Assembly: GCA_018700895.1 (NCBI GenBank)
Contig: JABIUV010000003.1
Coordinates: 1-45,708 of the forward strand
Source: Bacteroidota bacterium
GTDB taxonomy: Bacteria > Bacteroidota > Bacteroidia > NS11-12g > UBA9320
Length of the DNA: 45,708 bases
Direction: 5' to 3'
Shown: positions 1 to 45,708 of the stretch, piece by piece
How positions within the stretch are numbered: the first letter of the stretch is position 1
Layout of the letters: each line of letters opens with the position of its first letter
The notes under the pieces: generated by a model
What the model saw: the letters and a program-made list of their open reading frames with translations, nothing else
Databases searched by the model: none
What the model was told of the DNA's origin: nothing
Program-made: the position numbers and the translations under genes

Positions 1-7
1 AATGAAT

Positions 8-628
8 TTACATCCATTTTTTTAGGTACAAGTGCAAGGTCTTATGATTGGGCTTCATTATTTCGCAACTACTATAGAATTGTTCATTCTTCAGAAATCG
101 TGTTTTGAAGAAGTAGGCTAGATATTTATCATATAACGAGCCTACAGCTTTTGCGGCTAGATCATCTCCATCAATAGTTTGCTGAATAATCTTTTCTTTT
201 TTGATGTCGTACAATACGGGCTCTTCATTTATGAAACCCCATGTGGCATTGTATCCGTCAAAATCTTGATCAGCTACCTCATTGGCTAATTCTTTACCAG
301 ACGACAGATCTAAGGTGGTTTAAACTACCGCTTCTGGAGTTTGCTCTACGATACAAACCCTAGACTTATCGCCTTAAATATGTACTTGGTTAAGTGATTT
401 ACCACTTATGCTTTCCGTAAATAATTCATACTCCCAAGCGAGATTTCCGGCACTGTCCAGAGCCATTACATTTACAGATTTCTTACTAAGTTCGCTGATA
501 ATAATCACGCGATTACCGATTCGCTTTGCACCTATGACTGAAATGTCTGGTAAGGTGTTAATTAGTGTTTGGGCATTGCACAGAGGGGTAAAGAGTAAAA
601 GTAAGGGTAAAAGGAATTTCAGTTTCAT
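8..628 (-). pseudogene. Decayed secreted protein gene with two in-frame stops
   Basis: Two short open stretches (628 to 374 and 214 to 8) lie in the same minus-strand frame and are joined by readable codons interrupted only by TAA at 374-376 and TAA at 320-322. Together they make about 206 codons. The first 20 residues (MKLKFLLPLLLLFTPLCNAQ) are a clear signal peptide ending in a typical Bacteroidota NAQ cleavage site. The next part, with alternating hydrophobic strands and an LDSAGNLAWEYEL segment, resembles one blade of a beta-propeller. The Lys- and His-rich last residues look off-frame. I infer a gene inactivated by point mutations. Sequencing error or read-through is less likely, because two separate stops would be needed. 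No family is assigned. Confidence 0.6.
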
Positions 629-712
629 CTACGCAATCTAGTTTTTTTGATAAAAACTATTTGGTAAGAAATAAAAATGATTTATGAGAATGCAGTCGTT
701 TATCAATTAGTC

Positions 713-2140
713 TTACCTAAAAGTAAAACTCATATACTGCGTGCTACCATTCGCATTAATGCCCTCTATGCGAATCTGCCCTCTATATGTTTCTAAGTAG
801 TCAACCAGCTGAGCAGCAGTTTCAAATATTTTGTTGTTTACTTTTACAAAAACAAAACCTTCACCAATATTCATCTGACGAATTTTACCATTGGTAATGT
901 TCGTCACTTTTATTCCACTAGTGATACGGTACGTCTTAAGTTCGAGTTTCGATAACTTTTCAAATTCAGCACCCAGTATCTCGCTTGTTTCACTTTGTTT
1001 ACTTAACAATTCAGTTGTTCCTTCCTTGTTTACCAAGGTTAGGTTAAGCTCTTTCTCTGCATTGTCACGCACCACTACTAACTTCACTATATCACCAGGT
1101 CTTAAGTAGGCTAGCCTTTCGTCAAATGTAGATTTACTATCAATGAGTCTGCCATCCATTTCGATGATTACATCACCGGCTTCTAATTTGCGTTTAGCTT
1201 CATCGTTTACACCATTTATTCGTTTTACGAGGACGCCTTGCTCTGCACCTAGTTTTTCACTGATATCTCCATCTATATCTTCTGCATCTATACCCATAAA
1301 ACCACGTTGTACTTCTCCGTAGTTTTTCAAATCTTCAATAGTCTTAGCTACGATATTACTGGGTATGGCAAACCCATAACCCACATAACTTCCTGTTTTA
1401 CTAGCTATTGCGGTATTTACTCCTACCAGATTACCTTGTAGGTCTACCAATGCACCACCACTATTTCCTGGGTTAATAGCTGCATCTGTTTGGATAAATG
1501 ATTCTATCGGAAACTGATTATTTACAATATTTATGTTACGCCCTTTGGCTGATACTATTCCAGCCGTCACCGTACTGTTAAGGTTAAAAGGATTACCAAC
1601 GGCGAGCACCCATTGTCCTATCTGCACATTATCACTATTGATAAATAGGATAGGAGATAGGTTACTCTCTTCTATTTTGAGAAGTGCTAAATCACTACTC
1701 GGGTCAGCACCTACTAAGGCTGCTGTATATGTCTTTTTAGTATTACTAATTACCACTTCTATTTTATCGGCACTTTTTACCACGTGCTGATTGGTTATGA
1801 TATATCCATCTTTGCTCACGATAACTCCTGATCCTGTGCTTGCTACTTTCCCTATTCTGCCAAATGGATCAAAATCGAATCCCCAAAAAGAAGTTCGCTG
1901 ATATCGCTGAGATTCTGTTTTGATAAAAACAACACTTGCTGTACTATTCTTGGCTGCAGTTATGAAACCTGTCTCTAAGTTTTGTACACCTTTTTCATTG
2001 ATATTGATATATGGTGTCTTATTGTCAGATTGTAGTATGACTACATCATTGGAGTCAAAATATGTTTTATATAGATAAGCGCCTGAAAATGAGGCTAAAA
2101 GTGAAACAATGGCGATAATAATTATACTTCTAAACTTCAT
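713..2140 (-). CDS. HtrA/DegP-family periplasmic serine protease
   Basis: A 475-residue Do-type serine endoprotease that should degrade or sequester misfolded envelope proteins in the periplasm. Residues 5-24 form an uncleaved or cleaved hydrophobic N-terminal segment. The trypsin-like domain follows with a full triad: His119 in TNQHVV, Asp150 in SSDLALLKI and Ser227 in GNSGGAL. A first PDZ domain occupies about 275-370 (RGFMGIDAEDID to the VKLVVVRDN strand). A second, more divergent PDZ-like domain covers about 395-475. This matches the usual trypsin-PDZ-PDZ layout and length. It lies on the same strand as the DUF1573 gene, which ends 37 bases upstream, so the two may be co-transcribed. The exact DegP/DegQ/DegS subtype cannot be told from sequence alone. 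Confidence 0.93.
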   Translation of the reverse strand: MKFRSIIIIAIVSLLASFSGAYLYKTYFDSNDVVILQSDNKTPYININEKGVQNLETGFITAAKNSTASVVFIKTESQRYQRTSFWGFDFDPFGRIGKVASTGSGVIVSKDGYIITNQHVVKSADKIEVVISNTKKTYTAALVGADPSSDLALLKIEESNLSPILFINSDNVQIGQWVLAVGNPFNLNSTVTAGIVSAKGRNINIVNNQFPIESFIQTDAAINPGNSGGALVDLQGNLVGVNTAIASKTGSYVGYGFAIPSNIVAKTIEDLKNYGEVQRGFMGIDAEDIDGDISEKLGAEQGVLVKRINGVNDEAKRKLEAGDVIIEMDGRLIDSKSTFDERLAYLRPGDIVKLVVVRDNAEKELNLTLVNKEGTTELLSKQSETSEILGAEFEKLSKLELKTYRITSGIKVTNITNGKIRQMNIGEGFVFVKVNNKIFETAAQLVDYLETYRGQIRIEGINANGSTQYMSFTFR

Positions 2141-2177
2141 ACTAAAAATAAGACAAATAGTTTGCCAAAATGTGTGA

Positions 2178-3278
2178 TTAACCCCGTGACTTTACCGTGG
2201 CATACACGAAAATAGTAGTCAATGGATTTATAGGGTCGTTGGAGTAAATCTTAATTCGCTTTACTTGTGTTCCGTTCTTGTATAACGAATCGTATTTAAC
2301 CTCTACATGTACACTTTCTCCAGGCTTTAATACTATTTTACGTGGATTGAGTAAAGTACACGTACAGTCTGACTGAATGCGTTGTAATTTGAGATTAGAC
2401 TTTCCATTGTTGGTGATGGTCAATTTCTTTTTTCTAACCGTACCGCTATACATTTCACCCATTTCTATAGCATTGGTGCTCATATAGATACGTGGTGCTT
2501 TTTTCACTTCTCGTTTTTTGAGTTTGCTATAGTCTACCACATAGTTTATGGAGTAAGTCAATTCCTTATTAGGGATAAATCTATCGTCTGTATACAGTTT
2601 TACCATACCGCCCAGTGGACCTACAGTATCTAGCTTAGTGAGGTCTACATCTACCAGCATAACCTTACGTTCATCAGGCGAAATAGTGATGGGTAAGTCT
2701 CTGAATGTAAAAAAACCAGACTTATTTTGAGCTTTTTTGATGGTTATATCGTGGTATCCATCATTGGTTATAAGAAGCGTATCGGTAAATTTAGCATCGT
2801 TGAGCTGATTGCCCCACGTGAATGAATTGCGGTTTATCAGTAAATAACCATATTGCCCTCTGTAATATTCGCCTTTATTATTGTTGGTGTATTGATTTTT
2901 AATATTGGCGGTAAATGTTAACTCTACCTGATAGGCATCTGTAAGATTACCCCTTAGATATACCCACTTGCTCGTTTCACCCAAAAAACCTTTGGGATTA
3001 AACTCAGCAAATATTTGAGCAGACTCACCGGGCAGTACCGTATCTTTGGTTATGTGAGGGTTCGTACATCCGCAAGAAACATCTATAGCACTCGATATGA
3101 ATGGATTTTTACCCTTGTTAGTAAAGGAGTAGCGAGCCGTAACGCCCGTTTGATCATCAAATATGGTTCCGATATCATACGTTAAACTCTCAAAAACTAA
3201 GTCTTTTATAGATACCTGAGCTGAGCTTAGGATACTCTGTTGTAAAAGCAAAAGAAGAAATCCGAATGGTCTGTACAT
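2178..3278 (-). CDS. DUF1573 domain secreted protein
   Basis: A secreted protein of about 366 residues from the chosen ATG. The frame is open 12 codons further, to another ATG at 3314. I prefer the inner ATG because it puts a normal signal peptide (MYRPFGFLLLLLQQ, ending SSAQ) directly at the N-terminus. The mature part has two immunoglobulin-like ASH/DUF1573-type modules. Each carries the hallmark DIGTI(F) or EMGEMYSG strand, an FTNKGKNP or ITNNGKSN turn, and a Cys pair (VSCGCTNP; SDCTCTLL) followed by PGES. The C-terminus ends in a NDP-type strand (IYSNDPINPL). Such proteins are abundant in Bacteroidota. Their molecular role is not established, and an envelope or adhesion function is only a guess. 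It lies upstream of the HtrA gene on the same strand. Confidence 0.85.
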   Translation of the reverse strand: MYRPFGFLLLLLQQSILSSAQVSIKDLVFESLTYDIGTIFDDQTGVTARYSFTNKGKNPFISSAIDVSCGCTNPHITKDTVLPGESAQIFAEFNPKGFLGETSKWVYLRGNLTDAYQVELTFTANIKNQYTNNNKGEYYRGQYGYLLINRNSFTWGNQLNDAKFTDTLLITNDGYHDITIKKAQNKSGFFTFRDLPITISPDERKVMLVDVDLTKLDTVGPLGGMVKLYTDDRFIPNKELTYSINYVVDYSKLKKREVKKAPRIYMSTNAIEMGEMYSGTVRKKKLTITNNGKSNLKLQRIQSDCTCTLLNPRKIVLKPGESVHVEVKYDSLYKNGTQVKRIKIYSNDPINPLTTIFVYATVKSRG

Positions 3279-3373
3279 ATTTGTATTCAAAGAAAACGGC
3301 TTGTTTATTAGCATTTGTTATGTTTAGATGAAATGTTCATAAAAAACGTTGCCCACGTATCAATAAGTATTCC

Positions 3374-3381
3374 TATTTTCG
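3374..3381 (+). promoter_or_regulatory. Bacteroidota -7 box for ruvB
   Basis: TATTTTCG matches TAnnTT(T/C)G. It ends only four bases before the GTG start of ruvB, so the transcript is expected to have almost no 5' leader. Confidence 0.5.
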
Positions 3382-3385
3382 CTTA

Positions 3386-4414
3386 GTGAGCAACGATTTA
3401 CTAGATGGCACAAACAGCGGCTATTCTGAACAAGAAAATGACATAGAACGAGCATTGCGTCCTATTTCATTTGACGATTTTGAAGGACAAGATAGCATAT
3501 TGGATAACCTCAAAATATTTGTACAGGCCGCAAACCAGCGTGAAGAAGCTCTAGACCACGTATTACTCCACGGCCCTCCAGGATTGGGCAAAACTACCTT
3601 GGCCAATATTATTGCCCACGAATTACAAAGTAATATCAAGATCACGAGTGGCCCGGTACTGGAAAAACCCGGAGACTTGGCAGGCTTACTTACCAACCTT
3701 AATGAGGGAGACGTACTCTTCATAGACGAGATACATCGCCTTAGCCCAGTAATAGAGGAATACCTATACTCGGCTATGGAAGATTACAAAATAGACATTG
3801 TACTGGATACTGGACCCAACGCACGAAGTGTGCAAATTGGCATCAGCCCTTTTACGCTCATAGGTGCCACAACACGAAGTGGACTACTCACCTCACCACT
3901 ACGAGCTCGCTTTGGGATTACGTGCCGCTTGCAGTATTACGATACAGAATTGCTAGCCAGTATCGTAGAACGGAGTAGTAATATTCTTAAAATGCCTATA
4001 GACCATAAAGCTGCGATTGAAATAGCCGGTAGGAGTAGAGGAACACCGCGTATTGCAAACGCACTTCTTCGTCGTACCCGTGATTTTGCTCAGATAAAAG
4101 GCAATGGAACAATCTCACTCGATATCGCTCAAATCGCTCTGAACGCTCTTAATGTAGATGCTCGCGGTTTGGATGAAATGGATAATCGTATACTTTCGGC
4201 CATTATAGATAAATTTAAAGGCGGACCAGTGGGTATAAACACCATTGCAACTGCCGTAAGCGAAGAGGCCGGTACCATAGAAGAAGTATACGAACCTTTT
4301 CTTATTAAAGAGGGATTTCTGCAACGTACAGCCCGCGGCAGAGAAGCCACAGAACTCGCCTACAAACACTTAGGTAAAAGCCCCGCAAGTGGTAACACAC
4401 CCAGTTTATTTTAA
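3386..4414 (+). CDS. ruvB: Holliday junction branch migration helicase RuvB
   Basis: A 342-residue AAA+ motor that, in a complex with RuvA and RuvC, drives branch migration of Holliday junctions in the cytoplasm. Walker A is GPPGLGKT at residues 63-70. Walker B is FIDEIH at 112-117, with D114 and E115. The sensor segment GATTRSGLL follows at about 160-168, and the C-terminal winged-helix region contains the typical [16 protein letters not shown] and [13 protein letters not shown] stretches. Length and motif order are those of the family. The start is GTG, with a TATTTTCG promoter box immediately upstream. ruvA and ruvC are not in the window. queG starts 12 bases after the stop codon and is probably co-transcribed. 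Confidence 0.98.
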
Positions 4415-4426
4415 TCCTATCATTCA

Positions 4427-5362
4427 TTGCGTAAAACCGCTGAGTATACCGCCTTGGTAAAGAGCATCGCTTCGGAGCTTGGTTTCGTATACTGTGGTAT
4501 AAGCAAAGCAGAGCAGCTCAAAGAAGATGCTGTTCATTTAGAATCTTGGCTTAATAAAGGCTATCATGGCAAAATGAAGTGGATGGAAAACCACTTTGAA
4601 AAAAGGATAGACCCCACCAAACTTGTTCCCGGAGCTAAATCCGTCGTTTCGCTATTATTCAATTATCACCCCGACGAAATAGCCGATGAAAGCGGTGTGA
4701 AAATTTCAAAATACGCCTATGGCGAAGATTATCACTTTGTTCTAAAAGACAAGATGAAAACGATGCTTACCTTGCTCAGCGAGCAGATAGGAGATATAGA
4801 CGGACGTGTATTTGTGGATTCTGCTCCTGTATTAGATAGGGCTTGGGCGGCCAGAGGAGGCCTAGGATGGATAGGCAAACATAGCCTGCTCATAACCAAG
4901 CAACGCGGCAGTTACTACTTCATTGCCGAACTCATCATAGACCTAGAGCTAGATGCCGACCAACCCACTACTGACCACTGCGGTACGTGCACAGCGTGCA
5001 TAGATGCTTGCCCAACCGATGCCATCGTAGCTAACAAAGTAGTGGATAGCACCAAGTGTATCTCTTATCTTACCATAGAACTAAGAGAGGAGATACCTCC
5101 CAGTTTTAGCGATAAGATGGAGGGCTGGGCTTTTGGTTGCGACATTTGTCAAGATGTATGCCCGTGGAACCGATTTGCAAGTCCACATAACGAGAAGCGA
5201 TTTGAGCCACATCCTATGCTTAGCGAAATGCAGCAGGGCGATTGGCAGGATATAACCCAAGAGGTTTTTAAAGATATTTTTAAAAAATCGGCAGTAAAAA
5301 GAGCCGGATTAATCAAATTAAAGCAAAATATAGCTTTTGTCTCTGGTCAAAAAGACGACTAA
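4427..5362 (+). CDS. queG: Epoxyqueuosine reductase QueG
   Basis: A 311-residue enzyme of the last step of queuosine synthesis, reducing epoxyqueuosine to queuosine in tRNA using cobalamin and two [4Fe-4S] clusters. The cluster ligands are visible: C185-x2-C188-x2-C191-x3-C195 ([12 protein letters not shown]), C211, and C238-x2-C241-x3-C245 ([11 protein letters not shown]). The [13 protein letters not shown] motif at about 129-141 holds D131, equivalent to the Asp assigned a catalytic role in the family. [12 protein letters not shown] follows at about 141-152. The predicted start is TTG, since no ATG lies between the ruvB stop and the conserved region. The 12-base gap suggests an operon with ruvB. 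All key residues are present, so it should be functional. Confidence 0.97.
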
Positions 5363-5396
5363 GGCTTCGGACGATTCACAGATATGACTGAAATAA

Positions 5397-5552
5397 ATGA
5401 ATCAACGGATAGCCAAGCATAACTTTGTGCGTGTACTTCGTTCTTTTACGGTAAATATAGATAAGATTAAGACCATAGACGATTCATCTCTCGTAATAGG
5501 TGACAAGCTCATACCTATCAGCCGCGGAAGCAGAGCAGACCTAATGGCTTAA
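5397..5552 (+). pseudogene. Remnant of a LytTR DNA-binding domain
   Basis: A 51-codon open stretch, in frame with a TAA just upstream at 5394-5396, encodes the C-terminal half of a LytTR domain. NFVRVLRSFTVNIDKI corresponds to the conserved (F)xRVHRSFIVNLDKI segment, and LVIGDKLIPISRG to the last strand pair (GDKxIPISR). A full LytTR domain is about 100 residues and is normally preceded by a response-regulator receiver domain. Both are absent here, and the preceding gene is intact queG. I infer a truncated relic of a LytTR transcriptional regulator. Expression as a micro-protein cannot be excluded. Confidence 0.7.
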
Positions 5553-5583
5553 ATCAACTTACTTAATTAAGAATACTACCTTA

Positions 5584-6849
5584 TTAACCACCAGTTGCAG
5601 TTTTGGGGGTAGAGAGTTCCTTTCGCAACATATCAAGAGCCGTGTACGTGGTGCGATGTATGATTTGTTCTCGCGTTCCGTGAAATTCACAACGCTTAAT
5701 GATTACACCTCCTTCTGGTGTAGCAAGACCAATATACACCAACCCTACAGGTTTATCGGCAGTACCACCTCCGGGCCCAGCTATACCTGTTGTAGCTATA
5801 CAGTAATCTACCTCGAGTTTTGTCTGAGCGTTTTGTGCCATTGCAGTACATACTTCTTCACTTACAGCACCTACCTCATTGAGCACATCTTGTGATATGT
5901 CCGCTATTGCTACTTTGGTTTCATATGCATATGTAAGTAGGCTCCCTTTGTAGTAGACTGAACTACCCGTAATACTCGTAATACAATGAGCGATGTAGCC
6001 TCCCGAGCAACTTTCACACGTGCCTACGGTGTGGTGATGTTCCTTGAGCATATCACCTACCAGCTCTGGTAAGTTTTTGTCACCTTCAAACCATACATTG
6101 CCTATGGTCGATTTTATAGTATTAAAGTAGTCCTTTATCTGCTCATTAAGTTCAATCTCGGTATGCTGTGTAGACTTGGCACTCAATCGCAGTCGTACCA
6201 GGTTAAGGTGGGGCAAATAGGCCAATTTGATATGTGAAGGAAGATTATCTTCCAGGCTTGTCAATTTTTCGGACAAATGTGATTCAGGCACACCTACTAC
6301 GGTAATGGTATGATGTACAATGCTGTAATTGTCACCACGTGCGTTTAGTTTTCCAAAAACCACATTTTCCATCATGGCCTTCATCTCATAAGGCACTCCG
6401 GGCATACTTACATATAACTTGCCATTTTGCTCAAAGGACATGCCAGGAGCCGTACCCTTAGTATTGAGTATCACCTCACAATTATCAGGTACCAATGCTT
6501 GGTCTACATTTACCTGCAGCACTTCTCTTCCCCTTCTATGAAAAATATCTTTGATGTTTTCTAAGGCTCCTTGGTCTGTAACTAGTTGTGCATTAAAGTA
6601 TTCTGCAAGCACTTTTTTTGTGATATCATCTTTGGTGGGGCCTAGGCCACCCGTTATTAGTATCACATCGGCTCGTTTTTCGGCTGCTTGTAGTGCGGCT
6701 ACTATGTTCTCTTTCTTATCATTAATGGATGTGATTTGTATCACCTCTACACCATACTCGTTGAGGTGATGACCAAGCCAGGCAGAGTTGGTGTCTACGG
6801 TCTGACCAATTAATATTTCGTCTCCGATTGTGATTATTTCTGCTAGCAT
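5584..6849 (-). CDS. cinA: CinA-family protein (NMN amidohydrolase / putative ADP-ribose pyrophosphatase)
   Basis: A 421-residue two-domain CinA protein. The N-terminal MoCF/COG1058 domain (residues 1 to about 170) begins with EIITIGDEILIGQTVDTNS and has the nucleotide-loop GGLGPTKDD at 67-75. In characterised relatives this domain hydrolyses ADP-ribose. The C-terminal domain (about 260-415) has GTCESCSGGYIAHCIT, VSEEVCTAMA and TTGIAGPGGG, which are characteristic of the PncC nicotinamide-mononucleotide deamidase used in pyridine-nucleotide recycling. Length is normal. The start codon lies 49 bases from that of the divergently transcribed small gene at 6899, so the two share a short regulatory region. 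A competence role is historical and not implied here. Confidence 0.95.
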   Translation of the reverse strand: MLAEIITIGDEILIGQTVDTNSAWLGHHLNEYGVEVIQITSINDKKENIVAALQAAEKRADVILITGGLGPTKDDITKKVLAEYFNAQLVTDQGALENIKDIFHRRGREVLQVNVDQALVPDNCEVILNTKGTAPGMSFEQNGKLYVSMPGVPYEMKAMMENVVFGKLNARGDNYSIVHHTITVVGVPESHLSEKLTSLEDNLPSHIKLAYLPHLNLVRLRLSAKSTQHTEIELNEQIKDYFNTIKSTIGNVWFEGDKNLPELVGDMLKEHHHTVGTCESCSGGYIAHCITSITGSSVYYKGSLLTYAYETKVAIADISQDVLNEVGAVSEEVCTAMAQNAQTKLEVDYCIATTGIAGPGGGTADKPVGLVYIGLATPEGGVIIKRCEFHGTREQIIHRTTYTALDMLRKELSTPKTATGG

Positions 6850-6873
6850 TTAATCTATTAACAATTTAAAAAT

Positions 6874-6881
6874 TATTTTCG
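6874..6881 (+). promoter_or_regulatory. -7 box for the 108-residue acidic protein gene
   Basis: TATTTTCG, matching TAnnTT(T/C)G, lies 17 bases upstream of the ATG at 6899 in the cinA divergent spacer. Confidence 0.45.
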
Positions 6882-6898
6882 CTGCAAAGTTTAACAAA

Positions 6899-7225
6899 AT
6901 GAGGGAAGCAAAAGCTAATTTAGCTATAAATAATCTAATGAAAGATGCGGCAAAAGCGTTTGACGCAGATAAGGTAATATCGCAATTGCAAGAGATAAGA
7001 ACTATGGCACTTGAGGAAGAAGACCCTACCGTAGTGAAAATTTGTCGACTTACTAGTGAGTATATCGCCGATAAAGGCAACTTTGACTTAGGCTACGTAG
7101 CCGAAGAAGAAATAGGGGATATGACCGATATGGAGTATTTACTTGAGTTAATGCTCAAAGTAGATCGACCTGCAAATAGGGAAGAAATTCAAGAGATAAG
7201 AGATAAGATAAAAGGAGAGCTTTAA
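6899..7225 (+). CDS. Conserved hypothetical acidic helical protein
   Basis: A 108-residue acidic protein with no signal peptide or membrane segment. It is predicted to be mostly alpha-helical, from its heptad-like leucine and alanine spacing and a C-terminal EIQEIRDKIKGEL helix. I do not recognise a named family. Three things support it as a real gene: a promoter box (TATTTTCG at 6874-6881), an ATG start, and an intrinsic terminator hairpin that begins inside its last codons. It is divergent from cinA, but nothing shows a functional link. The cytoplasm is the likely location. Confidence 0.75.
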   Translation: MREAKANLAINNLMKDAAKAFDADKVISQLQEIRTMALEEEDPTVVKICRLTSEYIADKGNFDLGYVAEEEIGDMTDMEYLLELMLKVDRPANREEIQEIRDKIKGEL

Positions 7226-7241
7226 TAAGCTCTTTTTTTTT
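7217..7241 (+). terminator. Rho-independent terminator overlapping the stop codon
   Basis: GAGCTT (7217-7222) pairs with AAGCTC (7227-7232) around a TAAT loop that contains the stop codon of the upstream gene. A run of nine T follows. Confidence 0.85.
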
Positions 7242-7262
7242 GCTCCAAAAACTGTAAGGATT

Positions 7263-7292
7263 TTAATTAGGACCGTTTTCTACCCTAATTAA
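7263..7292. promoter_or_regulatory. 9-bp inverted repeat upstream of the barrel-protein gene
   Basis: TTAATTAGG (7263-7271) and CCTAATTAA (7284-7292) are perfect inverted repeats with a 12-base spacer. They end 14 bases before the ATG at 7307. This could be an operator for a dimeric regulator or a hairpin in the 5' leader. No regulator is identified. Confidence 0.4.
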
Positions 7293-7306
7293 CAAACAAT
7301 AAAAAG

Positions 7307-7993
7307 ATGAAACAAGTAGTAATGATTGCACTCATAATAGGTAGTGCTTTTGGTTCTTATGCTCAGTACCGGGTGAATGCTGGAGCTTCTGTAGGTTCAG
7401 TAGCAACTATGTTTAGCGTTGGTGCTGAACGTGAGTTTAATGTCATTAGTAAGAAATTTTACATTAATCCAGGAATACGGCTTAATGTATTCAGCGGAAA
7501 TGATTTGGAATATATCACAGCACCAGCCAAATATACGGTGAATGATGACCAAGTAGACACCCTAACCTTCAATAGTGTTCAAAACAATTTTGCTAATCTA
7601 TACGTGAGATTGGGGTATGACATTACAGAGAAACTTTCAGTAAGTTTTGATATAGATGTGGTAGGAGTAAGTTTTGGAAGTGAGCAGAATAATACGCAAT
7701 ATTTTCCTGGAAAGGCTTCAAGGGATTTAGGAGTGCCAAATGTTTCGAGTGTAAACGCATCACCAATAGCGGTGAATGTTTTACTGATTGGTGATAACAA
7801 TATAGGAAGTTTGAACTCTACGCTTAGTTTATCGTATAATTTAACCAATAGATTTGGAATAGATGCTGGAGCAGGATTAGTATTTACAGAGTACACCACT
7901 AATGCGGCAATAGGTTACGATTCTAATGACCGCTTTCGCAACAAGAATATGATGGGATACATAGGCGTATCTTATCTATTTGGAGAAAAGTAG
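7307..7993 (+). CDS. Outer-membrane beta-barrel protein
   Basis: A 228-residue exported protein. The signal peptide is MKQVVMIALIIGSAFGSYAQ, with an AYAQ-type cleavage site. The mature part consists of amphipathic beta strands separated by polar turns, such as NLYVRLGYDITEKLSVSFDIDV, SLSYNLTNRFGIDAGAGLVF and NMMGYIGVSYLFG. The last residue before a C-terminal GEK tail is Phe-Gly, consistent with an outer-membrane barrel. It is probably an 8- to 10-stranded PorT/OmpW-like barrel, but I cannot name a subfamily. It is monocistronic: it follows one terminator and is closed by another hairpin downstream. The function of the barrel is unknown. Confidence 0.8.
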   Translation: MKQVVMIALIIGSAFGSYAQYRVNAGASVGSVATMFSVGAEREFNVISKKFYINPGIRLNVFSGNDLEYITAPAKYTVNDDQVDTLTFNSVQNNFANLYVRLGYDITEKLSVSFDIDVVGVSFGSEQNNTQYFPGKASRDLGVPNVSSVNASPIAVNVLLIGDNNIGSLNSTLSLSYNLTNRFGIDAGAGLVFTEYTTNAAIGYDSNDRFRNKNMMGYIGVSYLFGEK

Positions 7994-8018
7994 ACTTCTC
8001 ATTCTCAAAATATTTAAC

Positions 8019-8050
8019 GTCAATCGAGAAATCGGTTGGCATTTTTTTTT
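8019..8050 (+). terminator. Rho-independent terminator after the barrel-protein gene
   Basis: CAATCGA (8021-8027) pairs with TCGGTTG (8032-8038) around a GAAA-type loop, extended by two outer pairs. A run of nine T follows at 8042-8050. Confidence 0.85.
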
Positions 8051-8072
8051 GTAGTGAATACTTACGGTGTAT

Positions 8073-8080
8073 TACCTTCG
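8073..8080 (+). promoter_or_regulatory. -7 box for prfB
   Basis: TACCTTCG fits TAnnTT(T/C)G and lies eight bases before the prfB ATG at 8089. A TTTG at 8048-8051, inside the preceding T-tract, is a possible -33 element with a 21-base spacer. Confidence 0.5.
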
Positions 8081-8088
8081 CCATCGCA

Positions 8089-9172
8089 ATGACATCAGAT
8101 CAGTTTAACGACATAAAAGGCCGCACAGCAAAACTGGCGGACTATCTTTGACTTGGCTAAGAATTTGGCTCTCATAGAAGACGAGGAGCAGCAAACCCAC
8201 GACCCTAGTTTTTGGGATGACCCCAAAAAAGCAGAACTTCATCTCAAAAACATTAAGAAAAAGAAAATTTGGACGGATGCTTGGGCAGCGGTAAATGCTG
8301 GTGTGGAGGAGATAGAAGTACTCCTAGAGTTCAAAGAAATGGGGGAGGATGTAGACGAGGAAATAGAGACTAAGTACCAAGAGACCCTCCAAAAACTCGA
8401 AGACCTTGAGTTTAAAAATATGCTAAGTGGTGAGGAAGACCAACTAGATGCCATACTTGAAATAAATGCAGGTGCCGGTGGTACGGAAAGTAATGACTGG
8501 GCTAGTATGCTGAGCCGCATGTACATTATGTGGGCACAGAATAATGGGTTCAAAGCGGAAGTGATAGAGCAAGTAGATGGCGACGTAGCGGGTATAAAAT
8601 CCATCAGTATACAGATTAGTGGCAATTTCGCTTTCGGATATTTGAAGGGAGATAATGGTGTGCACCGACTGGTGCGTATAAGCCCATTTGATAGCAGCAA
8701 TAGACGTCATACCTCTTTTGCTTCAGCATACATTTACCCAGTAGTAGATGATAGTATAGAGATAGAGCTCAACTGGGGTGAGATAGATATGCAGACCTCA
8801 CGTAGTGGTGGTGCTGGGGGCCAAAATGTAAACAAAGTAGAAACCAAGGTGCAACTTACACACAAGCCTACGGGCATTATGGTAGTATGCTCCCAAGCCC
8901 GTTCGCAGCTTGCCAATAAGGAGGAAGCCATGAAAATGCTAAAATCACAATTGTATGATATAGAACTGCGTAAGCAAACCGATGCTCGTGCCGAGATAGA
9001 AAACGGTAAGATGAAAATAGAATGGGGAAGCCAAATACGTAACTACGTGATGCACCCTTACAAACTGGTAAAAGACGTACGTACCGGTGAGGAGACGAGC
9101 AATGTACAAGCCGTAATGGACGGAAATTTAGAGGCTTTTCATAAGGCGTATTTGTTAGGTCAGAAGAAGTAG
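8089..9172 (+). CDS. prfB: Peptide chain release factor 2, read through a programmed +1 frameshift
   Basis: RF2 terminates translation at UGA and UAA. Translation starts at ATG 8089 and reaches an in-frame TGA at 8149-8151 after 20 codons. The site is CTT TGA C, the canonical RF2 autoregulatory slip: ribosomes shift +1 on CTT/TTT and continue at GAC (8150-8152). This gives a 360-residue protein, close to other RF2 proteins. In full-length numbering the UGA-specificity tripeptide SPF is at about 198-200 and the catalytic GGQ is at 243-245 ([14 protein letters not shown]). A naive gene call would begin at the TTG at 8153 and lose the N-terminal helix. A weak Shine-Dalgarno-like GGCGG (8136-8140) lies five bases upstream of the slip codon. 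Confidence 0.97.
8136..8152 (+). promoter_or_regulatory. RF2 programmed +1 frameshift site
   Basis: The elements are GGCGG (8136-8140), a five-base spacer, slip codon CTT (8146-8148), TGA stop (8149-8151) and the context base C (8152). In the well-known E. coli site the stimulator is AGGGGG with three bases before CTT. Here it is weaker and two bases further away. Confidence 0.9.
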
Positions 9173-9194
9173 GGGGTTGATATCTGAGTTATGA

Positions 9195-10202
9195 TTAGCG
9201 AAGTATCTTCATCAGTTGCTCCAACTTAGGACTTAAAATTATTTCTATTCTACGGTTCTGTGCATACGCCTCTTTGGTTTCTTCGATATTTACAGGGAGG
9301 TATTTACTTCGTCCGCTAGGTATAATTTTGAGTGGGCTGATGTTGCCTTCGGTGGTAAGGTATCTTACCACCGAAGTAGCCCTCAGTACGCTGAGATCCC
9401 AGTTATCCTTTATTGTAGATGAACGCATAGCCTGATTATCCGTATGTCCTTCTACCATAATGTCGAAATCTGTGAGACCTCTCAAGCTTTCTGCTACTTC
9501 TAGAAGAGCTATTTTACCTTTCTTGTCAATATCAATTTTACCAGATTCGAATAATAGGCTATTGTCTAATGAAACATATATTTTCCCGTCTTTCTCTACT
9601 ACGGTAATACCGCTATTCTCATAACCTTTGAGTGATTCGGTAAGCTTGTTTTTTAGGTTTGCAACAGCACGTTCTTGCATCTTTAAACGATATTCAAGCT
9701 CATTCACTCGGTGTTCTCGCTCCTTTAGGTCTGCCGCCAACAAGTCTAATTTTTCTTTTAGTTGTTTGGCTTTTGTGTCTTGTGCCAGTAACTCTGTTTC
9801 ATTTGCAAATAATTGACCTTCCAACTTACTCTTTAGAGTATCCAGCTCTTGTAGTCGGTATGCTAATTCGTTATTTGTATTTTCATTTTTTATGACTAGC
9901 TCTTTGTAATTCTGGTCTAAAATAGCATAGCTTGCTTTTGATTTTTTATACTGATTTTTCAGTTCTGCATAGGCTTGCTCCGCCTTTTCGTACTCGCTCT
10001 CTAGTGTGTTGTATTTAGCTGTATTCAGAGCCAGTTGATTATCACAATACTCTTTTAATGTTTGGAGCTCACTGTAATCTGCATTAAGTAAATCATATTT
10101 GACCTGTAATTCTTCAAATTTCTTGGAAGGAACACAAGCTGAAATTAGGAATAGAAAAGAGACAATGCTCAGCTCTTTATGTTTTTGCATATTTTGATAC
10201 AT
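9195..10202 (-). CDS. OmpA-type peptidoglycan-binding lipoprotein with long coiled coil
   Basis: A 335-residue envelope protein. The N-terminus is a lipoprotein signal with lipobox LISAC, so Cys23 (or Cys19 if translation starts at the second ATG, 10190) should be lipidated. Residues about 30-200 are a long heptad-rich coiled coil full of Glu, Lys, Leu and Ala. The C-terminal OmpA domain (about 215-330) has MVEGHTDNQ at 249-257, LSVLRATSVVRYL from 270, and AQNRRIEIIL near 315-323, all typical of the peptidoglycan-binding fold. It probably tethers the outer membrane to the cell wall, the coiled coil acting as a spacer. A one-mismatch promoter box (TAAAATTG, 10220-10213) favours the outer start. 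It is convergent with prfB, with 22 bases between stops. Confidence 0.9.
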   Translation of the reverse strand: MYQNMQKHKELSIVSFLFLISACVPSKKFEELQVKYDLLNADYSELQTLKEYCDNQLALNTAKYNTLESEYEKAEQAYAELKNQYKKSKASYAILDQNYKELVIKNENTNNELAYRLQELDTLKSKLEGQLFANETELLAQDTKAKQLKEKLDLLAADLKEREHRVNELEYRLKMQERAVANLKNKLTESLKGYENSGITVVEKDGKIYVSLDNSLLFESGKIDIDKKGKIALLEVAESLRGLTDFDIMVEGHTDNQAMRSSTIKDNWDLSVLRATSVVRYLTTEGNISPLKIIPSGRSKYLPVNIEETKEAYAQNRRIEIILSPKLEQLMKILR

Positions 10203-10361
10203 AAAATGATTGCAATTTTAATCAGTATTGTACAGTATGTTGGTCAAAAAAAAGTAACATATAAACAATCGAATGACGTAAAATACAGAAATATGGACTT
10301 TAGAGCTGCTTTGGCTTACTCTTTGTAGTATTTTTATAGTAAAATTTAATTACATAATCAT

Positions 10362-10760
10362 ATGAAAAATTCAAAAACTTTTTTATTTACAATTACCTTT
10401 TTGACCAATTCTATTGCCAGTTTTGCTGCACAACCGTATAGTACAAAGAAGTATCCTAAACTGCTCAAATCACAGTCCCCGACTATTGTAGTAAAAGACC
10501 TTGAGCAGGAATCGACAAAAACTAAAAGCAATCAATCCGAACTGAAAACAAAAGTTGCCATTGATCAAAATGAACGCTCTTCTGTGGTAACCAAGCAAAT
10601 CGAGCCAAAGTTGAATCACGCTAATAAGCCTTTTGTAAACACTAATCCTATTATTTCCAAAGCTGCTTATACACCTTCAGCTAAAGAGCTAAAAAAAATC
10701 AAGCGTAAACAAGACAGACTTAAAAAAAATAGAAAAACAAAGTGTAAATGGGGGCAGTAA
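10362..10760 (+). CDS. N-terminal part of a frameshifted TM2-domain protein
   Basis: 132 codons from ATG to TAA. It begins with a signal-like segment (MKNSKTFLFTITFLTNSIAS, then FAA) followed by a polar, low-complexity Lys/Ser/Thr/Gln-rich linker and a very basic KKIKRKQDRLKKNRK tail. On its own it resembles no family. Directly after it, in the +1 frame and without a start codon of its own, comes an intact TM2 domain (to 10980). Bacteroidota TM2 proteins commonly have just this layout: signal, basic linker, a GGSKS-like junction, TM2. Removing one A from the A8 run at 10722-10729 (or at 10691-10698) would join both parts into one frame of about 206 codons. Confidence 0.6.
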   Translation: MKNSKTFLFTITFLTNSIASFAAQPYSTKKYPKLLKSQSPTIVVKDLEQESTKTKSNQSELKTKVAIDQNERSSVVTKQIEPKLNHANKPFVNTNPIISKAAYTPSAKELKKIKRKQDRLKKNRKTKCKWGQ

Positions 10761-10980
10761 AAGTGCCATAGTTGCGGTTCTTTTATGTTTCTTTTTAGGC
10801 GTAATTGGGGTTCATCGATTTTATCTTGGGTATACGTTTATAGGTATTATACAGGTGTTAACACTAAGTTTTTTTGGTATCTGGGCATTGATTGACCTAA
10901 TCCTTCTCCTTTTTGGTGAGTTACAACCTAAGAATGGGGCATTTGAAAAAGACTTTTTCGATGAGGTGAATGAGCTATAA
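10743..10980 (+). pseudogene. TM2 domain in the +1 frame, C-terminal part of the split gene
   Basis: Reading from 10743, the frame gives VNGGSKSAIVAVLLCFFLGV, then IGVHRFYLGYTFIGIIQVLT and a second membrane helix SFFGIWALIDLILLLFGE. This is the diagnostic TM2 architecture: two helices around a G-xHRFYLG motif and an (I/L)WxLIDLI motif. It then ends ...DFFDEVNEL and TAA at 10978-10980. No ATG, GTG or TTG in this frame could start it sensibly, so expression would need a frameshift or transcript slippage in the upstream A8 run. The encoded helices show no decay, which argues for recent mutation, an assembly error, or functional slippage. Confidence 0.7.
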
Positions 10981-10987
10981 CAGCTTG

Positions 10988-11581
10988 TTATTTCGTTTCA
11001 CGTTGGATTTTACTTAAACCCCTTATTAGATTCAATATTAAACTCAAGATGCCTCGCTTAGCGGGGCATTTTTTTGTCAATCGCTTTAGGGTGTGTCTAC
11101 CTCTGTTTTTTACCCCATTGCTTCCTGTAGGTATAATACTTTCTATAGCATCTATCAATTCAGGAATGAGTTCAGGGTATTTTACCGCGATTTGTTCACA
11201 TACAGTCATACTAAATGCCTTGATTGCGATGGCCTCCTTTGGGTCTAGCATAAAGGCTATGCAAGTATCATAAAGCACACCTGCGATATCGTCGGGTATG
11301 GGGCACGTTTGGTATATGCGTACAATGTTTCGGCGTATGGCACCGTGTTTAGATTTGTCACCTAACTGCTGTACGAGGGTTGTGTGATAAGGAGCAATAA
11401 GATGAGGCTTTTGCTTGCCAACATGGCCCAATGCCCAACTGGTAGTTTGAGAAACACGACTAGTCCCATTTACAAAATACTCTATCAACTCCGCAAATCG
11501 CTCAGGACTATCCCCTATAAAATCTATGATTTCATTAATCGTTTGTTTATTGTTGGGTTTGGTGATGAGGTGCTTTAGCAT
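10988..11581 (-). CDS. Helical-repeat (HEAT-like) hypothetical protein
   Basis: A 197-residue soluble protein made of paired amphipathic helices, for example SRVSQTTSWALGHVGKQKP and a GAIRRNIVRIYQTCPIPDD segment. These resemble HEAT or armadillo-type repeats used for protein binding. I do not recognise a specific family. The C-terminal 28 residues (from about KKCPAKRG) are encoded across a strong plus-strand terminator hairpin at 11049-11075, which suggests they arose by extension of the frame into the intergenic region. It is convergent with the TM2 gene (seven bases between stops). Cytoplasmic location is likely and function unknown. Confidence 0.7.
   Translation of the reverse strand: MLKHLITKPNNKQTINEIIDFIGDSPERFAELIEYFVNGTSRVSQTTSWALGHVGKQKPHLIAPYHTTLVQQLGDKSKHGAIRRNIVRIYQTCPIPDDIAGVLYDTCIAFMLDPKEAIAIKAFSMTVCEQIAVKYPELIPELIDAIESIIPTGSNGVKNRGRHTLKRLTKKCPAKRGILSLILNLIRGLSKIQRETK
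11049..11075 (+). terminator. Rho-independent terminator for the TM2 locus, inside the opposing gene
   Basis: ATGCCTCGC (11049-11057) pairs with GCGGGGCAT (11061-11069), nine pairs including one G-T, around a TTA loop. T7 follows. It sits about 70 bases after the TM2 stop and within the 3' coding part of the minus-strand gene. Confidence 0.8.
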
Positions 11582-11628
11582 TTACTGAATGATGGAATAA
11601 CAGAATAATAGATACGATAGCAAAATTA

Positions 11629-11670
11629 GAACGCTGATGACACTGATTTAGCTGATAACCGCTGATTTTT
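11629..11670. repeat. Short GCTGAT-phased repeat
   Basis: GCTGAT or ACTGAT occurs at 11633, 11642, 11651 and 11661, a period of 9-10 bases, with T- or A-rich fillers, and ends in a T5 run. It is in the spacer between ddl and the helical-repeat gene. Similar degenerate NCGCTGATnn ladders occur in intergenic regions of diverse bacterial genomes. No function is inferred. Confidence 0.45.
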
Positions 11671-11704
11671 CACTACTTCCAATCATTCTGAACTCAATCA
11701 ATCA

Positions 11705-12787
11705 TTAAACACTCGTCTGCATTTTATCCTCTTCTTCACCTCGCTCTAAGGCTAAATCGATGAGTCGCGATATCAAATCGGAGTAGGAGATGCCGCCTGC
11801 TTCCCAAAGTTTAGGATACATACTGATGTCTGTAAATCCAGGTAGGGTATTCACCTCATTTACAATTATTTCATTGCTTTCCGTGACAAATACATCTACT
11901 CTAGCCATTCCTTCACAACAAAGTGCCTTATATGTTTTTATGGCAATGTGTTGTATTTCACTTTGCAAATTTGCGTCTAATTTGGCAGGGATTACCGTCA
12001 CAGATCCATTAGCATCAGTATACTTAGCTGCGTATGAATAAAATGTATGTTGCTCACCTACAGTGACTACTTCACCTAAAGGCGATGCTTCTATTTCTTG
12101 ATTGCCCAATACCGCACATTCTATCTCACGACCAACTATATTCTGTTCTATCAGCACCTTTCGGTCATACTTAAATGCATTGTCAATGGCTGTTTCAAAC
12201 TCTCGCTTGGTTGTCACTTTGCTTATACCTACCGATGAGCCCAAATTGGGCGGCTTGATATACATCGGCACTCCGAGTGAGGCTAAGGCTTTTTCATAAG
12301 TAATTAGATTGCATTCGCTTTTGAGGTAGGATAAAAATCTACTATTTGCTATACCTGCCTCGTTTAATACGCGTTTGGCTACTTCCTTATCTATGCATAA
12401 GGACGAACCTATTACGCCGGGTCCTACAAACGGGATTCCAATGGATTTGAGCAAGCCTTGTAATGTACCGTCTTCTCCACCCGTACCGTGCACTATCGGA
12501 AATATGGCGTCTATTTTTCCGAGTGATACGTTTGTATACGTATTGATGATTGGTTCGGTATTCCCCGGTTTCAGTGCTAAAGAATTAGGTGTTATTTTTA
12601 CGATATTTTCTTTGGCCAGTTCTTCCTCTGTTTTGCTATACCACACCCCATTTTTGCCTATGGCGATAAGTAGTAGATTGTATTTATTCCTATCTATTGC
12701 TTTGGCGATATTACGAGCAGAACGTATAGATACTTCGTGCTCTGTAGATTTCCCACCATATACTATTGCGATGTTCTTTTTCTGCAT
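11705..12787 (-). CDS. ddl: D-alanine--D-alanine ligase
   Basis: A 360-residue ATP-grasp enzyme that joins two D-Ala for the peptidoglycan stem peptide in the cytoplasm. The N-terminal substrate loop GGKSTEHEVS is at 11-20. The central region has HGTGGEDGTLQGLL and FVGPGVIGSSLCIDK, typical of Ddl. The ATP-grasp core has MYIKPPNLGSSVGISK, and the metal-binding C-terminal motif is NEVNTLPGFTDISMYPKL near 308-325. Length is normal. It is transcribed alone or after the amidohydrolase gene, whose stop lies 54 bases upstream. A TTAATTTG sequence, one mismatch from the promoter consensus, lies in that gap. Confidence 0.97.
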   Translation of the reverse strand: MQKKNIAIVYGGKSTEHEVSIRSARNIAKAIDRNKYNLLLIAIGKNGVWYSKTEEELAKENIVKITPNSLALKPGNTEPIINTYTNVSLGKIDAIFPIVHGTGGEDGTLQGLLKSIGIPFVGPGVIGSSLCIDKEVAKRVLNEAGIANSRFLSYLKSECNLITYEKALASLGVPMYIKPPNLGSSVGISKVTTKREFETAIDNAFKYDRKVLIEQNIVGREIECAVLGNQEIEASPLGEVVTVGEQHTFYSYAAKYTDANGSVTVIPAKLDANLQSEIQHIAIKTYKALCCEGMARVDVFVTESNEIIVNEVNTLPGFTDISMYPKLWEAGGISYSDLISRLIDLALERGEEEDKMQTSV

Positions 12788-12841
12788 TTACTCTGTGTTC
12801 GTTTTATGGGTATGCTGCAAATTAATAAAATCTGAACTACG

Positions 12842-13903
12842 TTATTTTATCCGATTATAAAATTGAGAACCATCTTCACCACACAACCAACGTACTACGT
12901 TCTTCTCCCATATTTCACTATGCTGCTGCTGTGTAATAAGTTTTTCTTCTAATACGAGATCCAATAATTTACCAGGATAACTGCTTTGAGCATCACTCTC
13001 CATCTCACCAAGGGGATAAGGATCATCCAGTCCCATTATAATTTGATTCGTATTTTGCTGACGTTTGAGCATCACCTCAAAAGAGATCGTATCATGCACC
13101 AAAGTGTCAAAAAAGATATTGGGATGTCCCACGGCCTTACGTGGTCGTGTCTGCCCTTCAAATAAATCAGGCCTTCCGTCAAAACCTTGCGTTCGTCGTC
13201 CTATGTTAATGTGATTCAGCTGACCACCGTGTGCAAAACAGGTTCTTATGTTGGGGTACTTCTCGTAATATCCATTGAGGGTGTAAAAATGATAGGAGTC
13301 TGCACACTGTGCAAGCATCCATATCAGGTGAAAACGCCACGAAATATTTTCGAGTTTTATGAATTTTTCGCCATCGTAAGGGTGTACCTCTATGGCGAGG
13401 TTATACTTGTTTGCCAGTTCTAATATAGGTTCAGTTTCCGCATTGAAAATACCTTTCCAATTTCCGGCAGTATCTAGATAATGAGTAGGCAGACACAGCA
13501 CCTGCAGCCCCAGTTTCTCCACACACCGTTCTATTTCCCATAATGCTCCATCTATGAAACCAGCATGAACTACAAATCCCGTCGTAAAGCGTTTGGGATT
13601 TTCTGCCTGCACTTGTGCGTTAAAATCATTTTGGAATCTCAAGGCTTGTTTCATATCCTTGAGCGTAAGGCCGTTGCCATAGAGTTGAGATAGGTTGAGA
13701 ACAACGGCGTGATCTATATTATTATCGTCCATCCACGTGAGCTTTTCATCTAGAAAAAAACTCTCAGCGGTAATAGGTCTAGCCCAATTTTTTTGACGCA
13801 TAAACTTTCGATCATTGTCTATCCAAAAGATCTCTTTGTCCTTCATAAACTGAGGAATCTGTTCTGGGTTGGGCAGTAAGTGGGAGTGGCCGTTTATTCT
13901 CAT
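12842..13903 (-). CDS. Amidohydrolase-2 (ACMSD-like) family protein
   Basis: A metal-dependent TIM-barrel hydrolase or decarboxylase of about 353 residues. From the chosen ATG it begins MRINGHSHLLPNPEQIP. His6 and His8 form the HxH metal motif. Further family signatures are the ACMSD-like HPYDGEKF, CFAHGGQLNHINIGRR and the late Asp in MGLDDPYPLGEM. Closest known roles are decarboxylation of aminocarboxymuconate semialdehyde (tryptophan/kynurenine breakdown) or related aromatic acids. The substrate cannot be read from sequence. The frame is open 11 codons upstream to another ATG (13936), but a TACATTCG promoter box at 13935-13928 lies inside that extension, so the inner ATG is favoured. Confidence 0.85.
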   Translation of the reverse strand: MRINGHSHLLPNPEQIPQFMKDKEIFWIDNDRKFMRQKNWARPITAESFFLDEKLTWMDDNNIDHAVVLNLSQLYGNGLTLKDMKQALRFQNDFNAQVQAENPKRFTTGFVVHAGFIDGALWEIERCVEKLGLQVLCLPTHYLDTAGNWKGIFNAETEPILELANKYNLAIEVHPYDGEKFIKLENISWRFHLIWMLAQCADSYHFYTLNGYYEKYPNIRTCFAHGGQLNHINIGRRTQGFDGRPDLFEGQTRPRKAVGHPNIFFDTLVHDTISFEVMLKRQQNTNQIIMGLDDPYPLGEMESDAQSSYPGKLLDLVLEEKLITQQQHSEIWEKNVVRWLCGEDGSQFYNRIK

Positions 13904-14038
13904 TACGATAATTTGCGTTGAGCAGCGAATGTACAAAAGCTACTTGATTGACTTTCTATATGTTTCCAAATTGTGGTGAAACAGTTTCTTGCCATAAAAG
14001 TAACAAAACGAGAATCGTCGGATTTCTATGCAGGAATC

Positions 14039-15139
14039 TTATGCACTACGTTGTTGGCGTTTGCTTTCTTTTTCAATGATATTGGCTACTGAGCGGAATT
14101 CTCTACGAATAATGGGCCATCGTTTTGGGTACCTATCAAAGAGTTCTACGATTTTTCTGGCGTGTTTATTAAGTGCATCTGTAATACTGGCATTACTCAC
14201 CGGTGGTGTGCAATTGGCTCCTATGTTTTTGCCTATGACGTTTAAGCTCTTCTCTTTAGTAATATTTGCAGCTTCTTCATACCTATCTAGTAGCACATAT
14301 GTTTTTGTGTATCGTCCTAGGTTTAGACCCTCGGTTTCAGTACTATAGGTTTTAGCTTTACTGGCTTTGAGGTCGGTTAGGTGGTTTGACGTAAGTACTA
14401 TTTCGGTATCGCCACTTAGTAAAGCCATGTTTACAGCTATTTCTATGTGTTGCTCAAGATTAGCCTTTAGATGATAAAACGAGTTGGAGTAATCCTTCAG
14501 TTCATCTGAAAATGCCCTGCTCATTCTTATTTCTATTTTGTATTTGGCTTGTAATTCGTTTAGCACTAGTTCGGTAAATTGGCTTATGGCCAGTTGGAAG
14601 TTTTCCGTCTGTTCGGCAAGTTGCTTCTTTGTTTTTATTATTTCATCATTAGCCAAATTATTTCCCTTAGCTAGTCGCTCCATAATTTCCTTATCCGTAG
14701 TTTGAATTTGGGTAAGCGATTCCACAAAACCTCTTATGGTTCGTTCAAAAAGGATTTTCTCGTTAGCTAGGAGATACTTCTCTTTATGAAGTCCAAAGGG
14801 TTTAATCTTCACAAAAAGATAGAGTTGACCAGAAGACGCTTTTAAGTTTTTTATGAATAGAATGTCTCTATCAAGTTCGGCTTCCAATTTAGACTGCCCT
14901 AACTTAGGCGTTGCATTAAATGGTGTCTCATCTAGGGCATACCATCCTGTAGTATTGTTCTGCAAAAAGGTGTGCAACGAGTGAGGAACGGCTTCTTCAT
15001 AAATTCCGTTTTGAGTTTGAATATGGGTGGTGTCATCGGGAAGTATAGCGATACATATTACCTCCGAGGCTTGTACCACAGATTGTGACACAAATTCGGC
15101 TACAAGTTGCTGTAAAGGTATGTTGCTGCTGAGTAACAA
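14039..15139 (-). CDS. Conserved hypothetical protein with a basic C-terminal helical domain
   Basis: A 366-residue soluble protein that I cannot assign to a named family. Residues 1 to about 130 look like an alpha/beta sensor-type fold (SEVICIAILPDDTTH; GQLYLFVKIKPFG), perhaps GAF-like. The middle (about 135-200) is helical with Glu/Lys heptads. The last 45 residues (ITDALNKHARKIVELFDRYP, then KRWPIIRREFRSVANIIEK) are a basic helical module resembling a DNA- or protein-binding tail. The apparent start is TTG, since no in-frame ATG lies near the N-terminus. A perfect TATATTTG box is placed seven bases upstream. A cytoplasmic regulatory role is a guess. Confidence 0.7.
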   Translation of the reverse strand: MLLSSNIPLQQLVAEFVSQSVVQASEVICIAILPDDTTHIQTQNGIYEEAVPHSLHTFLQNNTTGWYALDETPFNATPKLGQSKLEAELDRDILFIKNLKASSGQLYLFVKIKPFGLHKEKYLLANEKILFERTIRGFVESLTQIQTTDKEIMERLAKGNNLANDEIIKTKKQLAEQTENFQLAISQFTELVLNELQAKYKIEIRMSRAFSDELKDYSNSFYHLKANLEQHIEIAVNMALLSGDTEIVLTSNHLTDLKASKAKTYSTETEGLNLGRYTKTYVLLDRYEEAANITKEKSLNVIGKNIGANCTPPVSNASITDALNKHARKIVELFDRYPKRWPIIRREFRSVANIIEKESKRQQRSA

Positions 15140-15146
15140 TGCATTG

Positions 15147-15154
15147 CAAATATA
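15147..15154 (-). promoter_or_regulatory. -7 box for the 366-residue hypothetical gene
   Basis: TATATTTG (read 15154 to 15147) is a perfect TAnnTTTG match, seven bases from the TTG start at 15139. Confidence 0.55.
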
Positions 15155-15160
15155 GCTGTA

Positions 15161-15249
15161 TTAAGCTTTTTGTTAAGTAAAATTAAGAAATTAACTTGAT
15201 TTCACTTAAGGTGTTTTCAGCTAAATTAAGTGCTTAATTTTTAACTTAA
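15161..15249. promoter_or_regulatory. Cluster of TTAAG/CTTAA sites in a divergent spacer
   Basis: Seven TTAAG or CTTAA pentamers occur in 89 bases (15161, 15173, 15183, 15205, 15226, 15233, 15245). They include the palindromes CTTAAG and TTAAGTGCTTAA, and a CACTTAA / TTAAGTG inverted pair. They lie between the divergent genes starting at 15139 and 15337. This could be a regulator-binding array or only AT-rich drift. Confidence 0.35.
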
Positions 15250-15336
15250 TATGTTGTTTATCAGTATGATTGGATAATAATATTGCCCAATCATTAGGAT
15301 ATAAGTAAAGCATTTTTTTTTTAAATAATTAAGTAA

Positions 15337-15759
15337 ATGAGAGCACAAATCACAGTAGAACAGTATTTTTTGTATGAGGCTATAGCCACTATCAATGCGG
15401 TTATCGATGCATTAATCGAAGGAGAAAATTTTTATGGAAACAGATCATTAGCTCAACAATGGGAGAGGCTGAAACAAGCTTTTCACTATTTTATGATAGA
15501 TTTAGACGTAGACGATTTTACGGATATTAAACAACGAGAAGAGCGTCCATCAAGCTACCCGTCATCAGACAGAAAGCCGAACAGAAAGAAACCTTCCAAA
15601 CTCAAAAAAATGAAAGATAAAATCATCAAATCAGTCAAAAGGGGATTGTTGAATACAATTGTAACGATAGAGGATTTTTTGAAGCCTCCAATACCTGCTA
15701 ACGGCGATAAGCATGATGAGTTTGAAAACAGGATTAGAAGTTCTTCTTATACCGAATGA
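15337..15759 (+). CDS. Hypothetical protein, helical with basic linker
   Basis: A 140-residue protein of unknown family. Residues 1-60 are amphipathic and helical (QYFLYEAIATINAVIDALIE; WERLKQAFHYFMIDL). A Ser/Pro/Arg-rich polar linker with RKPNRKKPSKLKKMKDK follows at about 70-100, and then a short helix VKRGLLNTIVTIEDFL. There is no signal peptide or true membrane span. An ATG start and a long open frame with ordinary codon use support a real gene. It is preceded by the TTAAG/CTTAA cluster, and no terminator is visible after it. No function can be proposed. Confidence 0.6.
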   Translation: MRAQITVEQYFLYEAIATINAVIDALIEGENFYGNRSLAQQWERLKQAFHYFMIDLDVDDFTDIKQREERPSSYPSSDRKPNRKKPSKLKKMKDKIIKSVKRGLLNTIVTIEDFLKPPIPANGDKHDEFENRIRSSSYTE

Positions 15760-16066
15760 ATGATAGAATGTCGTATAAATATCTTGGAATATTTTCTAAG
15801 CTTACAAGGCAGAAAAAATTAGCATAGTTCTAGTTATGGTCATTTTTTCTAACGATGTAAGATTCTGAAAGAAACGAGATATATGCGTCATTCTCTTGTT
15901 CAATCGTCTAAGTTAATAAAATTCAAACTTAGGTTGGTATTAGGTACGAATCGGTATGTTTTTTTTTGAACTTCCTTGCAGCACCTCAGCATTAGAATAG
16001 TCGCTATTCATAGGAGAGGGGATGTGTTGTTTAAAAATGATAAGTCCGTCGCAGGATAAACACAGT
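15760..16066. other. Gene-free spacer of about 300 bases
   Basis: No credible coding region, RNA gene or terminator was found. One 7-bp inverted repeat, CTAAGTT / AACTTAG near 15908-15932 with an 11-base gap, and a T9 run near 15960 are the only visible structures. Confidence 0.5.
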
Positions 16067-16960
16067 TTACTGGTTTTTATGTTTTTTATAGAGTGCTCGT
16101 GCAATACCGTCAGATAGCCCAACCTTAGGGATGTAGATTTTTTGAGTGTCTAGATAACCAGCAATATTCAGGAAGATTTGAGCGGCAGGAATTATCACGT
16201 CTGCTCTATCTGGGTTAAGTACAAATTTGGCGATACGCTCGTCATAATCTACGGCTTCAAGCTCTTTTTTGAAGGACGCTAGAGCCATAATATCTATAAA
16301 ATAATCTCCTTGTTGCTTTCTCAGCATTTTAAGAAGTTTATTGATATTTCCGCCAGAACCCAGAATAGGGATTTGCTTGTGGGTAATACCTAGTTCGCCA
16401 AACCACAGTTGTATGTCGTCCCACAGTTGTGTGTTAACGTTGTTGTGTAGTAGTCTTATGGTTCCTATTTTGAATGAGCGTGCTGCGGTCTTTTGTCCAT
16501 CCTTTAAGTAGGTCAATTCCGTACTTCCCCCACCTACATCTACAAACACAATTTCATCAAAACGCGGAATATAACCAGGTAGGTTCTCGAATGATATAGT
16601 GTCCGCCTCTTGATCACCAGATACTATTTCTAAGTCTAAGTCAGCATAGTGCTTTATCTCTTCAATAATATACTTAGCATTACTTGCCTCACGCATCGCA
16701 CTTGTGGCGTATGCTCTATAATCCAGTACTTGATGCACATTCATAAGATGCTTAAACGAACGCATAGTGCGAACCAATTGGTCGGTTTTCTCTTCGGTGA
16801 TACGGCCTTTTATGAACGCATCTTCTCCCAATCGGATAGGAACCCGTACAAGTGATAACTTTCTGAAAACGGGTCCATTCTCTGTTTCAAAAACATTGGT
16901 AAACAATAACCGGACTGCATTGGACCCTACGTCTATGGATGCGAATTTTAATAATTTCAA
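16067..16960 (-). CDS. Ppx/GppA-family exopolyphosphatase-like phosphatase
   Basis: An actin/hexokinase-fold phosphatase of about 297 residues acting on polyphosphate or pppGpp. Motifs are the phosphate loop ASIDVGSNAVRLL at the start, ATSAMREASN, the nucleotide-binding FVDVGGGSTEL, and LGSGGNINKLLKM. The frame stays open 29 codons further upstream to an ATG at 17047. That stretch has no family similarity and runs towards the terminator hairpin. A TATATTCG promoter box (16978-16971) lies just before the TTG at 16958-16960, so I choose that TTG. It lacks the C-terminal HD-like domain of long Ppx proteins. Whether it is Ppx or GppA cannot be decided. Confidence 0.88.
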   Translation of the reverse strand: MKLLKFASIDVGSNAVRLLFTNVFETENGPVFRKLSLVRVPIRLGEDAFIKGRITEEKTDQLVRTMRSFKHLMNVHQVLDYRAYATSAMREASNAKYIIEEIKHYADLDLEIVSGDQEADTISFENLPGYIPRFDEIVFVDVGGGSTELTYLKDGQKTAARSFKIGTIRLLHNNVNTQLWDDIQLWFGELGITHKQIPILGSGGNINKLLKMLRKQQGDYFIDIMALASFKKELEAVDYDERIAKFVLNPDRADVIIPAAQIFLNIAGYLDTQKIYIPKVGLSDGIARALYKKHKNQ

Positions 16961-16970
16961 AATTGAGCTA

Positions 16971-16978
16971 CGAATATA
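16971..16978 (-). promoter_or_regulatory. -7 box for the Ppx/GppA gene
   Basis: TATATTCG (read 16978 to 16971) lies ten bases before the preferred TTG start. It is the main reason for rejecting the longer upstream start. Confidence 0.5.
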
Positions 16979-17045
16979 ATTTTTTGAAATGAAGTGATGT
17001 GCAAAGGTTGCCTGCCTTCGTTTTACCCTATGTTTAGCCCAAGGC

Positions 17046-17086
17046 AAAAAAAATCCCGTAAACCATTGGTTTACGGGATTTTTTTT
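17046..17086 (-). terminator. Bidirectional terminator hairpin after tRNA-Arg
   Basis: ATCCCGTAAACC (17053-17064) and GGTTTACGGGAT (17068-17079) form a perfect 12-bp stem with an ATT loop. It is flanked by an A8 run on the left and a T8 run on the right, so it can terminate on both strands. It lies directly downstream of the minus-strand tRNA-Arg. Confidence 0.92.
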
Positions 17087-17096
17087 GGTATAATTG

Positions 17097-17170
17097 TGAC
17101 CTCGTCAGGATTCAAACCTGAGACCTCTTGAGCCGTAATCAAGTGCTCTATTCAGCTGAGCTACGAGGCC
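17097..17170 (-). tRNA. tRNA-Arg (anticodon ACG)
   Basis: A 74-base cloverleaf on the minus strand. The acceptor stem GGCCTCG pairs with CGAGGTC (one G-T), the D-arm starts with GCTC, the anticodon stem is CTTGA/TCAAG around TTACGGC, the T-loop contains TTTGAAT, and the discriminator is A. The anticodon ACG is expected to be edited to ICG and read CGU/CGC/CGA. CCA is not encoded, so it must be added after transcription. A perfect TATATTTG promoter box lies 54 bases upstream and a strong terminator follows. Confidence 0.96.
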
Positions 17171-17224
17171 ATATACCAAGTTTTTGTTTATATAGTTACT
17201 TATCTACTTCCCCTTACGGGGGTG

Positions 17225-17232
17225 CAAATATA
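17225..17232 (-). promoter_or_regulatory. Promoter box for tRNA-Arg
   Basis: TATATTTG (read 17232 to 17225) is followed by CACCC. A small CCCC-GTAA-GGGG hairpin sits a few bases further, near the expected transcript start. Confidence 0.6.
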
Positions 17233-17293
17233 AGTATACTCTGTTAATGCCGTAATTTTAATTTTAAAAAGATTCTTTTTATCTTAAATCACC

Positions 17294-20200
17294 TTACTCT
17301 TCATCCTTTTCTGCCTTTTCATCAGTAGATTCCATACGCTCTATATCTGCGATTTTATTTCGACAGATATCTAGTAGGCCGTCTTCCTCATTCTCGTAAT
17401 TATCTATGATACTTTGTAAGGTTGCCTTGGCCTGGAATAAATCTTCCTCCTGCACATACACATCACTTAATAGGATGAATCCTTTTACTACCCAGAAATC
17501 ATAAGCCGAGTAATCATCCGATAGGGTATATACATCGGATCGGGTAGAATCTAGATCGCCTAATTGAAAGTTGATGTCTGCTCGGCGGTATAGTGCTTCC
17601 GCAGTAATTTCATTGCGGCTATTATCTACTACAAAGTCGTAGTGATATTTAGCGGTGCGTAGTTTGGCTTTACGTAATTCAATATTGCCAAGTAACATGT
17701 GTGCTTCCACCAGATCATCCGTAGGTACATCTTTCATTGGTAATAATTCCACCGCTTTTTTCTTCGCTTTATCATAAGATTCAAGCATGTTATGACATCT
17801 CATCTGGCCCTGAGTGGCACTTATGAAAGTGGTTTTTTTAGATGCAAGTGGCTCAAGTCGCTCATAGTAACCAAGAGCTTTCAGATAGTTTTTACGGTAA
17901 AAGAATGTACTTGCTAGTTTAATAAGCGACTTCTCAGTATAATCATTGGTTCCTTGTGTGGCCACATAATCGTAATGAGTAAGTGCTATGTCAACCTTGT
18001 CGGTGTAATAGTCGCACTCCGCCTTGAAATAGTTAGCAGGTATAATGAAGTAGCCATTATTGCCAAATTTATCTATGTAGGCTCCCAATTCTCTGCTTGC
18101 CCCTACATAATTTTCTGCATTATAAGTGCGAATGGCTTGTTCATACAATACGCTATCTTGGTATGATAAACTCACTCCTGCACCCGGCACGTTTGCCGCA
18201 TATTCAAAATATTTTTGTGGGGTACCCTGATTTGTATAAATGATTTCTATAAAAGAAAGTGCTTCATTGGCTTCCTTTGTTTTCGGGAACCGTTCCACTA
18301 CCGTTTTATAGTAGCGTAATGCGGCGGCGTCCTTACTTTGGTAGTGGCTCAATAATCCTAGTTTTAAGTAGCTCTCCGGAAGGTAAGGCGAGTAGTCGTG
18401 CTGAGATATGATTAAATTAAATATGCTCTCTGCTGTACTGAAATTACCTAAGGTTAAATACTCACGTGCTGTTTCAAACAAAGCGTCATCTACGTAAATA
18501 CTTGTTTTAAAATCTTGGGGTATTTTTTTTAGAACATTGATTTTCTCCGCACGTCGTTCTTGTAATCCATACAACATCCCTTGCTGGTAGATAGCGTAAT
18601 CTCCATTTTTGTAGTCTTTTTTTATCACAAAATCATACGCTTTTATGGCAGGAGAATATTGCCCGTTTAAGAAGTAGCAATCTGCAAGACGTTGCATATT
18701 ATCTATATACAAGGTGCGATTCTCAGCCGTGTATTTTTCATACTGCTCAAATTTGGCAAAATAATTTTGAGCTTTAGGGTAATCCTTTTTCTGTAAATAG
18801 TTGTACCCCATAGCATAGTAGCCATAGGTTTTATTCTTACTGCGGTTACTACTTGCACTACTCATAAATCTATTCATCAGATTTATACTCTCATTATTAT
18901 CACTTACCTTATAAGCTATCTCCGCTCTCCAAAAATAGGCCTGAGACTCCAAGACTGGGTCTTTAGGATATTTTAGTGATTTTTTGAAAAACACGTCTGC
19001 ATCTTGATATTGCTTGTTCAAGTATAATTCTTCACCTCTGTGAAAAGTCAATTCTTGATATACTAATTTGGATTCGTTGTTTAGGTTTCCAATCTCTTCT
19101 AAGAGGGCTATTGCGGCCTTGTAATTTTTGGTGCTCAAAAAGATGTCTGCCATCATCGTCTTAGCACTATTTGCGTACTCCGATCTAGGATACACAGTCA
19201 AAAACTCCTTTATTGCATTGATAGCCAGGTTGTTTTTCTGAAGCTCAGCTGCTAGTTTGGCGTAATTGTAAGCTGCAATTTCGCTTATTTTTGGGTCGTA
19301 ATTTTTACGTTTAGCTTCAGCAAAGGCATTTAAGGCTCGCTCCTTACGGTTTGTTTGCACGTCGGAAACCCCCAAGTGGTAATTTGCCGCTTGGCCTATA
19401 GCATTATCTTGTTTGGCGACTAATACGAAATACTCTGTAGATCTTTTGAGATTTCCTGCTTCAAAATTAGCATTGGCAAATTGGTATATTTCGTCAGGGA
19501 ATAGTTTACTTACATCACCAGCGTAGTTATCGAAATGACGCAGTGCTACGCTCTTATTACCTAATTGATATTGTATTTTTCCAGTCAGTAATTCTACCTC
19601 ATTCGCTTTCTTTTTAAGCCTCACATTTTTTACGATGTCAAAAGCTTTTTCGTACTCTTCCTGCTCATAGTATATCTGAGCAAGGTATAGCTTCATAGTC
19701 TGTGGGCCTTTATCGCCTATTTTATTGAAAGTTGCTATTGCACAAGCATAGTCTTTCAATACATAACATTGGTACCCGTAGTAATAGTTAGCTTCTGTAG
19801 CATATTGACCTGAGCCATTCATTATCTTCTTAAACTCAAATTTTGCTTTAGTATATTCTTTGTTCTTGAAGTAAGCATAGCCCTTTTTGAATGCAAGCTC
19901 TTCTCCTTGAGCTTTGGTTACATCAGTTTCAGCAATTTGCTCAAAATACTTGAGCGATTTCGCATGCTTACCTTTATTGAAGTAGTACAATCCTAATTCG
20001 TAGGTGATTTCAGTATTCAGCTTGTGCTCTGGCTCGTTACGTATGAGCTGGGTCAGGTATCTATTGGCGTTTCGCTTATCTAGTTTCAACCTCGATAAAC
20101 CTATATACGCATTGGCTTCAAATGTGAAATTAGGTCCAGGACTAGTTTTTAGGAAAGTTTCAAACTCAGTGATGGCAGGTACGTATTGCTTTTTGATATA

Positions 20201-20326
20201 TAGCATCTTAGCGTCTTCAAAAAGTGTAACATCTTGAGTATATGCACGAGTAACTTGGGCAAAAGTGTTAATGCTAAGGCAAAAAAACACGGTAACCAGC
20301 GTTATGATATGTTTCAGTTTGTTCAT
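17294..20326 (-). CDS. Large exported tetratricopeptide-repeat protein
   Basis: A 1010-residue protein. Its signal peptide is MNKLKHIITLVTVFFCLSIN, ending in a TFAQ site, so the repeats lie in the periplasm. Many TPR units follow from residue 25 to about 990. Typical signatures are AYIGLSRLKLDKRNA, TKAKFEFKKIM, YYFNKGKHAKSLKYFEQIAE, KAIALLEEIG and YKTVVERFPKTKEANEAL. The C-terminus is an acidic Glu/Asp/Lys tail. Such long periplasmic TPR proteins in Bacteroidota are thought to act as envelope assembly or secretion scaffolds, but no partner is encoded nearby. A TTATTTTG sequence, one mismatch from the promoter consensus, lies upstream of the ATG. Transcribed alone, ahead of tRNA-Arg. Confidence 0.85.
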   Translation of the reverse strand: MNKLKHIITLVTVFFCLSINTFAQVTRAYTQDVTLFEDAKMLYIKKQYVPAITEFETFLKTSPGPNFTFEANAYIGLSRLKLDKRNANRYLTQLIRNEPEHKLNTEITYELGLYYFNKGKHAKSLKYFEQIAETDVTKAQGEELAFKKGYAYFKNKEYTKAKFEFKKIMNGSGQYATEANYYYGYQCYVLKDYACAIATFNKIGDKGPQTMKLYLAQIYYEQEEYEKAFDIVKNVRLKKKANEVELLTGKIQYQLGNKSVALRHFDNYAGDVSKLFPDEIYQFANANFEAGNLKRSTEYFVLVAKQDNAIGQAANYHLGVSDVQTNRKERALNAFAEAKRKNYDPKISEIAAYNYAKLAAELQKNNLAINAIKEFLTVYPRSEYANSAKTMMADIFLSTKNYKAAIALLEEIGNLNNESKLVYQELTFHRGEELYLNKQYQDADVFFKKSLKYPKDPVLESQAYFWRAEIAYKVSDNNESINLMNRFMSSASSNRSKNKTYGYYAMGYNYLQKKDYPKAQNYFAKFEQYEKYTAENRTLYIDNMQRLADCYFLNGQYSPAIKAYDFVIKKDYKNGDYAIYQQGMLYGLQERRAEKINVLKKIPQDFKTSIYVDDALFETAREYLTLGNFSTAESIFNLIISQHDYSPYLPESYLKLGLLSHYQSKDAAALRYYKTVVERFPKTKEANEALSFIEIIYTNQGTPQKYFEYAANVPGAGVSLSYQDSVLYEQAIRTYNAENYVGASRELGAYIDKFGNNGYFIIPANYFKAECDYYTDKVDIALTHYDYVATQGTNDYTEKSLIKLASTFFYRKNYLKALGYYERLEPLASKKTTFISATQGQMRCHNMLESYDKAKKKAVELLPMKDVPTDDLVEAHMLLGNIELRKAKLRTAKYHYDFVVDNSRNEITAEALYRRADINFQLGDLDSTRSDVYTLSDDYSAYDFWVVKGFILLSDVYVQEEDLFQAKATLQSIIDNYENEEDGLLDICRNKIADIERMESTDEKAEKDEE

Positions 20327-20466
20327 TATGTAATAAGACCTTTCAAAATAACACCCGAAACATCAATTTTAGTATTGTAATTGCCCACATTCTATTAAGG
20401 AATATATAACGTGTATTTTTTTTGAAATAATGTTCTCTGTTGTATTCGTTATAGAAATTGTAATTA

Positions 20467-20474
20467 TATATTTG
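20467..20474 (+). promoter_or_regulatory. Promoter box for tRNA-His
   Basis: TATATTTG followed by CACCC is the same 13-base string seen at the tRNA-Arg promoter. The predicted transcript start is about 88 bases ahead of the tRNA. Confidence 0.55.
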
Positions 20475-20518
20475 CACCCGCTGAAACGAGGCAATTCGCT
20501 TGTGCGAGGGTTTAGAGC

Positions 20519-20557
20519 CTAAATAAGATGCATACACGTGTTTTACATCTTATTTAG
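20519..20557 (+). repeat. 12-bp inverted repeat in the tRNA-His leader
   Basis: CTAAATAAGATG (20519-20530) and CATCTTATTTAG (20546-20557) are perfect complements around a 15-base loop, which itself holds the palindrome ACACGTGT. It lies between promoter and tRNA with no T-run after it, so it is not a simple terminator. It may be a processing hairpin or an operator. Confidence 0.6.
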
Positions 20558-20568
20558 TGATTCATTAT

Positions 20569-20643
20569 GGTGGTTGTAGCTCAGTTGGTTAGAGCACCGG
20601 TTTGTGGTACCGGGGGTCGTGGGTTCGAGCCCCATCTTCCACC
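20569..20643 (+). tRNA. tRNA-His (anticodon GTG)
   Basis: A 75-base cloverleaf counting the extra 5' G(-1) characteristic of histidine tRNAs, which faces C73 (bases 20569 and 20643). The D-arm is GCTCAGTTGGTTAGAGC, the anticodon stem ACCGG/CCGGG-like around TTGTGGT, and the T-arm GTGGG-TTCGAGC-CCCAT. In the acceptor stem, positions 5-68 and 6-67 are both U-U oppositions. The anticodon GTG reads CAC and CAU. CCA is not encoded. A terminator hairpin follows ten bases downstream. Confidence 0.94.
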
Positions 20644-20653
20644 CAGAGAGTAA

Positions 20654-20680
20654 AGGTTCATCTACGGATGAGCCTTTTTT
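20654..20680 (+). terminator. Rho-independent terminator after tRNA-His
   Basis: AGGTTCATC (20654-20662) pairs with GATGAGCCT (20667-20675) around a TACG loop, nine pairs with one G-T. T6 follows. Confidence 0.88.
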
Positions 20681-20734
20681 ATATAGTGTTGTCTTGAAAC
20701 AAAGAAAGGACAAGAGGCCTGTGCCGAGTAAAGT

Positions 20735-20796
20735 TGAGGTGAGTACTATCTTTCACCCCGATAGTAATGATTCTTCTCCTGATGGGCATTATTTAT
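20735..20796 (+). repeat. Possible decayed copy of the tRNA-His 3' end and its terminator
   Basis: About 60 bases here align loosely, without large gaps, to the stretch from the tRNA-His T-arm through its terminator. The best core is ATCTTTCACCCC against ATCTTCCACCCA. Both are followed by A-G-T-A-A and then a CTnnGGATG/CTGATGG-type arm and a GC(C/A)T-T tail. It looks like an old tandem duplication. Identity is modest, so this needs an alignment score. Confidence 0.35.
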
Positions 20797-20928
20797 AGCC
20801 TATTATAAACAAAATAGTGTTTGGAATTCTTGGTTACTAGATTCGCGGATTTGTATAATTGTTTTGTCTTAAATAATTGGGTATAAAGCTTTCAAAAAAA
20901 AACGTGAATCCAGACGCGAAATAATAAT

Positions 20929-20936
20929 TATCTTTG
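20929..20936 (+). promoter_or_regulatory. -7 box for the DUF4399 gene
   Basis: TATCTTTG is a perfect TAnnTTTG match. It ends five bases before the ATG at 20942, implying a leaderless or nearly leaderless mRNA. Confidence 0.55.
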
Positions 20937-20941
20937 CAAAC

Positions 20942-21349
20942 ATGTTTAGAGTTCTAACAATAACAGCAATCGCATTTTTATTTGCAGCTTGCAGCTCATC
21001 TATTACGGAGGCTGAGGACAATGGTGTATCATTTTTGAACATTGAAGATGGAGCAACATTGAGTTCTCCTTTTTTATTGGAAATGGGCGTAGTAGGAATG
21101 GAAGTTGAGCCCAAAGGAGCACCTAGGGAAGGATACGGTCATCATCACCTTTTAGTTAATGACGATTTTGCCCCAGAGGGGACAGTAATCGTAGCAGATC
21201 CCAGACATATTCATTATGGAGGAGGTCAAACCAATGATACAGTGTCGTTAGATCCTGGAACGTATAAACTAACTTTACAGTTTGCTGATGGTATGCACGT
21301 TTCATATGGCAAATCATGGGCTAAGTCCATCACCGTAACAGTAGAATAA
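20942..21349 (+). CDS. DUF4399-domain lipoprotein
   Basis: A 135-residue lipoprotein. The signal segment ends in the lipobox FAAC, so Cys17 would be lipidated. The rest is a DUF4399 domain with its characteristic His-rich strands: GYGHHHLLVNDDFAP, a DPRHIHYGGGQT segment, PGTYKLTLQFADG and HVSYGKSW near the C-terminus. The clustered histidines suggest metal binding, but the biochemical role of DUF4399 is not established. It is probably anchored in the inner or outer membrane facing the periplasm. It is monocistronic, with a promoter box five bases upstream and a decayed gene downstream. Confidence 0.88.
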   Translation: MFRVLTITAIAFLFAACSSSITEAEDNGVSFLNIEDGATLSSPFLLEMGVVGMEVEPKGAPREGYGHHHLLVNDDFAPEGTVIVADPRHIHYGGGQTNDTVSLDPGTYKLTLQFADGMHVSYGKSWAKSITVTVE

Positions 21350-21456
21350 AATATCGCTGAGTCACTTGCATCTGCACTTTTAAACAACTTCTATCTACAC
21401 TTGAATAACATCACAATAACTGGTTTTATAGTTGTTCTCTAAGGCAATTTAGTAGC

Positions 21457-21857
21457 GTGCTTATAATGTTTACTTGTGTGTCTTTGATGAATGCACAATC
21501 TACATCAAGTAAACACGGGATTGCAGTTAATCAGAACTTTACAGACTATAATGTAAACCTGCTTAATGATAAAGTATTCTCCTTTGAAAGTGCCCTTACG
21601 CATTCAGTAAGATTAGCATATCAGCGTACGTTATCTCGCAATTGGGAAATCAACACATGAGTTATAAATGGTTTTATACTGAATCAGCCTATTAAAGATA
21701 ATTTTTTTTAAACAAAGCTTTTGTAGTAGGTGCAGATGTTGCCATACTCCTAAAAATGAATAACGGGGAATTGCTGAAAGAGGATGCTCTTATAGCACCC
21801 TTTCTAACGGCTCTAATGTATCACTATGTCATAGAAGACAAAATGGCGAAGTATTAG
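21457..21857 (+). pseudogene. Degenerate outer-membrane (OmpA-type barrel) protein gene
   Basis: A first segment from a GTG at 21457 encodes a signal-like start ending NAQ, then KHGIAVNQNFTDYNVNLLND and SVRLAYQRTLSRNWEINT, typical barrel strands, before a TGA at 21658-21660. The same frame continues VINGFILNQPIKDN and stops again at a T-rich run near 21710. A +1 frame then picks up at about 21711: NKAFVVGADVAILLKMNNGE and LLKEDALIAPFLT, ending at TAG 21855-21857. Matching content across stop and frameshift shows a decayed barrel protein, probably the N-terminal barrel of an OmpA-like protein. No OmpA domain is recognisable downstream. Confidence 0.75.
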
Positions 21858-22181
21858 GTTCTCCAATGTCTAACTTAAGTCCGTGACATTATCTACGTAA
21901 TACAAGTATATATTCCAACCAAGAGCAAGTCGTGCTTTGTTCTTTACAAATGATCAAAGACTTTAGTTTCGTATACCCTTTAAAGAAAAGCAGCAGATTT
22001 GCATTGCCAACTTTGTACGTCGGTAATTCTATTGAGGTACAATTATGAAAAATAAGGCAGCCGTATCTGGCCTCAATCTTTAGGTAATTGGACTATTATA
22101 ACCCATCTTTCCGATATTTAATCGATATGGCCTTTGCATTTGAGCTAAGTGCCTTTTTTTTGCAATTCATAATATTAAAGA
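21858..22181. other. Gene-free region after the decayed barrel gene
   Basis: There are no recognisable coding remnants, tRNA or terminator. It is probably the rest of the decayed gene plus the upstream region of the M16 protease gene. No clear TAnnTTTG box was found close to the protease ATG. Confidence 0.45.
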
Positions 22182-25016
22182 ATGAAAAAAGCAATTATAC
22201 TATTCAACCTAATTATTGCAGGCTACCTATGTGCGGCACAAGGCACTTGGGAACTTGTAGAAACGGTGAACCCTAATGACGGGAAGGTGATAATACCTTA
22301 CCAAAAGTACAAATTACCGAATAACGATCTTACGCTGATTATTCACGAGGATCATTCGGATCCTATTGTTCACGTACAAGTAGCCTATCACGTTGGTAGT
22401 GCCAGAGAGAGTGTTAGAAATAGCGGATTTGCTCACTTCTTTGAGCATATGATGTTTCAAGGCTCTAAAAATGTAGCTGATGAGGAGCATTTTAAGATAA
22501 TAGGAGAAGCCGGTGGAACAAATAATGCCTACACGTCTTTTGATAAAACCGTATATCACCAAACAGCACCTTCTAATATGACAGAGACGCTACTTTGGCT
22601 AGAGGCTGATAGAATGGGTACGCACCTAGAAGGTTTCACGCAGAAAAAATTTGAAACACAACGTGACGCAGTTAAAAACGAGAAAAGACAGCGTTATGAT
22701 AACCAACCTTACGGTATGGTGAATGAGATCCTTTTCAAGACACTCTTTGCTAATCACGCCTATGAATGGACTCCAATAGGTTTTGTAGATGATTTGGATA
22801 TTGCTACGTATGATGATTTAAGAAATTTCTTCCTAAGATGGTACGGTCCTAATAATGCAACCCTTGTTGTTTCGGGGGATGTAAATCCTGAGGAGGTAAA
22901 AGTATGGGCGGAAAAGTACTTCTCTGGAATTCAGAAATGTCCTGAGGTGAAAAAAATGTATCCAAAGAAACCTCAACTTTCCATGGATCAATATGTAAAC
23001 ACAACGGATAATATTTTTGCTCCGCTTACCATGTTTGCTTTTCCTACGGTGCCAGAGTTTCATAGAGATGAAGCAGCTCTTGATATTTTAGCCGAAATCA
23101 TCGGCGGTGGTAATAACTCTATTTTGTATAAGAACTTGACCAAAGAAGAATTAGCTCTTCAAGCAAATTCCTTTCACTCTACATTAGAATTAGCGGGTAT
23201 GATGGGTGTACAAGTAGTGACCAAACCTGAATTTGCAGGAGGATTAAGCTTTAAAGACATAGAGGATAAAATACGTGCAGCCATTGCAGAATTTGAAACT
23301 CGTGGTGTTACGGATGAAGATTTGGAAATCACAAAAGCACAAGTGCTGGCTTCTACTTACGGAGCTTTGAATAGTATAAACGGTAAATCAGAAGTGTTGA
23401 GTCACTACACTATGATGAAAGGTAGTGGGTATAACTTACAAAACGACATAGACCGTTACAATGCTGTAACTAAAGAAGACATAAAGCGTGTATACACTAA
23501 GTATCTCAAAAACAAGAAAGCGGTTATCCTACGTGTAGACAGAGAAGAGAAAAAAGATGAGGACGACGATACACCCAAAAGTATAAACCCACATGCTGCT
23601 GAACCTAAAACAGTGGATAAGCAGTACCAAGGACTTGCATATGTAGCTCCTAAGGATGATTTTGATCGAAGTGTACGTCCTACTAAACCAAGTGCTAAGG
23701 CATTTACTGTGCCTGATTTTTACCAAGAGCAGTTTGATAATGGTCTAAAAATAATCGGTAACGAAAGTAGCGAGGCTCCTTTGGTATATTTCTATATTGA
23801 TATGGAAGGTGGTCATTTATTAGAAGCCAACAAAAAAGTGGCTACAGGTACAGCGATGATGGTTGCATCTATGATGGGAGAGGGTACCGAAAAGCTCACT
23901 ACTGAAGAGTTTTCACGAGAATTGGATAAATTGGGAAGTAGAATAAGCTTCAATAGTGGTACGATGAACTCATCGGTCTTTGTAAGCTGTTTGGCTGATA
24001 AAGTAGATGAAACATTAGCATTACTCAAAGACGCTTTATTTGCTCCACGTTTTGATGAAAAAGATTTTAAACGGATAAAAGAGCAAATATTGGAAGGTCT
24101 TAAACAGCAAAAAAGCAATCCGTCAGTAATGGCTAACAAAGCTTGGGGCAAGATTATGTATGAAGGTACCATTTTAGAGGAATACTATTATGGTAATTAC
24201 AAATCATTGAGTAAGATTGATTTAGATGATGTTAAATCTTTTTACAACAGCTATTACTCACCAAATATCAGTACACTCGTAGTTTCGGGAGATATTACTA
24301 AAGAGGATGCAATCAGTAAACTTTCTTTCTTGAAAGAATGGGAAAATACGAATGTGGTGATACCACAAATGCCAGAGCTGAAAATGCCGGAGAAAACTAC
24401 AGTGTATTTGGTAGATAAGCCTTACGCTTCTCAAAGCACCGTTTATGCTGGTCACCCGGGTCCTAAGTATGATTATAATGGTGACTACTTTAAGGCAGGT
24501 GTAATGAACTTCTCGCTAGGTGGAGCATTTAATAGTAGAATAAACCTGAACCTAAGAGAAGATAAAGGATACACATATGGTGCACGCTCTAGCTTTGGTG
24601 GGAATAAGCAGTATGGTGTTTACCGATTCTCTTCAGAAATTAAAAAAGAAGCTACAGATAGTGTTATTAGTGAGTTAATGATGGAGATCAATACTTTTAC
24701 TAAGGATGGTATCACTCAAGAAGAATTAGATTTTACCAAGAGTTCGATTACATTGAGTGAAGCGTTGGATTACGAGACTCCTTTCGATAAACTTAATTTC
24801 TTGAGTAGTATCGTAGAGAATAATTTACCTAAGGATTATACGAAGCAACAAGCTGATATGATTAATGCAATGACTGTATCAGACATTAATGCGGTAGCAA
24901 GTCAAATGCTAAATCCTGATAATATGGTAATTATAGTAGTAGGTCACGCGTACAAGATTCGTGAAGGTTTGAATAAATTAGGATATGGTAAAGTGCAAGA
25001 GCTTAATTTAGACTAG
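22182..25016 (+). CDS. Exported M16-family zinc metalloprotease (two-lobe insulinase/PqqL type)
   Basis: A 944-residue peptidase. A signal peptide (MKKAIILFNLIIAGYLCAAQ) directs it to the periplasm. The N-terminal M16 lobe has the inverted zinc motif H85-F-F-E88-H89 in SGFAHFFEHMMFQGS and the third ligand Glu167 in VKNEKRQRYDNQPYG. About 22 acidic and lysine residues (EEKKDEDDD region) form a linker near 450. The second lobe (about 515-940) has no HxxEH and is the expected inactive partner, but it keeps the substrate-side signature LREDKGYTYGARSSF near 790. All catalytic residues are present, so it should degrade peptides in the periplasm. It is closed by a strong terminator. Confidence 0.95.
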   Translation: MKKAIILFNLIIAGYLCAAQGTWELVETVNPNDGKVIIPYQKYKLPNNDLTLIIHEDHSDPIVHVQVAYHVGSARESVRNSGFAHFFEHMMFQGSKNVADEEHFKIIGEAGGTNNAYTSFDKTVYHQTAPSNMTETLLWLEADRMGTHLEGFTQKKFETQRDAVKNEKRQRYDNQPYGMVNEILFKTLFANHAYEWTPIGFVDDLDIATYDDLRNFFLRWYGPNNATLVVSGDVNPEEVKVWAEKYFSGIQKCPEVKKMYPKKPQLSMDQYVNTTDNIFAPLTMFAFPTVPEFHRDEAALDILAEIIGGGNNSILYKNLTKEELALQANSFHSTLELAGMMGVQVVTKPEFAGGLSFKDIEDKIRAAIAEFETRGVTDEDLEITKAQVLASTYGALNSINGKSEVLSHYTMMKGSGYNLQNDIDRYNAVTKEDIKRVYTKYLKNKKAVILRVDREEKKDEDDDTPKSINPHAAEPKTVDKQYQGLAYVAPKDDFDRSVRPTKPSAKAFTVPDFYQEQFDNGLKIIGNESSEAPLVYFYIDMEGGHLLEANKKVATGTAMMVASMMGEGTEKLTTEEFSRELDKLGSRISFNSGTMNSSVFVSCLADKVDETLALLKDALFAPRFDEKDFKRIKEQILEGLKQQKSNPSVMANKAWGKIMYEGTILEEYYYGNYKSLSKIDLDDVKSFYNSYYSPNISTLVVSGDITKEDAISKLSFLKEWENTNVVIPQMPELKMPEKTTVYLVDKPYASQSTVYAGHPGPKYDYNGDYFKAGVMNFSLGGAFNSRINLNLREDKGYTYGARSSFGGNKQYGVYRFSSEIKKEATDSVISELMMEINTFTKDGITQEELDFTKSSITLSEALDYETPFDKLNFLSSIVENNLPKDYTKQQADMINAMTVSDINAVASQMLNPDNMVIIVVGHAYKIREGLNKLGYGKVQELNLD

Positions 25017-25041
25017 TCTATACTACAAGACAAAATAACGG

Positions 25042-25072
25042 GGCATCAACTTTTGAGTTGGTGCCTTTTTTT
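25042..25072 (+). terminator. Rho-independent terminator after the M16 gene
   Basis: GGCATCAAC (25042-25050) pairs with GTTGGTGCC (25057-25065) around TTTTGA, with one G-T. T7 follows. Confidence 0.92.
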
Positions 25073-25097
25073 ATTTATGAAATTTAGTAATCGTATT

Positions 25098-26285
25098 TTA
25101 CAAATTTATGTAATAGGCTAGTTGCTTAGATGCAAGAGCCTCCGTGGAGTATGAATTTTCTATAAGCTTACGGGCATTTGCCGTAATACGCTCAACATCT
25201 AATTCACCATTTTGGAGTTTTTCATAAATAGCTACAAAATCACTTGGTTTGTCTGCTATTAGCAAATGCTCTCCGTCTATATAATCTATTCCTTGTGCTC
25301 CAATGGTAGTGCTTATTACTAATTTTCCAGCTGCCATAGCTTCCAGTATCTTTAGCCGAATACCACTGCCACTTCTAAGTGGAACTGCACACACATCGCA
25401 TTCTGCGACAAAATCATACGCTTTAGGAACATCAGGATTTATCTTAACATTAGGAAATGCCTCATATTCACTGGCATTAATGCTTTTTCCTGCCAAGTTG
25501 AGTTGGTAGTTTTGAAATTTATCTACTAGCAAAGCATGCACATTTTTTAAGAACCAATCCACCGCATCTACATTGCCGTGCCATTCCATGGAGCCTATAT
25601 GGTACCATTCATTGTGGGAACTCATAGGGCTATACGTCCACTCATTAAGATCTATGCCTGCTGGTATCGTGATATAATTACCCTCTGGATGTAGTTCTTT
25701 GAATTTGTAAGCATCATCGTCAGTTACGGTGGCTATCACATCCACCTTTTTTATGAGATTACCCTCGTAAGTTCTTAGTTGTTTTGCCAATCGTTTGAGG
25801 TATGCTTTTTTTATAAAATTCTTTTCGTTGGTGGCTAATCGCTCCCATATCTCAAACTCAACATTGTGCATTCTCAATGCTAATATTCCCTTATGATATG
25901 CTTGTACTACTGGCAGATACGGTCCTACAAATGTTCCTTCGAGTTGTATAACATCAAAGGTGTCGGTCTGTAAGAGGGTTCTTAGTTCTTGCTCAAAAGT
26001 TTTGTTGTAAAACCTGCTTACATTATATGATTTGTTACTTAATAAATGCTTCAAGGCTTCGTCCCACTTTATGTCGGTATCTATAGGGTGTATGAGTGTA
26101 GCTGCATACTTGCTAAGTTCTTGCTGAGCTTCTTGTATTGGCGTATTGTGTTTTAGTCCATCAAGGCAATACAGCGTAACTGCATGCCCCATCTCTGAGT
26201 ATGTTCTCGAGTAATTATATATACCTATAGTGCCACCTTCGTTGAGTGGCCACGGAACTCTATTGCTTATCTGAAGGATTTTCAT
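25098..26285 (-). CDS. Glycosyltransferase family 4 protein
   Basis: A 395-residue GT-B fold glycosyltransferase. The N-terminal domain starts MKILQISNRVPWPLNEGGT, with the glycine-rich acceptor loop. The C-terminal donor domain has SGSGIRLKILEAMAAGKLVI near 318-337, containing the Glu expected to bind the nucleotide sugar, followed by TTIGAQGID. It probably builds a surface polysaccharide or lipid-linked glycan at the cytoplasmic face of the inner membrane. Donor and acceptor cannot be inferred. It starts two bases after the stop of the LptF/LptG-like gene, so the two are one operon. This suggests a link with envelope glycolipid export. Confidence 0.9.
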   Translation of the reverse strand: MKILQISNRVPWPLNEGGTIGIYNYSRTYSEMGHAVTLYCLDGLKHNTPIQEAQQELSKYAATLIHPIDTDIKWDEALKHLLSNKSYNVSRFYNKTFEQELRTLLQTDTFDVIQLEGTFVGPYLPVVQAYHKGILALRMHNVEFEIWERLATNEKNFIKKAYLKRLAKQLRTYEGNLIKKVDVIATVTDDDAYKFKELHPEGNYITIPAGIDLNEWTYSPMSSHNEWYHIGSMEWHGNVDAVDWFLKNVHALLVDKFQNYQLNLAGKSINASEYEAFPNVKINPDVPKAYDFVAECDVCAVPLRSGSGIRLKILEAMAAGKLVISTTIGAQGIDYIDGEHLLIADKPSDFVAIYEKLQNGELDVERITANARKLIENSYSTEALASKQLAYYINL

Positions 26286-26287
26286 AA

Positions 26288-27973
26288 CTACTTATCTTCA
26301 AGGTAACCTTTAGCCCAACGGGGAGTAAGCATTTTAATAATTCGCTTGTAGGCTTCCGCATCAAATAATTGTGAATCTCTACTGGATTTATACGTCAAAA
26401 ATATGGCTAATGGAAAGAAAACAATAAGTCCAAGCCACATACCGATTACCGGTTCTAATGCACCTTGTTTTACCAGTTTCTCGCCAAAAATACCGAGTAC
26501 ATAATACAGAATAAAAAGAAGAAGTGAAACTACAAGAGGTAATCCAAAGCCTCCTTTTTTGATAATAGCACCTAGTGGAGCTCCTATGAAAAAGAGTAGA
26601 ATACAACTAATGGCTAACGTGAATTTTCGGTGCCACTCTACTAAGTATTTGGCTCGTAATTCCCGTTGAGATGAAGAATCTTCTATGTTGTTACTGCTTA
26701 TGCGTTTTACATTACTCACATTTTGTAGTGCCTTCTCTATGGTTTCTTCGTTGAGCGTGCGTGTTGCGGTATCTATTTCAGAGGGAACGGGTTTAGTGCG
26801 CGATAGGAGCGAAGATTTTGAATTGCCAGGGGCACTTACAGCCTCTTCCATCTTCACTTCTTTTATAATTTTTCTCGATGTTTCTATCTGTTTAAGTAAC
26901 GCTGCTAGTCTGTCCTCTACAGAGTTTTCTGTGACCTCTAGCGTATCTGAGGCACTATGAAAGTAGGGTTCTATATAGTTGTGGAGGTTTTTTTGTCGTT
27001 TTGTGATATATCGCGTAAGCGAATCTATGCGTATGGAGAGTTCATCTACATTCATCATTCGCTGATCTTCACTAAAACGTTCCTTATCCGTTCGGTTAAA
27101 AGCAAGCTCACTCAGGTCTATGGTAAGATTATAGGTCTCAAATTCCATAGTGTTATGCGGCCTAGTTTTTTTGTAATTGGGGTCATTTACCAATTCTTGA
27201 TAGCGTTTACCCTCTTCCAGATATAACGTCATAAATTGTTTATCATCGCTAACCGTCATTTTTCCTCGTTTGGCGATAAGTATGTTATTATTACCTGTGT
27301 TTTTTCGGTCGTCAACATATATGATTACATCTTCTATAGTTTGGTTGTCATCATGTTTTTTGCCTACTCGTATCGCATACCCGTCTATATCCTTGAAGAA
27401 CACGTTGTCCACGATATTCATGGCAGGTTTTTTCTGAGTAACATCGTATAATAATGCTCCCCAACTCAGATTTGCCTTTGGGATAAGGTCATTTGCAGTA
27501 TAAAATGCACCTACGGACATCAATATACTAATAACGAACATAGGACGCATGGCTCGCAGTAGTGATACACCTGCAGATTTAATCGCTACTAACTCATACC
27601 GTTCCGCCATATTCCCAAAAACCATAATGGATGAGAGTAATATAGCCAGTGGTAATGCCATCGGTATCAGGTGAATAGCAAAGTAGAAAATGAACTCGAA
27701 GATCACACTTATCTCTAGTCCCTTGCCTACCAAATCTTCTAGGTATTTCCAAATAGTCTGCATAAGAAGCAGAAAGAGGGAGATAAAAAAAGTGCCTATA
27801 AATGGGCCTATGAATGATTTAATGAATAGCTTATTGAGTTTAATGGTGAGCGACTTGTATAAAGCGTATGCCAAAAAAATCAATAGAGATGTGATGAAAA
27901 TAGTTTCAAACGTCCAAAATTCTGGCGTAGTTAAGCGTTTTACAAATCGTACAAGCTGAAAAAAGTGCTTCAT
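26288..27973 (-). CDS. LptF/LptG-family (YjgP/YjgQ) permease
   Basis: A 561-residue inner-membrane protein of the LPS transport ABC complex (LptB2FG), which extracts lipopolysaccharide. Family signatures are LFIKSFIGPFIGTFFISLFL, then MALPLAILLSSIMVFGNMAE with the RYELVAIKSAGVSL motif at the end of helix 3. A periplasmic beta-jellyroll covers roughly 185-430, followed by the last three helices with GAPLGAIIKKGGFGLPLVVS. It differs from typical members in starting about 45 residues earlier, with an extra hydrophobic segment (about 22-40). A TATTTTTG box (27991-27984) just before this ATG supports the long start. The loop also holds a Ser/Glu-rich insertion. The partner LptF/G gene is elsewhere. 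Confidence 0.9.
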   Translation of the reverse strand: MKHFFQLVRFVKRLTTPEFWTFETIFITSLLIFLAYALYKSLTIKLNKLFIKSFIGPFIGTFFISLFLLLMQTIWKYLEDLVGKGLEISVIFEFIFYFAIHLIPMALPLAILLSSIMVFGNMAERYELVAIKSAGVSLLRAMRPMFVISILMSVGAFYTANDLIPKANLSWGALLYDVTQKKPAMNIVDNVFFKDIDGYAIRVGKKHDDNQTIEDVIIYVDDRKNTGNNNILIAKRGKMTVSDDKQFMTLYLEEGKRYQELVNDPNYKKTRPHNTMEFETYNLTIDLSELAFNRTDKERFSEDQRMMNVDELSIRIDSLTRYITKRQKNLHNYIEPYFHSASDTLEVTENSVEDRLAALLKQIETSRKIIKEVKMEEAVSAPGNSKSSLLSRTKPVPSEIDTATRTLNEETIEKALQNVSNVKRISSNNIEDSSSQRELRAKYLVEWHRKFTLAISCILLFFIGAPLGAIIKKGGFGLPLVVSLLLFILYYVLGIFGEKLVKQGALEPVIGMWLGLIVFFPLAIFLTYKSSRDSQLFDAEAYKRIIKMLTPRWAKGYLEDK

Positions 27974-27983
27974 TTATTTGATT

Positions 27984-27991
27984 CAAAAATA
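27984..27991 (-). promoter_or_regulatory. -7 box for the LptF/G-like operon
   Basis: TATTTTTG (read 27991 to 27984) lies ten bases before the ATG at 27973 and supports the N-terminally extended start. Confidence 0.5.
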
Positions 27992-28013
27992 AGGTGATGG
28001 TTTATTAATATCT

Positions 28014-28021
28014 TATTTTTG
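28014..28021 (+). promoter_or_regulatory. -7 box for the TPR protein gene
   Basis: TATTTTTG lies six bases before the ATG at 28028. It overlaps the possible upstream TTG start at 28019, which argues against that start. Confidence 0.5.
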
Positions 28022-28027
28022 GATGGA

Positions 28028-29287
28028 ATGTATACAATTGATAGATTAACGGGTACGAGAAACATCTTAGTTATACTTATTTGCTGTTTTTTTAGTGTTC
28101 AAGCGGTAGCTCAGATGAGTAAAGAAAACCAAAAAAAAATAAAAAAAGTAGAGAAGTACTATAAAAAACGCAAGTATGAAAAGGCTGGAATGCTTACCAA
28201 AGAAGTGATTAATGCTTACCCACTAAGCAAAAACTTATGGGAACTGTATAATCAATCCATGTATGCCAATTATCAGACAAATATGTTACCGCTATATAAC
28301 TCTAACATCACATTGGAAGGTGGAGGAGAAGCGAATGAAAACGCCATAAAATCACAGTTAGAATATATTATGCAGAAGCCGAAGTATGACTATTATAATG
28401 CGATATATTATAGTGCGAGTAGTGTGCCTTATAATAGCAAGAGCAGTACCTTACTCCGAACCATGTATGTAGATAGTCGCTATTTTACAATGGAAGAAAT
28501 AAGTTCAGAATCTATCGCATTATTCAACCTTGGTGAAAAGGAATTTCATGCAAAAAATTACCAGCAAGCCATCATTAAATACGAGCAAGCGTACAAAGCA
28601 GATAGCTCTAATTACAAAGCACTGCTTTATGTGGGAGATTGCTATTTTGCTATGGAATATTACGGTCAGGCGGCTAGTTACTTCAGGAAAGCTATGGCAA
28701 TGCAGCCTTTGCTCAACGAACCTGTGAAATACTTAGCGGATGCGTTGCAGAAGAAAGGCGAATCACAACAAGCACTCAGTGTTGCCAAACAGAGTCTGCT
28801 TATATATCCCGAGGAAACCGTATTGATACAAATTCACAATCTACTCACCGAGCAGAATAGTGATTTGGATGTAGACCGCAATTGGGTGCTACGCTTGGCC
28901 CCAGCCAATGTTGTAAATGACACCAATTTTAGAGATAATTTCTATTATGATCGCTTACATTTCCAACACTATCAGGATGCACTTGGTGACTGCAAGGACA
29001 GATACAATGCTCTAGGAATGTTGAAATCGTCATCAGACCTGTCTGAGTATGATAGGTACCTAGAAGTACAAAGCTGGAAAGCAATGCTTGAGGCAACCAA
29101 GCACGAAGACATTCCATCCTTAGAATATTCCCGTAAGATGGAGGCTGCTGGCATGCTAGCCCCATACCTCTTTATCTCACTGTTTAATGTGGACTGCTAC
29201 TCGCAGTACAGGCACTTTGTAGAAAACAACGAAGACCTCGCACAACGTTACATCAATGAGTACCTAATTACTACAAAAAAGCAATAA
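28028..29287 (+). CDS. Exported TPR-repeat protein
   Basis: A protein of 419 residues from the ATG at 28028. The frame reads three codons further upstream from a TTG that lies within the promoter box. A signal-like segment, NILVILICCFFSVQAVAQ, is followed by a strongly basic region (KKIKKVEKYYKKRKYEKAG). TPR-like helices then follow, with canonical units around EFHAKNYQQAIIKYEQAYKA and LLYVGDCYFAMEYYGQAASY near 165-235. The C-terminal third lacks repeats and has aromatic-rich helices (YDRLHFQHYQDALGDCKDRY). I cannot name a family. It is divergent from the LptF/G-like operon (54 bases) and converges with valS, with no terminator visible between them. Confidence 0.78.
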   Translation: MYTIDRLTGTRNILVILICCFFSVQAVAQMSKENQKKIKKVEKYYKKRKYEKAGMLTKEVINAYPLSKNLWELYNQSMYANYQTNMLPLYNSNITLEGGGEANENAIKSQLEYIMQKPKYDYYNAIYYSASSVPYNSKSSTLLRTMYVDSRYFTMEEISSESIALFNLGEKEFHAKNYQQAIIKYEQAYKADSSNYKALLYVGDCYFAMEYYGQAASYFRKAMAMQPLLNEPVKYLADALQKKGESQQALSVAKQSLLIYPEETVLIQIHNLLTEQNSDLDVDRNWVLRLAPANVVNDTNFRDNFYYDRLHFQHYQDALGDCKDRYNALGMLKSSSDLSEYDRYLEVQSWKAMLEATKHEDIPSLEYSRKMEAAGMLAPYLFISLFNVDCYSQYRHFVENNEDLAQRYINEYLITTKKQ

Positions 29288-29288
29288 T

Positions 29289-31889
29289 TTAACTGTTGAG
29301 TTGTTGCTTTAAACTAGCAATTTTACTCAAGGTGTCGGCTTTTTTCTGTTCTTCTCGTGCTACCACATCTGTCTTGGCATTGGCCATAAACTTTTCGTTA
29401 CCTAATTTTTTCTCAATACCAATCAGGAATCCTTTGAGTCGCTTTATTTCACCATTTATGGCGTCTGTATCTACTTTTTGTACGAAGTCTTTGAAAGAAA
29501 TAGCGACTTCGTCAGTGCCTACCAAAGCCTTGAATGCATTATCCGCTGCACCCTCCAAGGTAACAACATTGGCCAATTTTGAAATAACACCTTGAGCATT
29601 GGTATATATATTAGCATCCTTGGCATTCAGTCCCAAACTAGCCTCTACCTTAGGAGAAATGCCGTTTTCGTTACGCTTAGCACGTACTTCCGATATGAGT
29701 TCGAAAACATTATAATGGATAGAGGTCTCCGTAAGAGCCAGTTTGGGCCATTCTTGCTGATTGATGAATTGTCCTTCTCGCTCACCCAATGCGTGCCATA
29801 ACTCTTCGGTGATGAAGGGCATAAAAGGATGTAGTAACTTTAAAATTTGGTCAAACTTAGCTTTTGCAATTGCTAAGTCTTCCATTGGAATAGGCTCACC
29901 ATAAGTAGGTTTGATCATCTCCAAGTACCATCCGCTAAAATCGTCTCGCGTAAGTTTGTATAACTCCATAAGAGCATCAGAAATACGAAATGCCTCGAAA
30001 TGCTGATTAACAGATAATACTACTACAGCAATCTTACTATCCATCCACTGGTGAATGATGCTCCCGTAGGAGGTATAATAATCATTGCGTACATCGGTAA
30101 CTTCCAAACCGTCCAACAGTCTAAACGAATTCCAAAGTTTGTTGCAGAAATTTCGGCCCTGCTCACAGAGTGTCTCGTCAAATAGGATATCATTTCCGGC
30201 AGGAGCACTTAGCATTAAGCCCATACGTACTCCGTCCGTACCGTATTTTTCCATGAGCTCGATAGGGTCGGGGCTATTGCCTAATGATTTAGACATTTTG
30301 CGGCGTTCTTTGTCTCGTACTATGCCTGTGAAATAGACATTCTTAAAGGGTTTCTTTCGGCTGAATGCGTGACCAGCCATTACCATACGTGCCACCCAAA
30401 AGAATATGATATCCGGTGCTGTTACCAAATCGGCAGTAGGGTAGTAGTAGTCCAGCTCTTCTTGCTGTCCTTCTTTGAAACCATCAAAAACACTAATAGG
30501 CCATAACCACGAGCTGAACCACGTATCTAATACATCCTCGTCTTGTCTCAAGTCAGCGGCAGTTAAGTTTTTGTCGCTAGATTTAGTGAGTGCTTCGTTG
30601 GCTGTTTTTGCAATGATCACCTCACCACTTGGGGTATACCAAGCGGGGATACGGTGTCCCCACCACAACTGACGTGATATACACCAATCTTTAATATTCG
30701 TAAGCCAGTGATTGTATGTGTTTTTAAACTTAGCTGGGTGAAACTGAACTTGATCGGTCATTATATCGCTCAAGGCTTCGGGATAATCCGCCATAAACTT
30801 TTTCATGTCTACAAACCATTGAGCCGAAAGTCTCGGTTCAATTACGGCTTGAGTGCGCTCACTTTTACCTACTTTATTTACGATGTCCTCGGTTTTTATC
30901 AGTAATCCGAGTTCTTCTAGCTTAGCTACCGCTAGTTTTCTAGCCTTAAAACGGTCTTCACCTATGAATATTCCTGCGGCTTCACTTACAGTAGCGTCAT
31001 CATTAAATATGTCAATAGAGTCCAGTTGGTGTCTTTTTCCTATTTCGTGGTCATTTACATCGTGAGCAGGTGTCACTTTTAGGCAACCCGTACCAAATTC
31101 TATGTCGATATAATCATCCGCAATGATAGGCACTGCTCGGTCTACCAGTGGAACAATACATTTTTCACCTATAAGGTGGGTGTACCGTTCATCTTCGGGG
31201 TGAACACAAATAGCGGTGTCGCCCATAATGGTTTCTGGACGAGTAGTTGCTATTTGGAGTACCTCGTCACTGTCTTCAATTTTGTACGTTACGTAGTATA
31301 ACTTCGCTTTTTGTTCTTCGTGATTTACCTCTTCATCACTTAATGCGGTTTTTCCTACAGGGTCCCAGTTCACCATTCTGGTGCCGTGGTATATATATCC
31401 ACGGGCGTGTAAATCAATGAATGAGTCGATTACTGCCTCAGAAAGATCAGGCTCCATAGTGAATCTAGTACGGTCCCAATCACAACTACAGCCGAGTTTC
31501 TTTAACTGATCGAGTATAATTCCCCCATACTTATCCTTCCATTCAAAGGCGTGATCTAGGAATTCCTCTCGTGTAATGTCTTCCTTGCTTATACCTTGTT
31601 CCTTGAGTAGGTTTACTACCTTGGTCTCCGTAGCTATAGAGGCGTGGTCTGTACCCGGCACCCAGCAGGCGTTATAGCCAAGCATACGAGCTCTACGCAC
31701 CAATATATCCTGTATGCTATTATTGAGCATATGTCCCATGTGCAGTATACCCGTAACATTGGGCGGTGGTATTACTACAGTATAGCTTGGTCGCTCATCA
31801 GGAGTAGAGGCAAAGAGTTTATGCTCTATCCATTTGTCATACCATTGCTGTTCCAGGCCTTGAGGATTATATTTAGTAGAAATTGACAT
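29289..31889 (-). CDS. valS: Valyl-tRNA synthetase
   Basis: An 866-residue class I aminoacyl-tRNA synthetase charging tRNA-Val. The HIGH motif is H50-M-G-H53 in PPPNVTGILHMGHML. The KMSKS motif is K531-M-S-K-S535 in RRKMSKSLGNSPDPIE. The CP1 editing domain lies between them, with the TTRPETIMGD and GTGCLKVTPAHDVND motifs that hydrolyse mischarged Thr-tRNA. The anticodon-binding domain follows at about 600-760, and a Val-specific C-terminal coiled coil at about 800-866 with EIKRLKGFLIGIEKKLGNE. Length is standard. A TTTATTTGCAC sequence on the minus strand, within the T-run of the rplS terminator, may be part of its promoter. Confidence 0.98.
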   Translation of the reverse strand: MSISTKYNPQGLEQQWYDKWIEHKLFASTPDERPSYTVVIPPPNVTGILHMGHMLNNSIQDILVRRARMLGYNACWVPGTDHASIATETKVVNLLKEQGISKEDITREEFLDHAFEWKDKYGGIILDQLKKLGCSCDWDRTRFTMEPDLSEAVIDSFIDLHARGYIYHGTRMVNWDPVGKTALSDEEVNHEEQKAKLYYVTYKIEDSDEVLQIATTRPETIMGDTAICVHPEDERYTHLIGEKCIVPLVDRAVPIIADDYIDIEFGTGCLKVTPAHDVNDHEIGKRHQLDSIDIFNDDATVSEAAGIFIGEDRFKARKLAVAKLEELGLLIKTEDIVNKVGKSERTQAVIEPRLSAQWFVDMKKFMADYPEALSDIMTDQVQFHPAKFKNTYNHWLTNIKDWCISRQLWWGHRIPAWYTPSGEVIIAKTANEALTKSSDKNLTAADLRQDEDVLDTWFSSWLWPISVFDGFKEGQQEELDYYYPTADLVTAPDIIFFWVARMVMAGHAFSRKKPFKNVYFTGIVRDKERRKMSKSLGNSPDPIELMEKYGTDGVRMGLMLSAPAGNDILFDETLCEQGRNFCNKLWNSFRLLDGLEVTDVRNDYYTSYGSIIHQWMDSKIAVVVLSVNQHFEAFRISDALMELYKLTRDDFSGWYLEMIKPTYGEPIPMEDLAIAKAKFDQILKLLHPFMPFITEELWHALGEREGQFINQQEWPKLALTETSIHYNVFELISEVRAKRNENGISPKVEASLGLNAKDANIYTNAQGVISKLANVVTLEGAADNAFKALVGTDEVAISFKDFVQKVDTDAINGEIKRLKGFLIGIEKKLGNEKFMANAKTDVVAREEQKKADTLSKIASLKQQLNS

Positions 31890-31947
31890 TATGTATATAT
31901 ACGGTGTACTAGTGATTATGAATTAGTTTATTCTTAACGGAGTGCAA

Positions 31948-31982
31948 ATAAAAAAGCCCATCGTGGTATTACCAAGACGGGC
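31948..31982 (-). terminator. Rho-independent terminator of rplS
   Basis: On the minus strand GCCCGTC pairs with GATGGGC and TGGT with ACCA, a 27-base hairpin with one internal mismatch (31982 to 31956). TTTTTTAT follows. It ends about 59 bases before valS. Confidence 0.9.
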
Positions 31983-32007
31983 CTTCTGTTTAAAAATTTT
32001 CGGGTGC

Positions 32008-32349
32008 TTATCTTCTTTCTTTGATACGAGCACTTTTACCAGACCGTCCTCTAAGGTAAAAGATACGAGCTCTTCTAACTTTGCCACGTCTGTTGACCTC
32101 TACTTTGTCAATATTAGGCGAGTGAGCAGGAAAGATGCGCTCTACACCTATGCCGCTGCTTATTTTACGTACAGTGAAGGTAGCATCAAGACCAGTGTTT
32201 CTTCTTTGTAACACAGTACCTTGAAAAACCTGAATTCTCTCTTTTTCACCCTCTTTTATCTTGTAATGTACAGATACATTGTCTCCAGCCGCGAATGCGG
32301 GTAAGTCAGTTCTGATTTGGCTTGATTCTATATGCTTAACGAAATCCAT
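32008..32349 (-). CDS. rplS: 50S ribosomal protein L19
   Basis: A 113-residue ribosomal protein at the 30S-50S interface. Family motifs are [57 protein letters not shown] and a basic [16 protein letters not shown]-terminal half. Length is normal. It is monocistronic: its own TACTTTTG promoter box lies 17 bases before the ATG, and a strong terminator follows. It is separated from the usual rimM-trmD neighbours. It is divergent from rplU, so two ribosomal protein transcripts start from one 148-base spacer. Confidence 0.98.
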
Positions 32350-32366
32350 TGTTTTAAAAGTGGCTG

Positions 32367-32374
32367 CAAAAGTA
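32367..32374 (-). promoter_or_regulatory. -7 box for rplS
   Basis: TACTTTTG (read 32374 to 32367) is a perfect TAnnTTTG match, 17 bases before the rplS ATG. Confidence 0.6.
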
Positions 32375-32450
32375 ATAAAAAGAATTATGCGTTGTCAACA
32401 TACTTATAAATAATGTTAAGATTTTTTTAAGAAAATAAATTTGATGCATA

Positions 32451-32479
32451 TTGGAAATTCCAAATTAGTTTTACCTTTG
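32451..32479 (+). promoter_or_regulatory. Promoter of rplU-rpmA
   Basis: A -33 TTG (32451-32453) and a -7 TACCTTTG (32472-32479) are separated by 18 bases, an excellent match to the Bacteroidota vegetative promoter. It lies 18 bases before the rplU ATG and inside the longer open frame, which fixes the start at 32498. Confidence 0.75.
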
Positions 32480-32497
32480 CAGTTCTTAAATAAAGAG

Positions 32498-32809
32498 ATG
32501 TACGCGATAGTAGATATAGCAGGAAAGCAATTCAAGGTTGAGAAAGATCAGAAATTGTACGTTCATAGATTGGCGGAGGATGAAGGCAAGTCAGTGAACT
32601 TTGATAACGTAATGCTTGTAGATAATGCAGGGAAAGTAAATGTAGGAACTCCTAATGTAAAAGGAGCTTCTGTAACTGCTAAGGTTTTGCAGCATCTAAA
32701 AGGCGACAAGGTCATCGTTTTTAAGAAGAAAAGAAGAAAAGGGTATAAAGTAAGAAACGGTCACAGACAATATCTTACTCAGATTCAAATAGAAAGCATT
32801 AAAGGATAA
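32498..32809 (+). CDS. rplU: 50S ribosomal protein L21
   Basis: A 103-residue ribosomal protein binding 23S rRNA. It begins [20 protein letters not shown], the standard L21 N-terminus, and ends with the conserved [20 protein letters not shown] basic segment. The frame is open 19 codons further upstream, but that part overlaps the promoter and has no family similarity. The spacing to rpmA is seven bases, the usual rplU-rpmA operon. Confidence 0.98.
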
Positions 32810-32816
32810 TAATTCA

Positions 32817-33071
32817 ATGGCACACAAAAAAGGAGCAGGTAGTAGTAAGAACGGTAGAGAGTCGGAAAGTAAACGACTTGGCGTTAAAATATACGGTGGT
32901 CAAGAGTGTATCGCTGGTAATATCATCGTAAGACAAAGAGGTACAGTACATCACCCAGGTGCAAACGTGGGTATGGGGAAAGATCATACGCTATTCGCCC
33001 TTACTGACGGTAAGGTCGTATTTCAGCGTAAGTCGAATAACCGTTCATTCGTGAACGTAGTTAACGACTAA
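32817..33071 (+). CDS. rpmA: 50S ribosomal protein L27
   Basis: An 84-residue ribosomal protein near the peptidyl transferase centre. It begins [19 protein letters not shown], the L27 signature without the cleavable extension found in Firmicutes, and contains the [17 protein letters not shown] and [17 protein letters not shown] motifs. It follows rplU in the same transcript. Immediately after its stop begins the first copy of a duplicated two-hairpin element. Confidence 0.98.
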
Positions 33072-33150
33072 AGACCTTGGGCGTTCTAGCCCAAGATTTA
33101 GAGTTTTCATAGTCAATTGAGGAGATCTCTGCTAGGAGGTCTTCTCTTAT
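33071..33150 (+). repeat. Copy 1 of the two-hairpin element downstream of rpmA
   Basis: About 80 bases. Hairpin A is CTTGGGC (33076-33082), loop GTTCTA, GCCCAAG (33089-33095). An A/T-rich linker identical to that of copy 2 follows. Hairpin B is a 12-bp stem from 33119-33130 pairing with 33135-33146 around GCTA, then CTTAT... rather than a long T-run. It could be the rplU-rpmA terminator, an attenuator or a structured 3' RNA. Compared with copy 2, the stem differs at five positions, all still paired. Confidence 0.85.
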
Positions 33151-33268
33151 GAAAGAAAGAAAGCACTAAATAAAATAAAATAAATGTTGCTACATTTAAA
33201 TATCGCCATATATTTGAAGCAAAATTAGACAATCACGTCGGTTAGCATACAGCTAACAACATAGATTA
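33151..33268. other. Spacer between the two element copies
   Basis: A/T-rich and without an open frame. The last bases, CTAAC(A)AC and ATAGATTAAAG, resemble the rpmA 3' end GTTAACGACTAAAG, so the duplicated unit may have included the last codons of rpmA. No promoter or RNA gene was seen. Confidence 0.4.
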
Positions 33269-33348
33269 AAGGCCTTGGGCGTTCTAGCCCAAGATTTAGA
33301 GTTTTCATAGTCAATTGAGAAGGCTTCCGCAAGGAGGCCTTCTCTTAT
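33269..33348 (+). repeat. Copy 2 of the two-hairpin element
   Basis: The same order as copy 1, displaced by 198 bases. Hairpin A is CTTGGGC (33274-33280) with GCCCAAG (33287-33293), identical in sequence. Hairpin B is a 12-bp stem at 33317-33328 pairing with 33333-33344 around a GCAA tetraloop, followed by TTATTT. The linker between the hairpins is identical to copy 1. It ends 45 bases before the convergent yggS stop. Confidence 0.85.
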
Positions 33349-33392
33349 TTAGAAGATTTTGTAATACCCTTTATAAAATCAATTGCGATTAC

Positions 33393-34037
33393 TTAACCGA
33401 ATATTTTACTTCCTACTCGTATGTGACTACTGCCTGCAGCAACAGCTAGCTTATAATCACCACTCATCCCCATACTCAAGGTATCCCAATTTTGGTCTTC
33501 CTTATGTTCAAGGTACAGCTGATGCAAACCATTAAATTCCTGTAATACCATATCCTTCTTATCCGTATTGGTTGCCATTCCCATAAGTCCACGACATAAT
33601 ACGTGTTTCAAGTTATGGTAATCGTCACTACTAAGTATAGTCTCTAGTTCGGTAGGAGTTAAACCATATTTACTCTCTTCTTGAGCAATATGTAATTGAA
33701 ACAGGAATGGAATTACACGATTCACCTTCTCGGCTTCTTTGTTAATGGCTTTTAGTAGCTTGAAACTGTCAACAGAATGAATTAAATGAACAAATGGTAC
33801 TATATACTTCACCTTATTGGTCTGCAAGTGACCAATGACGTGCCAATGGATGTCTTTGGGTAGTGCACCATGTTTTTCTACTAATTCTTGCACTCTATTT
33901 TCACCAAAGTGGCGATGTCCAGTGGCGTATACTTCTTCTAACTCTGGGAGCGAACGATACTTGGAAACCACAACTAATTTAGTGTTTCCTACTTCTGACT
34001 GTATTTGTTTAATATTTTCGCGTATCGTTTGAGACAT
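33393..34037 (-). CDS. YggS/PROSC-family pyridoxal phosphate homeostasis protein
   Basis: A 214-residue PLP-binding alanine-racemase-fold protein. Members buffer PLP and affect amino-acid and vitamin B6 homeostasis. The PLP lysine is K26 in LVVVSKYRS. Other signatures are HFGENRVQELVEKH, WHVIGHLQTNKVKYIV, LMGMATNTDKK, TLSMGMSGDYKLAV and SSHIRVGSKIFG at the C-terminus. It is slightly short but complete. Its ATG lies only three bases from the ATG of the divergent DUF4296 gene, so its promoter box (TATTTTTG, 34055-34048) is inside that gene. Confidence 0.95.
   Translation of the reverse strand: MSQTIRENIKQIQSEVGNTKLVVVSKYRSLPELEEVYATGHRHFGENRVQELVEKHGALPKDIHWHVIGHLQTNKVKYIVPFVHLIHSVDSFKLLKAINKEAEKVNRVIPFLFQLHIAQEESKYGLTPTELETILSSDDYHNLKHVLCRGLMGMATNTDKKDMVLQEFNGLHQLYLEHKEDQNWDTLSMGMSGDYKLAVAAGSSHIRVGSKIFG
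34013..34020 (+). promoter_or_regulatory. -7 box for the DUF4296 gene, within yggS coding sequence
   Basis: TATTTTCG lies 20 bases before the ATG at 34041 and overlaps the first codons of the opposing yggS gene. Confidence 0.45.
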
Positions 34038-34040
34038 ATA

Positions 34041-34376
34041 ATGAGAACAAAAATAATTTTAGTTTGCTTAATCAGTACTGTTTGGTTTACGGCCTGTGAA
34101 TTGAGAGAAGACAAACTGCCCGAAGGCATCATAGATAAAGTAGAGATGATAGAAATTATAACGGATGTACAAATGCTAGAAGCCGCTCAGAAACAACTTA
34201 CTGTTCCTGCTGAGATGAGATCAGCAATGAGAGATACAACGTATCAAGTGGTTTTTAATAAGTACGGAATAGACTCAGCCCTCTTTGACAGTAGTTTGCG
34301 AGTATATGCTCAGCATCCTAAGCTTATGGTAGAGGTAATGGAAGAAGTGGCGTCTAAGATAAATAGTAAAAAATAA
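34041..34376 (+). CDS. DUF4296-domain lipoprotein
   Basis: A protein of 111 residues from the ATG at 34041. The frame is open 12 codons upstream, but only inside the promoter and the divergent gene. A short lipoprotein signal, MRTKIILVCLISTVWFTAC, ends in the lipobox FTAC. The DUF4296 domain follows with KLPEGIIDKVEMIEIITDVQ, the LEAAQ helix and the VVFNKYGIDSALFDSSLRVY segment that is typical of the family. DUF4296 proteins are Bacteroidota-specific, membrane-anchored and of unknown function. mutS2 starts two bases after its stop, so the genes are probably co-transcribed. Confidence 0.85.
   Translation: MRTKIILVCLISTVWFTACELREDKLPEGIIDKVEMIEIITDVQMLEAAQKQLTVPAEMRSAMRDTTYQVVFNKYGIDSALFDSSLRVYAQHPKLMVEVMEEVASKINSKK
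34048..34055 (-). promoter_or_regulatory. -7 box for the yggS gene, within DUF4296 coding sequence
   Basis: TATTTTTG (read 34055 to 34048) lies ten bases before the yggS ATG at 34037. Confidence 0.5.
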
Positions 34377-34378
34377 TC

Positions 34379-36724
34379 TTGCTTTACCCTAAAAACATAA
34401 AGGAAAAACTTGGGATAGACCAGGTGTTGGAGGCTACAATAAGCCGATGTGAAACGGAAGCAGGTAGGCAACACATTCATAAAGTACGCTGTTCTGGCGA
34501 TAGGGAGCAGATTACTCTTTGGTTGGAACAAACCGAAGAACTGGTGAATATACTGAGTAAAGGAGAACTATCTATTTCGTTCAACGTCGATTTTGACCTG
34601 CAATCTAAAACGGCACAGATAGAAGGATTTTTTTATGAAATAGAAACTATACAACAGATTCAAGATTTTTTGCGTGGATTACACCGGATTACAACATTTA
34701 GCCAAGAACGCAGAGAGGACTACCCGAGGTTATACTCCTTATTCGAAAACTTGGATATAGATTGGACTTTGATAGCAGCTATAGACGAAGTACTAGATAT
34801 AGACGGAGAAGTAAAACCAAGTGCTTCCAAAGGACTTCAAAAAATAATAACCGAAATAAAACGAGCAGAACGAAGTATCATAAAAAGCTCTAACTCCATA
34901 TTTACCAATGCCAAGGAGCAGGGCTTGCTGGCTGATACCGAACTGGGAATAAAAAATGGTAGAGTAGTACTTCCTGTACTGAGTGAGTTCAAAAGACGTG
35001 TGTCTGGGGTGCTCATAGACCAATCGGGCACCGGTAAAATATCGTACATAGAACCATTGGAACTCGTAGGATTAAATAATGAGCTAGCAGAGCTACATAT
35101 CAAAAAACGACAGGAGATTATTCAAATCCTAAGGCAGCTAACCTCTAAAATAGTGCTGTACCTCCGCAATATTGAGCGTGGAATGCAAAAAGCGTCTGTG
35201 TTTGATTTTGTAAGAGCCAAAGCACGATTAGCCCTGGATTGGAAATGTAAGTTGCCTAAACTGGATAACGAAACCACTGTAATTCGAGCACGGCATCCGT
35301 TACTTGAAGAGCGACTACACAACGAGAAAAATGAGATTGTACCTTTAGATTATACGTTTAATGAGGATCAACGCCTTATTGTCATTTCAGGCCCAAATGC
35401 AGGAGGAAAGTCCGTTGCTCTCAAAACTATTGGCATACTTCAGTTTATGTTACAGTCGGGATATTTGGTGCCGTGCAATGCAGAAAGTTCGTTTCGTATT
35501 TTTGAGCATATTTTTGTAGATATAGGTGATAATCAGAGTATTGAATCCGATTTGAGCACCTACTCTAGTCACCTGAAAGCAGCTAAACACATCATTAATT
35601 TTTGTGATGAATCTACCTTAGTACTTATGGATGAGATAGGTACAGGAACAGACCCTATGTTTGGTGGGCCTATGGCCGAGGCTATTTTAGAAGTGATACA
35701 CCGCAAGCAGGCTTATGGTGTAATCACCACACACTTTAGCAATATAAAAACCAAGGCAGATAAACTGAAAGGGGTGTCAAATGCGGCGATGCTTTTTGAT
35801 ATAGACAAGCTCGTACCGCTGTATAAACTGCAAATAGGCCAACCGGGCAGCTCATTTGTGTATGAAGTAGCTAGTAATATTGGACTCAATAAGAAACTGA
35901 TCAAGCGAGCCAAGCAACTTACCAATACCAAGCAGTATGATTTAGATGCTCTGCTCTCCGAAGTGCAATCGCAGCAGGAGAAACTCGCCATAGAACAACG
36001 AGAAATTAATAAGAAGGCAGAAGAAGCCGCAGAAATAACATCGGCATATCGTGCCCTTAAAGAGGAGTTAGACAACCAAAAGAAGGAAATAATAGCTCAA
36101 GCTAAGGAGGAGGCTCAGCATCTCATACAAAATGCCAACAAGGATATAGAGAAAACCATTCGTGTAATAAAGGAGACTAGTGCCAATAAGGAAAAGACAT
36201 TAAAGGCACGTAAAAAGCTAGAGAATAAGATAGAAATATCAGCACCCAAGGAGGATAAAACAGCCTTTGTGACTACGCTAAAACCCGGTGATCAAGTGCA
36301 AATGCTTAATACGAATACGGTAGGAGAGATCTTGGAAATAAAACGCGGTAAAGCGACGATACAAGTAGGAAGGATGACCACCAAAACGGACGTGAAAAAC
36401 CTGGAAATAGTGGGCAACAAGACTGCCAAAAAGATAAAGAAATACATCAGCAACTCATCATACGCCGACAAGCAAAGTAGTTTTAAAACAGAAAAAGATA
36501 TCAGGGGTATGCGTACCTATGATGCTCTGCAAGAGATAGATACGTGGATAGACAATGCCATCATACTCGGAGTGAGTACACTGCGTGTATTGCACGGCAA
36601 GGGGAGCGGAATACTAAAAGCGGAGCTCAGAAGACATCTGAAGCCACACCTAGCAGTAAAGAGCATACAATATGAACGGGTAGACTTAGGCGGTGAGGGA
36701 ATCAGTATTATCGAACTCAAGTAA
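34379..36724 (+). CDS. mutS2: Endonuclease MutS2
   Basis: A 781-residue MutS-family ATPase with a C-terminal Smr nuclease domain. In other bacteria it limits recombination or rescues collided ribosomes. The N-terminal core/lever (about 1-330) is helical. Walker A is GPNAGGKS at 338-345 and Walker B LVLMDEIGTGTDP near 417-429. A long coiled coil spans about 530-650 (EIAQAKEEAQHLIQNANKD type). The Smr domain starts D-I-R-G-M-R at 707 and has the catalytic H739-G-K-G-S-G motif. The start codon is TTG, two bases after the DUF4296 stop. The last base of its TAA overlaps the ATG of a 57-codon gene. Confidence 0.95.
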   Translation: MLYPKNIKEKLGIDQVLEATISRCETEAGRQHIHKVRCSGDREQITLWLEQTEELVNILSKGELSISFNVDFDLQSKTAQIEGFFYEIETIQQIQDFLRGLHRITTFSQERREDYPRLYSLFENLDIDWTLIAAIDEVLDIDGEVKPSASKGLQKIITEIKRAERSIIKSSNSIFTNAKEQGLLADTELGIKNGRVVLPVLSEFKRRVSGVLIDQSGTGKISYIEPLELVGLNNELAELHIKKRQEIIQILRQLTSKIVLYLRNIERGMQKASVFDFVRAKARLALDWKCKLPKLDNETTVIRARHPLLEERLHNEKNEIVPLDYTFNEDQRLIVISGPNAGGKSVALKTIGILQFMLQSGYLVPCNAESSFRIFEHIFVDIGDNQSIESDLSTYSSHLKAAKHIINFCDESTLVLMDEIGTGTDPMFGGPMAEAILEVIHRKQAYGVITTHFSNIKTKADKLKGVSNAAMLFDIDKLVPLYKLQIGQPGSSFVYEVASNIGLNKKLIKRAKQLTNTKQYDLDALLSEVQSQQEKLAIEQREINKKAEEAAEITSAYRALKEELDNQKKEIIAQAKEEAQHLIQNANKDIEKTIRVIKETSANKEKTLKARKKLENKIEISAPKEDKTAFVTTLKPGDQVQMLNTNTVGEILEIKRGKATIQVGRMTTKTDVKNLEIVGNKTAKKIKKYISNSSYADKQSSFKTEKDIRGMRTYDALQEIDTWIDNAIILGVSTLRVLHGKGSGILKAELRRHLKPHLAVKSIQYERVDLGGEGISIIELK

Positions 36725-36897
36725 TGGTGGTTCGATTTTTTCTACTTGGATTTTTATCACCTATTTTCTTTTATCTCGCCTTTGCCATCTCTCAATTTTT
36801 TAAGGTAAAATCGTCAAGTAACCCGAGTCTGGTAGATTTACCCAAGTTTCGTTTTTTGGTGTGGCGTATCCATCGGCTACTTATGGGGCTCAATTAA
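36724..36897 (+). CDS. Small single-span membrane protein coupled to mutS2
   Basis: A 57-codon open frame with an ATG that overlaps the mutS2 stop (TAATG arrangement), typical of translational coupling. It begins MVVRFFLLGFLSPIFFYLAF, a strong transmembrane segment at about 4-22. A polar stretch (KVKSSSNPSLVDLP) follows, then a basic amphipathic C-terminus (KFRFLVWRIHRLLMGLN). It matches no family that I recognise. The overlap, an uninterrupted frame and amino-acid composition support a real gene. A role with MutS2 is only inferred from coupling. Confidence 0.6.
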   Translation: MVVRFFLLGFLSPIFFYLAFAISQFFKVKSSSNPSLVDLPKFRFLVWRIHRLLMGLN

Positions 36898-36937
36898 TTA
36901 CGTACTAAGATTTATTAATAATTGGAAATAAAATTAG

Positions 36938-36967
36938 TTTGATAGAAAAATAAAGTTGCTATGTTTG
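36938..36967 (+). promoter_or_regulatory. Promoter of tRNA-Ser
   Basis: A TTTG (36938-36941) and TATGTTTG (36960-36967), 18 bases apart, match both elements of the Bacteroidota promoter. The transcript should start about 28 bases before the tRNA. Confidence 0.75.
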
Positions 36968-37001
36968 CAGCCGCTTAATAACAAAAGCAATCCTTCACTC
37001 A

Positions 37002-37086
37002 GGAGAAATGGCAGAGTGGTCGAATGCACTGGTCTTGAAAACCAGCGTACCGCAAGGTACCGGGGGTTCGAATCCCTCTTTCTCCG
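37002..37086 (+). tRNA. tRNA-Ser (anticodon TGA)
   Basis: An 85-base class II tRNA. The acceptor is GGAGAAA/TTTCTCC, seven perfect pairs, and the discriminator is G. The anticodon stem is CTGGT/ACCAG around CTTGAAA, and a long variable arm has GTACC-GCAA-GGTAC. The T-loop is TTCGAAT. The anticodon TGA reads UCA and, by wobble, other UCN codons. CCA is not encoded. Confidence 0.97.
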
Positions 37087-37095
37087 CATATCAAA

Positions 37096-37119
37096 AAAGC
37101 ACCGAAAGGTGCTTTTTTT
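37096..37119 (+). terminator. Rho-independent terminator after tRNA-Ser
   Basis: AAAGCACC pairs with GGTGCTTT around a GAAA tetraloop. More T follows. Confidence 0.9.
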
Positions 37120-37144
37120 ATGTCCTATTGTTTACAAGAAATGA

Positions 37145-38098
37145 CTACAGTAGCTTGAACTCATCAGCCTTATCTATACTTCTGTTTAGTTCGAAACCAA
37201 TAAGTACAACAAATGAGTTCACATAGATAAGAATCATAAGTACGAGTAACGTACCAACTGACCCATAAAGCTTATTATATGAATTGAAATTCTCAACATA
37301 TAGTCTAAATCCATAGGTGCTAATTATGCTCAAAACCGTTGCTACTGTACTTCCAGCCGAAAAAAACCTCCACTTAGTACCTTTGTTGCTTCCAAAAAAG
37401 TATAACGAACTAAAAATAAAATAAACAAGTAAAAATGTCAATGCATACTCTACGAGTAAGAGTACTATGCGTGCCAAATTTTCTTGTAATGGTAGTTGAC
37501 CATCAATAAAACTAAATACATAATTGAAGGTAATAGACAATAATATGGTCGCAAACAAGAGTGAAACTACCAAAAAAAGTAAGAGGATGCTTTTTGATCT
37601 TATATCAAACCAATTACGCTGTAGCTTTGACGAAATTCCCGTATCGAAAGCAGCAAGCATGCTTGCAAAAGCATTACTCGCAAAGTACAGTGCGGCAATG
37701 AAACCAAAGGATAATAATCCTGCGTGTTGATTTCGTACGATATCTGTAATGGTTTCATTGACAAACGTGGATGCTTGCTCAGGAAGGAATTTGTCAATAT
37801 ATACATTTATCAGGTCCTCTAAGTTGTCTATAGGGATGTAAGGAATGAGTGTAAATAAAAAGATAATGAGCGGAAAAATGGAAATAAAAAAATTAAACGC
37901 AAGAGAAGAAGCTCGCAGGTTTAAGTCTTCTTTAAAAAGTCCATTCGCAAAAAATTTACCAACTTGATAGATAGATTTTTGCTTAAACCCTGGCATACTT
38001 ACTTGCTCCAACTTTTTATCCAAAAAGTGGTCGATTTTTGTTAATTTGGAACGAATATTTGTCTTAAGTTTCACGCTTTTATCTGCTGCAAATAACAA
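37145..38098 (-). CDS. YihY/BrkB-family inner-membrane protein
   Basis: A 317-residue multi-span membrane protein of the YihY (RNase BN-misnamed, BrkB) family. Signature features are ASSLAFNFFISIFPLIIFLF near the first span, the conserved acidic NNETITD-like loop, six hydrophobic helices, and GSVGTLLVLMILIYVNSFVVLIGFELN near the C-terminus. Function is not firmly known, and transport or envelope roles have been proposed for the family. The start is uncertain: TTG at 38098 is the outermost, and GTG at 38072-38074 gives MKLKTNIRSK and also fits. It is divergent from serC and convergent with tRNA-Ser. Confidence 0.88.
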   Translation of the reverse strand: MLFAADKSVKLKTNIRSKLTKIDHFLDKKLEQVSMPGFKQKSIYQVGKFFANGLFKEDLNLRASSLAFNFFISIFPLIIFLFTLIPYIPIDNLEDLINVYIDKFLPEQASTFVNETITDIVRNQHAGLLSFGFIAALYFASNAFASMLAAFDTGISSKLQRNWFDIRSKSILLLFLVVSLLFATILLSITFNYVFSFIDGQLPLQENLARIVLLLVEYALTFLLVYFIFSSLYFFGSNKGTKWRFFSAGSTVATVLSIISTYGFRLYVENFNSYNKLYGSVGTLLVLMILIYVNSFVVLIGFELNRSIDKADEFKLL

Positions 38099-38107
38099 GA
38101 ATTAAAA

Positions 38108-38115
38108 TAGTTTTG
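38108..38115 (+). promoter_or_regulatory. -7 box for serC
   Basis: TAGTTTTG matches TAnnTTTG and lies 15 bases before the serC ATG, in the short divergent spacer with the YihY-family gene. Confidence 0.55.
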
Positions 38116-38130
38116 CCATAATCAATTATC

Positions 38131-39183
38131 ATGAGCAAAGTACATAATTTTTCCGCAGGTCCAGCCATCCTACCACAAGAGGTAATCGATAATTGTGCAA
38201 AAGCACTATTGAATTTTGAAGGGACCAATCTTTCACTTATTGAAGTATCTCATAGAGGCAAAGAATTTGTTGCTGTGATGGAGCAGGCCAGGAGTCTAGT
38301 GAAGAAAATAATGAATTTAGACGATGCGTATGAAATAATATACTTGCAGGGTGGTGCGAGTTCTCAGTTTTTGATGGTCGCTATGAATCTATTGGAAGTT
38401 AAAGCAGCGTACACAAACACGGGTACGTGGTCGACTAAAGCAATAAAAGAGGCCACGTCATTAGGCAATGTGGAGGTGTTGGGAAGTTCTGAAAGTAAAA
38501 ATTTCAATTTTATTCCCAAAGATTATAGTATCTCAAGTGATTACGATTACTTTCATTGTACCTCCAACAATACAATTTTTGGCACGCAGATGCAGTCGTT
38601 CCCCTCAAGTGATGTGCCAGTAGTGTGTGATATGAGTTCTGACATTTTTAGTAGAGAGTTAGACTTCACAAAATTTGATTTGATATATGCAGGGGCTCAA
38701 AAGAATATGGGGCCTGCGGGTACTACCCTTGTGGTGATTAAAAAAAGTTTGCTCGGTAAGGTTACGCGTAAAATACCTACTATGTTAGATTACACTACGC
38801 ATATCAGTAAAGATTCTATGTTCAACACGCCTTCGGTGTTTGCAGTATACGGCTGCTACGAGACACTGAAGTGGATAGATAAACAAGGATTAGCAGAAAT
38901 AGAACAAAAAAACACAGCGAAAGCAGACTTACTGTATGGAGAAATAGATAGTAATGAAATGTTCGAAGGTACAGCAGCTAAAGAAGATCGATCAAAAATG
39001 AATGCTACCTTTATTCTAAAGGATGAAAGCAGAAATGATGATTTCCTAAGAGCTTGTAATGACGCCAATATTAACGGGATAAAAGGACACCGAAGCGTTG
39101 GTGGTTTCAGAGCAAGTATGTATAATGCATTGGAAATAGATAGTGTACAAGTGCTTGTAGATGTAATGAGGAATTTTAAATAA
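38131..39183 (+). CDS. serC: Phosphoserine aminotransferase
   Basis: A 350-residue PLP-dependent class V aminotransferase converting 3-phosphohydroxypyruvate to phosphoserine. It begins HNFSAGPAILPQEVI, the family N-terminus. The PLP lysine is K191 in IYAGAQKNMGPAGTTLV. The C-terminus has RSVGGFRASMYNA, which binds the phosphate of the substrate. Length is normal. It starts the serC-serA-DUF1015 cluster, with two-base and nine-base gaps between genes, so the three are surely one transcript. Confidence 0.98.
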   Translation: MSKVHNFSAGPAILPQEVIDNCAKALLNFEGTNLSLIEVSHRGKEFVAVMEQARSLVKKIMNLDDAYEIIYLQGGASSQFLMVAMNLLEVKAAYTNTGTWSTKAIKEATSLGNVEVLGSSESKNFNFIPKDYSISSDYDYFHCTSNNTIFGTQMQSFPSSDVPVVCDMSSDIFSRELDFTKFDLIYAGAQKNMGPAGTTLVVIKKSLLGKVTRKIPTMLDYTTHISKDSMFNTPSVFAVYGCYETLKWIDKQGLAEIEQKNTAKADLLYGEIDSNEMFEGTAAKEDRSKMNATFILKDESRNDDFLRACNDANINGIKGHRSVGGFRASMYNALEIDSVQVLVDVMRNFK

Positions 39184-39184
39184 T

Positions 39185-40135
39185 ATGAAAATACTAATTA
39201 ATGATGGGTTGCACCCGACAGGACAGAAAATGCTCCAAGACGCTGGTCACGAGATTGTTACTAATACGATATCTCAACAAGACTTAATAACAAAATTAAA
39301 TGAGTATGATGCCATCTTAGTACGAAGTGCCACTAAGGTAAGAAAGGACTTAATAGATGCTAGCCCAAACCTAAAACTAATAGGTAGAGGTGGAGTAGGT
39401 CTAGATAATATCGACCTTGATGTAGCTAAAGACAAGGGGATTGCTGTATTTAATACCCCCGCGGCCTCATCACGTTCCGTGGCCGAGCTTGCTATGGGGC
39501 ATCTTTTTGGGATTGTGAGATCTCTGCCTATGGTTAATAAAGCTATGGACAAAGATGGAATGTCAGATTTTAAAGCTTTGAAAAAAGCTGCGAGTAAAGG
39601 AATAGAACTTCAAGGCAAGACGCTTGGAATAATAGGATTTGGCAGAATAGGAAGAGAGACGGCAAGTATCGCTATTGGTGCAGGAATGAAGGTTATTGCA
39701 TTTGATCCCTATATGAGCGAAGGTGAAGTAGAACTTAGATTACATCCACAGTATGAAACTAAGGTAAATATAAACGTTAAAACCATATCCAAAGACGATT
39801 TATTGGCACAGGCAGATTTCATCAGTCTACATATACCTGGTGGCCAAGGCTACGTGTTAGACGATGCCGATTTTGAGAAAATGAAAACGGGAGTGGGTAT
39901 TGTAAATTGTGCTAGAGGTGGAACCATACGAGAAGAAGCTCTCATCACCGCTATGAACAATGGTAAGGTAAGATATTGTGCTACTGATGTTTTTGAGCAA
40001 GAGCCGCCAGTAGATGATAGATTATTGCGTATGCCAAATGTTGGTTTGAGTCCGCACATTGGAGCAAGTACCAGCGAAGCCCAAGAAAGAGTAGGGATAG
40101 AACTCGCCAAAAAAATTATTGATTTTTTTGAATAA
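39185..40135 (+). CDS. serA: D-3-phosphoglycerate dehydrogenase (short form)
   Basis: A 316-residue D-2-hydroxyacid dehydrogenase. The NAD-binding motif GFGRIG is at 151-156. The catalytic triad is R244 (NCARGGTIREE), E273 (VFEQEPPVD) and H291 (SPHIGASTSEAQ). The dehydrogenase assignment to phosphoglycerate rests on its place directly after serC and on the SerA-like GVGLDNIDLDVAK and ASKGIELQGKTLG. It lacks the C-terminal ACT domain that gives serine feedback in E. coli, so its regulation must be different. The same short form is common in Bacteroidota. Confidence 0.95.
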   Translation: MKILINDGLHPTGQKMLQDAGHEIVTNTISQQDLITKLNEYDAILVRSATKVRKDLIDASPNLKLIGRGGVGLDNIDLDVAKDKGIAVFNTPAASSRSVAELAMGHLFGIVRSLPMVNKAMDKDGMSDFKALKKAASKGIELQGKTLGIIGFGRIGRETASIAIGAGMKVIAFDPYMSEGEVELRLHPQYETKVNINVKTISKDDLLAQADFISLHIPGGQGYVLDDADFEKMKTGVGIVNCARGGTIREEALITAMNNGKVRYCATDVFEQEPPVDDRLLRMPNVGLSPHIGASTSEAQERVGIELAKKIIDFFE

Positions 40136-40144
40136 ATAATAACA

Positions 40145-41323
40145 GTGAAAATTTACCCCTTCAAAGCATTACGGCCAACCTCCGATTTCGTAGGTATGGT
40201 CACTTCCAAATCCACAGATTTCCCTGATAAAGAGGATTTGGTACACGAATTACGAGTAAATGCCTTTACGTTTCATCACGTGACTAAGAGTCACTTAAGT
40301 TATATAGGTGCTTTTCAAGAACCCGAAAAGTTTCTTCCCTTTGCTGCTCATTATCTTCAGGAAATGAAAAAGAAGGGTGCACTTATTAAGGAGGAGCAAG
40401 ATTCACTTTACATATACGAACAAACGCGTAAAGATGGACGACAGTTCAAAGGCATTATAGCTTTGTGTTCTGTCTCGGATTATACTAATAATAAAATTAA
40501 AAAACACGAAGAGATTCGTACCAATAGATTAAAATATCTAGTCGAACTATTCAAAACTACAAAGGTGATGGGAGAACCTACATTACTCACATATCAAGGT
40601 GATTTACCTATGGATAATCTCTATGGTGACGAGATTCTTTCCTTTATGAGTGTTGACGAAAAAAAACACAAGATCACTCGCCTTAGTTCAGAGGTTGACA
40701 TAGCTAAAATTCAATCTTACATGAATCAAATCGAATCATTTTATATTGCGGATGGTCACCATAGATCTGCTTCTAATGCGGTTTTTCATCAAAATAATCC
40801 AAGCTTCAATAATGATAAATTAATGTGTTTTATTCTTCCAGAGAACCAATTGGAGATTAAGCCATTTCATCGTTTAATTAAGTCCTCTGGCATTACAGTA
40901 GCTGAAGTGATACATAAACTTTCAGAAAAGTTCACCGTAACAAAATCTGCAAAATCACTGTACTCACTAGAAAATGAGAGAGACCTTGGAGTTTATATGG
41001 ATAAACAATGGTACAAGGTAAGGTACACAAAGGATAGTACCCTGTTAGATGTGCAAATAATAGAGGAGTATATAGTTAAGTATATTTTTGGCATTGCTGA
41101 TAGTAGAACAAATAGCCAAATTTCCTTCCATCCTCATACGTCAGGAGAGGATACATTGGTTAACTTAATAAACGATGGAATGTACACCCTTGCTATTACT
41201 AACCGAGCTTCTCAGTTTGAAGATGTGAGAATGGTATCCGATAAGCAAATGACTTTGCCTCCTAAAAGCACCTATATAGAACCTAAGCTTCGTGCTGGAA
41301 TGATCATACAAGATTTTAGTTAA
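40145..41323 (+). CDS. DUF1015-family protein
   Basis: A 392-residue protein of the DUF1015 family. Signatures are IYPFKALRPTSDF at the N-terminus, the ESFYIADGHHRSASN motif, PFHRLIKS, and a late HPHTSGEDTLVNLIN segment. The start is GTG (40145), nine bases after the serA stop. In Bacteroidota this family is commonly third in the serC-serA cluster, which suggests a part in serine synthesis or its regulation. No activity is proven. A terminator follows 20 bases after its stop. Confidence 0.92.
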   Translation: MKIYPFKALRPTSDFVGMVTSKSTDFPDKEDLVHELRVNAFTFHHVTKSHLSYIGAFQEPEKFLPFAAHYLQEMKKKGALIKEEQDSLYIYEQTRKDGRQFKGIIALCSVSDYTNNKIKKHEEIRTNRLKYLVELFKTTKVMGEPTLLTYQGDLPMDNLYGDEILSFMSVDEKKHKITRLSSEVDIAKIQSYMNQIESFYIADGHHRSASNAVFHQNNPSFNNDKLMCFILPENQLEIKPFHRLIKSSGITVAEVIHKLSEKFTVTKSAKSLYSLENERDLGVYMDKQWYKVRYTKDSTLLDVQIIEEYIVKYIFGIADSRTNSQISFHPHTSGEDTLVNLINDGMYTLAITNRASQFEDVRMVSDKQMTLPPKSTYIEPKLRAGMIIQDFS

Positions 41324-41342
41324 TCAAAACTTATCATAATAG

Positions 41343-41376
41343 AAAGGGGGATAATCGCTAAAATTATCCCCCTTTT
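41343..41376 (+). terminator. Rho-independent terminator of the serC operon
   Basis: AAAGGGGGATAAT (41343-41355) pairs perfectly with ATTATCCCCCTTT (41363-41375) around CGCTAAA. T4 and a T-rich stretch follow. It separates this operon from the convergent membrane-protein gene. Confidence 0.92.
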
Positions 41377-41402
41377 CTTGTTTCTTTTGTGTGCTAATAA
41401 TA

Positions 41403-41948
41403 TTAGCTAACTTTAGAGAATTCTACTTTTCTCTTTGTAACGACGTGGTACACACCGTATATAATGCTACTAAAGATAATTTGACTCAGTAATGTCGCTC
41501 TAAAGAATGGTAATCCCATTTTATAAGAAGTGATCAAACCCGTTATGTCTTTGGAGTACTCAGGCATCATAAGCCAAGAACCCGCATTAGTTATCAAGAA
41601 GAATGCTACTGCTGCAATAAAACTCCCCAATAGTGTAGAACTTACAGAGAGTCTTTTAGTTAGTAATACACCGATACCAATCGTTATGCCAAAGGATAGA
41701 TAAACAAAGACAGAATACGAACTAAGAAAGTAGTCGCTATGAATAGGAGAGGAGAGGCCTAGTGCGAAGTCTCCAAGAATTATAAGTGCAAAAGGAACTA
41801 TCCAAGCTATCATTTTGCGACCCAAAATCATCCCACTCATTAATGCGATGGCTCCAACGGGGTTGAAATTAGGTATATTAAAGAATACACGTACAGATAC
41901 CAGAGCAATTAGTATCAATACAAGGGCGATTAAATCTGTTTTTTTCAT
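41403..41948 (-). CDS. DUF6580-like integral membrane protein
   Basis: A 181-residue protein with five or six hydrophobic helices. It begins MKKTDLIALVLILIALVSVR, then NFNPVGAIALMSGMILG with the conserved NPxGAxAL motif, and later FITNAGSWLMMPEYSKDITG, both seen in DUF6580 and ECF-transporter S-component-like proteins. A vitamin or metal uptake role is plausible but unproven. No riboswitch is seen upstream. It is divergent from the HTH regulator, whose operator-like repeats partly lie in the shared spacer. Confidence 0.75.
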   Translation of the reverse strand: MKKTDLIALVLILIALVSVRVFFNIPNFNPVGAIALMSGMILGRKMIAWIVPFALIILGDFALGLSSPIHSDYFLSSYSVFVYLSFGITIGIGVLLTKRLSVSSTLLGSFIAAVAFFLITNAGSWLMMPEYSKDITGLITSYKMGLPFFRATLLSQIIFSSIIYGVYHVVTKRKVEFSKVS

Positions 41949-42019
41949 TTCTAAGGCTTTATACCTACAAATAAATAACCTTTAACACAAAGTAGTTAAG
42001 GACATTTTGTCAGGATATA

Positions 42020-42173
42020 CACAATTGTTAAAGAAACATACTCATAATCCTATTAATGAGAGAGTTACATCAAATACTTCAATTAAAATATACACCTAAT
42101 TGATGATGCAAGATTTAACTTGTTTAACAATTGTTGATTTAACATTTGTTAATACGCTTTACATTTGTTAACA
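42020..42173. promoter_or_regulatory. AACAnTTGTT operator-like repeats and promoter of the HTH gene
   Basis: Four related sites are seen: ACAATTGTTA at 42021, TTTAACAATTGTTGA at about 42123, TTTAACATTTGTTAA at about 42138 and TTTACATTTGTTAAC at about 42158. The last contains a perfect TACATTTG promoter box (42160-42167), eight bases before the ATG at 42176. Spacings of 15 and 20 bases between the last three suggest a regulator array, perhaps autoregulatory. Confidence 0.55.
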
Positions 42174-42175
42174 CA

Positions 42176-42523
42176 ATGAACATTAACCAACGCGTAAATC
42201 TCATTATTGAAAAACTGAGTTCGTCTAAAACAGCATTTTCACAAGCAACAGGAATAAGCACGGTGATACTATCTCATATAAACAGTGGTAGAAATAAGGT
42301 AAGCTTGTCGGCATGTGAGTCCATCTTGAAAACCTACCCAACAATCAACGCAGAATGGTTACTTCTTGGCGTAGGGAGTATGTATAAAACTGGTCATACA
42401 AGTTCTGAAATAGAACGCCTGAAGAATGCGATAGATCAATTAGAAGAAGAAGTAAGTAGATATCAGATATCCTTAACTACTAAGGTTAGGTTTCTTAAGG
42501 AGGAAATAAAAAAAATGCGGTAA
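42176..42523 (+). CDS. Small Cro/CI-type helix-turn-helix regulator
   Basis: A 115-residue DNA-binding protein. The frame extends ten codons upstream, but through the promoter, so I use the ATG at 42176. Residues about 5-60 form an HTH: QRVNLIIEKLSSSKTAFSQA, then TGISTVILSHINSGRNKVS as the recognition helix region, then CESILKTYPTINAEWLLLGVG, a CI-repressor-type signature. The C-terminus (about 78-115) is a coiled coil, IERLKNAIDQLEEEVSRYQ, that should dimerise it. There is no peptidase domain, so it is not a LexA-type repressor. Likely targets are the repeats at its own promoter and the divergent gene. Confidence 0.85.
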   Translation: MNINQRVNLIIEKLSSSKTAFSQATGISTVILSHINSGRNKVSLSACESILKTYPTINAEWLLLGVGSMYKTGHTSSEIERLKNAIDQLEEEVSRYQISLTTKVRFLKEEIKKMR

Positions 42524-42570
42524 TTGCGATTCTATATTATTCACTAAGTACTACCTTTTGTATTATAATA

Positions 42571-43164
42571 CTAAGGACGATTGTTAATTTCGTCACGTAT
42601 AACCGCAGCTCGGTCATAGTCTTCTACTTGTATTGCTTTTTCGAGTTCTCGGTTTAGTTCGGCAATACTCATTGTTGTTAGTGAATTTGTTTTGATGGGT
42701 TTGATTTTTTCTTCGGCGATGTGCTCTGGCTCATCTAGGTCGTGTTCTTCGGCCTCGTATTCTACACCTGCATCATCTAGGATATTTTTATAAGTATAAA
42801 TGTCACAGTTAGCTCTGAGTGCCAGTGCGATGGCATCACTTGTACGAGAATCCATGATATGCTCCTCGCCGTTCTGCATTGTGATGAGCTTAGCGTAAAA
42901 AACACCCTCTGATAACTTATCAATAATTACTTCGATGATGGTAATACCAAACTGGCTAAGTGTTTCATACATCAAGTCATGTGTTAACGGACGTTGAGGT
43001 TTAAGTCCTTCTATAACTAATGCGATAGATTGGGCTTCATAACTTCCTATTACTACAGGAAGTTTTAGATTACCTTCCTCTTCACCAAGAATAAGTGTAT
43101 AGCTATTGCGTTGAGAATGACCCGCTGTGAGGCCAATTATATTTAGTTGAATTTTTTCGCCCAT
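42571..43164 (-). CDS. Bifunctional nuclease (DUF151) family protein with C-terminal UVR motif
   Basis: A 197-residue protein. The BFN/DUF151 domain (about 1-135) has KLPVVIGSYEAQSIALVIEG, the THDLMYETL helix and DSRTSDAIALALR. Relatives have DNase and RNase activity in vitro. A linker (AEEHDLDEPEHIAEEK) leads to a UVR motif at about 165-195, LNRELEKAIQVEDYDRAAVI, as in UvrB, UvrC and McsA. This two-domain form is common in Bacteroidota. It starts 20 bases after the etfA stop on the same strand and is probably read from the etfBA promoter. Confidence 0.9.
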   Translation of the reverse strand: MGEKIQLNIIGLTAGHSQRNSYTLILGEEEGNLKLPVVIGSYEAQSIALVIEGLKPQRPLTHDLMYETLSQFGITIIEVIIDKLSEGVFYAKLITMQNGEEHIMDSRTSDAIALALRANCDIYTYKNILDDAGVEYEAEEHDLDEPEHIAEEKIKPIKTNSLTTMSIAELNRELEKAIQVEDYDRAAVIRDEINNRP

Positions 43165-43183
43165 AGGGAAAAGTAGCTCTATG

Positions 43184-44140
43184 CTATATGCCTTTTACTT
43201 CTTTAACGCGTTTCAGTAATCTAGGTAGTACTTCGAAGGCATCTCCTACGATTCCATAATCAGCAGCTTTGAAGAATGGAGCTTCTGGATCAGTATTGAT
43301 TACACAAATAACTTTACTGCTTCCTACCCCTGCTAAGTGTTGTATTGCACCAGATATTCCAGCTGCGATATAAAGATTTGGCTTTATGGTTATTCCTGTT
43401 TGTCCTACGTGTTCACTATGCGGTCTCCACTCCATATCACTTACAGGTTTGCTACAGGCAGTAGCAGCACCTAATGCATTTGCTAAGTCCTCCACCATAT
43501 GCCAATTTTCAGCCCCTTTGAGTCCTCTACCTGCAGATACTACAAGTTCTGCCTCGGTCAATGGAATCTTACCTGTTTCTTTGTGAGTGGAAACTATCGT
43601 GGTGTTTGCACTTGCACTACCAACCTGCTGTTCAGTAGTCGATACCTCTGTTCCGTTTTCTTCTATTTTGTAGGAGTTCGGAATTATAGAAAGTACCTTT
43701 TTGTTTGCTGTTAGTTCTACGTGAGCTATCGCCTTACTAGAGAAAGCTGTTTTCTTAACTGTAAATGCACCTTCCGTTTCGGCTATATCTACAATACCTG
43801 TTACCAATGCTGCATCTTGCTTTACTGCTAGTAGTGGTGCAATAGATTTACCATTGTACGTTTGAGAAATAACAAATACGTCTCCACTATTATTATTCGC
43901 TAGGGTGCTAATAGTATTAGCAAAAGTTTGTGGGTTGAAAGAACTTAATGAATTATCCGTACAATGTATATGTACATCTGCACCATACGTTCCAAGATTT
44001 TGAGGACCTACGGTTCCCATTGAGATTGCAATAGTGCTAGTTCCTAATTTATTTGCTAAGTCTTTACCATAAGTTATGGCTTCTAGACTTGATTTTTTGT
44101 ATGTGTTGTTATCGCTTTCTGCGTATATGATTACTGCCAT
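43184..44140 (-). CDS. etfA: Electron transfer flavoprotein alpha subunit
   Basis: A 318-residue subunit of the ETF heterodimer, which carries electrons from acyl-CoA dehydrogenases to the respiratory chain. The N-terminal domain is Rossmann-like. The C-terminal FAD-binding domain has VVSAGRGLKGAENWHMVEDL, then GATACSKPVSD, the HVGQTGITIKPNLYIAAGIS segment, GAIQHLAG and NTDPEAPFFKAADYGIVGD, all diagnostic. It is complete and starts four bases after etfB, in the usual etfB-etfA order. Confidence 0.98.
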   Translation of the reverse strand: MAVIIYAESDNNTYKKSSLEAITYGKDLANKLGTSTIAISMGTVGPQNLGTYGADVHIHCTDNSLSSFNPQTFANTISTLANNNSGDVFVISQTYNGKSIAPLLAVKQDAALVTGIVDIAETEGAFTVKKTAFSSKAIAHVELTANKKVLSIIPNSYKIEENGTEVSTTEQQVGSASANTTIVSTHKETGKIPLTEAELVVSAGRGLKGAENWHMVEDLANALGAATACSKPVSDMEWRPHSEHVGQTGITIKPNLYIAAGISGAIQHLAGVGSSKVICVINTDPEAPFFKAADYGIVGDAFEVLPRLLKRVKEVKGI

Positions 44141-44144
44141 GGTC

Positions 44145-44876
44145 TTAAAATAGTTTTTCTTCGTTATGTAATATATCTATTAGCTGCTCAGCGTTCTCCG
44201 CATCTATCATTTTCACACCGCTCTTGGCTGGAGGAAGTTCGTATTTACTTACCTTGGTGTAATCATACTTATCTGTAGCAGCTACAACATTTAGGGGTTT
44301 GCTTCGAGCCATCATAATCCCTCTCATATTAGGAATACGTGGTTCACAGAGATCTTTCTGGGCACTTATTACACAAGGCAAACTAGACTTTACCACCTCA
44401 CGACCACCATCTATATCTCTACTCGCTACTACTTCGTTGTTTTCCAAGTCTATCTGAGTCGCCACATTTATCAGAGGCCATTGCAGCATCTCTGCAACTA
44501 AGCCTTGCACTTGTCCGCCGTTGTAGTCTATGGATTCTCTTCCTGTAAACACCAAATCATATTCTTTTGCTTGTTCGGCAATTTGAGCTGCTACGTACAT
44601 TCCGTCTTTTGGAGAAGCATCTACGCGTATAGCATCCGTTGCACCCATAGCTAAAGCTTTTCTTATGATAGGGTCTGTATCTGCTTCCCCAATAGTGATT
44701 ACCGTTACACTTCCGCCGGTTGTTTCGGTAAGTTCTAAAGCTCGAGTAAGTGATAATTCATCGTAAGGATTCATAATAAACTGAACGCCTGATCTGTTAA
44801 ATACGGTATCATTATCGGTAAAAGTGATTTTAGTCGTAGTATCAGGCACTACACTTACACAAACTAATATTTTCAT
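44145..44876 (-). CDS. etfB: Electron transfer flavoprotein beta subunit
   Basis: A 243-residue subunit that binds AMP and pairs with EtfA. Family motifs are MNPYDELSLTRALEL, KALAMGATDAIRVD, GRESIDYNGGQVQGLVAEML, ASRDIDGGREVVKSSLPCV and RIPNMRGIMMARSKPL. It begins the etfB-etfA-DUF151 run. A TATTTTTG box (44913-44906) lies 29 bases upstream, in the spacer with the divergent TPR gene. Confidence 0.98.
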   Translation of the reverse strand: MKILVCVSVVPDTTTKITFTDNDTVFNRSGVQFIMNPYDELSLTRALELTETTGGSVTVITIGEADTDPIIRKALAMGATDAIRVDASPKDGMYVAAQIAEQAKEYDLVFTGRESIDYNGGQVQGLVAEMLQWPLINVATQIDLENNEVVASRDIDGGREVVKSSLPCVISAQKDLCEPRIPNMRGIMMARSKPLNVVAATDKYDYTKVSKYELPPAKSGVKMIDAENAEQLIDILHNEEKLF

Positions 44877-44905
44877 TCTAAAAAAGATGTATTAAAATTG
44901 AAGCA

Positions 44906-44913
44906 CAAAAATA
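44906..44913 (-). promoter_or_regulatory. -7 box for etfBA
   Basis: TATTTTTG (read 44913 to 44906) is a perfect TAnnTTTG match, 29 bases before the etfB ATG. Confidence 0.55.
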
Positions 44914-44933
44914 GGTGTAAATTAGCTAAATCA

Positions 44934-45254
44934 ATGTCGTTCACTAGTAGAATAGAGCAAATTAAAATCTTTTTAAATGATACTCCTGATGACCCTTTTT
45001 TGATATACGCTCTAGCGACAGAACACACAGCAGCAAAGAATGATGATGAGGCATTGGCCTTATACCTCAAGTTGGTTTCAAAACATCCTAATTATTCAGC
45101 TACTTATTATCACTTGGGAAAGTTATATGAACGCATAGGAGAAGATGATAAAGCTGAAGAGACTTATGCAAAAGGAATGGAAATAACCAAGGCTAATGAT
45201 GAAAAGCACGCGTATGGCGAACTTAGAGGTGCTTTTGAGGAATTGACTTTTTAG
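44934..45254 (+). CDS. Small TPR protein
   Basis: A 106-residue soluble protein from the ATG at 44934. The frame is open 12 codons upstream, but only into the etfB promoter region, from a TTG. It contains about two TPR units: FLIYALATEHTAAKNDDEAL and YSATYYHLGKLYERIGEDDK, then AEETYAKGME. It ends with an acidic ELRGAFEELTF tail. It probably mediates a protein contact. No partner is known. A PaaI-type thioesterase gene starts 24 bases downstream on the same strand. Confidence 0.8.
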   Translation: MSFTSRIEQIKIFLNDTPDDPFLIYALATEHTAAKNDDEALALYLKLVSKHPNYSATYYHLGKLYERIGEDDKAEETYAKGMEITKANDEKHAYGELRGAFEELTF

Positions 45255-45278
45255 ATAGTGTCTCAAGTAACAAGAAGT

Positions 45279-45708
45279 ATGACAATGGAATTTCAACCAA
45301 AGAACCCAGATTTTAAAAATAATATCATAGAACTCCTGGACGGGCAATATTTTATGCACTTGATGGGTTTTGACCTAACTGAAATATCAGCTGGCAAAAT
45401 TATAGGTGAAATGTGCATAGAGCAAAAGCACCTCCAACAGTTTGGTTTTGTGCACGGTGGTGTAACTGCAACCATCCTCGACATTACAATGGGATTTGCT
45501 GCATACACACTTATGCCCATAGATAAAGGCGTAGTTACTGCTAATATAAGTGTAGACTACCTAAACCCGGGTGATGGAGATAAAATAATTGCCGAAGGAT
45601 ACGTTGAAAAACCTGGAGATAAGATGGTATTTACCAGTGGTAAAGTGTACATAGAAAATAAAGGGGGTCGTAAGCAGATTGCTTCGGCTAGAGCGGTTAT
45701 GGCGGTGA
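45279..45708 (+). CDS. PaaI-type hotdog thioesterase (3' end outside the window)
   Basis: 143 codons are seen before the window ends, with no stop codon reached, so the gene is partial. It may start at this ATG or at the ATG two codons later. It is a hotdog-fold acyl-CoA thioesterase: LLDGQYFMHLMGFDLTEISA, the catalytic region QFGFVHGGVTATILDITMGF with the HGG motif, TANISVDYLNPGDGDKIIAE, and a VYIENKGGRKQIASARAV strand. The substrate is probably an aromatic or short acyl-CoA. The nearby etfBA could be a metabolic link, but they are on the opposite strand. Confidence 0.9.
   Translation, partial: MTMEFQPKNPDFKNNIIELLDGQYFMHLMGFDLTEISAGKIIGEMCIEQKHLQQFGFVHGGVTATILDITMGFAAYTLMPIDKGVVTANISVDYLNPGDGDKIIAEGYVEKPGDKMVFTSGKVYIENKGGRKQIASARAVMAV

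Follow-up and report, generated by a model that had tools for sequence, protein, structure and literature searches.

A TM2-domain gene split over two reading frames in a Bacteroidota genome is very probably an ordinary gene broken by a one-base difference

Results

In a single Bacteroidota assembly, a TM2-domain gene is divided between two reading frames close to a pair of eight-adenine (A8) runs, and comparison with related genomes suggests that it is very probably a single-frame gene broken by a non-programmed one-base difference, whether an error or a recent mutation. Intact, the gene would encode a signal segment, a basic linker and a TM2 domain in one ordinary frame; in this one assembly that frame would be broken at the second A8 run by a difference of one base, and, read as assembled, the gene would give a 132-aa product without a membrane domain. 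We infer that the lesion is an indel within the A run and that it is recent.

The window analysed is the whole of contig C39 (45,708 bases), taken from a genome (G000) of 2.42 Mb (2.416 Mb in 59 contigs) with an estimated completeness of 100%. The initial annotation had described a frame 0 ending at 10760, a TM2 domain in a separate +1 frame without a usable start, and the two A8 runs nearby; the exact positions of both runs were confirmed, and the ORF coordinates (Table 1) and a profile match bear out this arrangement of frames. The TM2 domain in the +1 frame is full and intact, and its product belongs to PF05154 by a score well above the curated cut-off (67.2 bits against 27.9, E 1.5e-18). 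The earliest ATG, GTG or TTG in the TM2 frame is a GTG at 10855, and because this first candidate sits inside the domain, no usable start lies ahead of it. A profile search of the genome found no second TM2 gene able to substitute for this one, and no Rfam element was found across 9000-12000. The gene is flanked by an OmpA-family gene and by a conserved gene that we call ‘HEAT’, which is our own label and nothing more. Beyond the OmpA gene lies prfB, which carries the classic CTT TGA C site for +1 frameshifting, ordinary for bacteria.

Table 1. Features of the TM2 locus and its flanks (positions in the window)
Feature	Position	Strand	Basis or remark
prfB (release factor 2)	8089-9172	+	TIGR00020; CTT TGA C at 8146-8152
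OmpA-family gene (PF00691), divergent flank, syntenic marker	9195-10202	-	Pfam match and synteny
Frame-0 ORF, encoding a signal-like N-terminal segment (FAAQPY) and a basic linker rich in lysine	10362-10760	+	132 aa; TAA at 10758-10760
First A8 run	10691-10698	+	Frame 0 reads through; relatives match frame 0 beyond the run
+1 frame, open	10693-10980	+	95 aa; stop at 10980; no start codon ahead of TM2
Second A8 run	10722-10729	+	Match to relatives switches from frame 0 to the +1 frame; putative site of the one-base lesion
TM2 domain (PF05154)	10756-10902	+	Profile match
‘HEAT’, flanking conserved gene, syntenic marker	10988-11581	-	No Pfam family; one sub-threshold NCBIfam match; synteny

The frame split of the TM2 gene goes beyond chance. 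A frameshift-tolerant coding model, trained on the genome's own long ORFs and placing frame changes at a penalty, put a +1 shift at about 10719 unprompted when the penalty was 10; at a penalty of 12 it placed no frame change in the TM2 gene, presumably because the gene's parts are short. Local coding scores upstream of the A runs were positive in frame 0 and strongly negative in the other frames, and downstream of the runs they were positive in the +1 frame and negative in frame 0. Over the 150 bases (50 codons) past the second A8 run, the third frame has eight stops and the TM2 frame has none.

A profile search of the other 18 genomes in the genus found a TM2 match above the family cut-off in five. 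An orthologue of the split gene is present in G003, G007, G008 and G011, and the TM2 proteins of G010 are different ones that lack this N-terminal part. In all four the orthologue is a single unbroken frame, 184 to 197 aa long when counted from the first ATG, and its longest A run is of seven, with no run of eight or more in any of them. The initial annotation had called for this comparison and had named relatives with truly separate frames as the case against a broken gene; every orthologue instead reads as one frame without an A8 run. Over residues 1-122 the frame-0 ORF shares 32-34% identity with the N-terminal part of the four orthologues, and the TM2 domain scores 67 bits in the split gene as compared with 45-53 bits in theirs. 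The neighbourhood is shared as well: an OmpA-family gene stands beside the orthologue in all four genomes, ‘HEAT’ and ddl flank its opposite side in three of them (G003, G007 and G008, with G011 the exception), and prfB was seen beyond OmpA in G008 and G011. The order of signal segment, linker and TM2 domain is common to the intact orthologues and to other genera of the order. The same frame split was found in none of the four orthologues among the 18 other genomes, so that single-frame orthologues stand beside a break confined to one genome, as expected of a recent frameshift lesion.

The alignments also indicate where the frame was lost. All four orthologues align to frame 0 through residue 121-122, which is beyond the first A8 run and into the second, and then to the TM2 frame. 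This places the probable loss of frame at the second A8 run, and the first run, past which the relatives continue in frame 0, was rejected as the site of the lesion. The crossing point is fixed to within a few codons rather than to a single base, since the orthologues are only about one-third identical in their N-terminal part. The proposal that one A lost from either run restores a single frame holds in so far as the +1 frame is already open at the first run, such that a shift at either run would join the frames, but homology points to the second run.

We judged absence of the TM2 gene in the interval adjoining the OmpA gene, which served as an anchor; these calls leave out G016, where the contig ends inside OmpA, and G010 and G018, where the OmpA hits are partial. 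OmpA and ddl enclose no copy of the gene in G009, G006, G004, G001, G012 and G017 (G006 also keeps ‘HEAT’), nor do OmpA and ‘HEAT’ in G002, for a total of seven genomes that includes two of the three closest by dnaX (G009 and G006). In a dnaX tree of 13 genomes, in which five of ten inner branches are well supported, G000 clusters with G009, G006 and G016 (100/99 support for the four), and no match to the TM2 gene was found in those three; elsewhere in the tree G017, without the gene, is sister to G008, which has it. The tree leaves out G012, in which no long frame was found before the dnaX run, and G002, G005, G014, G015 and G018, in which dnaX gave no hit or a partial one. Because the position of the gene is shared among genomes, this pattern speaks for an old gene that may have been lost several times, and repeated loss in the lineage makes decay of the G000 copy plausible. 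With seven genomes lacking it, the gene appears dispensable or in the course of being lost, as would be expected where a recent lesion is found.

The same coding model flagged dnaX (L049, 7045-8726, minus strand, contig C8), in which gamma ends just past an A10 run and tau goes on in another frame. An A10 or A11 run is present at 15 of the 16 dnaX loci of the genus that have a tau part, G000 included. A script confirmed the frame change at 13 loci, while at L069 and L077 the run was only seen and L068 is cut by a contig end; at L069 (G012) the run is present and the upstream open-frame test failed. As the dnaX run is kept across the genus and the TM2 run is found in no relative, a programmed site is conserved in these genomes and the TM2 break is not.

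Long runs are rare in the genes of G000. In a 665-kb sample of the genome with 469 ORFs of 150 aa or longer, A8 was observed 27 times against 45.2 expected from 200 synonymous shuffles (sd 5.8), and A9 or longer six times against 25.2 (sd 3.8), with none of the 200 shuffles as low in either case. T8 occurred 13 times as compared with 25.4 expected, and T9 or longer once as compared with 16.4; A5 and A6 were commoner than in the shuffles, and A7 was about as frequent as expected. This rarity is compatible with selection against slippage from length eight up, and equally compatible with selection against replication slippage. Avoidance of this kind would allow slippage at the TM2 gene, but it is not evidence that slippage occurs there. 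Among the results described in a study of many genomes is selection against runs from about nine (PMC1088944).

Across 1.065 Mb of G000 (44% of 2.416 Mb) and 755 ORFs of at least 150 aa, a scan for homopolymer-linked breaks gave 113 frame transitions; both flanking segments reached 40 aa or more in 84 of them, and in 11 the new frame lacked a start codon. Judged by eye, three of these 11 are breaks within one gene, namely TM2, dnaX and murB, and this count is a lower bound because breaks with a chance start codon in the new frame go uncounted. Five others (L138, L143, L149, L152 and L154) resemble, on inspection only, neighbouring genes whose start was missed by the model. Two more, at L145 (about 14978-16378, contig C12), are presumably what is left of a decayed type I restriction-modification locus, with ends resembling HsdS and HsdR, and one, at L055 (about 14697-14823, contig C14), is a 41-aa piece that we take to be similar to the end of Tex. 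The L055 piece lies next to an ORF unrelated to it and to a gene for a DEAD-box helicase; these names, like those at L145, come from inspection.

MurB is required for cell-wall synthesis. The only murB copy in G000 is split over two frames (G000:C40:9181-10157, minus strand; loci L116, L134 and L135), its parts covering profile positions 1-224 and 224-289, and murB was hit in 16 other genomes, whole in 15 of them and partial in G003. Because the gene is essential, its split is more likely an assembly error than a fact of the cell, which in turn raises the likelihood of error at TM2; the murB of G000 is probably mis-assembled. No long homopolymer adjoins the murB split, so it would be a different kind of error from that at TM2. 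The G000 assembly is not error-ridden at A runs: ORFs of at least 100 aa in 665 kb contain 39 runs of eight or more A's, of which 32 leave the frame intact, and the remaining seven comprise four within 23 nt of a natural stop, one in dnaX and the two in the TM2 gene. Recent mutation or a homopolymer error, which the initial annotation had named as the simpler option, is the explanation we favour, given that the relatives are single-frame without A8 and that murB is also split. We put the chance that the TM2 split is a residual sequencing or assembly error at about even, and rate a genuine mutation of very recent date, in a gene being lost from the lineage, at somewhat under even.

Discussion

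The possibility was raised at the outset that transcript slippage may express the TM2 gene. Functional slippage at one or both A8 runs would yield some transcripts in a single frame, and hence two forms of the protein, one short and soluble, the other anchored in the membrane. Both runs are well placed for this, the frames being joined by a shift at either; runs of A8 or longer are avoided in G000 genes, as expected if they are slip-prone; dnaX of the genus relies on a frame change at A10; and the interrupted tssM1 gene of Citrobacter rodentium is described as rescued by an A11 run (PMC4256274). A programmed site would be expected to keep its run and its break in homologues, however, and the A8 run and the split occur in none of the four orthologues, as compared with the run at 15 of 16 dnaX loci. 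Eight A's also fall short of the nine to 11 of documented sites, and of the length of about nine or more A or T expected for programmed slippage, though avoidance in G000 begins at eight. One A added at the second run leads to an immediate TAG, and the TM2 frame needs either one A fewer or two more. In the accounts given in PMC4256274 and PMC1088944, slippage at A runs mainly adds bases, so the TM2 product would stem from a minor transcript class. The gene is, moreover, dispensable in the lineage. We regard functional slippage as very unlikely.

Two further readings would keep the locus functional as assembled. Programmed ribosomal frameshifting could act at the A run, or at the G5 run before the stop, with the aid of a 3′ stem-loop. 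An RNA stem-loop is predicted at about 10742-10800, just past the second A8 run (-19.8 kcal/mol, z -2.87), and a genuine +1 site, CTT TGA C, lies nearby in prfB. However, a stem-loop placed 3′ of an A run promotes shifts to -1, and we rejected such a shift on the grounds of direction, as the TM2 domain needs the +1 frame and the -1 frame stops at once. Inspection of 10722-10760 found no +1 motif of the prfB type (CTT TGA C, or a slow codon or stop after a slip-prone codon), three of 162 control windows fold as unusually as the stem-loop, which is probably due to chance, and the split is kept in none of the four orthologues, such that we assign ribosomal frameshifting a next to negligible probability. 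The locus could otherwise hold two separate genes, one for a small secreted basic protein and one for a TM2 protein with a start of its own. Relatives do have TM2 proteins that lack a signal segment (for example, L009 and L014), but here the TM2 frame lacks a start codon ahead of the domain and both parts form one protein in all four orthologues, making two genes highly improbable.

Even for a single-frame gene broken by a one-base difference, in a lineage that makes dnaX tau through a frame change at A10 the polymerase might be slip-prone enough that the A8-interrupted gene still yields some anchored protein. We consider this very unlikely; if true, a disappearing gene would be partly kept alive by slippage, and the length of the run would set the ratio of soluble to anchored protein. 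Alone, the TM2 break matters little, and the comparison with dnaX is more useful, as conservation of the run tells a programmed site such as the dnaX A10 from a chance break at a homopolymer. The break is also a warning that annotation of this species may overlook the TM2 gene or list it as a pair of hypothetical fragments, and the draft genome should be flagged for its probably mis-assembled murB.

The split gene can be set beside several known systems. The singleton frameshifted genes of GeneTack, as presented in PMC3711429, are like it in that the break occurs in one genome, is backed by homology and Pfam, and has unbroken homologues; in that presentation they show no essential difference from the TM2 gene, and error and mutation are likewise unseparated. 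Two-ORF dnaX genes with ten A's are already among those described there (PMC3711429), and such dnaX genes (PMC3711429, PMC5009743) share with the TM2 gene a frame change beside a long A run, here in the same genome, but differ in having a longer run, conserved across the genus, and the opposite direction of shift. The tssM1 gene of C. rodentium, as reported in PMC4256274, is similarly an interrupted gene with an A run shortly ahead of the stop, but its run has 11 A's and its frameshifting, at about 20%, was established by experiment, whereas the TM2 gene has eight A's. Finally, the signal-linker-TM2 proteins of Bacteroidota have the same domain order as the G000 gene, in which that order is split over two frames.
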